38,599 nt of DNA. Origin: Bacteroidota bacterium. GTDB taxonomy: Bacteria > Bacteroidota > Bacteroidia > AKYH767-A > OLB10. Positions 1-38,599 of the stretch are shown piece by piece; the first letter of the stretch is position 1; every line of letters begins with the position of its first letter. Where the stretch lies: assembly GCA_024638565.1 (NCBI GenBank), contig JAHEKC010000016.1:1-38599 (forward strand), given 5' to 3'. The notes under the pieces are model-generated. The model did not search any database. It saw only the letters and a program-made list of their open reading frames with translations, and had not been told where the DNA came from. Position numbers and translations under genes: made by a program.

Positions 1-1050
1 CGCCAGTACGCCGGTACGGTCATCGCGGTAACGCACGACCGGTATTTCCTCGACAATGTGGCAGGCTGGATCCTGGAGCTCGACCGCGGGGAAGGGCTGC
101 CCTGGAAAGGAAACTACTCATCATGGCTCGATCAGAAATCAAAACGCCTGGCCCAGGAAGAGAAACAGGAAAGCAAGCGGCGACGCACCCTGGAACGGGA
201 GCTGGAGTGGGTGCGCATGAGTCCGAAGGCAAGGCATGCCAAGGGGAAGGCCAGGCTGAAAGCATATGAGAGCCTGTTGAATGAGGACGTCAGGCAAAAG
301 GAAGAAAAACTCGAGATATTTATACCCAACGGACCGCGGCTGGGCAACCAGGTCATCGACGCGGAGCAGGTGGTCAAATCGTACGGTGACAAGTGCCTTT
401 ACGATGACCTGAATTTCCGGCTTCCCCCGAACGGCATAGTGGGTATCATCGGGCCCAATGGGGCGGGCAAGACCACCATATTCAGGATGATCATGGATAT
501 GGAGAAGCCCGATGGCGGCTCATTCGTGATGGGCCCCACCGTGGTGCCCGGCTATATCGACCAGGCGCATGCTGAAATAGATCCGGAAAAAACGGTCTGG
601 GAAACGATTTCCGGCGGCCATGAAACAATCGAAATGGGCGGGAAGAGCATTAACTCGCGGGCATATGTGGCACGGTTCAATTTCAACGGGGCCGACCAGG
701 AAAAGAAATGCGGTGTGCTCTCAGGCGGAGAGCGCAACCGGCTGCACCTGGCCCTCACGCTAAAGTCAGAAGCCAACGTGCTCCTGCTCGACGAACCCAC
801 GAACGACATCGACGTCAATACGCTCCGTGCACTTGAAGAAGCCCTTGATCATTTCGCGGGGTGTGCCGTGATCATATCCCATGACCGGTGGTTCCTGGAC
901 AGGGTTTGCACGCATATACTCGCATTCGAAGGAGACTCAAAAGTGTACTATTTCGAGGGCGGATTCTCGGATTACGAGGAAAACAGGAAGAAGCGGCTTG
1001 GAGATGTAACGCCCAAACGCATCCGGTACAAGCAACTGGTAAAGACATGA
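1..1050 (+). CDS. ettA: Energy-dependent translational throttle protein EttA (ABC-F ATPase), 5' end missing
   Basis: ABC-F proteins of the EttA type bind the ribosomal E site and gate the first elongation steps according to the ATP/ADP level. The reading frame is open from base 1, so the N-terminus lies outside the window. About 349 residues are visible out of roughly 555 usual for the family. The visible part starts at the end of ATPase domain 1 (THDRYFLDNV), followed by the Lys/Arg-rich linker that contacts P-site tRNA. ATPase domain 2 then has Walker A GPNGAGKT, signature LSGGERNR and Walker B LLLDEPTNDID. The ending with YYFEGGFSDYEE is typical of EttA rather than other ABC-F members. hisS follows after 54 bases. 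Family assignment is strong; the missing part is only inferred. Confidence 0.93.
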   Translation, partial: RQYAGTVIAVTHDRYFLDNVAGWILELDRGEGLPWKGNYSSWLDQKSKRLAQEEKQESKRRRTLERELEWVRMSPKARHAKGKARLKAYESLLNEDVRQKEEKLEIFIPNGPRLGNQVIDAEQVVKSYGDKCLYDDLNFRLPPNGIVGIIGPNGAGKTTIFRMIMDMEKPDGGSFVMGPTVVPGYIDQAHAEIDPEKTVWETISGGHETIEMGGKSINSRAYVARFNFNGADQEKKCGVLSGGERNRLHLALTLKSEANVLLLDEPTNDIDVNTLRALEEALDHFAGCAVIISHDRWFLDRVCTHILAFEGDSKVYYFEGGFSDYEENRKKRLGDVTPKRIRYKQLVKT

Positions 1051-1104
1051 CAACCCGAAAGGCCCCGGTTCGATTCACAGGTATTTAGTAGCTTTTCAGC
1101 GCTT

Positions 1105-2451
1105 ATGAAACCCACCATCCCCAAGGGCATGCGTGATTTTTCGCCGGTCGACATGACACGGCGGAACTTTATCCTGAACGCCATCTGCCAAGTGTACCGG
1201 CAGCATGGCTACCGGCAGATTGAAACACCTGCGATGGAAAACCTTTCGGTCCTCGAGGGCAAGTACGGTGCGGAAGGCGATACGCTGCTTTACCGGGTGC
1301 TCAACTCCGGCAAGCTTCCCGAGGGTCCGGCAAAGATCCACGACCTTTCCGAGAAAGGGCTGCGTTATGACCTTACCGTTCCGTTCGCCAGGTATGTGGT
1401 CATGCACCGGAACGAAATCACCTTTCCGTTCAAGCGGTACCAGGTACAGCCTGTGTGGCGCGCCGACCGGCCCCAGAAAGGGAGGTACCGCGAATTCTAC
1501 CAGTGCGATGCAGATGTGATCGGTTCCGATTCATTGCTCAACGAGGTGGAAATGGTGCAGATGATCACGGAAGTGTTTACCGCACTTGACATCCGAACAG
1601 AACTCCGGGTGAACAACAGGAAAGTGCTTGCGGGCCTCGCTGAAAAACTTGACATCCCTGACCGGTTTATGGAGCTGACCATCGGGCTTGACAAGCTGGA
1701 GAAAGCCGGGCTCGAAAAGGTGATGGACGAATGGCGTTCCCGTGGCATACCCTCCGAGGCACTTGCAAAGCTGGAGGAATTGCTGGCGAACAGCAGACCT
1801 GCCGGTGAACCGGGTGGTCATTTAACGGAATTCCTGCGTGGTTCCGAACCTGGTGAAAAGGGGATCGGGGAAGTGCAGTCCGTCCTGGACCTTTCCGGAA
1901 GGGAGGGAAACGCAAGTTTGAAATTTGACCTGACCCTTGCCCGCGGGCTGAATTACTATACCGGGATGATTTTCGAGGTAAAATGCACTGAAAAGGATTC
2001 CCAGTTCGGCGGAAGCCTGCTCGGTGGCGGAAGGTATGATGACCTGACCGGTGTTTTCGGGCTGCCGGGTGTGAGCGGGGTGGGGATTTCCTTCGGCGTG
2101 GACCGCATCCACGATGTGATGACCGGATTGGGGAAATTTGATAACAGGGCGCCAGGGACCGTTACACGAGTGATGTTCGTGAACTTCGGCGAAGCGGAGG
2201 CAGGACAGGCGCTCGGGATGGCGGATCGCATGCGGCTGGCCGGCATCGCCACAGAGGTTTACCCTGATGCCGCGAAAGTCAAGAAACAAATGAGTTACGC
2301 GGATGCCAACGCGATTCCGTTTGTAGCCCTGCTTGGCAGCGAGGAAATTAAATCGGGAAACGTCAAAGTAAAGGATATGCGTTCCGGTGAACAGGAAGAC
2401 ATGACAGTACAGGCGTTAATCGAAAAGATCCGAAAAGATGGTGAAACTTGA
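1105..2451 (+). CDS. hisS: Histidine--tRNA ligase
   Basis: This 448-residue class II aminoacyl-tRNA synthetase charges tRNA-His in the cytoplasm. The N-terminus PKGMRDFSP is the usual HisRS opening. Motif 2 lies around QPVWRADRPQKGRYREFYQ, and the histidine-specific HisA motif appears as RGLNYYTGMIFEV. A C-terminal anticodon-binding domain follows from about residue 345, ending near KIRKDGET. The length is normal for bacteria. The ATG at 1105 places the family N-terminus correctly. The last 14 bases overlap the start of the next gene, hutH, which suggests translational coupling between charging and breakdown of the same amino acid. Confidence 0.96.
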   Translation: MKPTIPKGMRDFSPVDMTRRNFILNAICQVYRQHGYRQIETPAMENLSVLEGKYGAEGDTLLYRVLNSGKLPEGPAKIHDLSEKGLRYDLTVPFARYVVMHRNEITFPFKRYQVQPVWRADRPQKGRYREFYQCDADVIGSDSLLNEVEMVQMITEVFTALDIRTELRVNNRKVLAGLAEKLDIPDRFMELTIGLDKLEKAGLEKVMDEWRSRGIPSEALAKLEELLANSRPAGEPGGHLTEFLRGSEPGEKGIGEVQSVLDLSGREGNASLKFDLTLARGLNYYTGMIFEVKCTEKDSQFGGSLLGGGRYDDLTGVFGLPGVSGVGISFGVDRIHDVMTGLGKFDNRAPGTVTRVMFVNFGEAEAGQALGMADRMRLAGIATEVYPDAAKVKKQMSYADANAIPFVALLGSEEIKSGNVKVKDMRSGEQEDMTVQALIEKIRKDGET

Positions 2452-3925
2452 ACTGACACCGGAACCGCTGGACCTGTCCGCTATTGGTGAGATCATCGCC
2501 GGTGGGGCACAGCTTTCGCTGAGCACCGGTGCATCAGAGCGGATCAGGGCCTGCAGGGCATTCCTCGAGGAAAAGCTATCGTCAGGCGACCATATCTATT
2601 ATGGCATCAATACCGGTTTCGGTGCCTTGTATAACAAGCGTATCCCGGAAGGAGATACACGCGCGCTCCAGACCAACCTGATCCGGTCCCATGCATGCGG
2701 CACGGGTGAAGAGGTGCCGGGGGAGCTGGTGAGACTGATGCTGTTGCTCAAGGCGCATGGTCTCGGGCTGGGACATTCGGGCGTCCGGCTCGAACTGGTC
2801 CGGCGGCTGATAGACTTTTATAACCATGAAGTGCTGCCGGTCGTGTACCAGCAAGGTTCACTGGGCGCTTCCGGTGACCTGGCACCGCTTGCACACCTGT
2901 CACTGCCCCTGATTGGCGAGGGAGAGGTCCATTACAAGGGTAAGAGACAGGCGGCAGCCTCCGTGCTCGGGGAGCTGGGATGGAAACCGCTGCAACTTGA
3001 AGCGAAGGAAGGGCTGGCACTGCTCAACGGTACGCAGTTCATGACGGCCTACGGCATTCATGCGCTGTTCGACGCCAACCGGCTTTCCGCAGCGGCGGCT
3101 CGTATCGCGGCGCTGTCCCTGGATGTATTCGACGGAAGGGCAGAAGCATTTCATCCTGCGGTGCATGGCGTGAGGCCGCATGCCGGGCAGGGGGACATCG
3201 CCAGGCGCGTGCGCGAATGGCTTGAAGGCAGCGAGCTGATCGCAAGGCCCAAGAAGCACGTGCAGGATCCATATGCATTCCGTTGCATACCGCAGGTGCA
3301 TGGCGCCAGCGCCGACACCATCGGGTACGTGTCGGGTGTTTTCGAGACGGAAATAAACTCGGTGACGGATAATCCCACGCTTTTCCCTGAGGAGAATCTC
3401 GTAATCTCCGCGGGTAATTTCCACGGGCAACCGCTGGCGCTGGCGCTGGATTTCCTGGCCATCGCCATGGCGGAACTGGGAAGCATTTCGGAACGGCGGA
3501 CCTACCAGCTGCTTTCCGGCCAGCGCGGCCTGCCGGTATTCCTGGCCCGCGAGCCGGGGCTGCACAGCGGGTTGATGATTCCCCAGTATACCGCGGCCTC
3601 GCTGGTATCCCAGAACAAGCAGCTGTGCACGCCGGCATCCGTGGACTCGATCGTTTCCTCCAACGGACAGGAGGATCATGTCAGCATGGGCGCCAATGCG
3701 GCCACGAAGCTTATTGATGTCAATGCAAATGTGGAGCGGATTCTCGCCATCGAGTTGCTGACGGCCGCCCAGGGACTCGAGTTCAGGAGGCCGTTGCGTT
3801 CGTCACCGGCGCAGGAGCAGATGGTGGAAGCTTACCGGGAGGAGGTCTCCTTCATGGCAGCCGACCGGCAGCTTTCGGTCGACATCGCCAGGTCAGTCGA
3901 TTTTCTTAGAACGTACGGTTTTTGA
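2438..3925 (+). CDS. hutH: Histidine ammonia-lyase
   Basis: This 495-residue protein of the aromatic amino acid lyase family is predicted to deaminate histidine to urocanate in the cytoplasm. The self-processing MIO cofactor triad Ala-Ser-Gly is at residues 144-146 in GSLGASGDLAPLAHL, and the active-site loop Tyr is in YGINTGFG (55-62). The substrate-selectivity position reads Ser84-His85 (NLIRSHACG), the histidine-type pair, where tyrosine lyases have His-Leu and phenylalanine lyases have Phe-Leu. The segment IELLTAAQGLEFRRP also fits histidine lyases. The ATG lies inside hisS (14-base overlap). No hutU, hutI or hutG is visible nearby. Some Bacteroidota homologues act on tyrosine in pigment pathways, but the Ser-His pair argues against that here. 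Confidence 0.9.
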   Translation: MVKLELTPEPLDLSAIGEIIAGGAQLSLSTGASERIRACRAFLEEKLSSGDHIYYGINTGFGALYNKRIPEGDTRALQTNLIRSHACGTGEEVPGELVRLMLLLKAHGLGLGHSGVRLELVRRLIDFYNHEVLPVVYQQGSLGASGDLAPLAHLSLPLIGEGEVHYKGKRQAAASVLGELGWKPLQLEAKEGLALLNGTQFMTAYGIHALFDANRLSAAAARIAALSLDVFDGRAEAFHPAVHGVRPHAGQGDIARRVREWLEGSELIARPKKHVQDPYAFRCIPQVHGASADTIGYVSGVFETEINSVTDNPTLFPEENLVISAGNFHGQPLALALDFLAIAMAELGSISERRTYQLLSGQRGLPVFLAREPGLHSGLMIPQYTAASLVSQNKQLCTPASVDSIVSSNGQEDHVSMGANAATKLIDVNANVERILAIELLTAAQGLEFRRPLRSSPAQEQMVEAYREEVSFMAADRQLSVDIARSVDFLRTYGF

Positions 3926-4291
3926 CCGGCGGGCCTTTGGAATAGTGCCTATGCGCGGATCCCCGTTCCTGATCATTTCACATATGCGGATGGCGTCCCG
4001 CTCGAAGTCCGGCAGGTCTTCATGCAACAGCCGCCAGGCCGTTTCACCCTTGCCGCCATTCAGCACGGTCACGGATGAAAGTCCGGGCATCTGGCTTTCC
4101 AGGCTCGCATGATGTGCATGGGTGGTGGCAATCCAGAGCCCGTTCACTTCGGCATGATCTTCCTTCCTGCGCGTCACGAACATCAGCTTCCCCGCCAGGT
4201 AGAAAGCATGGCACCCGAACATGGGCCTGACCTTTACCGGCAGCGGGTGGAGGTAGTCGAGTAGAAAGTCGAATGCAATCCGGCGTGTCAT
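3893..4291 (-). CDS. TfoX N-terminal domain family protein
   Basis: This 132-residue protein resembles the TfoX N-terminal domain family: a short alpha/beta domain with VRPMFGCHAFYLAGKLMFVT, close to the VRPMFGGYGIY-type motif seen in that family. The C-terminus is basic (ARRSKTVRSKKID). TfoX itself regulates competence in gammaproteobacteria, but single-domain relatives like this one have no settled function, so no role is assigned. The 3' end overlaps the 3' end of hutH by 33 bases in convergent orientation. It is divergent from purT across a 43-base gap that holds an exact TAnnTTTG element on this strand. The family call is moderate. Confidence 0.72.
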   Translation of the reverse strand: MTRRIAFDFLLDYLHPLPVKVRPMFGCHAFYLAGKLMFVTRRKEDHAEVNGLWIATTHAHHASLESQMPGLSSVTVLNGGKGETAWRLLHEDLPDFERDAIRICEMIRNGDPRIGTIPKARRSKTVRSKKID

Positions 4292-4321
4292 CAGTTGCGT
4301 TCCAAAGGCGTAATTTTACTT

Positions 4322-4329
4322 CAAATTTA
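4322..4329 (-). promoter_or_regulatory. Putative Bacteroidota -7 element for the TfoX-N gene
   Basis: Read on the minus strand this is TAAATTTG, an exact match to the Bacteroidota -7 consensus TAnnTTTG. It lies about 30 bases upstream of the minus-strand ATG at 4291. No good -33 TTG at the usual spacing is seen, so this is a half-supported promoter. Confidence 0.4.
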
Positions 4330-4334
4330 TTGAT

Positions 4335-5504
4335 ATGCGCAAGAAGATCATGCTGCTGGGATCCGGTGAACTCGGCAAGGAATTCGTTATCGCCTGCCAG
4401 CGGCTGGGGCAGTATGTGGTGGCTGTCGATCAGTACGACCATGCTCCTGCCATGCAGGTGGCCCATGACCGTGAAGTGGTGAACATGCTTGATGGTGACG
4501 CGCTCGACACCATTGTCCATAAGCATCAACCGGATATCATCGTCCCGGAGGTAGAGGCCATCCGCACGGAGCGTTTTTATGATTATGAAAAAGATGGCAT
4601 CCGGGTCATTCCCAGTGCGCGCGCAGTCAACTTTACCATGAACAGAAAGGCGATTCGCGACCTGGCGGCAGTGGAGCTGGGATTGCGGACTGCCAATTAC
4701 CGGTATGCGACCACCCTGGAAGGGGTGCAGGCGGCCGTGGACGAATTGGGTCTTCCCTGCATCGTGAAGCCGCTTATGTCATCGTCCGGCAAGGGACAGT
4801 CTCTTGTCCGTACGCGTGACGATGCAATGAAGGCCTGGGACTATGCGCAAAGCGGCCAACGCGGCGACGGCAACGAGGTAATCATCGAGGCCTTCGTGCG
4901 GTTTGAAAGTGAAATCACGTTGCTTACCGTTACCCAGATCGACGGCCCGGTATTATTCTGCCCGCCCATCGGTCACCGCCAGGAGCGCGGCGACTACCAG
5001 GAAAGCTGGCAGCCGCATGACATGGATGAACAGCAACTGGAGGAAGCCCGGGCGATGGCGGAAAAGGTGACCTCCAGCCTTGGCGGTCCCGGGATCTGGG
5101 GGGTGGAATTCTTCCTGACCCGGGACGGCGTGTATTTTTCAGAATTGTCACCCAGGCCCCACGATACGGGAATGGTCACCCTGGCCGGAACCCAGAATTT
5201 CTCCGAATTCGAGTTGCATGCCCGCGCCGTGCTGGGCTTGCCCATACCGGCTATTACCGCCGGGATGCCGGGTGCCAGCCACGTAATCCTCGCCGCAGAC
5301 GAGAATGCTTCATGGCCGCGCATCGAAGGCCTGGGAAACGCCGCTGCCATGCCGCGTACCGACATCCGTGTTTTTGGCAAGCCTGTCACGCGTCCGTACA
5401 GGCGGATGGCTGTCGCACTTGCTTACGGGAAGCCCGGGGAGGAAATGCATTCAATCCGGGAAAGGGCATCACAAGCAGCCGCCCAGGTAAGCGTTAACGG
5501 ATAG
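4335..5504 (+). CDS. purT: Formate-dependent phosphoribosylglycinamide formyltransferase PurT
   Basis: PurT uses ATP and formate to formylate GAR in purine synthesis, without needing 10-formyl-THF. The 389-residue length matches the family. The N-terminal pre-ATP-grasp domain begins with [15 protein letters not shown] and is followed by [10 protein letters not shown]. The central ATP-grasp part has [15 protein letters not shown] and the acidic metal-binding region [28 protein letters not shown]. The ATG at 4335 gives the canonical start. No other pur genes are next to it. A short inverted repeat (AAACCA/TGGTTT, about 5519-5534) follows the stop, but without a T-tract. Confidence 0.96.
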
Positions 5505-5559
5505 TTAAATGTGTGTAAAACCACCAATGGTTTCATAGATTCTTCACCGCTCCATTCGT

Positions 5560-5567
5560 TACTTTTG
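5560..5567 (+). promoter_or_regulatory. Putative Bacteroidota -7 element for the thioredoxin-like gene
   Basis: TACTTTTG matches TAnnTTTG exactly and sits 19 bases before the ATG at 5587. A TTTC at 5531-5534 is the nearest -33-like sequence, but its spacer of 25 bases is longer than the usual 19-21. Confidence 0.45.
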
Positions 5568-5586
5568 GCTGGCTAAAAACGATGTA

Positions 5587-7083
5587 ATGAAGAGTGGTAT
5601 TTTCTATCCGGCGGTCCTGCTGGTTTGTGCGCTGTCCTTTTCGGTGGCCGCCCAGGAAACCGCAACCGGGAAAGGTTTCGAGATTACAGTTACGGTGAAA
5701 GGGCTTGAACCGGATTCGTTCTGTTACCTGGCAAATTATTTCGGCGACAAGCAATACATTATTGACTCCGTAAGGGTAAACGCGCAAGGCGCCGCCACCT
5801 ATAGTGCAGACACGCTGCTGCATCCAGGCATTTACCTCTTTGTGCTTCATGACAAGACATACCTGGAGATGGTAGTCGACAGGGACCAGCGATTCAAACT
5901 GAATACGGACAGGTCGGGCTTCATTAATCATATGAAGGTTGAAGGGTCAGAAGACAACAGGATTTTTTACGAATACCTTGTCTATATAAACGCCAAGGCG
6001 GCCGAAATGAAGACTCTTCAGAGTCGCTTCGGGGCACTTGAATCCAAGCCGCAGGAGCGTGACGAGGTGCGCAAGCGCATGATGGCGCTGAATGACGAGG
6101 TAATTGCGTTCAAGGAACAGTTTATCCGGGATAATCCCGACATGCTGATGACCAATGTGTTCAAGGCGACGAAGGAAGTAAATATGCCCGCTGAAAAGCC
6201 GCTGGATGCGTCCGGAGCGGTGGACAGCGTGGCGCTGTTTTACCAGTACCGGGAGCGGTTCCTGGAACATGTAGACCTATCTGACAACAGGTTGATCCGC
6301 ACACCCGTCCTGTACCCTAAGATCGAGCAGTACGTCAAGAAGCTGACACCCCAGATCCCTGACTCGATCAATGCCACAGCCGACTTCCTGATTGAAAAGG
6401 CGCAGGATAGCCCGGACATCTACAAGTTTATCGTTTGGTGGATCACCAACCAGTACGAGACTTCCAAGATCATGGGCATGGACGCCGTATTTGTCCACAT
6501 GGCGAAGAACTACTACACCAGGGAAAAGGCTTTCTGGGCGGATTCCACCACTATTTACAAGATACAGGAGCGCGCCCGGATCCTGGACCCGATACTTTTA
6601 GGCAAGCCCATGCGAAGCATGGTGTTGAAGGATACCTCCGGGGTTTACCGTTCACTGCACGACATTAAGGCGCCCTGGACCGTGCTGCTGATATGGGATC
6701 CGGACTGCGGCCATTGCAAGACCACCGTTCCAAAGCTTAAGACCCTTTATGATAAGGCGAAAGATCAGGGCCTGGAGGTATACGCGGTGGACAATGAGGC
6801 GGAATTGCAGAAGTGGAAGGATTTCATCAATGAGCATGACCTGAACTGGATAAACGTGGCCGACATGGATTTCCAGAATAATTTCAGGTACGAGCTGGAT
6901 ATCAAGACCACCCCGCAGCTTTTCCTGCTGGATGCCGAAAAAAAGATTGTGGCCAAGCAGATAGACGTATTTGCGCTTTCGGGGATGCTGGAGGATAAAC
7001 TGGGCATACCACTTAAGATGGAGAAACCCGAAGGTCATGATGACGAGGAGCCTTCGGAAGGAGAGGAGAACGGATCCCATTAA
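5587..7083 (+). CDS. Exported DUF4369/TlpA-like thioredoxin-fold protein
   Basis: This 498-residue protein has a signal peptide (about residues 1-22, ending SVAAQE). A DUF4369-like beta-rich N-terminal domain covers roughly residues 30-120, followed by a helical middle region of DUF5106 type. The C-terminal AhpC/TlpA-like thioredoxin domain covers about residues 345-475. The redox motif CGHC is at residues 374-377 within WDPDCGHCKTTVP, and the cis-Pro region is KTTPQLFLLD. It probably acts as a periplasmic thiol-disulfide oxidoreductase, as TlpA relatives in Bacteroidota do; the substrate is unknown. The tail is acidic (HDDEEPSEGEE). A putative promoter lies just upstream and a strong hairpin about 100 bases downstream, so it is probably monocistronic. 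Confidence 0.85.
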   Translation: MKSGIFYPAVLLVCALSFSVAAQETATGKGFEITVTVKGLEPDSFCYLANYFGDKQYIIDSVRVNAQGAATYSADTLLHPGIYLFVLHDKTYLEMVVDRDQRFKLNTDRSGFINHMKVEGSEDNRIFYEYLVYINAKAAEMKTLQSRFGALESKPQERDEVRKRMMALNDEVIAFKEQFIRDNPDMLMTNVFKATKEVNMPAEKPLDASGAVDSVALFYQYRERFLEHVDLSDNRLIRTPVLYPKIEQYVKKLTPQIPDSINATADFLIEKAQDSPDIYKFIVWWITNQYETSKIMGMDAVFVHMAKNYYTREKAFWADSTTIYKIQERARILDPILLGKPMRSMVLKDTSGVYRSLHDIKAPWTVLLIWDPDCGHCKTTVPKLKTLYDKAKDQGLEVYAVDNEAELQKWKDFINEHDLNWINVADMDFQNNFRYELDIKTTPQLFLLDAEKKIVAKQIDVFALSGMLEDKLGIPLKMEKPEGHDDEEPSEGEENGSH

Positions 7084-7183
7084 CTGCCAGGACAGGAAAC
7101 TTTTATTGACGGTACCAGGCACCCGGCAGCTCCATGCCGGGACGAATGTTAGGGGTACAACAGCAGGTATTCCAGGTAAAGAA

Positions 7184-7210
7184 AAAACCCCGCAAGGTGT
7201 GCGGGGTTTT
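7184..7210 (+). terminator. Intrinsic terminator after the thioredoxin-like gene
   Basis: A perfect 10-bp stem (AAAACCCCGC at 7184-7193, GCGGGGTTTT at 7201-7210) encloses a 7-base loop. The A-tract before and T-tract after the GC core make it usable in both directions. It lies 100 bases after the stop at 7083. Confidence 0.75.
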
Positions 7211-7234
7211 AAAACAAACGAAAAGACTAACCCT

Positions 7235-7294
7235 ATGAAACCATTATTCTTTATGACAGCCGCCGCCTGGGCGGTAAATCAAATCAAAATATAA
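7235..7294 (+). other. 19-codon mini-ORF downstream of the terminator
   Basis: A 19-codon frame starts with ATG at 7235, 24 bases after the terminator hairpin, behind an A-rich stretch that could serve as a Bacteroidota-type ribosome site. The peptide begins MKPLFFMTAAAWAV and looks like the start of a signal peptide or a small membrane peptide. It may be a real small protein, the fossil N-terminus of a lost exported protein, or chance. No homologue is recognised. Confidence 0.2.
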
Positions 7295-7333
7295 ATTCGG
7301 TACTCGTTTAGTTCAGTGGATGACCGGCCAGGT

Positions 7334-7341
7334 TAAGTTTG
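7334..7341 (+). promoter_or_regulatory. Orphan Bacteroidota -7-like element
   Basis: TAAGTTTG is an exact TAnnTTTG match, with a weak -33-like TTC at 7312-7314 (19-base spacer). No credible ORF follows for about 750 bases, so if active it would make a non-coding or long leader transcript. Confidence 0.3.
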
Positions 7342-7355
7342 GACTTCCGCTTTTT

Positions 7356-7402
7356 CAACCTCTCTTTTCACCAACCCCTCTTTGTCTGCTATCAACCTCT
7401 CT
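7356..7402 (+). repeat. Three short direct repeats CAACCYCTCT
   Basis: CAACCTCTCT at 7356-7365, CAACCCCTCT at 7372-7381 and CAACCTCTCT at 7393-7402 form three same-strand copies, starting 16 and 21 bases apart, within a pyrimidine-rich stretch just downstream of the orphan promoter-like element. They may be protein-binding sites; function unknown. Confidence 0.45.
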
Positions 7403-8091
7403 ATAATCTGCGCCCCTTGCGCTGCCCTGTCATCTGATTTGTGTTTGTAAATGTATTTGGATTTTGTGCTTTGTGTAAGTTGTTGGCTTGTAATTATTAA
7501 CACTTGAAAGTTAATTACGTGTAGGCATGAAGCGGGTGAGTACGGAATCCTGAAACGTGGTCATATCGGGCGTTGTGCGCGCATATGGCTGTCAGATCCG
7601 GCCCTGCCGGAAAGGGGATGTCAATGAAAACCGTGCCTGGCGACCGGTATTTTTGCAAGCGATGCGGGCCAATCGCGCGGTAGAAGAGGCCATTTTTGTG
7701 TGGCCGGCCAGGCTTCTTTTTATGTAGGAATGCGCCGGTACGCATACAGTTTTTGAGATCTGGCCATGCTGTAATGCCGTTCTGCTTACAGCCCCGTGCG
7801 TTAAATTTCTGGTCTATACGATGACTTTTTCCAGCTTTTTTGTAGGAGATTTTATAGATGATGGCGTTGCTTTAATTACAAGGATCTCATTATTAGGCAA
7901 GTAGTCCTTAAGGAGTAGTTGCAAAGCGCTGGAGTGCTGCCCTGGAAGCTTCAACATTTCAACTGCGGACCGCCCATTTCTTACAACGGCAAGAATGCGC
8001 CGCATTGGATTGATGAAAAGCCTGTTTTCGTGTACGTTGGCGTAACCAATTTATAAGCATGAGGTTTAATAAGCCAAAGCATTGTAATACT

Positions 8092-11000
8092 ATGAAACAC
8101 GATCTTTTAACCCGCGCTGTTGCGGTCTGGATTCTGTCGCTGTTTATCTCTTTCCAGGCGAATTCCGCTGTAACGGTTACACCGGCACCGACTGGTACCT
8201 GCCTGAATGTCTCTCCGGGCGCCTATCTGGCCATCGGCACGATACAGATAAGCGAGAACATCGTAACCGATTATGCTGTACAGGCCGCCACCACGCTGAT
8301 CCTTACCGCTCCGGCTAACTTCCAGTTTAACCCTGGAGTTGGCACTGTAAGTTTTACAGGCGGCCGCGACATCAGCAGTGCATCAGTTGCCATCACTGCA
8401 ACCACTATCACGGTTACCCTTACAGTGGGCACCAATGTGCTGATGGACGACCTCTTTATTAACGGCGTCCAGGCGCGGGCCACTGCATCGGCATCATCCG
8501 GTCAAATTCTGCGTCTTGCCGGTTCCGGCGGTACAGCTACCATCACGGGCGATGCGCCCGGGGGCGGCATTAACCACGGCACCCTCATGACAGGCGGCCT
8601 TGGCTATACGTCGGCCGCCAACGGGGACTGGACAAACCCGGCGACATGGGGTGGTACGGTGCCAAATTGCAATGCTTTGGTCACGATCAACCATACCGTC
8701 ACTGTGGATGCCGCAGCCAGTGTCACGAATCTTACCATTAATACCGGCGGGGATCTCGTCTCCGACAATGACGTTACGGTGGGTGGAACCTTCACCATTA
8801 ACGGTACCGGTGTCTATACACATAATAATACGACAAATGCCACGACAACCATTTTCAATGGTACAGAAAGCTTCAGCAGTACCAGTGTAATCCAGGTGGA
8901 CCAGTGGCATGACAGAAATACACCGCTTGCAACGGGTGTGACCGGTAATTTTGGCAATGTCACGCTTAATGCTGGGGGCACCGCCACTCCCTGGGACCAC
9001 GACGGCATGTTTTCGACCAATACGATACAGGGTACCCTTACCATTTCCAGCGGCCAGGTGACGATGGATGACGGAACGGGTGGGACGACCAGCCTGACCC
9101 TGCAGGATGTTTTAGTAACCGGCACCGGGAATCTCGAACTGGCAGCAGGCTCCAACCGCAACCTGACCCTCGTCACCAACAACTTTACCGACAACAGCAC
9201 CTCCGCTGCTATATCCTATATCATGTACCGGACTTATGGAACCCTCGACTGGACTGTTAATGGCGATCTTAACCTGAGCCATACCTTCCAGTGTGTGGCG
9301 GGCACGGGAAGCCAGACGGAAAATGCGACGGTGCATGTTACCGGCGATATGAATATCACCGGCGGGACAATAGACTTTATCAGGAACGTTGACGGCACCC
9401 TAAGCCTGACGGTCGACGGCAATACCACCATCAATACTGCCGGGATCTTCCAACTGATCGATGCAGCCGACAATGATTTGACTTTCAGTACCACGGACCT
9501 TATTATAAGTGGTACAACGACCAATAACTACCTGCAGGGCAGCGTGGGCACCATCGATGTCGATATCTCCAATGACTTTATTGCATCCGGTACCGGGCGT
9601 TTCCGGTTTACCCGGAACACGAGTAACACCAATACCGCTACAATAGATATCAGCGGAGACGCTGTTTGTACGGCAGGGGAAACGCAGTTCAGTTACGGGT
9701 CACAGGATTTCGTGGTCACGGTGACCGGCGACATCCTTGTATCCAATTCCTCCACGGAGGTGATCGGTGAAGGCTACTCCAACGGTAGCGGGAACCCGTC
9801 ATTCGTCGTTGCCGGAAATGTCATAATCACGGACGGCTCGTTCACCATGACGGAGGGCCGTGGTTCCGTGGACCTGGATCTCACCGGAATGCTGCAGGTT
9901 AACGACGGCATCTTCTGGGGTGTCAATAAAAGTGCGACAGGAAACTGGGGGACCGGCGATTTCGACATTGGCAGCGTGGATTACAATGGGGGCCGCCTAT
10001 ACTTCTTCGACGGTGGTATCACCGACGGCAAGACGGTGACCATCAACATCGTAAATGACTTTGATATCAACTTTCTCGCTTCCACGGACCGTGTGCACCT
10101 GCTGCGCCCGGACGCCGACAATAACGCACTGCTCGATCTTGATATCGGGGGTGACCTGATCGTTTCCGGTCTTAGTTCGGGATGTTACTTCCTGTCAAAT
10201 GCAGGTACCGGAAACCAGGCCGTGGATATCGTGGGTTCCATCCTCGTTTCCGGCGGCCAGATGTACTGGGTCGGAACCGAATCAAGCGGAAATGCACATG
10301 ACCTCGTGATGAACGTAACGGGAGAATTCAGCCAGTCGGCCGGAAATGTCGTGTGGGCTGCCCTGGACGGCACATCTACGATTGCCATAACGGAGAACTA
10401 CACCATCACGGGAGGGACCTCAACCCTTAAGTGGGACAATGGCCAGATGACCCTGACCATCAGCGGCGACTATATCCAGTCGGGCGGCACATTCAACTTC
10501 CATACCCGTAACACGGATACGCCCGACTCGAACACGCTCGAGGTGTACGGGAACTTCCTGCATACCGGCGGCACGATCGAATTCGACGAGCGCGCGGGTA
10601 ACACCAACGCTGAACATTCCATTGATTATTATGGAACAATCTTTACGCTGGGAGGAACGGGTGTGATTTCACATGACAACCACCTGACGGCTAACACGGT
10701 CTTCGGTAATATCAATTTCAATACGGCAGGCACTGTCGTGTTCAACCGGTCCTCTGCCACCCACGACCTGCGGCATATCAGGCAGACCATCGCCGCCGGC
10801 ACTACCGTGGACGGTTCCGGGTCTGCCAACAACTTTCAGGTATCCTCGCATTCGAGCAGCACCTTCGCTGACCACAATACACTTACCATTAACGGCACGC
10901 TGGCCATGGGCACCGCGCAGGTATTCGCGCGGCAGCAGGCAAACTACTACGCGGCACTGACCGTCGCCAGCGGAGGTCGCTTCCGCACGCGTCATACGGG

Positions 11001-12402
11001 CGGATTCTATTCCGGATCCGCCACCGCATCTGCCGTGGACGGTATGATCAGCGGGAACAACCGCATGGACTATTCACTCGACGCAAACAGCACCATAGAG
11101 TATTACGGTGTCGATAACCAGATTGTAACCGGTGTGCCCAACGGCATCGCCACCGGCACCCAGCATGAATACGGGAACCTCGATATCAATTTTACGGGTA
11201 CCGCTGACACCGAGTTCGTATATCCTGAAACTACCAATGAAGTATTTATCCGCGGTACGCTGGTTATGTCCAATGGCGAGTTCAACCTGGACAACGACCA
11301 TAATACCGTGTCCGGCGGAATGACGATTTCACTCCGGAACGGGGCCACCACTTCCCGTACCAACGGGTACGTGCGCAGTGAGGTGGATGATGGTACCGGT
11401 ATCATCCTCTGGAATATCACGACAACGGGTGGCACACACATATTCCCATTCGGCTATAACTCTACCAACTACATTCCGTTCACCTTTGCGCCCACCGCCG
11501 GCAGCTCCGGCGATGTGAGCATGTCCACTTACCATACGCTGGCCAATAATGTGCCTTATCCGCCATCGGTCAACCACCTCAATGACCTGGTGGGCAGTGA
11601 CAACAGCGCCAATACGGTGGACCGGTTCTGGAGGTTCACGGTCACCGGTTCACCGACAGTGGATGTGACCTACACGGCTACCGTTGCCGAGGTGGGTGGG
11701 ATCACCAACCCGCGTGCACAACGCTGGCGCACGGCCAACAACGGCTGGGAGCCCGCGCTGGGTATCCAGTCCAACCCGACCGGGACATCCACGCTGGTAT
11801 CCGGCCTTACAGGCCTCGATATGTGGTGGACGCTGTCATCGGCGACCTTTCCGCTGCCGGTTGAAATTTCCTCCTTTACCGCCTCCTGCTCAAACGGGCA
11901 AAACACGCTGAACTGGATCACGGAGTCGGAAACGAACAACGACTATTTCGCCATCGAGCGCAGCACCTACAACCAGGCGTATACCCGCATTGGCGTCGTA
12001 CAGGGTAACGGTACTACTTCAGGCCCCACCCACTATAGCTTTACGGATCCGTCCAAGGCCACCCAAATGGTGTATTACCGTCTCAGGCAGTTTGACTATG
12101 ACGGCGATTCACAGGTGCACGGGCCTGTAGCTGCACGTCCCTGCGCTTCGATTCCGGTTCACTCCATCGAGCTGGCCTTCTATGACAACGGCACCGTGAC
12201 GCTTGACCTGGTGGCCAATGGCCCGATGACTGACGAGGTGCGCCTCTATAATCTGACAGGCCAGATGCTGGACAGCAGGAAGTTGTTTACCGAAGGCGGC
12301 AAGGTCAGGGTAGTCCTGGGTAAAAACCTGACGGAAGGCGTATACCTGATATCCCTTGGCTCCGGCGAACGCAAACTTGTTGGCGGGCTGGCAAATAACT
12401 AG
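8092..12402 (+). CDS. Giant repeat-rich secreted protein with T9SS sorting domain
   Basis: This 1436-residue protein is exported by Sec (signal peptide about residues 1-26, ending FQANSA) and then probably by the type IX system to the cell surface or medium. The second ATG (8092) is preferred over 8059 because it puts the basic n-region and hydrophobic core at the true N-terminus. Most of the protein is Thr/Asn/Gly-rich beta-strand repeats; units such as GDMNITGGTIDF, GDYIQSGGTFNF and GNFLHTGGTIEF recur from about 9330 to 10650, consistent with a right-handed beta-helix. From about 11851 a fibronectin-like module (PLPVEISSFTAS...ERSTYNQAYTRIG) leads to a C-terminal sorting domain ending EGVYLISLGSGERKLVGG. 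It may be a surface adhesin or matrix protein. A strong terminator follows the stop. T9SS export is well supported; the biological role is unknown. Confidence 0.85.
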   Translation: MKHDLLTRAVAVWILSLFISFQANSAVTVTPAPTGTCLNVSPGAYLAIGTIQISENIVTDYAVQAATTLILTAPANFQFNPGVGTVSFTGGRDISSASVAITATTITVTLTVGTNVLMDDLFINGVQARATASASSGQILRLAGSGGTATITGDAPGGGINHGTLMTGGLGYTSAANGDWTNPATWGGTVPNCNALVTINHTVTVDAAASVTNLTINTGGDLVSDNDVTVGGTFTINGTGVYTHNNTTNATTTIFNGTESFSSTSVIQVDQWHDRNTPLATGVTGNFGNVTLNAGGTATPWDHDGMFSTNTIQGTLTISSGQVTMDDGTGGTTSLTLQDVLVTGTGNLELAAGSNRNLTLVTNNFTDNSTSAAISYIMYRTYGTLDWTVNGDLNLSHTFQCVAGTGSQTENATVHVTGDMNITGGTIDFIRNVDGTLSLTVDGNTTINTAGIFQLIDAADNDLTFSTTDLIISGTTTNNYLQGSVGTIDVDISNDFIASGTGRFRFTRNTSNTNTATIDISGDAVCTAGETQFSYGSQDFVVTVTGDILVSNSSTEVIGEGYSNGSGNPSFVVAGNVIITDGSFTMTEGRGSVDLDLTGMLQVNDGIFWGVNKSATGNWGTGDFDIGSVDYNGGRLYFFDGGITDGKTVTINIVNDFDINFLASTDRVHLLRPDADNNALLDLDIGGDLIVSGLSSGCYFLSNAGTGNQAVDIVGSILVSGGQMYWVGTESSGNAHDLVMNVTGEFSQSAGNVVWAALDGTSTIAITENYTITGGTSTLKWDNGQMTLTISGDYIQSGGTFNFHTRNTDTPDSNTLEVYGNFLHTGGTIEFDERAGNTNAEHSIDYYGTIFTLGGTGVISHDNHLTANTVFGNINFNTAGTVVFNRSSATHDLRHIRQTIAAGTTVDGSGSANNFQVSSHSSSTFADHNTLTINGTLAMGTAQVFARQQANYYAALTVASGGRFRTRHTGGFYSGSATASAVDGMISGNNRMDYSLDANSTIEYYGVDNQIVTGVPNGIATGTQHEYGNLDINFTGTADTEFVYPETTNEVFIRGTLVMSNGEFNLDNDHNTVSGGMTISLRNGATTSRTNGYVRSEVDDGTGIILWNITTTGGTHIFPFGYNSTNYIPFTFAPTAGSSGDVSMSTYHTLANNVPYPPSVNHLNDLVGSDNSANTVDRFWRFTVTGSPTVDVTYTATVAEVGGITNPRAQRWRTANNGWEPALGIQSNPTGTSTLVSGLTGLDMWWTLSSATFPLPVEISSFTASCSNGQNTLNWITESETNNDYFAIERSTYNQAYTRIGVVQGNGTTSGPTHYSFTDPSKATQMVYYRLRQFDYDGDSQVHGPVAARPCASIPVHSIELAFYDNGTVTLDLVANGPMTDEVRLYNLTGQMLDSRKLFTEGGKVRVVLGKNLTEGVYLISLGSGERKLVGGLANN

Positions 12403-12428
12403 AAAACGATCCAGGCAATACGACCTCA

Positions 12429-12459
12429 CGCGGCCGGCTTTTGCCGGCCGCGTTTTTTT
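12429..12459 (+). terminator. Strong intrinsic terminator after the giant T9SS cargo gene
   Basis: A perfect 10-bp GC-rich stem (CGCGGCCGGC at 12429-12438, GCCGGCCGCG at 12443-12452) with a TTTT loop is followed by seven T residues (12453-12459), 26 bases after the stop codon. Confidence 0.95.
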
Positions 12460-12519
12460 GTGCCCGGGTAAATTCACCTGGGGTATCTGACAATACCGAA
12501 AAGTCTTTCCTTTGCAGCC

Positions 12520-12885
12520 ATGAAGCGGCTGGTAGAAATATTTTTTTACGTCGCCTGTCTTCCCGCCATTGCCCTGTGCGTGACCATGCAGGGCTGCTGC
12601 AATAAAGCGACCCGGGCTGTACCTGCAACGAGCCAGGCGGATACGATGCGCATATTGAAACCGCTGGCTGTCGCTGTGGTGGTAGATTCGCGGCAACTCG
12701 ACGGCTGCACCTTCCTGCTCAGGTTAAATGACGGCACGGTCCTCGAACCGGACCGCCTGCCCGAAAAATTCAGGCACGGGGGACGCAAGGTGTTGATCCG
12801 GTATCATGTGGTCAAGCGGATGAGCATATGCATGGCCGGCCGCCCCGTGGTAATCGATCATATCGAATTCAGCGAGGTAAGATGA
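12520..12885 (+). CDS. Small hypothetical protein, probable lipoprotein, coupled to fmt
   Basis: This is a 121-residue protein of unrecognised family. The N-terminus has a basic residue pair, a hydrophobic stretch (about 6-24) and a Cys pair in MQGCCNKA, which resembles a relaxed lipobox, so it is probably exported and lipid-anchored. The remaining 90 residues look like a small beta-rich domain (VAVVVDSRQLDGCTFLLRLNDGTVLEP). The stop overlaps the fmt start by four bases (ATGA), indicating co-translation. A TTCCTTTG just upstream (12507-12514) is a one-mismatch -7 element. Lipidation is inferred, and nothing in the sequence links it functionally to Fmt. Confidence 0.7.
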   Translation: MKRLVEIFFYVACLPAIALCVTMQGCCNKATRAVPATSQADTMRILKPLAVAVVVDSRQLDGCTFLLRLNDGTVLEPDRLPEKFRHGGRKVLIRYHVVKRMSICMAGRPVVIDHIEFSEVR

Positions 12886-13841
12886 GCAAGGACTTCCTCA
12901 AGATTGTCTTTCTGGGTACTCCCGGTTTTGCAGTCCCCTCGCTGCAAGCGCTGCATGAAAGCGGCCATAAGGTGATGGCGGTGGTAACCGCGCCGGATAA
13001 GCCGGCAGGACGCGGGAGAGCGGTAAGGTCCTCCGAAGTCAAGCAGTTTGCCGTTCAGTCCGGCATCCCGGTACTGCAGCCGGTAAAGCTAAAAGATCAG
13101 GAATTCCTGGACAGGGTAAAGGCGCTTGGCGCCGACCTTTTCGTGGTGGTGGCATTCCGCATGATGCCGGAAGTGCTGTGGCGCATGCCACCCATGGGCA
13201 GCATCAACCTGCATGCTTCTTTCCTGCCGCAATACCGCGGGGCCGCACCCATCCAGCGCGCCATCATGAACGGGGAATCCCAAACGGGGATTACCACCTT
13301 CCAGCTGGCGCACGAGGTGGATACCGGTAACCTGCTGTTCCGGGAGAAAGCAGATATCGGCCCCGGTGAAAATGCCGGGTCATTGCACGACCGGCTGATG
13401 GTGGCCGGCGCCCGGCTGCTGCTCAAGACCGTGGATGCGCTGGCCAGGGGTCACGTGAAGCCCCGGCCGCAGGAACAATCGGAAAGCGAGGGACAACTGA
13501 TGGAGGCTCCCAGGATTTACCGCGACGATTGCCGGATCAACTGGCAACGGCCGGTAGCGGAGGTTTACAACCAGGTGCGGGGCCTGAGCCCGTATCCCGG
13601 TGCGTTTGCCGAACTCAGGGATGCGACCGGGACCGTTCACCAAGTCAAAATCCTCGCCGCTAATCCCGGCGGGAAGACGGATGAGAATCCGGGTACGCTG
13701 CAGGTCAGGGACGGAAACCTGATGGTGGCATGCCGCGACAATTGGCTCCACATGCGCGAACTGCAATTACCAGGAAGGAAACGGCTTTCCGCGGGTGAGG
13801 TGCTGCGTGGTTCGGATTTGACGGGTTGGTCGTGTGCATGA
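12882..13841 (+). CDS. fmt: Methionyl-tRNA formyltransferase
   Basis: Fmt transfers a formyl group from 10-formyl-THF to the initiator Met-tRNA. The product is 319 residues, a normal length. The N-terminal formyltransferase domain begins KIVFLGTPGFAVPSL and contains the catalytic region NLHASFLPQYRGAAPIQRAI, with Asn, His and the downstream Asp (HEVDTGNLL). The C-terminal tRNA-binding beta-barrel starts near residue 210 (RINWQRPVAEVYNQVRGLSP). The ATG at 12882 overlaps the upstream stop as ATGA and matches the family N-terminus. A longer in-frame start at 12828 would lie inside the upstream gene and is not preferred. Confidence 0.96.
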   Translation: MSKDFLKIVFLGTPGFAVPSLQALHESGHKVMAVVTAPDKPAGRGRAVRSSEVKQFAVQSGIPVLQPVKLKDQEFLDRVKALGADLFVVVAFRMMPEVLWRMPPMGSINLHASFLPQYRGAAPIQRAIMNGESQTGITTFQLAHEVDTGNLLFREKADIGPGENAGSLHDRLMVAGARLLLKTVDALARGHVKPRPQEQSESEGQLMEAPRIYRDDCRINWQRPVAEVYNQVRGLSPYPGAFAELRDATGTVHQVKILAANPGGKTDENPGTLQVRDGNLMVACRDNWLHMRELQLPGRKRLSAGEVLRGSDLTGWSCA

Positions 13842-13890
13842 AGCCCGGCGGGGTTACCTATCTTTACCGTAAACAACAAACCTGAACATC

Positions 13891-14958
13891 ATGAGGATTT
13901 CTTTGCTCGCCTGCATATGGATCGGAGCCGCTACTGTGGTGGTGGCCCAGCCGGTAATCCAGCCAACGCACTTCCCCGGCGCCGGGATGACCTTTACGGA
14001 TGTAACCGTGGATGCCACCTCCCTTCAACCAGGAGGCAGCGGTGCAGGACAAACATGGAATTTTGCCGGGGCCACGCCTACCGGCACCACGCTGGACAGG
14101 GAATATATCAGCCCTTCCGGTACCCCCTATATGTCTTTCTTTCCGGGATCGAATCTATGTGAGCGCAGTGATGACGGGGCGGGAGGATTCACGTACCTGT
14201 ATTTCGACCATGGCAGCGCGCAAACTAACCTGATGGGATACGGATGGGTGCTCACGGGCCAGAATGTGCATTTCGATTATACCAACCAGCAGACCTGGCT
14301 TGCCTACCCGGTTTCCTACAATGGCACCCATTTCGATTCATTCGCAGGATCCTATACGGCCACCATCAGCGGGCTTACTTATACGGATTTCAGATCCGGC
14401 ACCTACGAATACACGGCCGATGCCTGGGGAAGCATGTCGAATCCGGTGGGCACCTATCCCAATTGCCTCCGCCTTCGCATCCGGCAGCATATCAAGGATT
14501 CACTCGTGTATACGAATCCACCGTTACCGCCGAACGTTTCCGTGTTCAATGCCACCACCTATAACTGGATGTCCGGTGACGCCGGACATTATTTAAACCA
14601 GTTTTACCTGAGCTATGATACGGTGACGGCAATCGGTTCCAGCACGGCCAGCAAGAATGCTTATTACCAGGACGCCGTAACGTCTGCAGGGGAAATCCCA
14701 TTCAGCCTCTCAGCGGAAATCTATCCCAATCCCGTAGCGGATCACGCTTTTTTCATCCTGCACGATGCGGTGAGCGGAGACGCAGTACTCACACTTTATG
14801 ATATGCATGGAAGGGAAGTCATGCGGCACGCCACCCGCATGACAGCAGCTGCCCGATTCGAATGGATGTTCCCGGCATCAGGGCTGTCGCCAGGCATTTA
14901 CTGGGCAAGCGTTTATTGCGGACAAAAAAAGTGGATTGCCAGGGTTGTCAAATGGTAA
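13891..14958 (+). CDS. Secreted protein with T9SS type A sorting domain
   Basis: This 355-residue protein has a signal peptide (about 1-19, ending VVVAQ). A central beta-rich domain (about 20-265) is of unrecognised family and rich in Thr, Tyr and Gly. The C-terminal sorting domain (about 275-355) begins AEIYPNPVADHAFF and contains LYDMHGREV and LSPGIYWASV, the usual pattern for T9SS cargo. The protein is expected to cross the outer membrane through the type IX system. The nearest -7-like sequence is TATCTTTA at 13859-13866, one base off consensus. It converges on another T9SS cargo gene with only 31 bases between the stops. The molecular role of the central domain is unknown. Confidence 0.82.
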   Translation: MRISLLACIWIGAATVVVAQPVIQPTHFPGAGMTFTDVTVDATSLQPGGSGAGQTWNFAGATPTGTTLDREYISPSGTPYMSFFPGSNLCERSDDGAGGFTYLYFDHGSAQTNLMGYGWVLTGQNVHFDYTNQQTWLAYPVSYNGTHFDSFAGSYTATISGLTYTDFRSGTYEYTADAWGSMSNPVGTYPNCLRLRIRQHIKDSLVYTNPPLPPNVSVFNATTYNWMSGDAGHYLNQFYLSYDTVTAIGSSTASKNAYYQDAVTSAGEIPFSLSAEIYPNPVADHAFFILHDAVSGDAVLTLYDMHGREVMRHATRMTAAARFEWMFPASGLSPGIYWASVYCGQKKWIARVVKW

Positions 14959-14989
14959 GGAGGGAGGTGGTGGCGGATTGGTCCGGCGC

Positions 14990-16027
14990 TTAAAGTTTAA
15001 GGATGGAGGCGGCAAAGGAGAGTTCTTCCCCTTCCACGAAAATAAAATACAAGCCCGGGGGTAGGTTGGCCGTACCAGGCAGCGTGGTAGCAACGGAGCG
15101 AATACCTTGTTTTCGATCGAAAACCTTAAGTCCGGTGTGGTCAAAGATGCGGATGCGGAACGCTCCCGTGTAACCGGCCGTGACCAGGGTGAATTCGGTT
15201 GCGGGTGGCAGGGGGTTGGGATATAAGCGCACGGCTGGTTTGACCTCCAGTCTAAACGACAAGGGCCTTCCGATCAGTTTCACCGTGCCGTCGTAATCCG
15301 TTTGCAGGATCCTGTAGCAGGCCCGGGCCACCGGCCCTGGCCGGTCCGTATAGACATACCGGTGCATTTGGCTTGTAGTGCCGTTGCCATCCACTTTGCC
15401 GATCGTTTTATAGGCCGATCCTGCAGTGGAACGCTGGACGGTGAAGTAATCGTTTTGTTCCTCTGATGCGGTAACCCAGGCGAGTTGCACCAGATCGCCC
15501 TTGACTGATCCGGTAAAACTGGCAAGGGTTACGGGTAGCGGGGTGTTATAGCCTGCGAAAATATCCCCGTTTTTTATCTGGTAGAACCGTGTACTGTGGC
15601 TCGTTCGCATGGCAATGGTTATGGTCATGTAATTGCCCGCTTCCACCAGCAGCGCCGTATCTATGGTGAAAACCGCGTCAAGCGAATCACCGGATGCCAC
15701 GATGCTGATCTGCTCAATGTCATTCTCCAGGATGGAGATATATAGCATGTCGTCCGTGGTAAGATTACCGCTTTGGTTTATTCGTATCGTCAGATCTATC
15801 GTTTCATCTATTATACCGGCATATATATTTGGACTGGAGTAATTGCACGAGTCGTTCTTCACCGTCCACTGGGCGGGGTTTACCGTACCGCAGTCCACCG
15901 TGAAGGTGGTCGTGTCACTCCAGTTTAGTTCGTAGGCCTCCTGGCCATTGCCGCTCAGGGGAACGGCTACCAGGAACGCGATGGCCCATGCCAGGGCCGG
16001 AAATTTATTGGTGCTTATATTGTGCAT
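14990..16027 (-). CDS. Secreted protein with fibronectin-like module and T9SS sorting domain
   Basis: This 345-residue exported protein has a signal peptide (about 1-29, ending SGNGQ). An N-terminal beta-rich domain (about 30-160) follows, then a module starting PLPVTLASFTGS at about 15542. This module is clearly related to the one near the end of the giant cargo protein (shared QRST/ERST, VDGNGTTS/VQGNGTTS and TDYDG/FDYDG). The C-terminal sorting domain begins VRLYPNPLPPATEF and ends LPPGLYFIFVEGEE. It is probably T9SS cargo; the N-terminal domain is not recognised. The 230-base upstream region to 16257 belongs to its promoter, where no exact TAnnTTTG was found. Confidence 0.82.
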   Translation of the reverse strand: MHNISTNKFPALAWAIAFLVAVPLSGNGQEAYELNWSDTTTFTVDCGTVNPAQWTVKNDSCNYSSPNIYAGIIDETIDLTIRINQSGNLTTDDMLYISILENDIEQISIVASGDSLDAVFTIDTALLVEAGNYMTITIAMRTSHSTRFYQIKNGDIFAGYNTPLPVTLASFTGSVKGDLVQLAWVTASEEQNDYFTVQRSTAGSAYKTIGKVDGNGTTSQMHRYVYTDRPGPVARACYRILQTDYDGTVKLIGRPLSFRLEVKPAVRLYPNPLPPATEFTLVTAGYTGAFRIRIFDHTGLKVFDRKQGIRSVATTLPGTANLPPGLYFIFVEGEELSFAASILKL

Positions 16028-16154
16028 GACAGTTCATGTATGCCAATATTTGCGCCAGAACATCTCAGGTCGCTGCAAAAAAGCCCGGGACCTTACAAAA
16101 ACACATCCGGCATGGGGCCAGAAAATCTTTGTAATTATTGCGCTGGAATAGGGT

Positions 16155-16181
16155 CCTAAAAGGTAGCGACTGACCTTTAGG
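16155..16181. repeat. Imperfect inverted repeat between the cupin and T9SS cargo genes
   Basis: CCTAAAAGGT (16155-16164) and ACCTTTAGG (16173-16181) pair with a single bulged A around an 8-base loop. There is no T-tract, so it may be an operator or a weak hairpin downstream of the cupin gene rather than a classic terminator. Confidence 0.4.
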
Positions 16182-16257
16182 GTGTTGTCATATCAATGCT
16201 GGCAAATGAATAGTCCCGATCTTACACGGTGGCCCAATTTCAAGTCAGCATTGCGAA

Positions 16258-16638
16258 TCAGGAAACCCCATCCCCGGTGGGATTGATGGCGGCGGTCTCC
16301 ACCATCAGCATGACCGTCTTTTCCGTGGCGCGGGGCCTGTGCATCATGCCTTTTGGAATGGTCACACCCTGCATGGGGGTGAGGTCGATGACTTTGTCTT
16401 CGAGGTCTATCTGGAGATGCCCCTGGAGGATAAAGAAAAATTCATCGTCATTATCGTGCTTGTGCCAATGAAATTCACCTTCTATAATACCCAGCCTGAC
16501 GACACTTTCATTCACACGCGTCAGCGTCTGGTTGTACCACGGGTCCTTGCATGATGCTACCAGTTCCGGAATGTCGATCCGCTCAAGCGCTTTAAAAGCG
16601 ACGTCCAGGTGAATCTTGTATTCGGGCTGATCAGCCAT
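16258..16638 (-). CDS. Cupin domain protein
   Basis: This 126-residue single-domain cupin has the metal-binding first motif visible as HWHKHDNDDEFFFILQG (two His, then Glu) and the second motif as PKGMMHRPRA with its His. Such proteins fold as a beta-barrel and often bind Fe, Mn or Zn; substrates vary widely, from isomerases to dioxygenases and sensors, so no reaction is assigned. It has no signal peptide and is expected in the cytoplasm. It lies 37 bases downstream of the SnoaL/DUF4440-like lipoprotein gene on the same strand, which suggests cotranscription. Confidence 0.88.
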   Translation of the reverse strand: MADQPEYKIHLDVAFKALERIDIPELVASCKDPWYNQTLTRVNESVVRLGIIEGEFHWHKHDNDDEFFFILQGHLQIDLEDKVIDLTPMQGVTIPKGMMHRPRATEKTVMLMVETAAINPTGDGVS

Positions 16639-16675
16639 AATTTCGGGTTTCGGGTAAACTCCTAACGGTCACTTT

Positions 16676-17194
16676 TCAGGCATCTGCTTCCGCACCGCCT
16701 TCATCGTTTTCCGCTTCCTCTTTGCCTTCGGAATCGCTGTTCCATATTTCACGGATCGCCACGTATTTACCGTCACGTTTTTCGAACAGGCTCAGGTATT
16801 TACCGGTTTCCAGTTCTTCTCCCTCAGCCGACTTCACGGACCACGTGCCGGTTTCGGTTACGTAGGCACCACCGGCCCAGATCCCCGTGACGGCAAAATC
16901 GATGGTGGTTCCTGAGGTGTCCGCCTCGAAGTTTCCGGATACGTATGCGCGGATGGCATCCCTGCCCACCAGCGCGGGCTGGCCGTCCGCCATGCAATGT
17001 GCGTCATCAGCATAGTAGGTCATCAGTAATTCAACGTCCTTGTTCGCGAGGGCCTCCGCGTAAACGTTTTCAAGCGCTTCAATTTCCGCCCGGATGGAAT
17101 CCAGGTTGGCAACGGGCAGCTCGGGACACGGTTCGGGTTGTCCACAGGCACTGATCAAAACGGCGGCAAGGACGGCAAATACGGTGGTTTTCAT
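16676..17194 (-). CDS. SnoaL-like/DUF4440 lipoprotein
   Basis: The ATG at 17194 gives a 172-residue protein with a lipoprotein signal (MKTTVFAVLAAVLISACG, Cys at about residue 17). This start is preferred over an upstream in-frame start at 17260, which would bury the signal peptide. The mature part has a NTF2/SnoaL-like fold pattern (LENVYAEALANKDVELLMTY, then LVGRDAIRAYV and GTWSVKSAEGE) and a very acidic tail rich in Glu and Ala. DUF4440 relatives in Bacteroidota are mostly uncharacterised; many share the fold of ketosteroid isomerases without their catalytic residues. It is probably anchored facing the periplasm. The cupin gene follows closely on the same strand. Confidence 0.8.
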   Translation of the reverse strand: MKTTVFAVLAAVLISACGQPEPCPELPVANLDSIRAEIEALENVYAEALANKDVELLMTYYADDAHCMADGQPALVGRDAIRAYVSGNFEADTSGTTIDFAVTGIWAGGAYVTETGTWSVKSAEGEELETGKYLSLFEKRDGKYVAIREIWNSDSEGKEEAENDEGGAEADA

Positions 17195-17343
17195 GATGCG
17201 GTATGCATTTGGTTTAACAGGGTTATCGAATGCAAGGTAACGAATACGTGAAAACAGCATCAGGCATGTGATTACATGTTGGAATTAACACCGCCATTGC
17301 GGATAACTTGTCCGTGCCCTGCCCCGGGAATGGATAGAATGTT

Positions 17344-18048
17344 TTGAATTTTGCGCCGGTGCAGCGGATCGTTGTTTTTACAGGTGCAGGGATGAGTGCA
17401 GAGAGCGGGATCAGGACGTTCAGGGACAGCAATGGCCTGTGGGAGGAATATGATATCAAGGAAGTGGCCACTCCGGAAGCATTCAGCCGCAATCCCGCGC
17501 ACGTGCTTGACTTTTACAACAAGCGGCGAACACAGGTACAGGACTCCAGTCCCAACAAGGGCCACCTGGCGCTGGTAGCGCTCGAGGATCGCTATCATGT
17601 ACAGGTGGTCACACAGAATATCGACGACCTTCATGAGCGGGCAGGTTCCACCAATGTAATCCACCTGCACGGGGAAATCATGAAATCACGCAGTACGCGC
17701 CATCCGGAGCTGGTATATGAAATCGAGGGCGGCGAGCTCAACCTTGGGGATATCTGCGAAAAGGGATCCCAGCTCCGGCCGCACATCGTCTGGTTCGGTG
17801 AGATGGTACCCATGATCGAGATCGCTGCCGAGCATGTGGCGTCCTGCGACATCCTAATTGTTATCGGTACCTCCCTGGAGGTATATCCCGCCGCCAGCCT
17901 GGTGGGCTATGCACAGGCGGAAGCCCGTAAATTCCTCGTGGACCCGAAAGTCAGCGATGCACCGCCTGTTGAGAACCTGGAGATCATAGAAAAGAAGGCC
18001 GGTGACGGGGTGCCGGAACTCGTCACACGCCTGCTCGAAACGGAATAG
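17344..18048 (+). CDS. Sir2-family NAD-dependent protein deacylase, lacking zinc cysteines
   Basis: This 234-residue sirtuin removes acyl groups from lysines using NAD. The motifs are GAGMSAESGI (14-23), QNIDDLHERAGS (91-102), catalytic His109 in HLHGE, and LRPHIVWFGE (144-153). Tyr58 and Arg61 (FYNKRR) match the Tyr-x-x-Arg signature of class III sirtuins such as CobB/SIRT5, which favour succinyl or malonyl lysine. The four structural zinc Cys are not present: only Cys138 remains (DICEKGSQ). I recall similar sequences in other Bacteroidota, so this is probably lineage-normal. The start appears to be TTG at 17344; a GTG at 17359 is the alternative. The UPF0316 gene follows 14 bases later. Confidence 0.88.
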   Translation: MNFAPVQRIVVFTGAGMSAESGIRTFRDSNGLWEEYDIKEVATPEAFSRNPAHVLDFYNKRRTQVQDSSPNKGHLALVALEDRYHVQVVTQNIDDLHERAGSTNVIHLHGEIMKSRSTRHPELVYEIEGGELNLGDICEKGSQLRPHIVWFGEMVPMIEIAAEHVASCDILIVIGTSLEVYPAASLVGYAQAEARKFLVDPKVSDAPPVENLEIIEKKAGDGVPELVTRLLETE

Positions 18049-18062
18049 CCACACCGGGATAC

Positions 18063-18659
18063 ATGTTTAGCGAAGAATTCCTGCAGTCGAACCTTTTCAA
18101 CTGGGTGCTGTTTCCGCTGATGATCTTCCTGGCCAGGACCAGTGACGTCACCCTGGCAACACTCAGGAATATATTCCTGTCGAAAAATTTCAGGTACGTG
18201 GTACCCTTCATGGGTTTCGTGGAGGTGCTCATCTGGCTGATGGCCGTTACGCAGATCGTCCGCAACCTTTCCAACTGGCTGGGATATATCGCATTTGCAG
18301 CCGGGTATTCCATGGGGATCTTCGTGGGGATAAAGATCGAGGAGCGCCTCGCCCTTGGCATGCAGGCCATCAGGATTATCACGCACCGGGATAGCACTGG
18401 CTTGATGCACAGCCTGAAGGAGAGGAGCTACGGGGTGACGACCATGGACGCCCAGGGTGCCCACGGACCGGTCAAGGTCATCTTTGTAGTGGTGAAACGC
18501 AAGAGCCTGGAGGAGGTGGAACGGCTTATCAGCCTGCACAATCCCAATGCGTTTTATTCGATCGAGGATATCCGTACCGCCAGCCAGGGGGTTTTTCCGG
18601 AATCGGGATCTACAAGGATGAAGCACTTCCAAAAACTCTTTCCCATGCTCCGGTTCTAA
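18063..18659 (+). CDS. UPF0316/DUF2179 family membrane protein
   Basis: The product is 198 residues. The N-terminal half has three predicted membrane helices (about 10-28, 45-65 and 70-90) and includes the family segment LARTSDVTLATLRNIF. The C-terminal soluble DUF2179 domain (about 110-185) reads SYGVTTMDAQGAHGPVKVIF and ends near IEDIRTASQGVFPE. These proteins sit in the inner membrane; their function is not established. It follows the sirtuin gene after 14 bases on the same strand, probably as one transcript. The next gene has its own promoter-like element immediately after the stop. Confidence 0.85.
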   Translation: MFSEEFLQSNLFNWVLFPLMIFLARTSDVTLATLRNIFLSKNFRYVVPFMGFVEVLIWLMAVTQIVRNLSNWLGYIAFAAGYSMGIFVGIKIEERLALGMQAIRIITHRDSTGLMHSLKERSYGVTTMDAQGAHGPVKVIFVVVKRKSLEEVERLISLHNPNAFYSIEDIRTASQGVFPESGSTRMKHFQKLFPMLRF

Positions 18660-18661
18660 GC

Positions 18662-18694
18662 TTTTCGGATATCGTTTCCGTTTTTTTAACTTTG
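18662..18694 (+). promoter_or_regulatory. Putative Bacteroidota promoter for the oxidase subunit III gene
   Basis: TAACTTTG at 18687-18694 is an exact -7 match, with a TTTTC-type -33 element at 18662-18666 and a 20-base spacer. It is 18 bases before the ATG at 18713. The same octamer occurs upstream of the LOG-family gene at 22227. Confidence 0.6.
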
Positions 18695-18712
18695 GTTTAA
18701 ACAAACGGGAAG

Positions 18713-19342
18713 ATGAAGGAACACCGAACGGAAACCCGGCGCAGGCGCCGCATCGATCTGTCCCGGATCGAAAAGCTGCATCCACACAAGACGTTCCTCT
18801 TTTTCGCCCTGCTGGGAAGTACGCTGGTCTTCATGACCATCACCTTCCTTTACCTGGTAAACTTCGCCAGGGGATCAGCGGATGGGCATGTCAGGCTTCC
18901 GCGGGCATTTATGCTCAGCACGCTCGTATTGCTGTTCAGCAGTTTTACCCTGACACGCGTCAAAAGGGCATTCCAGGAAGACTCTTTCAGCGCTTATTTC
19001 AGCTACCTGGGTTTAACCATGGCACTGGGACTCGTTTTCGCTGCGTGCCAGGCGGTGGGATGGAACGAATTGTTCAGCGCAGGCTATCTTTTCAACTCGC
19101 AGAATCATTACAGCTTCTTCTACGTGATCTCGGGCATACATTTCCTGCATGTATTTGCCGGTTTGGTATTCCTTGGGGTTTTGCTCGTGCACGGCTACGG
19201 CCAATCGAGGGATCCGGTTAAATCACTGCTTTTTTTCAGCAACGACTACTACCTGACCAGGATCGACCTGGCTGCGGTCTTCTGGCATTTCATCGATTTC
19301 CTGTGGCTGGGGCTCTTTCTAATATTCCTTTTCACCTTCTGA
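18713..19342 (+). CDS. Heme-copper cytochrome oxidase subunit III
   Basis: This 209-residue membrane protein has a basic N-terminus (ETRRRRRIDLSRIEK) and five predicted membrane helices. COX3 family features are FYVISGIHFLHVFAGLVFL and the final helix FWHFIDFLWLGLFL. Subunit III supports the stability and turnover of aerobic terminal oxidases in the inner membrane. Subunits I and II are not in the window, so this is an orphan copy or an accessory member of an oxidase encoded elsewhere. The stop is immediately followed by the ATG of a Ycf48-like lipoprotein (TGAATG), a strong sign of translational coupling. Confidence 0.88.
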   Translation: MKEHRTETRRRRRIDLSRIEKLHPHKTFLFFALLGSTLVFMTITFLYLVNFARGSADGHVRLPRAFMLSTLVLLFSSFTLTRVKRAFQEDSFSAYFSYLGLTMALGLVFAACQAVGWNELFSAGYLFNSQNHYSFFYVISGIHFLHVFAGLVFLGVLLVHGYGQSRDPVKSLLFFSNDYYLTRIDLAAVFWHFIDFLWLGLFLIFLFTF

Positions 19343-20326
19343 ATGCGGCAGGCAGGAAAGGCGAGTATCGTACTGCTGGTTGCACTGTTGACCGGCTCGT
19401 GCGCCAAGAAGGACAGTGCAGAGGTAACCTACCAGCAGGTGGCTACCGGTACCGATGTACTGCTGCACCAGATTGTCCGGCTGCCTGCCGGTGAGTTGAT
19501 GGTGTGTGGTGGCCGGGAAGAAAGCGGCATTGTACTCCGTTCGGCTGATGGCGGGAATACATGGACTGGTGCCCGCTCGTTTGATCAGCCCATCCATTCG
19601 CTGGGTTTTGCCGATGCCTACACGGGTTATGCCGGCGGCGCCAACGCGGAAGTATTTAAAACCACGGATGGCGGGCTCAGCTGGCGAAAACTCTGGATCA
19701 ACGCGCCGGCATTCCCGAATGAATTCCGCAAGCCTTTCCGTGCCGTGGCCACGCCCTCGGACTCGGTGGTGCTGTGCGTCGCCGGTGCCGGCTATGAGGC
19801 CGGTGCCATTGCACGCTCTGCTGATGCCGGCGCGAACTGGTTCGTGGATGAATTCTCGTTCGAATTGCGTGACATACTGTTTTTCGATGCATTGGAAGGC
19901 CTGGCCTGCGGTTTCGGTGTGATGATGCGAACCACTGATGCAGGCGTGACCTGGAAGCTGGTCAGCGCGCCGGATGATCATTTCATGTCGCTTACGCGCG
20001 ATGGCATGCACGGGGCCTGGGCCGCCGGATTCGATGGGGGCATATACCATTCAGATGACAGGGGGCAGAAATGGAAGACCGTGGTACAGAATAACGGGAT
20101 GGCAGGTGGCCGCCGGCACTACCGCGGTATCAGCCGTGCCGCGGCATTGCATGTTGGTTGCGGGCACGGGGGTGCCATCGGCTTCAGCCGCGACGGGGGC
20201 AGCACGTGGCAGGAAGGCTGGTCTTTCAGCGGGGCGGATATCAGGTCGGTCCTGCTTTTGCCCGGCGGGGCAGGAGTTGCCTGTGGCAACGGCGGACGTG
20301 TATTTCTCTTCGAAATCAAAAATTAA
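19343..20326 (+). CDS. Ycf48-like/BNR-repeat lipoprotein
   Basis: This 327-residue protein has a lipoprotein signal (about 1-20, LLTGSC, Cys20). It has repeated beta-propeller blades with Asp-box-like turns, for example SADGGNTWTGAR, TTDGGLSWRKLW, SADAGANWFVDE, TTDAGVTWKLV, SDDRGQKWKTV and SRDGGSTWQEGW. Ycf48 relatives in phototrophs help assemble photosystem II; in non-phototrophic Bacteroidota the same fold is common and its role is undefined. It starts directly at the oxidase subunit III stop, so a role near the respiratory chain can be suggested but not shown. The 3' end overlaps the convergent PagL-like gene by 11 bases. Confidence 0.82.
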   Translation: MRQAGKASIVLLVALLTGSCAKKDSAEVTYQQVATGTDVLLHQIVRLPAGELMVCGGREESGIVLRSADGGNTWTGARSFDQPIHSLGFADAYTGYAGGANAEVFKTTDGGLSWRKLWINAPAFPNEFRKPFRAVATPSDSVVLCVAGAGYEAGAIARSADAGANWFVDEFSFELRDILFFDALEGLACGFGVMMRTTDAGVTWKLVSAPDDHFMSLTRDGMHGAWAAGFDGGIYHSDDRGQKWKTVVQNNGMAGGRRHYRGISRAAALHVGCGHGGAIGFSRDGGSTWQEGWSFSGADIRSVLLLPGGAGVACGNGGRVFLFEIKN

Positions 20327-21473
20327 AGCCGATCCCGGTATCCAGGAAGTCGGCCTGGCCCAGGTTTGACTTTATATATACCCCGAAGAATACATTCTTC
20401 CCGTCCCGGGCCGTTTCATCGAAGAAATAATACTGAATGCCTATGCGTGCCGGAAACCACGTCTTAAGCCTGGCCTTCATGCCCTGAATGTCCGCGCGGT
20501 CCAGGCGGTCCCGGTAGAAAGGATTGTGCAGGTAAACGCCACCCTGCGTGACCAGGCTGAAGTGACCCACCAGGAACTCATGGCCCAGCATCAGCGCCAC
20601 GGCCATGGATTTCAATTGTTGATTTTCGGTATAGAAGTCCTGGCTTATGATGTAGTCATATACACCGGTATTGTACCAGCATTCAATTCCCGCCTGCACC
20701 TTGTTGACCATGGAAAGTTTTTTCGACAGGAAGAAGGAAGCCAGGTAGATGGGATACTTGGGCCCGTCGGCGGGTCCCGTGGCGCCGCCATGTTCATTAT
20801 ATGCCAGCGCCAGGCGCGTGTTGAAACGGATCCTGTCGTCATATGCCACTGTGGTGTCAGGTACCAGCGGTCCGTCCGGTTTCCGGTACCGGATTCCAAG
20901 CCCCAGCATGGGCAGGTTCATACCCACGTTGGGCAGGTTGGAGTGGGCATTGCTTGAATGAAAAAGGGCCGGCCGGGCAATGATTGAAAACTTTTCATCG
21001 ATGTCATAACAAATGTTGAGCGCCGCCAGCGCACAAAACGAAAATGGCGAACCCACCATAATATTTTCGGGATTGCTCACCTGGTCATATGATTCGGAAA
21101 ACCACGAAAGACCGAGGCCGGTCGAGGCCGTGAGCGACCACCGGCCATTTTCCGTCAGGGGAAAGGTAAGTTCAGGGATAAGGGCAAGATAGTGGCCCAG
21201 GATATCATTGTTGCCGGGCATTCCCCATGACAAGCTCAGGCCGATGTCACCGTACCCGTAATTCTTGTGCCAGGGTTTGCTGCCGTCAAGCCGTGCACCG
21301 AAACGGAATTCTTCCCCGAAAGCGGGGAAAGATGCATCCGGGAATGCGGGATGGCTTTCGATCAGCTTTCCAGCCATTGGGCTGAAATGAAAATAATCGG
21401 GCCTGAACACCGACTGTCCTGATGCGGCAGTGATGCCCAGGCAGGTCAGCGAAAAAAGAAACCTGTTCCACAC
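20316..21473 (-). CDS. Acyloxyacyl hydrolase, PagL-like lipid A 3-O-deacylase
   Basis: This 385-residue protein has a signal peptide (about 1-20, ending ASGQS) and is expected to be an outer membrane beta-barrel that removes an acyl chain from lipid A. The PagL active-site pattern His-x-Ser-Asn is seen as His172, Ser174, Asn175 in FHSSNAHSNLPNVGMN. Alternating strands typical of a barrel surround it, and the chain ends in an aromatic (FNF) as barrels do. It is about twice the length of Pseudomonas PagL; long versions are usual in Bacteroidota as far as I know. It converges on and overlaps the Ycf48-like gene by 11 bases, and lies 87 bases downstream of the cytochrome c gene on the same strand. 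Confidence 0.8.
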   Translation of the reverse strand: MWNRFLFSLTCLGITAASGQSVFRPDYFHFSPMAGKLIESHPAFPDASFPAFGEEFRFGARLDGSKPWHKNYGYGDIGLSLSWGMPGNNDILGHYLALIPELTFPLTENGRWSLTASTGLGLSWFSESYDQVSNPENIMVGSPFSFCALAALNICYDIDEKFSIIARPALFHSSNAHSNLPNVGMNLPMLGLGIRYRKPDGPLVPDTTVAYDDRIRFNTRLALAYNEHGGATGPADGPKYPIYLASFFLSKKLSMVNKVQAGIECWYNTGVYDYIISQDFYTENQQLKSMAVALMLGHEFLVGHFSLVTQGGVYLHNPFYRDRLDRADIQGMKARLKTWFPARIGIQYYFFDETARDGKNVFFGVYIKSNLGQADFLDTGIGFNF

Positions 21474-21560
21474 AGCCCGTAAAGATGGGCAATTGGCTAA
21501 TTAAGGATAAATAAAAAGGGATATCCGGTCAGGGATTAAAATCCAGCATTCAGGTGATTG

Positions 21561-22058
21561 CTAGCCGGCGGCATCCATCTGGCGCATATACTCCAGGATC
21601 TTGCGTGCGTCAGCCTCATCCACGCCCATGTTGGTCATCGGCGTTCCGTATTCCTCGAACATCGCCTTGGCAACGGGATCTTTCTCGATCATCTCCTGGG
21701 GGTTGACGATCATGTTCATGATCCATTCCGGCTTGCGCTTGTTGGTCACACCTTTCAGGCCTGGTCCCACGAACTTCTCATCGGTGAACCGGTGGCAGGC
21801 CATGCATTTTCCGTCGAACAGCGCCTTACCGGCTGTCGCCATGTCATCGTCTATGTCCCCGAGCGTGACTGAACTGGTCGGACCCACACCCTTACCTTCC
21901 GCTATCATGGCATCGTCACCAGAGGCCCCTTCGGCCAGGAATGATGCGCCACCGGCATCCTCGCCGGAGTCGGCAGATTCATCACCTCCGGAAGAGCAGG
22001 CGGTCATGAAACCCAGTGGGATGGCAATGGCGATAAGCGCGGTCTTGATTTGCTTCAT
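21561..22058 (-). CDS. Cytochrome c lipoprotein
   Basis: This 165-residue protein has a lipoprotein signal (lipobox near MTAC, Cys21), then a Gly/Ser/Glu/Asp-rich linker to about residue 70. The single class I cytochrome c domain has the heme motif CMACH at residues 85-89, VGPGLKGVTNKR, and a probable axial Met (141 or 144) in GTPMTNMGV. It is predicted to carry electrons on the periplasmic side, perhaps to the terminal oxidase whose subunit III lies 2.7 kb away; that link is an inference. An exact -7 element lies about 36 bases upstream of the ATG. Confidence 0.9.
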   Translation of the reverse strand: MKQIKTALIAIAIPLGFMTACSSGGDESADSGEDAGGASFLAEGASGDDAMIAEGKGVGPTSSVTLGDIDDDMATAGKALFDGKCMACHRFTDEKFVGPGLKGVTNKRKPEWIMNMIVNPQEMIEKDPVAKAMFEEYGTPMTNMGVDEADARKILEYMRQMDAAG

Positions 22059-22093
22059 ATTTACAGAATTTTGGCTATGTTGTTATAGTGTTC

Positions 22094-22101
22094 AAAAATA
22101 T
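22094..22101 (-). promoter_or_regulatory. Putative Bacteroidota -7 element for the cytochrome c gene
   Basis: On the minus strand this reads TATTTTTG, an exact TAnnTTTG match, about 36 bases upstream of the ATG at 22058. No convincing -33 element was found. Confidence 0.4.
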
Positions 22102-22226
22102 GGTTTTGTCGCCTAATCATGGATATGGCATATCCGGACCGTACACATGACATTCATCATGCCGGAAAGGTACCGGCTTACTTACAGGGATGGCAGTCGG
22201 CCGGACTCGCTGTAGGGCCGTTTGCC

Positions 22227-22234
22227 TAACTTTG
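22227..22234 (+). promoter_or_regulatory. Putative Bacteroidota -7 element for the LOG-family gene
   Basis: TAACTTTG is an exact -7 match, identical to the octamer before the oxidase subunit III gene. It is 35 bases before the ATG at 22270. No clear -33 element is visible. Confidence 0.45.
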
Positions 22235-22269
22235 AATGTACATGAGGGAGTTTCCGGCATGTCGTGTTT

Positions 22270-23019
22270 ATGGAAGGTAAGAGGAGAATCAGTCCGGTCC
22301 AGCAGGACGATGTGCGGTTCCTGCGGGGACCGCAGGCCAGGCTCAGCGAGCTGGCATTTCTCTGGAAGGTGGGACTCGATTTCGTACGTGGATTCAGGAG
22401 GCTGCATTTCTCGGGACCGTGTGTGACTGTTTTCGGGTCGGCGCGCTTCGGGGAGGGACACCGGTATTATGCGCTTGCCCGCGACATGGGAAGGAAGATC
22501 GCACAGATGGGCCTGACCTGTATGACCGGCGGCGGACCCGGGATCATGGAAGCGGCAAACCGTGGTGCGTACGAGGCCGGCGGACGGTCGCTCGGATGCA
22601 ATATCATCCTGCCGCGGGAACAGGAACCCAACGCATACCTGCATAAATGGGTCAGCATCCATTATTTTTTCGTGAGGAAGGTGTTATTGTCCAAGTACTC
22701 CTGCGCTTTCGTGGTCATGCCCGGTGGCCTGGGTACCATGGACGAGATGTTCGAGGCGCTCACGCTCATCCAGACAGGCAAGATGTTCCAGTTTCCCGTC
22801 GTACTGATGGGTTCCGATTATTACACGGAGCTGCGGGAGCACATTGAATTCATGGCGAAAGAAAAAACCATCGATCCCAGGGACCTCGAACTGTTCCTCG
22901 TCACGGATTCCGTGGAGGAAGCATCAGCCCATATCCGGAAGCTGACCACGGGCATGTACGAGCCAGCAGGTTTCCGGAAGATCAAGCCGGTGCGGGCGCT
23001 GGGGGAGCGTGAAGCCTGA
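22270..23019 (+). CDS. LOG-family (TIGR00730-type) nucleotide phosphoribohydrolase
   Basis: This 249-residue Rossmann-fold protein has GSARFGEG (56-63), TGGGPGIMEAANRGA (86-100) and the active-site motif PGGLGTMDE (151-159) with its Glu. LOG enzymes cleave the N-glycosidic bond of nucleoside 5'-monophosphates, including cytokinin ribotides and, in some bacteria, AMP or pyrimidine nucleotides (PpnN type); the substrate here is not clear. The ATG at 22270 is chosen over an in-frame GTG at 22264. The exact -7 element 35 bases upstream fits this start. It is divergent from the cytochrome c gene. Confidence 0.85.
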   Translation: MEGKRRISPVQQDDVRFLRGPQARLSELAFLWKVGLDFVRGFRRLHFSGPCVTVFGSARFGEGHRYYALARDMGRKIAQMGLTCMTGGGPGIMEAANRGAYEAGGRSLGCNIILPREQEPNAYLHKWVSIHYFFVRKVLLSKYSCAFVVMPGGLGTMDEMFEALTLIQTGKMFQFPVVLMGSDYYTELREHIEFMAKEKTIDPRDLELFLVTDSVEEASAHIRKLTTGMYEPAGFRKIKPVRALGEREA

Positions 23020-23052
23020 TATGCGAGAGCAGGTACCGACAAACCTGGCGGT

Positions 23053-24060
23053 TCAAAGGGCTTCCAGGTAGTCCTGCATCAGGCGCAGGTAACGCCTGAC
23101 TTCTGCCAGGGCGAGTTCTTTTTCATCAGGGTTCTGCGCACTCCTGGCACGCAGGCTGTTCACTTTTGCCCGTACGTTGGCCCTGTAACTTTTAAAATAT
23201 ATAAAAAGGCGCTGCTCCTCGTCACCACGGATGGCGGGGAACGAGGCATTGTAATGCCGGATGAACATGTCCGACAGGTCCCGTTCGCCAAAGGCCTCCA
23301 GGTCCATGCACAGGAATGCAACTTCATTAAGCACGTCCGTTTGCCGGAAATCGTCGCTGAATTCGATGCAGTCGAATATGACCGGCTTCTCGCCCAGGAA
23401 GATATTGCGCGCGTGAAGGTCGCCGTGCCCGTCACGGTAAAAGCCGTCCTTCAGCCTGCCCTTGAAAAGTTCCTTCCATTCGTCCACCCAGTCATCGGAT
23501 CGTTCAACGGCATGGCGGATCGCCTTGCCGGTACCGGCTTCAGCTTCGCGTTCCAGGAAAGCCATTTCCCCGGCGAGATCCCTGAATTTGTCCCTGATGT
23601 CAAACGGGTTCTTGTCACGGACAATCATTGCGGATCGGTGGAACCCGGCCACCATGTGCGCCAGTCTTTCCATATCTCTGCCGGTCACCTGTTTTTTACG
23701 CAGCAGGATGTCCATTTGCCTTGCACGGTCCTGTCGGCGCATGCGGACCGCCCAGTCAAGTCCGCTTCCGCTTCGGCCCCCAACGGACAGGGTGTCACCC
23801 GATTTCATTACCGGCAGCACGTCCAAGTACATGTCGCCGGCCAGGCGGCGGTTGAGGATAACCTCCCGCTCGCAATAATGCTTGCGGCTTTCGGGAGTGG
23901 AAAAGTCAAGAAAGGTGTACCGTATGGGTTTTTTGATCTTGTAGACGAACTCCCCGCACAGGATCACCCACGATATATGTGTTTCGATGCATTCCGGCTT
24001 TTCGCACGGTGACGGGAAATGCGCATCACGCACCAGGCGGTTGATCTCCTCCCGCGTCAT
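23053..24060 (-). CDS. Aminoglycoside phosphotransferase-fold protein (COG2187-like)
   Basis: This 335-residue protein has an APH/protein-kinase-like fold. It begins with an N-terminal segment seen in COG2187 proteins (ETHISWVILCGEFVYKIKKP, with the likely ATP-binding Lys). The catalytic loop is HGDLHARNIF and the metal site IFDCIEFSDDFR. The physiological substrate of this family is unknown; it is not expected to be a drug-resistance gene. Its ATG overlaps the stop of the upstream P-loop kinase by four bases, so the two are co-translated. Fusions of the two domains exist in other bacteria, to my knowledge with the APH-like part first; here they are separate and in the opposite gene order. 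Confidence 0.8.
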   Translation of the reverse strand: MTREEINRLVRDAHFPSPCEKPECIETHISWVILCGEFVYKIKKPIRYTFLDFSTPESRKHYCEREVILNRRLAGDMYLDVLPVMKSGDTLSVGGRSGSGLDWAVRMRRQDRARQMDILLRKKQVTGRDMERLAHMVAGFHRSAMIVRDKNPFDIRDKFRDLAGEMAFLEREAEAGTGKAIRHAVERSDDWVDEWKELFKGRLKDGFYRDGHGDLHARNIFLGEKPVIFDCIEFSDDFRQTDVLNEVAFLCMDLEAFGERDLSDMFIRHYNASFPAIRGDEEQRLFIYFKSYRANVRAKVNSLRARSAQNPDEKELALAEVRRYLRLMQDYLEAL

Positions 24061-24563
24061 GAGACGGGTTTTTCACCCTGCGTGAGATACCGTGTGGCTT
24101 CCCCAAGCATCTCATCAACGTGCTTCAACGAATCCAGCACGAGATGCGGATCCCCGAGCGGTTCCCATTCCTGTTTGATCTTGTAGTATACCCCGGGACC
24201 GGCTTCGGTGAGCTTGCGAGGCCTGCTGACCCGTTCCATGGCTGTAGCCTCCGGTGCCGTCACCTCGATGAACTTCACCGGGGTGCCCGCGGGCAGCAGG
24301 CCAGCCAGCAGTTCCCGTGTGTCATGTCGGTGAAACGTGCCGTCGAGGATCACCATTCCCGAATCCTTTAATGCAGTCGTTGCCCGTGCAGCCATTTCCC
24401 GGTATACCGTCTTTTTTTCCTCCACGGTATAGCTTCTTTTATCCGGGTAAAGCTCCAGGCGGATGGCATCGGTATTGTAGTAGATGGCACGGATGCTTTT
24501 GGCCAGGCGCGTGGCGAAGTGGCTTTTGCCCGAACCGGGCAGGCCGAATACGATGATTACCAT
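24057..24563 (-). CDS. P-loop kinase (COG0645-like AAA family)
   Basis: From the ATG at 24563 this is a 168-residue small P-loop kinase. Walker A is GLPGSGKSHFA near residue 7, preceded by beta-strand MVIIVF; YYNTDAIRLELYP lies at the substrate-binding side and VILDGTFHRHDTRE at the Walker B-like strand. The longer frame to 24677 overlaps the end of the preceding membrane gene and adds an unrelated tail, so the short start is chosen. The family resembles zeta toxins and gluconate kinases in fold, but its substrate is unknown. It starts 64 bases after the FeoB membrane gene and overlaps the APH-like gene as ATGA, placing both at the end of the Feo cluster. Confidence 0.8.
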   Translation of the reverse strand: MVIIVFGLPGSGKSHFATRLAKSIRAIYYNTDAIRLELYPDKRSYTVEEKKTVYREMAARATTALKDSGMVILDGTFHRHDTRELLAGLLPAGTPVKFIEVTAPEATAMERVSRPRKLTEAGPGVYYKIKQEWEPLGDPHLVLDSLKHVDEMLGEATRYLTQGEKPVS

Positions 24564-24627
24564 GATCAGGTTTTGAAAAGGGTGTAATTCCTTCCGCGAA
24601 GATAGCCATCCGGGAACCCGGCAGTCA

Positions 24628-26064
24628 TCAGCCGGTAAAAAGCAGCCAGATCTGTGTGACGAAAAAACAAACGGCAAAGCCCATCAGGATGGGAAGGAAG
24701 GTGGATACCAGCGTCCACTTCCAGCTGCCCGTTTCCCTGTATATGGTGTAGATGGTCGTGGAGCAGGGGTTATGAAGCAGGCTGAACAGCATCAGGTTGA
24801 CGGCCGTGAGCAGGGTCCAGCCGCCGGCCGCCAGGATATCCCGCGTACCTTCCGCCGTATCTGTTTCGAACATGACCCCGGCACCTTCGCCCTGTCCCGC
24901 CAGGCCGACACTCATGACGGTCAGCATCAGGATGGTCGGGATGACGATTTCATTTGCCGGGATGGCGATTATATAGGCGAGCAGGATCACCCCGTTCAGT
25001 CCGAACAGCAGTGCGAGCGGATCTGCGGACCGGATGAAATGTGATGCGAGGCTTAGATCCCCTGCATGCACGTTTGACACCACCCAGATGATGATCCCCG
25101 CCGGGGCGGCAAATATGATGGCCCGCCACAACACGAAGATCGTACGGTCGATGAGGGAAGTGTAGAGCGTTTGCAGGATGCGGGGCGGCCGGTAGGGGGG
25201 CAGCTCCAGGCTGAAGGCCGATGCTTCACCACGCAGGACCGTGCGGCTGAGTCCCCAGGATACCACCAGGCTGAAGAAGATCCCGAGCACGGCGATGAAT
25301 ACTACCGCGCCTGCGGATACGAAACCTGCCCAGTGCGCCGGCACGGCACTGCCGATAAACAGCGTCGCGATCAGGATCTGAGTTGGCCAGCGCCCGTTAC
25401 ATAACGAAAAGTTATTGGTGATGATGGCGATCAGGCGTTCACGCGGACTGTCAATCACCCGCGCGGCAATGACACCCGCCGCATTGCATCCGAAGCCCAT
25501 GCTCAGGGTCAGCGCCTGCTTCCCGTGGGCACCGGCCTTGCGGAACAGGCGATCCATGTTGAAGGCCACCCGGGGCAGGTATCCCAGATCCTCCAGCAGC
25601 GTGAACAGCGGGAAGAAAATGGCCATCGGCGGAAGCATGACGGAGATCACCCAGGCAATAGATAGGTACATGCCGTCCAGCAGCACACCGTCCAGCCATG
25701 CCGGGAGGCCGGCGGCGGCGGAAACACTTTTTAGGAACGGGTGGCCGGTATCCAGGAAAAGCGATGCCAGCATGCGCGAGGGCACATTGGCACCGGCCAC
25801 GGTGATCCAGAATACCACGGCCAGCAACAGGAACATGATCGGGAATCCGAGCCAGCGGCTGGTAAGAATGCGGTCTACCCGGCTGTCGACGGTGTCTGCC
25901 TGCCGGTCGTCACCGCGTGTCACCACCTTGCCGGCAATGTCCGTGGCATCGGCATAGGTGGACTCGATCACCTTGTCGTGAAAATCCATTCCCAGGTCCC
26001 AGCGCAGGGCGTTGGCTAGGGATATGATCTCTTCGTTATGGCCGGGTTCTTCCTGTTTCATCAT
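24628..26064 (-). CDS. FeoB-type ferrous iron permease, membrane part (split FeoB)
   Basis: This 478-residue membrane protein corresponds to the C-terminal part of FeoB. A soluble stretch of about 65 residues that matches the region before the first helix (DTVDSRVDRILTSRWLGFP) is followed by several membrane helices forming two Gate domains. The first Gate has GFGCNAAGVIAARVIDSPRER (Cys193) and the second-Cys motif NFSLCNGRWP (Cys222). Classical FeoB has FGCNVP and MSCGARL here, so this belongs to a divergent subfamily. Predicted substrate is Fe2+ across the inner membrane; another divalent metal cannot be excluded. The GTPase part is a separate gene 143 bases upstream in another frame. Confidence 0.85.
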   Translation of the reverse strand: MMKQEEPGHNEEIISLANALRWDLGMDFHDKVIESTYADATDIAGKVVTRGDDRQADTVDSRVDRILTSRWLGFPIMFLLLAVVFWITVAGANVPSRMLASLFLDTGHPFLKSVSAAAGLPAWLDGVLLDGMYLSIAWVISVMLPPMAIFFPLFTLLEDLGYLPRVAFNMDRLFRKAGAHGKQALTLSMGFGCNAAGVIAARVIDSPRERLIAIITNNFSLCNGRWPTQILIATLFIGSAVPAHWAGFVSAGAVVFIAVLGIFFSLVVSWGLSRTVLRGEASAFSLELPPYRPPRILQTLYTSLIDRTIFVLWRAIIFAAPAGIIIWVVSNVHAGDLSLASHFIRSADPLALLFGLNGVILLAYIIAIPANEIVIPTILMLTVMSVGLAGQGEGAGVMFETDTAEGTRDILAAGGWTLLTAVNLMLFSLLHNPCSTTIYTIYRETGSWKWTLVSTFLPILMGFAVCFFVTQIWLLFTG

Positions 26065-26207
26065 TATTCAAAGCCATTGGGACACGTGGATGGTCCTCCT
26101 GTCCGGTGACTTTCATCCACGCCTAGAAGCGGCCCTCCTTTCGGTGTCCGGAAGATGACCCAGGCATGCGTTCTTTTCCCATCGGTTATCTGTGTTCCGG
26201 AAAATGT

Positions 26208-27005
26208 TCAGGATTGACTTTCGGTTGCGGGTTGACTCGTGAGCAGGGAGTCCAGTTCACGGCTGCGCACGGCATCCATGATGCGCTGGTCTCCTTCCAA
26301 AAGCCGCAGGGCAACCCAGTTCAGGTTCGGCAGGCCCGGGAACTGCCCGGACAGCCTGGCGGCCAGCGTGTCGATGGCCTGCTGCAGCCGTGGCGGCCTG
26401 TTCCTTGACCGGTGTGGTTTGCACGCGTATTTCCCGGTGGCCACCTCTTCGATCATGGCTGTAAGCTCCGCCATGCCTTCCCGGCGTCGGGCCGCCGCCG
26501 GTACGACGGGGATGCCCAGTTCGCGGCTCAGCTGCCGGATGTCGATCTCGATGTTCCTGCGACGGGCTTCATCCATCAGGTTGAGGCATAATACCGCCCG
26601 GTCCGTGATCTCCAGGATCTGCAAGGCGAGGTTCAGATTTCGCTCGAGCCGGGTGGCGTCTGCCACGATAACGGTGACATCCGGGCGTCCGAACAGGATG
26701 AAATTCCGGGCGATCTCTTCGTCCGTACTCGTGGACAGCAGAGAATAGGTGCCGGGGAGGTCCACGAGCTTATAACGGCTGTCATTATACGAAAAGCCGC
26801 CTTCGGCACGGGTCACTGTCTTGCCGGGCCAGTTGCCCGTATGCTGCCTGAGGCCGGTGAGGTTGTTAAACACGGTACTCTTTCCCGTATTGGGGTTGCC
26901 GGCCAGTGCAACCACGAAATCCACCTTATCCATGGAGACGCCCAGGCGCACCAGGTTATCCCGGTGATGCACGGGGCACACTTCACACGCTTCCTTGTTG
27001 CTCAT
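26208..27005 (-). CDS. FeoB-type GTPase domain protein (split FeoB)
   Basis: This 265-residue soluble G protein is the N-terminal half of a split FeoB. G1 is GNPNTGKST (36-44), the switch I Thr is Thr63 in NWPGKTV, G3 is DLPG (82-85), G4 is NLMD (142-145), and the G5-like segment is [10 protein letters not shown] helical region (about 200-255) resembles the GDI-like spacer of FeoB. A Cys/His-rich N-terminus (CEVCPVHH) precedes the G domain and may bind metal. The ATG at 27005 overlaps the upstream DtxR-FeoA stop as ATGA; an in-frame upstream start at 27035 is less likely. GTP hydrolysis presumably gates the membrane subunit encoded downstream. Confidence 0.88.
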
Positions 27006-28036
27006 GCTTTCTCCAGTCTTCTTACAAAAATACAATCAGCCTGGCTTTTCCGTATGGCGATATGTGCGCCCATGACCCGGTAGGCGACAGGGTCTCCGCC
27101 GGGGCTCTTCATATCCGCGGTGACAATGGTGCCGGGCACAATACCGAGGTCCATGAAACGCCGGCGTTGCTGACCCGGGCAGTTGGGTGAGATGCCCCTG
27201 ATCTCTGCCTGCTCACCCTGCTGCAGGGCTGACAGGACTTCGTACTTTTCCTGGCCGGCAATAGTTTTTTTCGTGGGATGGACCGTGATGGCCGACGCGA
27301 AGAGGGAGGTGAGCACATGCTCCTCTCCATTGGCGACAAACGAAACCTTGCCATCGCCTGATTCCGTTACATAGACTCCCATGCCCGGGAAAAGGCCCAG
27401 GGCGGTAAGCTGTGCGAAGATGGATTGCGGCTCATCCTCCAGGTGAATGATCCGTGCAGATTCTCCTGGGGCGAGGGTGCTCAGGGATTGGCCTTTCGGG
27501 GCCGGCATCTTCCCTTCCGGCGAGGGAATGGGATCGCCATGCGGATCGAAAACGGGATTCCCTATGCGCCCGGCGAGCCTGTCCGCAGCCTCCGCCGACA
27601 GCTCATGCTCCATCTGGTCGGCGGCATCATGCCATTCATCAGGCCTGACGCCGGTTTCATCCGCCAGGTAGCGTTCCCAGATCCGGTGCACGCGCACCAC
27701 GCGCAGGGCGTAGGACCGGCCCGTGGAGGTCAGCCGGAAGGAATCGCCATCACCGCGGATCAGCCCCATGGACTGCAGCCGGTCCAGCAGGCGTGCCGCC
27801 TTGTCCGCCGGTATCTGCAGGTGTCCGGAAAGGCTGTCCAGCCCGAAGGCGATCTTCTTGTACTCGCAGTCGTAAACGAACTTCAGGGCATCTTCCAGCA
27901 ATACACGCCTGTTGGCGGTCCTCCACCGTGACCACAGGCCGAGCAGCCCGCCCCGCGGCCAGAAGAGCAGTGCCAGGACGGCAATGGTGAGCAGCCCGGC
28001 AAGCAGCGCCAGGCCATGGTTTACGGGATCCGACAT
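27002..28036 (-). CDS. Membrane-anchored DtxR-type regulator fused to two FeoA domains
   Basis: The product is 344 residues from the ATG at 28036, which has GAAGGAA upstream as a ribosome site; longer frames to 28273 lack a family N-terminus. A membrane helix at about 7-26 is followed by a winged helix-turn-helix (45-110). The DtxR/MntR metal-binding and dimerisation domain then shows His117, Glu121, His136, Glu143, His144 and the motif FDPHGDPIP (164-171). Two FeoA/SH3-like domains follow at about 184-254 and 264-340. It probably senses Fe2+ (or Mn2+), binds DNA from the inner membrane and also contacts the FeoB G protein through its FeoA domains. It is the first gene of the Feo cluster and overlaps the next gene by four bases. 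Architecture is read directly; mechanism is inferred. Confidence 0.85.
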
Positions 28037-28060
28037 CAGAATTCCTTCAATTAACAGCTG

Positions 28061-28103
28061 ATGGCGGTTTCCGGTTTCAATATGCATCCGCGTGGACCGC
28101 CAT
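28061..28103. repeat. Inverted repeat upstream of the DtxR-FeoA gene
   Basis: ATGGCGGT (28061-28068) and ACCGCCAT (28096-28103) are perfect 8-bp inverted arms, centred about 35 bases apart, in the 166-base gap between the divergent Feo and Mla genes. It could be a regulator-binding site with two half-sites or a leader hairpin. It does not match the classic DtxR box. Confidence 0.4.
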
Positions 28104-28182
28104 ACTAGTAAATATAGGCTTTTTGGGCATGGTGACTGGTTTATATCATCATGAACACGGGAGTGGGCCGCGTCACAATGAT

Positions 28183-28190
28183 TATTTTTG
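28183..28190 (+). promoter_or_regulatory. Putative Bacteroidota -7 element for the mla-type operon
   Basis: TATTTTTG is an exact TAnnTTTG match only 12 bases before the ATG at 28203. Transcription starting 5-7 bases after it would give a leaderless or nearly leaderless mRNA. No clear -33 TTG is seen. Confidence 0.4.
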
Positions 28191-28202
28191 TCGTACGTGA
28201 AG

Positions 28203-28982
28203 ATGATGCGAATTCGCCTGCCGAATAAATGGCTATCCGTGCTCCAGGAAGCCGGTGGCATTTCGCGGTTCACAGGCCGGTTTTTCAGCGAGGCTTTCCG
28301 GCCGCGCTACGAGTTTACCGAATTCCTGCGCCAGGCCTATTTAATCGGGAACCTGTCCATGCCCCTGGCGGGGATAACCGCTTTCATCATGGGGCTGGTG
28401 CTGACGATACAGTCACGTCCCACGCTGGTGGAGTTCGGTGCAGAGGCGTGGTTGCCCATGATGGTTTCCGTTTCGCTCGTACGCGAAATCGTACCCGTGA
28501 TCACGGCACTGATCTGCGCGGGTAAGATCGGTTCCGGAATCGGGGCTGAACTGGGATCCATGCGGGTCACGGAGCAGATCGATGCGATGGAGGTGTCAGG
28601 CACCAACCCTTTTAAGTTCCTGGTGGTTACCCGGGTGGCGGCATGCACCCTGATGATACCGATCATATGCATCCTGGCGGATGCGATCGGCCTGTATGGC
28701 GCATACCTCGGCATCAACATCCGGGGCGTGGTGAGCTGGGGCCTGTTCTGGAACCAGGTCTTCGAAACCCTGCAGTTCAGTGATATCGCGCCGGCAGTCA
28801 TCAAAACCTATTTCTTCGGATTCGCCATCGGCATCGTGGGCTGTTACAAGGGCTACTATTCCAAACGCGGAACGGAAGGGGTGGGCCGCTCGGCGAACTC
28901 CGCTGTCGTGGTGGCTTCACTCATGGTATTCATCATCGACCTGATAGCCGTACAAGTTGCTGACCTGCTGAACCTGACCTGA
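28203..28982 (+). CDS. mlaE: MlaE-family lipid ABC transporter permease
   Basis: This 259-residue inner membrane permease with five to six predicted helices carries family hallmarks AELGSMRVTEQIDAMEVSG and YYSKRGTEGVGRSAN. With the ATPase and MCE protein that follow, it forms an MlaFED-like complex moving phospholipids between the inner and outer membranes. Start options are GTG 28197, ATG 28203 and ATG 28206, with TTG 28188 unlikely because it lies inside the -7 element; 28203 is chosen. The stop overlaps the next start by one base (TGATG). MlaB and MlaC are not seen nearby. Confidence 0.9.
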   Translation: MMRIRLPNKWLSVLQEAGGISRFTGRFFSEAFRPRYEFTEFLRQAYLIGNLSMPLAGITAFIMGLVLTIQSRPTLVEFGAEAWLPMMVSVSLVREIVPVITALICAGKIGSGIGAELGSMRVTEQIDAMEVSGTNPFKFLVVTRVAACTLMIPIICILADAIGLYGAYLGINIRGVVSWGLFWNQVFETLQFSDIAPAVIKTYFFGFAIGIVGCYKGYYSKRGTEGVGRSANSAVVVASLMVFIIDLIAVQVADLLNLT

Positions 28983-29755
28983 TGGAACCCACCACCGTAA
29001 CATCCAGGAACCCGTTTACAGATACCGGGGAACCGGTTATCGACATACAGGGTGTATACAAGTCGTTCGGTGAGAACCAGGTGCTGCAGGACTTCAGCGT
29101 GAAGCTTTACAAGGGCGAAAATTTGGTTGTCCTGGGAAAGTCGGGCTCCGGCAAATCGGTATTGATCAAATGCATCATCGGTTTGATGCAGCCGGATCGC
29201 GGAAGCATCCGGGTTTTTGGAAAGAATGTTCCTGAACTGGAACACCGTGAGCTGGACCGGATGCGGGTCAGGATCGGCTTCCTGTTCCAGAGCAACGCCC
29301 TGTACGACTCCATGACCATACGTGAGAACCTGGAGTTCCCGCTGCGACGGCATTGGATGGAGGGCGGGGGTGAAACGGCTGAAGATCTCGTCATGGAGGC
29401 GCTCACCAACGTGGGGTTACCGCACGTGGTGGATATGATGCCGTCAGAACTTTCCGGCGGGATGCGCAAACGTGTCGCGTTGGCCCGGACGCTGATCCTT
29501 AGGCCCGAAATCATCCTTTATGACGAACCTACCACTGGACTTGACCCCATCACGGGTCGGGAGATTATCCAACTGATGGTGGAAGTGCAAAGAAAATATA
29601 AAACCTCATCACTGCTGATCACCCATGACCTGAACTGTGTAAAGATGGCCGCCAACCGTGTGGCCATGCTGATAGAGGGCAGGTGTTTTGCGGAAGGCAC
29701 GTACAACGAGCTCAGCAAACTGGAAGATCCGAAAGTGAAAAAATTCTTTGAATGA
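28982..29755 (+). CDS. mlaF: MlaF-family ABC transporter ATP-binding protein
   Basis: This 257-residue ATPase of the MlaFEDB-type phospholipid transporter has Walker A GKSGSGKSV, Q-loop region LFQSNALYDSMTIREN, signature LSGGMRKRVALAR, Walker B IILYDEPTTGLDP and switch His in LLITHDLN. The SNALYDSMT segment is characteristic of Mla/TGD-type ATPases. It overlaps mlaE by one base and is followed after one base by the start of the MCE protein gene, a tightly coupled operon. It works on the cytoplasmic face of the inner membrane. Confidence 0.93.
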   Translation: MEPTTVTSRNPFTDTGEPVIDIQGVYKSFGENQVLQDFSVKLYKGENLVVLGKSGSGKSVLIKCIIGLMQPDRGSIRVFGKNVPELEHRELDRMRVRIGFLFQSNALYDSMTIRENLEFPLRRHWMEGGGETAEDLVMEALTNVGLPHVVDMMPSELSGGMRKRVALARTLILRPEIILYDEPTTGLDPITGREIIQLMVEVQRKYKTSSLLITHDLNCVKMAANRVAMLIEGRCFAEGTYNELSKLEDPKVKKFFE

Positions 29756-29756
29756 T

Positions 29757-30713
29757 ATGTCAAGCAGCGTAGCGAGAAACATCAGATTGGGAGTGTTTAT
29801 CCTTTCCGGAACCATCTTCCTGGTCGTAGGCCTTTACTTCATCGGCAACAAACGGAACCTGTTCGGTTCCACGCTTCGGATCAGCGCCCAGTTCCATAAT
29901 GTCAACGGCCTGATGGATGGTAACAACGTGCGCTTCGCGGGCATCGATGTGGGTACCGTGGAGCGGATTGACATTCTCAGCGACAGCCTTGTAGACGTGG
30001 TCATGATCATCGAAAAGAAGGTCCAGCCCTACATCCGCAAGAACGCGCTGGCCAGCGTGGGTACGGAAGGGCTGATGGGCAACAAGCTGGTAAACATCAA
30101 CACGGTCGAGCAGCCGGCGCCCATGATCGAGGAAGGGGATGTGCTGAAGACCCTGCGGCCCATCGAGGCGGATGAAATGATACGTACCCTGAATACGACC
30201 AACGAGAATATCAAGGTCATGAGCGAGAACCTGCGGGCCATGAGCAGCCGCTTCGCAGGCGACAACAGCCTCTGGGCCCTGCTCATGGATACCGCCGCTG
30301 CCGCGCATGTCAAGGCGGCCATTGTCAATATCCATGTGGCCAGCGACAGGACCGCGCGTATTGCCGGCGACCTTCGCGCGGTGGCATCCGACATCCGGGC
30401 CGGCAAGGGCGCGATCGGGACACTGGTTACAGATACATCGCTTTCGTCAAGGCTGAACAGGATCGTGGTTCGCCTGGAGGAGATCAGCGACACGGCGGCA
30501 GTGGTCACCGGTGACCTGACAGCCATCACGGCACTGGCCAGGGACGGGGAGGGGACCGTGGGCCTCCTGCTGAACGACACGGCATTCGCGCGCAGCCTCC
30601 AGGAAACGATGTATAACCTGGAGGAAGGGACGCGCAGCTTCGACGAGAATATGAAAGCCGCCAGGGAGTCGTGGCCGTTCAAGAAATATTTTAAGAAGCA
30701 GCAGAAGAAGTGA
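29757..30713 (+). CDS. mlaD: MlaD-family (MCE) protein
   Basis: This 318-residue protein is anchored by one N-terminal membrane helix (about 10-28). A single MCE domain (about 36-125) contains FHNVNGLMDGNNVRFAGIDVG and ASVGTEGLMGNKLVNI. A long helical C-terminal region (about 140-310) with heptad-like Ala/Leu spacing could extend across the periplasm. MCE proteins form hexameric rings that channel lipids for the MlaE/MlaF transporter. An in-frame TTG at 29748 inside mlaF was rejected in favour of ATG 29757. This is the last gene of the operon; the repeat-rich spacer follows at once. Confidence 0.9.
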   Translation: MSSSVARNIRLGVFILSGTIFLVVGLYFIGNKRNLFGSTLRISAQFHNVNGLMDGNNVRFAGIDVGTVERIDILSDSLVDVVMIIEKKVQPYIRKNALASVGTEGLMGNKLVNINTVEQPAPMIEEGDVLKTLRPIEADEMIRTLNTTNENIKVMSENLRAMSSRFAGDNSLWALLMDTAAAAHVKAAIVNIHVASDRTARIAGDLRAVASDIRAGKGAIGTLVTDTSLSSRLNRIVVRLEEISDTAAVVTGDLTAITALARDGEGTVGLLLNDTAFARSLQETMYNLEEGTRSFDENMKAARESWPFKKYFKKQQKK

Positions 30714-30718
30714 GGAGT

Positions 30719-30767
30719 TAATCAGTAATCAGTAGATCGTGAACTGTGAACTGTGAACTGTGATCCG
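30719..30767 (+). repeat. Degenerate heptamer tandem repeat, tract 1
   Basis: Seven in-phase 7-bp units each start with T and end with G: TAATCAG twice, TAGATCG, TGAACTG three times, then TGATCCG. The tract starts six bases after the mlaD stop codon. Confidence 0.9.
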
Positions 30768-30771
30768 TCTG

Positions 30772-30795
30772 CCCGAACGCCGTCAGGCGGGCGGG
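30772..30795. repeat. GC-rich imperfect hairpin inside the heptamer-repeat spacer
   Basis: CCCG (30772-30775) pairs with CGGG (30792-30795), and CGCC (30778-30781) with GGCG (30786-30789), around a GTCA loop with an AA/GG internal mismatch. There is no T-tract after it. It may be the core of a dispersed repeat or a weak terminator for the mla operon. Confidence 0.5.
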
Positions 30796-30844
30796 TGAAC
30801 CGAAACCAATAATGGCAAAATATCAAATTGAAATTTTAGCAAAC

Positions 30845-30872
30845 TTGAACATTGAGCGTTGAATATTGAACA
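30845..30872 (+). repeat. Degenerate heptamer tandem repeat, tract 2
   Basis: Four in-phase 7-bp units: TTGAACA, TTGAGCG, TTGAATA, TTGAACA. The first four bases are constant while the last three vary. Confidence 0.88.
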
Positions 30873-30917
30873 TTCCACGGCGAATATACAGGCATGGACG
30901 ATCGTGATTGCTTAGAC

Positions 30918-30952
30918 ATTATGCATTACGCGTTATGCATTAAGTATTTTCT
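30918..30952 (+). repeat. Degenerate heptamer tandem repeat, tract 3
   Basis: Five in-phase 7-bp units: ATTATGC, ATTACGC, GTTATGC, ATTAAGT, ATTTTCT. The last two are strongly degenerate. TTA at positions 2-4 is kept in the first four units. Confidence 0.8.
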
Positions 30953-30958
30953 TTAAAC

Positions 30959-30986
30959 CGTGATCCGTGAACAATGACAGTATGCA
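30959..30986 (+). repeat. Degenerate heptamer tandem repeat, tract 4
   Basis: CGTGATC and CGTGAAC are followed in phase by weaker units AATGACA and GTATGCA. This tract repeats the words of tract 1 (GTGATCC, GTGAAC) and ends 18 bases before the next gene. Confidence 0.65.
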
Positions 30987-31004
30987 GTAAAGAAAGAGAA
31001 TAAC

Positions 31005-32180
31005 ATGAACAGACTTGTAGCCTTATTAATTATTTGCTGTGTGACGGGAAATGCCGGCGCGCAGGGTGTCCTGGCCGCGGCTGACAGCCTCGGAAAATCC
31101 TGGATGATGGACAAGCCCGGGCTGATGGCCGTGGGAATCATCGACAACGATCGCTCCCGCATGCTGTTCTTTGACCGTAAGGGCGCCGTTCCGGCACCGG
31201 ATTCCATGGTGGCTTTCGAGCTGGGCGGACTTTCGGAAGCATTTACGTGCATCCTGTATGCCGACATGGTGCTGCGCGGGCAGCTAGGAGATGATGATCC
31301 GCTGAGGGATTTTCTGCCCATGGAGGTAACTACCCCTATATACGAAAAGGTTATCTGCCGTCCGGCCAGGGCCACCGGGTACGAGGAGCCGCTTTCCGAG
31401 CAGGGGGAGGTGCGCGTGCGGTTCACCCCCCTGGTCTGCCTGCCCGACCCCTCTGCCGTGCCGCAGCCCATTCGCCTGTGCTACCTGGGAACGCATACCT
31501 CGGGCCTGCCGTACCTGCCGGACAATATGACCGGACCCGACCGTAACCCGTATGCGGGTTACACGATCGGACACCTTTATGATTTCATCAGGGCGTTCAG
31601 GCTTGAAAATCCTATTGGATTCGATTACCGGCACTCCGAACTGGGCATCGCCCTTTTGGCACATGCCCTGGAAAGAAAGGCGGAAATGCCGTTCGCGGAA
31701 CTGCTGTCAGCCTACGTGCTGGATTCACTTGGCATGCGCCAGACTGGATTTAACCTGGCCCCGGAGCGAATGCTGCCCGGCTTTAAAGGCGATGGCAGCC
31801 CTGCCTTGCAAACCGCTGCCGGGGTTATGGCCCCCGCCGTGGGGATGCAGTCCACGCTGCCTGATATGATGAAATTTCTGGCTGCCAACGTATCGCGGCG
31901 CAAGCAACACGTCGTAAATGTGCTTGACTACACGCATAACCCCAGGATCATGCTGGAAGGCCCACGCCAGGGCACCGAAATCGCACTTGGCTGGAAGGTA
32001 ACGGCACTGGGAGACTCGGCACGTGTGGTTTGGAATGCAGGCATGACGGAAGGCTTTTCGGCATGGACCGGTTTCAATGAAGCCAACCATACGGGAGTGG
32101 TCATCCTCTCGTCGACAGCCGCAGATGCCGGAAAGGTAGGGGAGGCACTGATCCTTCTCCTGATGCGTAACCGGTTATAA
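31005..32180 (+). CDS. Beta-lactamase/serine hydrolase-fold protein with catalytic Ser and Lys replaced
   Basis: This 391-residue exported protein has a signal peptide (about 1-19, ending GNAGAQ). The fold is recognisable from FELGGLSEAFTCIL (71-84), LGTHTSGLPYLPDN, GFDYRHSELGIALLAHALE and the C-terminal VVWNAGMTEGFSAW. In the class C beta-lactamase/PBP family the first motif is SxxK (FxIGSxxK); here the nucleophile position is Gly75 and the Lys position is Glu78. The Tyr-x-Asn motif is altered to Tyr-Arg-His with extra residues, and the third motif reads Asn-Ala-Gly instead of His/Lys-x-Gly. It is therefore probably a non-catalytic, perhaps ligand-binding, member located in the periplasm. 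The reading frame is intact, so it is not a simple pseudogene. Confidence 0.82.
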   Translation: MNRLVALLIICCVTGNAGAQGVLAAADSLGKSWMMDKPGLMAVGIIDNDRSRMLFFDRKGAVPAPDSMVAFELGGLSEAFTCILYADMVLRGQLGDDDPLRDFLPMEVTTPIYEKVICRPARATGYEEPLSEQGEVRVRFTPLVCLPDPSAVPQPIRLCYLGTHTSGLPYLPDNMTGPDRNPYAGYTIGHLYDFIRAFRLENPIGFDYRHSELGIALLAHALERKAEMPFAELLSAYVLDSLGMRQTGFNLAPERMLPGFKGDGSPALQTAAGVMAPAVGMQSTLPDMMKFLAANVSRRKQHVVNVLDYTHNPRIMLEGPRQGTEIALGWKVTALGDSARVVWNAGMTEGFSAWTGFNEANHTGVVILSSTAADAGKVGEALILLLMRNRL

Positions 32181-32239
32181 CAGGCTGCCTTGCCCACCGG
32201 CAGGGATCCATGTATTTTGGATGAATTTCCACACCTGTA

Positions 32240-32270
32240 TTGGTAAATTGGATCCTGATCCCTAGATTTG
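32240..32270 (+). promoter_or_regulatory. Putative Bacteroidota promoter for the DUF2780 gene
   Basis: TTG at 32240-32242 and TAGATTTG at 32263-32270 are separated by 20 bases, matching the Bacteroidota -33/-7 consensus in both elements and spacing. The ATG at 32311 is 40 bases downstream, behind an A-rich leader. This is the best promoter in the window. Confidence 0.7.
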
Positions 32271-32310
32271 GAGGAACTCATTTATTTCACACTAAAAAAA
32301 TATTTATAAG

Positions 32311-32694
32311 ATGGAATTACTTGATTTAATAACCAAACAACTGGGCGTATCACAGGAACAGGCCAAAGGCGGTTCCGGGCTCCTGCTGAAACTTGCGAAG
32401 GAAAAGCTGGGTGCGGGGGACTTCGGAAAAATTTCAGAAGTTATTCCGGGTACCGATGACATGATCTCCGCGGCACCGGCGCAAGGGGTGATGGCCGGTG
32501 CGATGAGCGGGTTCGCATCGAAGCTTGGCGGCCCTGCAGGGCAGCTTGGCAATATAGCCTCGCTGGCCGGTGGCTTCAAGGAATTGGGACTGGATTCCGG
32601 GATGGTCGCAAAGTTCCTGCCGCTGGTATTATCGTTTGCCGAGTCCAAAGGCGGCAGCGGCATAAAGGCGATGCTTGAAAAGGCATTAAAGTGA
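32311..32694 (+). CDS. DUF2780-family protein (VcgC/VcgE-like)
   Basis: This 127-residue protein without a signal peptide resembles DUF2780: an N-terminal ELLDLITKQLGVSQEQAKGGSG, a Gly/Ala-rich middle and a C-terminal FLPLVLSFAESKGG. The fold is predicted helical. Relatives are small stress-associated or surface-associated proteins of unknown role. It is preceded by the best-scoring promoter of the window and followed, 54 bases later, by a DUF4332 gene, so the two may be cotranscribed and highly expressed. Confidence 0.75.
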   Translation: MELLDLITKQLGVSQEQAKGGSGLLLKLAKEKLGAGDFGKISEVIPGTDDMISAAPAQGVMAGAMSGFASKLGGPAGQLGNIASLAGGFKELGLDSGMVAKFLPLVLSFAESKGGSGIKAMLEKALK

Positions 32695-32748
32695 TTGTTT
32701 TTTTACACTGAACGAACCAATAATTTAAAACCCATAAAACCAATTAAA

Positions 32749-33153
32749 ATGTCAAAACTCTCTGAAATCGAAGGAATAGGCGGATCCTATTCTGAAAAAC
32801 TGGAAAAAATCAAGATCAGCACCCTGGATGGTTTGCTTAAAATGGGCGGCGATTCCAAGGGCCGTAAAACGATTGCCGAGCAAAGCGGCATCAGCGAAAA
32901 GCTTATCCTTAACTGGGTAAACCGCGCCGACCTGGCAAGGGTAAAGGGTATCAGCACGCAGTATGCCGACCTGCTCGAGTATGCGGGTGTGGATTCCGTT
33001 CCGGAACTGGCACAACGCAATGCGGAAAACCTCTGCACGAAAATGGAGGAGATCAACACCCAGAAAAACCTGGTTCGCCAGGTCCCGAGCGTCAGCCAGG
33101 TGGAAGACTGGGTGGGACAGGCCAAGGCATTGCCGAGAGCTGTTTCGCACTGA
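32749..33153 (+). CDS. DUF4332 (helix-hairpin-helix-like) protein
   Basis: This 134-residue protein starts at ATG 32749 (MSKLSEIEGIGGSYSEKL). An in-frame start at 32695 directly after the previous stop would add an unrelated basic tail and is not preferred; the spacer is AT-rich, as in Bacteroidota leaders. Two tandem helix-hairpin-helix-like units are visible: IEGIGGSYSEKLEKIKISTLDGLLKMG and VKGISTQYADLLEYAGVDSVPELAQR. Such units usually bind DNA non-specifically or mediate protein contacts. DUF4332 proteins are uncharacterised. A clear terminator follows 23 bases after the stop, closing the DUF2780-DUF4332 unit. Confidence 0.8.
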   Translation: MSKLSEIEGIGGSYSEKLEKIKISTLDGLLKMGGDSKGRKTIAEQSGISEKLILNWVNRADLARVKGISTQYADLLEYAGVDSVPELAQRNAENLCTKMEEINTQKNLVRQVPSVSQVEDWVGQAKALPRAVSH

Positions 33154-33176
33154 CCCGGTGAAATTTGAACGAAACC

Positions 33177-33205
33177 AACGGCATGCATGGCATGCCGTTT
33201 TTTTT
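33177..33205 (+). terminator. Intrinsic terminator after the DUF4332 gene
   Basis: A perfect 10-bp stem (AACGGCATGC at 33177-33186, GCATGCCGTT at 33190-33199) with a 3-base loop runs into a tract of eight T residues (33198-33205). Confidence 0.93.
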
Positions 33206-33216
33206 ATGGAAAAAAA

Positions 33217-33879
33217 TTACGGGGCGATTGTGAGAAAATGAATCGCCGTGCCCACTGTAGTCAGGACCCGCACCATGTAGGTGCCCGGGCTCATTCCTGA
33301 CAAATCGATCTCCTGTCTTCCACCGGTAACGCGGTCGCCCTGGTACACCACCGGACCATGGAGCTGTAGGATACTGATCCCCAGCAGCGACATGCCGGGC
33401 ATGCCGGGTTCGATCCGGACGTATTCACGCGCCGGATTGGGATACATGCGCACGCGGACTACATCCCGGCTGTCCGGGGTGCCGGTGGCGATGGCACAGC
33501 CCGGCACAGGCGCATCCGCATAGTCGAATACGATCACAGGGCAAAGCTGTGTATAGGGATTGCTGATGCTGATATTCACACCTGCCTCATGCCAGATGCT
33601 GTCATCAATTCCGGACCCGGAAATGGAGCTGAGGGTTTTCATGTACACGTTCTTGTCGATGCCGGAACCGGTAAACGAGGAACCCTGTTCCATGAAATAG
33701 GTCATGTCCACACCGGAGCCGGTGAGCGTGTCGTTCTTGCAGATCCAGAAAGACTTGCCCACACCTGACGATCCCATGGTGGTGTCCACCACGATGGCAT
33801 TTGGCGGTATGGCCACGGTGCACTGGGCCCGGATCGAGGTGGGAACCAGCAACAGCAGAAGAATCAAAGCATTTTTCAT
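33217..33879 (-). CDS. Small T9SS cargo protein with four 17-residue repeats
   Basis: This 220-residue exported protein has a signal peptide (about 1-19, ending SIRAQ). Residues 37-104 form four exact 17-residue units, three of them beginning GSGVD or GSGID, with a hydrophobic-aromatic pair at positions 8-9 and Ser/Thr at the end; this periodicity suggests one turn of a beta-solenoid per unit. The C-terminal sorting domain (about 142-220) begins VRMYPNPAREYVRI and ends MSPGTYMVRV, as in T9SS cargo. The gene lies 11 bases downstream of the M14 carboxypeptidase gene on the same strand, probably in one transcript. The repeat domain is not a family I recognise. Confidence 0.8.
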   Translation of the reverse strand: MKNALILLLLLVPTSIRAQCTVAIPPNAIVVDTTMGSSGVGKSFWICKNDTLTGSGVDMTYFMEQGSSFTGSGIDKNVYMKTLSSISGSGIDDSIWHEAGVNISISNPYTQLCPVIVFDYADAPVPGCAIATGTPDSRDVVRVRMYPNPAREYVRIEPGMPGMSLLGISILQLHGPVVYQGDRVTGGRQEIDLSGMSPGTYMVRVLTTVGTAIHFLTIAP

Positions 33880-33890
33880 AACAGCAGAAG

Positions 33891-36155
33891 TTACGGACGT
33901 TCGATCACGAACCGGGAAGCATGGCTTCCATGGATGCCGAATACCCTGAGTACATAAACACCTGCTGCGAAGGGCCGCAGGTCGATGGAGGTGGCATCCG
34001 TGAAGTGGCCTGTTCCTGCGCGCATGCCGGTTGCCGTGATGATTTCATATTGCGCTTTACCAGCAGCGCGGACCTGCAGGGTCTCGCTGGCCGGGCTGGG
34101 GAAGAGGCTCACGGTCGACGGCCACCCGGAATCATCGATGCCCGTTCCGGACAATTGGTATTGCACCACGCGGAGGTCGTCGAAATAGAAACCGTCACTT
34201 TGCACGCCGTTATCGGAGTCGAGCAGGAAACGCAGGTATACGTTCTGCCCGGCATAGGCGGACAGGTCGGTGCGGTCCTGTGTCCAGTGGCTGTGCCCGT
34301 CATAGGTGCGCAACGTATTCCAGGACGTGCCGTTGAGGGAAACCTGCATGACCAAATCATCATAGGTGGGCTCCAGCGACCACTTGGCATTCATCTCCAG
34401 GACCGGCGTGGTGGCGCCGGCCAGCTTCAGCTGCGGCACCAGCTGGATTATACGCGTGTCGTTGGATTCGTAATTCCCGTACCTGGAATCCGCGAAACAA
34501 TAAAGTCCGCTTTGGCGGTCCATGAAGGTGGTATCCCAGGAGGCAGAGGTCCAGTTGGAAAATCCGGATTCGGCGTTGTCCTGGAAAATCAGCAGGGGCG
34601 TCCCCACCCATACGTTTTTCGTGATGACATGCGTGATATAACCCTTTTCCATGACTGTAAACTCAAGGGTCACGGAGTCGTTGAGCATGGCGGCCGGATT
34701 CACCAAAAACTGCATGCTGCCGGTGGCCAGGCCACGGGCCGGAATGTTGCCTAGGGCCGTGACCGCATTGAGGGCGGTGGCATTTCCGGTGAGGATGGTG
34801 GCCGTGACAGAGACACTGTCAGCGGACATGCGCAACCCGCGGTTGCGCACCCTTATATCGACGGCCAGCGTATCGCCGGGAAGGGCGGGCCCTGTCACGC
34901 TGAAATCATGCAGGCGCGCGTAGGAGCCCGCCACATGCGCGATGTACAACAGGGAAGGCTGGGCTCCTTCCACGGTGGAACAGAAAGCGGATTGCGCTGG
35001 CCAGAAGCTGTCGCCGATTTCCGGTGTCCAGGCAATGGTACCGCGGTCGTGCATGAAATGACGGGTGGTGCCGCAAGAGGAGTACCCGAGCATCAGCGAA
35101 GTGGTGCCGTAGCCCCACCAGTCGTTCAGGATGAACTCGGATGAGAATTCGGCATAGGTTTCATAGTTGTCGAGCGGGTACATACAGCCGGGGGAGACGA
35201 GGTACTTCTGCCCGTGCGTATGGCAGCAGAAGGCCACTGCCGGGTCGATCTGGATCACATAGTCACGCACCGCCCTTGATTCCGGTTCCGAAAAGGCACT
35301 GTCACCGCGATATGTTCCCGAGGTCGGGTTTCCGCTCGAGCCCACCGGGTCACCCCAGGAGCTGCTGTAATTGCGGTTCAGGTCCACGCCATAGACACCG
35401 CCACCGTTATCCCTGCGGTTTTTCCTCCACATGCCACCGCCGTTCGGGTCGGTGGTTTGGTTGTACACGTAACCGTCCGGGTTGACCACCGGGACGAAAA
35501 ACAATTCACGGTTGTCGACCAGGTAAGATGCCACCGGGTCGGTGCCGTAATTTTCGAGCAGCCACCACATGAAATAAAGGAGGGATTCCATGGAGTGCGG
35601 TTCGCGGGCATGGTGCAGGGCATCATAGTAGGCCGGCGCTTCGGTGGCTGATTCATTGGTATTAGGGTTATCGGAAATCTTCACTGCCCAGATGGCGCGT
35701 CCCTCTATAGAAGCGCCAAGGCTGTCTTTTGTCGTTACGAGGTTGGGAAATGCCGCCTGCATAGCATCCAGGTGCGCCACCACCTCGGTGAAGGTGTGGT
35801 ACGGCCCCATGGTACCATAGTCGAAGTTGGCAAGCCCGCAGGCCGGCGCACCAGACTTCTGGTTATGCATGCCCTGCAGGCTTTCGAGGTAGGCGGCCTT
35901 GATATCGGGTACGAGGACCTCGTACCGCACACCGGCATTTTTAAGTTTTTGTATATCCCCGGAATCAATTTCCGCGTCGATGCTGTTGCGCGCCCCCTTG
36001 CTGAAATGCTCGGGCAGCAGGCCGGCGTCGGACAGCGACCGCGCGCTGTGATGGGCATCAAAATAAATGCGTACCCTGGACCAGGTTTCCTGTGCCATGG
36101 TGTTGAATCCTGACAGGAAAAAGGCCAGCACCAAGGCTGTTATTTTGTTTTTCAT
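33891..36155 (-). CDS. Secreted M14 zinc carboxypeptidase with T9SS sorting domain
   Basis: This 754-residue protein has a signal peptide (about 1-21, ending NTMAQ), then an N-terminal propeptide-like region (25-105). The M14 domain (about 110-420) has zinc ligands His182 and Glu185 (HHAREP) and a distal His in FCCHTHGQ (about 312). Substrate-binding VDLNRNYSSSWG and the catalytic Glu in WTPEIGDSFWP are also present. A CARDB-like domain, a beta-sandwich (about 520-660) and a C-terminal sorting domain (VSLFPSPASETLQV...FAAGVYVLRV) follow. It probably digests peptides outside the cell after T9SS export. The small repeat protein gene follows 11 bases downstream. Confidence 0.9.
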   Translation of the reverse strand: MKNKITALVLAFFLSGFNTMAQETWSRVRIYFDAHHSARSLSDAGLLPEHFSKGARNSIDAEIDSGDIQKLKNAGVRYEVLVPDIKAAYLESLQGMHNQKSGAPACGLANFDYGTMGPYHTFTEVVAHLDAMQAAFPNLVTTKDSLGASIEGRAIWAVKISDNPNTNESATEAPAYYDALHHAREPHSMESLLYFMWWLLENYGTDPVASYLVDNRELFFVPVVNPDGYVYNQTTDPNGGGMWRKNRRDNGGGVYGVDLNRNYSSSWGDPVGSSGNPTSGTYRGDSAFSEPESRAVRDYVIQIDPAVAFCCHTHGQKYLVSPGCMYPLDNYETYAEFSSEFILNDWWGYGTTSLMLGYSSCGTTRHFMHDRGTIAWTPEIGDSFWPAQSAFCSTVEGAQPSLLYIAHVAGSYARLHDFSVTGPALPGDTLAVDIRVRNRGLRMSADSVSVTATILTGNATALNAVTALGNIPARGLATGSMQFLVNPAAMLNDSVTLEFTVMEKGYITHVITKNVWVGTPLLIFQDNAESGFSNWTSASWDTTFMDRQSGLYCFADSRYGNYESNDTRIIQLVPQLKLAGATTPVLEMNAKWSLEPTYDDLVMQVSLNGTSWNTLRTYDGHSHWTQDRTDLSAYAGQNVYLRFLLDSDNGVQSDGFYFDDLRVVQYQLSGTGIDDSGWPSTVSLFPSPASETLQVRAAGKAQYEIITATGMRAGTGHFTDATSIDLRPFAAGVYVLRVFGIHGSHASRFVIERP

Positions 36156-36325
36156 GGCTCGAAAAGTGATTGAACGCCCTAAGTTAGCAAGAAACCGGGT
36201 AAAGCCTGCTAATCATTGCATGCCGTGTGGTTCATTTGACCGTACCTGTTGGGTGACAATCAGGTAACAAATTGCGTGATGGTTTGTTAAGGAATGAAGT
36301 TTTCACTTGTATGAAAATCAAATAA

Positions 36326-38599
36326 TTGCCATTCTTGCGCAGACTGAAGATCATACTTACCCTCCTGTACTTCCTGTATGCCGGAAGTCATGTGTTTGCA
36401 CAGTCCGGTGTGATCAAGGGCAGGGTATACAATGTGGCCAACAACGAACCCGTACCGTTTGCCAATGTGGTGGTGGACAGCCTGGCAACCGGCGCCACTT
36501 CCGATACGGCAGGCAACTACAGGATCGGCGGGCTGGCGCCGGGCACGTATAATGTGGCCTGCAGCTTTGTGGGTTTCGGGAAGGCACTGTTTTACGAAGT
36601 ACGTGTGACGACCGTAAAGCCCACGGTCCTTGATATCCCGCTCTACCGTACTGCCGAAGCGCTGGACGAGGTGGTAGTCAAGGCTTCGCCCTTCCGTCGC
36701 AGCGAGGAAAGTCCAATGAGCATGCAGACCATAGGGGCGGAGGAGATTTTTCGCAATCCCGGTGGTAACCGGGATATATCCAAGGTGATACAGGTGTTGC
36801 CCGGCGTGGCTACCACGCTTTCGTTCCGCAATGACATCATAGTAAGGGGAGGGGCGCCGGGTGAGAACCGCTTTTTCCTCGACGGCATCGAGGTACCAAA
36901 CATCAACCATTTTGCCACACAGGGTTCTTCGGGCGGACCGGTAGGCATGATCAACGTAAATTTTATCCGCGAGGTGGATTTCAGGGCCGGGCTATTCCCT
37001 GCCAACCGCGGCAATGCCCTGAGCTCCGTGATCGAGTTCAACCAGGTGGAAGGCAATGACGAAAAACTGACAGGCACGGTACTTGTCGGATCCAGTGATG
37101 TGGGACTGACGCTGGACGGGCCTGCGGGCGACCATTCATCATTCGTCTTTTCCGTGCGCCGATCGTATCTCCAGTTCCTGTTCGAGGCGCTTTCGCTGCC
37201 CTTTTTACCTACGTACAACGATATTCAGTACAAGCATACCTTCCGCCTCGGGGATAAGGACAGGCTGACGCTGGTGGGACTTGGCGCTTATGACGACTTC
37301 GAGCTGAATGAGTCCGCCAATGATGGGCTCACGGACCGGGAAACCATTGGCCGCAACAATTATATCCTGAATAACCTGCCGGTGAACGACCAGTGGAGCT
37401 TTACGGCAGGTGCCAGCTGGAAACACTTCCTCGAAAACGGTTTCCGCACGCTGGTGGTCAGCCGGAGCCAGCTTTCCAACAATGCCGTCAAGTACAGGAT
37501 GAACATAGAGGATCCTGACGGCCTGCTGCTGGACTATGGGTCCACCGAGGCGGAGAACAAGCTCCGGTTCGAGCAGACCGCGTGGACCGGCGGCTGGAAA
37601 TGGAACATGGGTGTGGGGTACGGGTACTCACGATATACCACCTCCACCTTCCGGCGGGAAGAACGAAGCGGCAACGTGGCGGTTGTCGATTACGACTCAA
37701 AGCTGGAATTTCACAGGTTCAGCGTCTTCGGGCAGGTCAGCAGGCGGTTTATTAATGATCGGCTGTCAGCCACCTTTGGTCTGCGTACAGATTTCAATTC
37801 CTATTCAAAAGATATGCGCAGTCCGCCGGAGCAACTTTCGCCAAGGTTGTCCGTATCCTGGTCTGTCAGCGAGAAACTTTCGGCAGGGCTGGGTGCCGGA
37901 AGATATTTTCAATTGCCTCCCTATACTTCTCTTGGATACCGTGACAGTGCCGGCACACTGGTGAACAGGCGAAACGGAATCACTTACATACAGGCGGATC
38001 ATTTCACGGCAGGCATGAGCTACGCGCCTACACGCTATGCAAAGGTTTCCGTTGAAGGATTTTTAAAGTTGTATGATGATTACCCATACCTGGTAAGAGA
38101 GGGGGTGTCGCTGGCCAACCTGGGTGGAGATTTCGGCGTGATCGGCAACAGTGAGCTGGTGCCATCGTCACAAGGCCGTTCGTACGGGCTTGAAGTATTG
38201 TTTCAGCAGAAGCTCAGCAGTTCGGTTTACGGGATTCTATCCTACACCTGGGTGCGCAGTGAGTTCACCGGCGCCGGAAGCACCTACGTTCCCTCATCCT
38301 GGGATAACAGGCACCTGCTAAACCTCGTAGCCGGCAAACGGTTTGAAAAGAACTGGGAGGCAGGGATCAAGTTCCGGTTCCTCGGGGGCGCCCCATATAC
38401 ACCTTATGACATGTCTTTGTCCGCGACAAAAGAAATATGGGATGCTTCCCAGGAGGGGATCCTGGACTATGAGCGGCTGAATACCCTTCGGAACCCGGCA
38501 GCGCATGCGCTGGATATCCGCATCGACAAGCGCTGGTATTTCAGCAAATGGTCCCTGGATGTTTACCTCGACATACAGAACGTCTACAACTTCCAGGCC
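36326..38599 (+). CDS. TonB-dependent receptor, 3' end missing
   Basis: An open frame of 758 codons runs off the window end. The start appears to be TTG at 36326 (or TTG 36335), because a stop lies just upstream in frame and the signal peptide (LRRLKIILTLLYFLYAGSHVFAQ) begins there; no in-frame ATG fits. A carboxypeptidase-regulatory-like domain (about 29-110) has GRVYNVANNEPVPFANVVV. The plug domain (about 125-235) has VIQVLPGVATTLSFRNDIIV and FFLDGIEVPNINHF. Beta-barrel strands follow to the end of the window. The receptor imports an unknown substrate across the outer membrane using TonB energy. It is divergent from the M14 gene across 170 bases. Confidence 0.88.
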   Translation, partial: MPFLRRLKIILTLLYFLYAGSHVFAQSGVIKGRVYNVANNEPVPFANVVVDSLATGATSDTAGNYRIGGLAPGTYNVACSFVGFGKALFYEVRVTTVKPTVLDIPLYRTAEALDEVVVKASPFRRSEESPMSMQTIGAEEIFRNPGGNRDISKVIQVLPGVATTLSFRNDIIVRGGAPGENRFFLDGIEVPNINHFATQGSSGGPVGMINVNFIREVDFRAGLFPANRGNALSSVIEFNQVEGNDEKLTGTVLVGSSDVGLTLDGPAGDHSSFVFSVRRSYLQFLFEALSLPFLPTYNDIQYKHTFRLGDKDRLTLVGLGAYDDFELNESANDGLTDRETIGRNNYILNNLPVNDQWSFTAGASWKHFLENGFRTLVVSRSQLSNNAVKYRMNIEDPDGLLLDYGSTEAENKLRFEQTAWTGGWKWNMGVGYGYSRYTTSTFRREERSGNVAVVDYDSKLEFHRFSVFGQVSRRFINDRLSATFGLRTDFNSYSKDMRSPPEQLSPRLSVSWSVSEKLSAGLGAGRYFQLPPYTSLGYRDSAGTLVNRRNGITYIQADHFTAGMSYAPTRYAKVSVEGFLKLYDDYPYLVREGVSLANLGGDFGVIGNSELVPSSQGRSYGLEVLFQQKLSSSVYGILSYTWVRSEFTGAGSTYVPSSWDNRHLLNLVAGKRFEKNWEAGIKFRFLGGAPYTPYDMSLSATKEIWDASQEGILDYERLNTLRNPAAHALDIRIDKRWYFSKWSLDVYLDIQNVYNFQA

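Follow-up and report, generated by a model that had tools for sequence, protein, structure and literature searches.

Degenerate heptanucleotide arrays in a Bacteroidota intergenic spacer form part of a dispersed composite repeat

Introduction

Arrays of seven-nucleotide units form a known class of bacterial intergenic DNA, itself unexplained, and the locus described here belongs to it. In Xanthomonas and Nostoc, heptameric repeats of the forms GGGAATC and GGGGA(C/T)T are intergenic, and their unit number differs between related species (Rehm et al. 2015, PMC4692102). Direct repeats of TAACTGA occur in Beggiatoaceae, Cyanobacteria and a few Bacteroidetes (MacGregor 2015, PMC4679880). Both papers refer to work on long simple sequence repeats with units of 5-11 nt, in which, as cited there, heptanucleotides are the commonest long unit and slippage tied to polymerase contact length is proposed as the source of the number seven (Mrazek et al. 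2007, cited in PMC4679880 and PMC4692102). In Chloroflexus aurantiacus, (GATAGRA)n satellites are described as species-specific heptamer arrays scattered over the genome (PMC6749651).

Here we analyse an intergenic spacer in a DNA stretch of 38,599 nucleotides (the window), taken from a 3.02-Mb draft Bacteroidota assembly of 165 contigs, in which it is contig C48. The heptads of this spacer are like the Xanthomonas and Nostoc repeats in being intergenic, in having a 7-bp unit with constant and free positions ((GGGANTN)n in that case) and in showing no link to gene function (PMC4692102). Those repeats are, however, G-rich, quadruplex-forming and of one word family, whereas the present locus joins several word families, richer in AT, with a hairpin in a composite that is dispersed. 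The TAACTGA repeats are likewise intergenic heptamer arrays, and the Bacteroidetes regions that contain them also hold other heptamers (PMC4679880). That system nevertheless uses one exact word, placed in Beggiatoaceae mostly just upstream of start codons, whilst the words here drift, belong to a dispersed element and have no position or strand preference that we could find; TAACTGA itself is absent from the spacer, and the arrays sampled show no preference for gene direction. The Chloroflexus satellites share with our arrays their species-specific, genome-scattered character but, in the account of them given in PMC6749651, have a single word per family and no hairpin composite, and the work of Mrazek et al., as cited, counted exact repeats, a subject outside which degenerate, drifting arrays and composite elements fall. 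What is new, as far as our searches show, is a dispersed composite, made of several drifting heptad tracts and a hairpin, in whose copies 7-bp steps are recorded, together with the clean seven-only spectrum of a relative in the same order (G038). A period of seven alone, held across many words, is a sharp and testable regularity without an accepted cause, and the analysis accounts for a type of Bacteroidota spacer that is regulatory in look and a drifting repeat in behaviour.

Results and Discussion

Heptad tracts in the spacer

The spacer (30714-31004, 291 bp) lies between the mlaD gene and a beta-lactamase-fold gene, both on the same strand; no orthologue of the latter was found in the family. 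Identity at lag 7 within the spacer was 0.475, against 0.261 in dinucleotide shuffles (z 8.2), with none of 1,000 shuffles as high, so that tandem 7-bp units exceed chance as in the described class; lags 14 (z 5.6) and 21 (z 2.8) followed, and multiples of seven alone stood out. TRF called arrays of TAATCAG (30719), GTGAACT (30739) and TTGAACA (30845) and no others, and a scan for lag-7 segments added 30912-30977, comprising ATTATGC/ATTACGC and GTGATCC words. A sequence-only reading of the window had described four tracts of 7-bp period in a strict frame, and these are real, three of the four being solid; the fourth consists of two or three loose units that are non-significant alone, and the tracts do not share one common phase.

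Tract 1 (30719-30768, forward strand) reads TAATCAG twice, TAGATCG, TGAACTG three times and TGATCCG, and leads into a GC-rich hairpin, H1 (30769-30796, strand unassigned; CTGCCCGAACGCCGTCAGGCGGGCGGG), which went unmentioned in the earlier account of the spacer as heptad tracts alone. Beyond it lie tract A (30845-30874, forward strand; the second tract of that account), reading TTGAACA, TTGAGCG, TTGAATA, TTGAACA, TT, and tract B (30917-30948, forward strand; the third), reading CATTATG, CATTACG, CGTTATG, CATTAAG, TATT, and finally tract 4 (30960-30980, forward strand), with GTGATCC, GTGAACA and ATGACAG. H1 has a single-strand folding energy of -9.6 kcal/mol (z -1.5), and the presence of one stable-looking GC-rich hairpin is the point in favour of a structured non-coding RNA or riboswitch, for which the sequence-only reading had suggested a search. 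We consider such an RNA very unlikely, since the spacer has no Rfam match, neither strand folds with unusual energy (z -0.7 and -0.5) and an alignment of its copies elsewhere in the genome contains no compensatory pairs.

A dispersed composite repeat

When the spacer was used to search its own genome, about ten strong matches were obtained elsewhere (E down to 1.6e-34, 70-88% identity), and the aligned copies have one module order: GC-rich hairpin, linker, tract A (TTGAACA-type), middle, tract B (CATTATG-type) and GTGATCC-like words. The spacer holds a single copy of an intergenic repeat that is genome-specific, dispersed and present in about 11 copies. The element measures about 200 bp and is intergenic, and tracts A, B and 4 together with the hairpin make up one unit; in the window it occupies 30760-30974 on the forward strand, as delimited by own-genome DNA matches, alignments and a profile match at 30817-30963 (E 6.6e-33), and has its modules in the order just given. 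The four tracts had been read as separate word families, and their words do differ; they are not separate inventions, three of them being parts of this one element.

Most copies have H1 in common. The window copy has no counterpart of the right-hand module present in some others (TTCGCCAGGGC... plus a second hairpin), and the (GTGAACT)3 expansion in tract 1 is private to it, other copies having shorter GTGATCC-type heptads at that position (GTGATCC ATGATCG GTGAACC in the C29 copy, for example). A sequence profile of the element core (R1), which we used to count copies, identified nine full or near-full copies in the genome, including that in the window, and two partial ones, with three additional weak fragments (E 2e-4 to 5e-3). 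Searches with strict filters, through which weak copies may escape, and of genome sets containing no member of the same genus, gave only three weak array-like matches among 41 other genomes of the order (E 4e-4 to 3e-3) and none at E <= 1e-4 among 148 other genomes of the class. The genes adjoining the copies are functionally unrelated, encoding an SMC-like ATPase, a DUF4835 protein, a POTRA protein, a 3-hydroxyacyl-CoA dehydrogenase, a SpoIIE phosphatase and a PKD/type IX protein; DUF4835 and a type IX secretion CHU_C domain among these neighbours themselves point to a Bacteroidota. At two sites the copies are in tandem (C109a/b and C149a/b), and in some copies the hairpin is repeated at the far end, in direct orientation, with no terminal inverted repeats seen.

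With about 11 copies, tandem copies among them and a hairpin at one or both ends, the repeat might be viewed as a non-autonomous mobile element of REP- or MITE-like type, in which the hairpin would be the recognition end and the heptads passengers. We judge this quite unlikely: Y1 transposase (PF01797) is absent from the 97%-complete genome, the observed ends repeat the hairpin in direct orientation and are not terminal inverted repeats, and the proposal addresses dispersal whilst leaving the 7-bp steps described below unexplained. Assignment as a REP or REPIN with a RAYT was rejected in the same way, as the hairpin is present but PF01797 has no match in the genome.

Other repeated sequences were also noted in the spacers of this genome. 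The likeness between the C8 and C29 copies of the element runs about 100 bp past its end (TTTGCGGCTTTGCGTGAGC...ATTTCACGCC; L101 1790-1860 and L100 1790-1880), so that spacers of this genome give the impression of mosaics made from several dispersed modules. CGGCAGT/CGGCAGC heptads occur within near-identical sequence in two spacers (AAGCGGCAG...GTCGGCAGGAG; L039 10894-10930 and L062 10758-10790) and make a second, small dispersed heptad family, and a further intergenic repeat, which reads GTCATTGCGAGGAGCGAAGCAACGCGGCAATCTCC, lies close to heptads (L039 at about 10980-11020 and L096 near 1830-1870). No 14-mers at high copy were common to at least five spacers of the own-genome sample.

Seven-base steps between copies and between units

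Ten copies give 45 pairwise alignments, in which gaps are non-independent events; 39 gaps were of exactly 7 bp, against 14, 11, 4 and 2 gaps of 5, 6, 8 and 9 bp, respectively; among indels longer than 1 bp, exactly 7 was the commonest length. These 7-bp indels fall at four sites, namely right after the hairpin, in tract A, in tract B and near tract 4, which is itself an indel site among the copies. Tract A has one further unit in most other copies, the window copy and C109b each being one unit short, and C149b has one extra unit in tract B. Between the tandem sisters C109a and C109b there are 7-bp steps behind the hairpin and within tract A, and between C149a and C149b there is one such step in tract B, most of the remaining core being nearly identical between sisters. 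As in the described heptanucleotide arrays, units are gained and lost whole, 7 bp at a time, here among dispersed copies and not strains.

Relations between units within arrays point the same way. Homogeneous array cores, 122 in all, show 888 positions of difference between adjacent units, compared with 1164 +/- 20 when the order of units is shuffled, and in the longer arrays the distance between units rises from 1.40 to 3.27 as their separation increases from 1 to 8. Adjacent units are thus the most alike, which fits local duplication and loss of units combined with point mutation.

Accordingly, of the mechanisms raised by the sequence-only reading, slippage is the one that agrees with the 7-bp indels between copies and with the similarity of neighbouring units. 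The spacer is probably composed of slippage-type heptad arrays, one set of which has spread as a composite repeat. Units would be gained and lost whole (7 bp) by local duplication or deletion, most simply through slipped-strand replication, and would meanwhile undergo point mutation, a combination that lets the words drift whilst the 7-bp frame stays. The composite of hairpin and heptad tracts would later have reached further intergenic sites by copying, with tandem duplication at some of them. Replication slippage as the enzymatic route and copying as the mode of dispersal are what we infer from these patterns, and the arrays would be largely neutral. Against this explanation stands the near-exclusive use of seven over 5, 6 or 8, which slippage alone does not predict.

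Period and word in this and other genomes

For the rest of the genome, statistics were obtained from a sample of about 750 kb (78 kb intergenic and about 675 kb coding). The intergenic part contains 26 lag-7 segments against 2.65 expected; the coding part also contains 26, no higher than at lags 4, 5 and 8, and the arrays are, like those of the described class, intergenic without enrichment in genes. With the element set aside, 11 lag-7 segments remain in the intergenic DNA, where shuffles give 0.5; this is the top value of all lags (21 against 3.2 at a laxer cut-off), with lags 6 and 13 also exceeding shuffles, more weakly. The earlier claim of one 7-bp process rather than chance is supported. 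Bulk lag-7 autocorrelation of the intergenic DNA is flat (0.267, against 0.265-0.269 at lags 4, 6 and 8), which indicates that the signal is confined to a limited number of arrays.

Words and period recur, as had been anticipated, both in other intergenic DNA of this genome and in relatives. In G038, of the same order and another family, we counted 72 lag-7 segments and no more than five at any lag other than multiples of seven; stretches of this genome were partly picked for known arrays, so that the density is biased upward and the period is unbiased. Two genomes of the same family, G009 and G004, have 30 and three lag-7 segments, respectively. Array-rich and array-poor genomes thus occur within one family or order, and genes or repair losses that accompany arrays could be sought. 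The G038 arrays use many words, including AGTGAAY, AGTAATT, GGGACGA, CGAAACC and GGTAACT. Among the matches listed, exact GTTCACT arrays on the 2.73-Mb contig C1 of G038 all lie beyond 1.04 Mb, with none in the first megabase, in parts of which GC is lower; the position of arrays relative to the replication origin (dnaA at 2.07 Mb) showed no clear gradient.

AGTGAAY arrays were found, among the matches listed, in Cyanobacteria, Acidobacteria, Planctomycetes, Clostridia, Sulfurovum, Mesorhizobium and others, and these loci, again among the matches listed and chosen by their heptad word, carry further heptad arrays as well, with 184 lag-7 segments against at most 15 at non-multiple lags. The spread over named genomes among these matches (L202-L281) is wider than that reported for TAACTGA. 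Nonetheless, AGTGAAY was rejected as a special word: it occurs in 13 of 395 Bacteroidota genomes and a backwards control word, about equally common, in 11, which indicates that the period, and not the word, is what is shared. The first few loci agreed with a role of the heptads in placing stop codons in every reading frame behind genes, but this idea was also discarded, as across the array-bearing spacers tabulated the stop-rich strand has no clear bias to gene direction.

The freedom of the words bears on the two enzymatic or protein-based proposals of the sequence-only reading, neither of which it supports. A reverse transcriptase-like enzyme adding heptamers from an internal template would account for a period that is strictly 7 in several genomes, with nothing comparable at 5, 6, 8 or 9, but should yield constant words; the gradual drift along arrays, with neighbours most alike, and the many unrelated words within one genome make it extremely unlikely. 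The other proposal is selection for protein sites at 7-bp spacing, which would make up a site of regulatory or architectural function present by copying in several spacers. Three units span 21 bp, or two helical turns, tract B contains a near-palindrome (TGCATTACGCGTTATGCA), and conservation among copies is highest in tracts A and B, with mean column identities of 0.86 and 0.91 against 0.63-0.76 elsewhere in the element. One genome, however, has many unrelated words at the same period, the control word is about as frequent as the tested one, the copies adjoin functionally unrelated genes, arrays have no clear orientation bias relative to genes and the number of units varies, and we regard the proposal as unlikely. 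The higher conservation of tract B nonetheless counts against the slippage reading, and that of both tracts leaves room for a selected site, above all in tract B.

Hairpins associated with arrays

In G038, hairpins of the type CCTGCC...GGCAGG are found inside heptad arrays in nine of 36 array spacers, compared with two of 122 others (p 2.7e-5), although the form scored, CYNGCC...GGCNRG, was chosen after examples had been seen. Hairpins in general gave no clear enrichment near arrays, this specific form alone being enriched. The association is weak in the window's own genome (two of 13 against four of 315, p 0.02), where one of the two cases is a copy of the element; the layout of that element, hairpin plus heptads, is the same as that of the G038 hairpins within arrays. 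A broader and more tentative proposal, which we hold possible but doubtful, is that a replication- or repair-linked process with an intrinsic 7-nt step, indifferent to word, acts in many bacterial genomes to build drifting intergenic heptad arrays, perhaps promoted by nearby GC-rich hairpins, and that the window element would be a copied composite of such arrays. Individual G038 hairpins (CCTGCCGAAGCTTTAGCGTAGGCAGG and variants) are located inside or at the edge of arrays at L149 16908, L150 4415, L152 8248 and 9511, L156 6688, L159 7517 and L160 5081, and at several of these loci heptads flank the hairpin on both sides.
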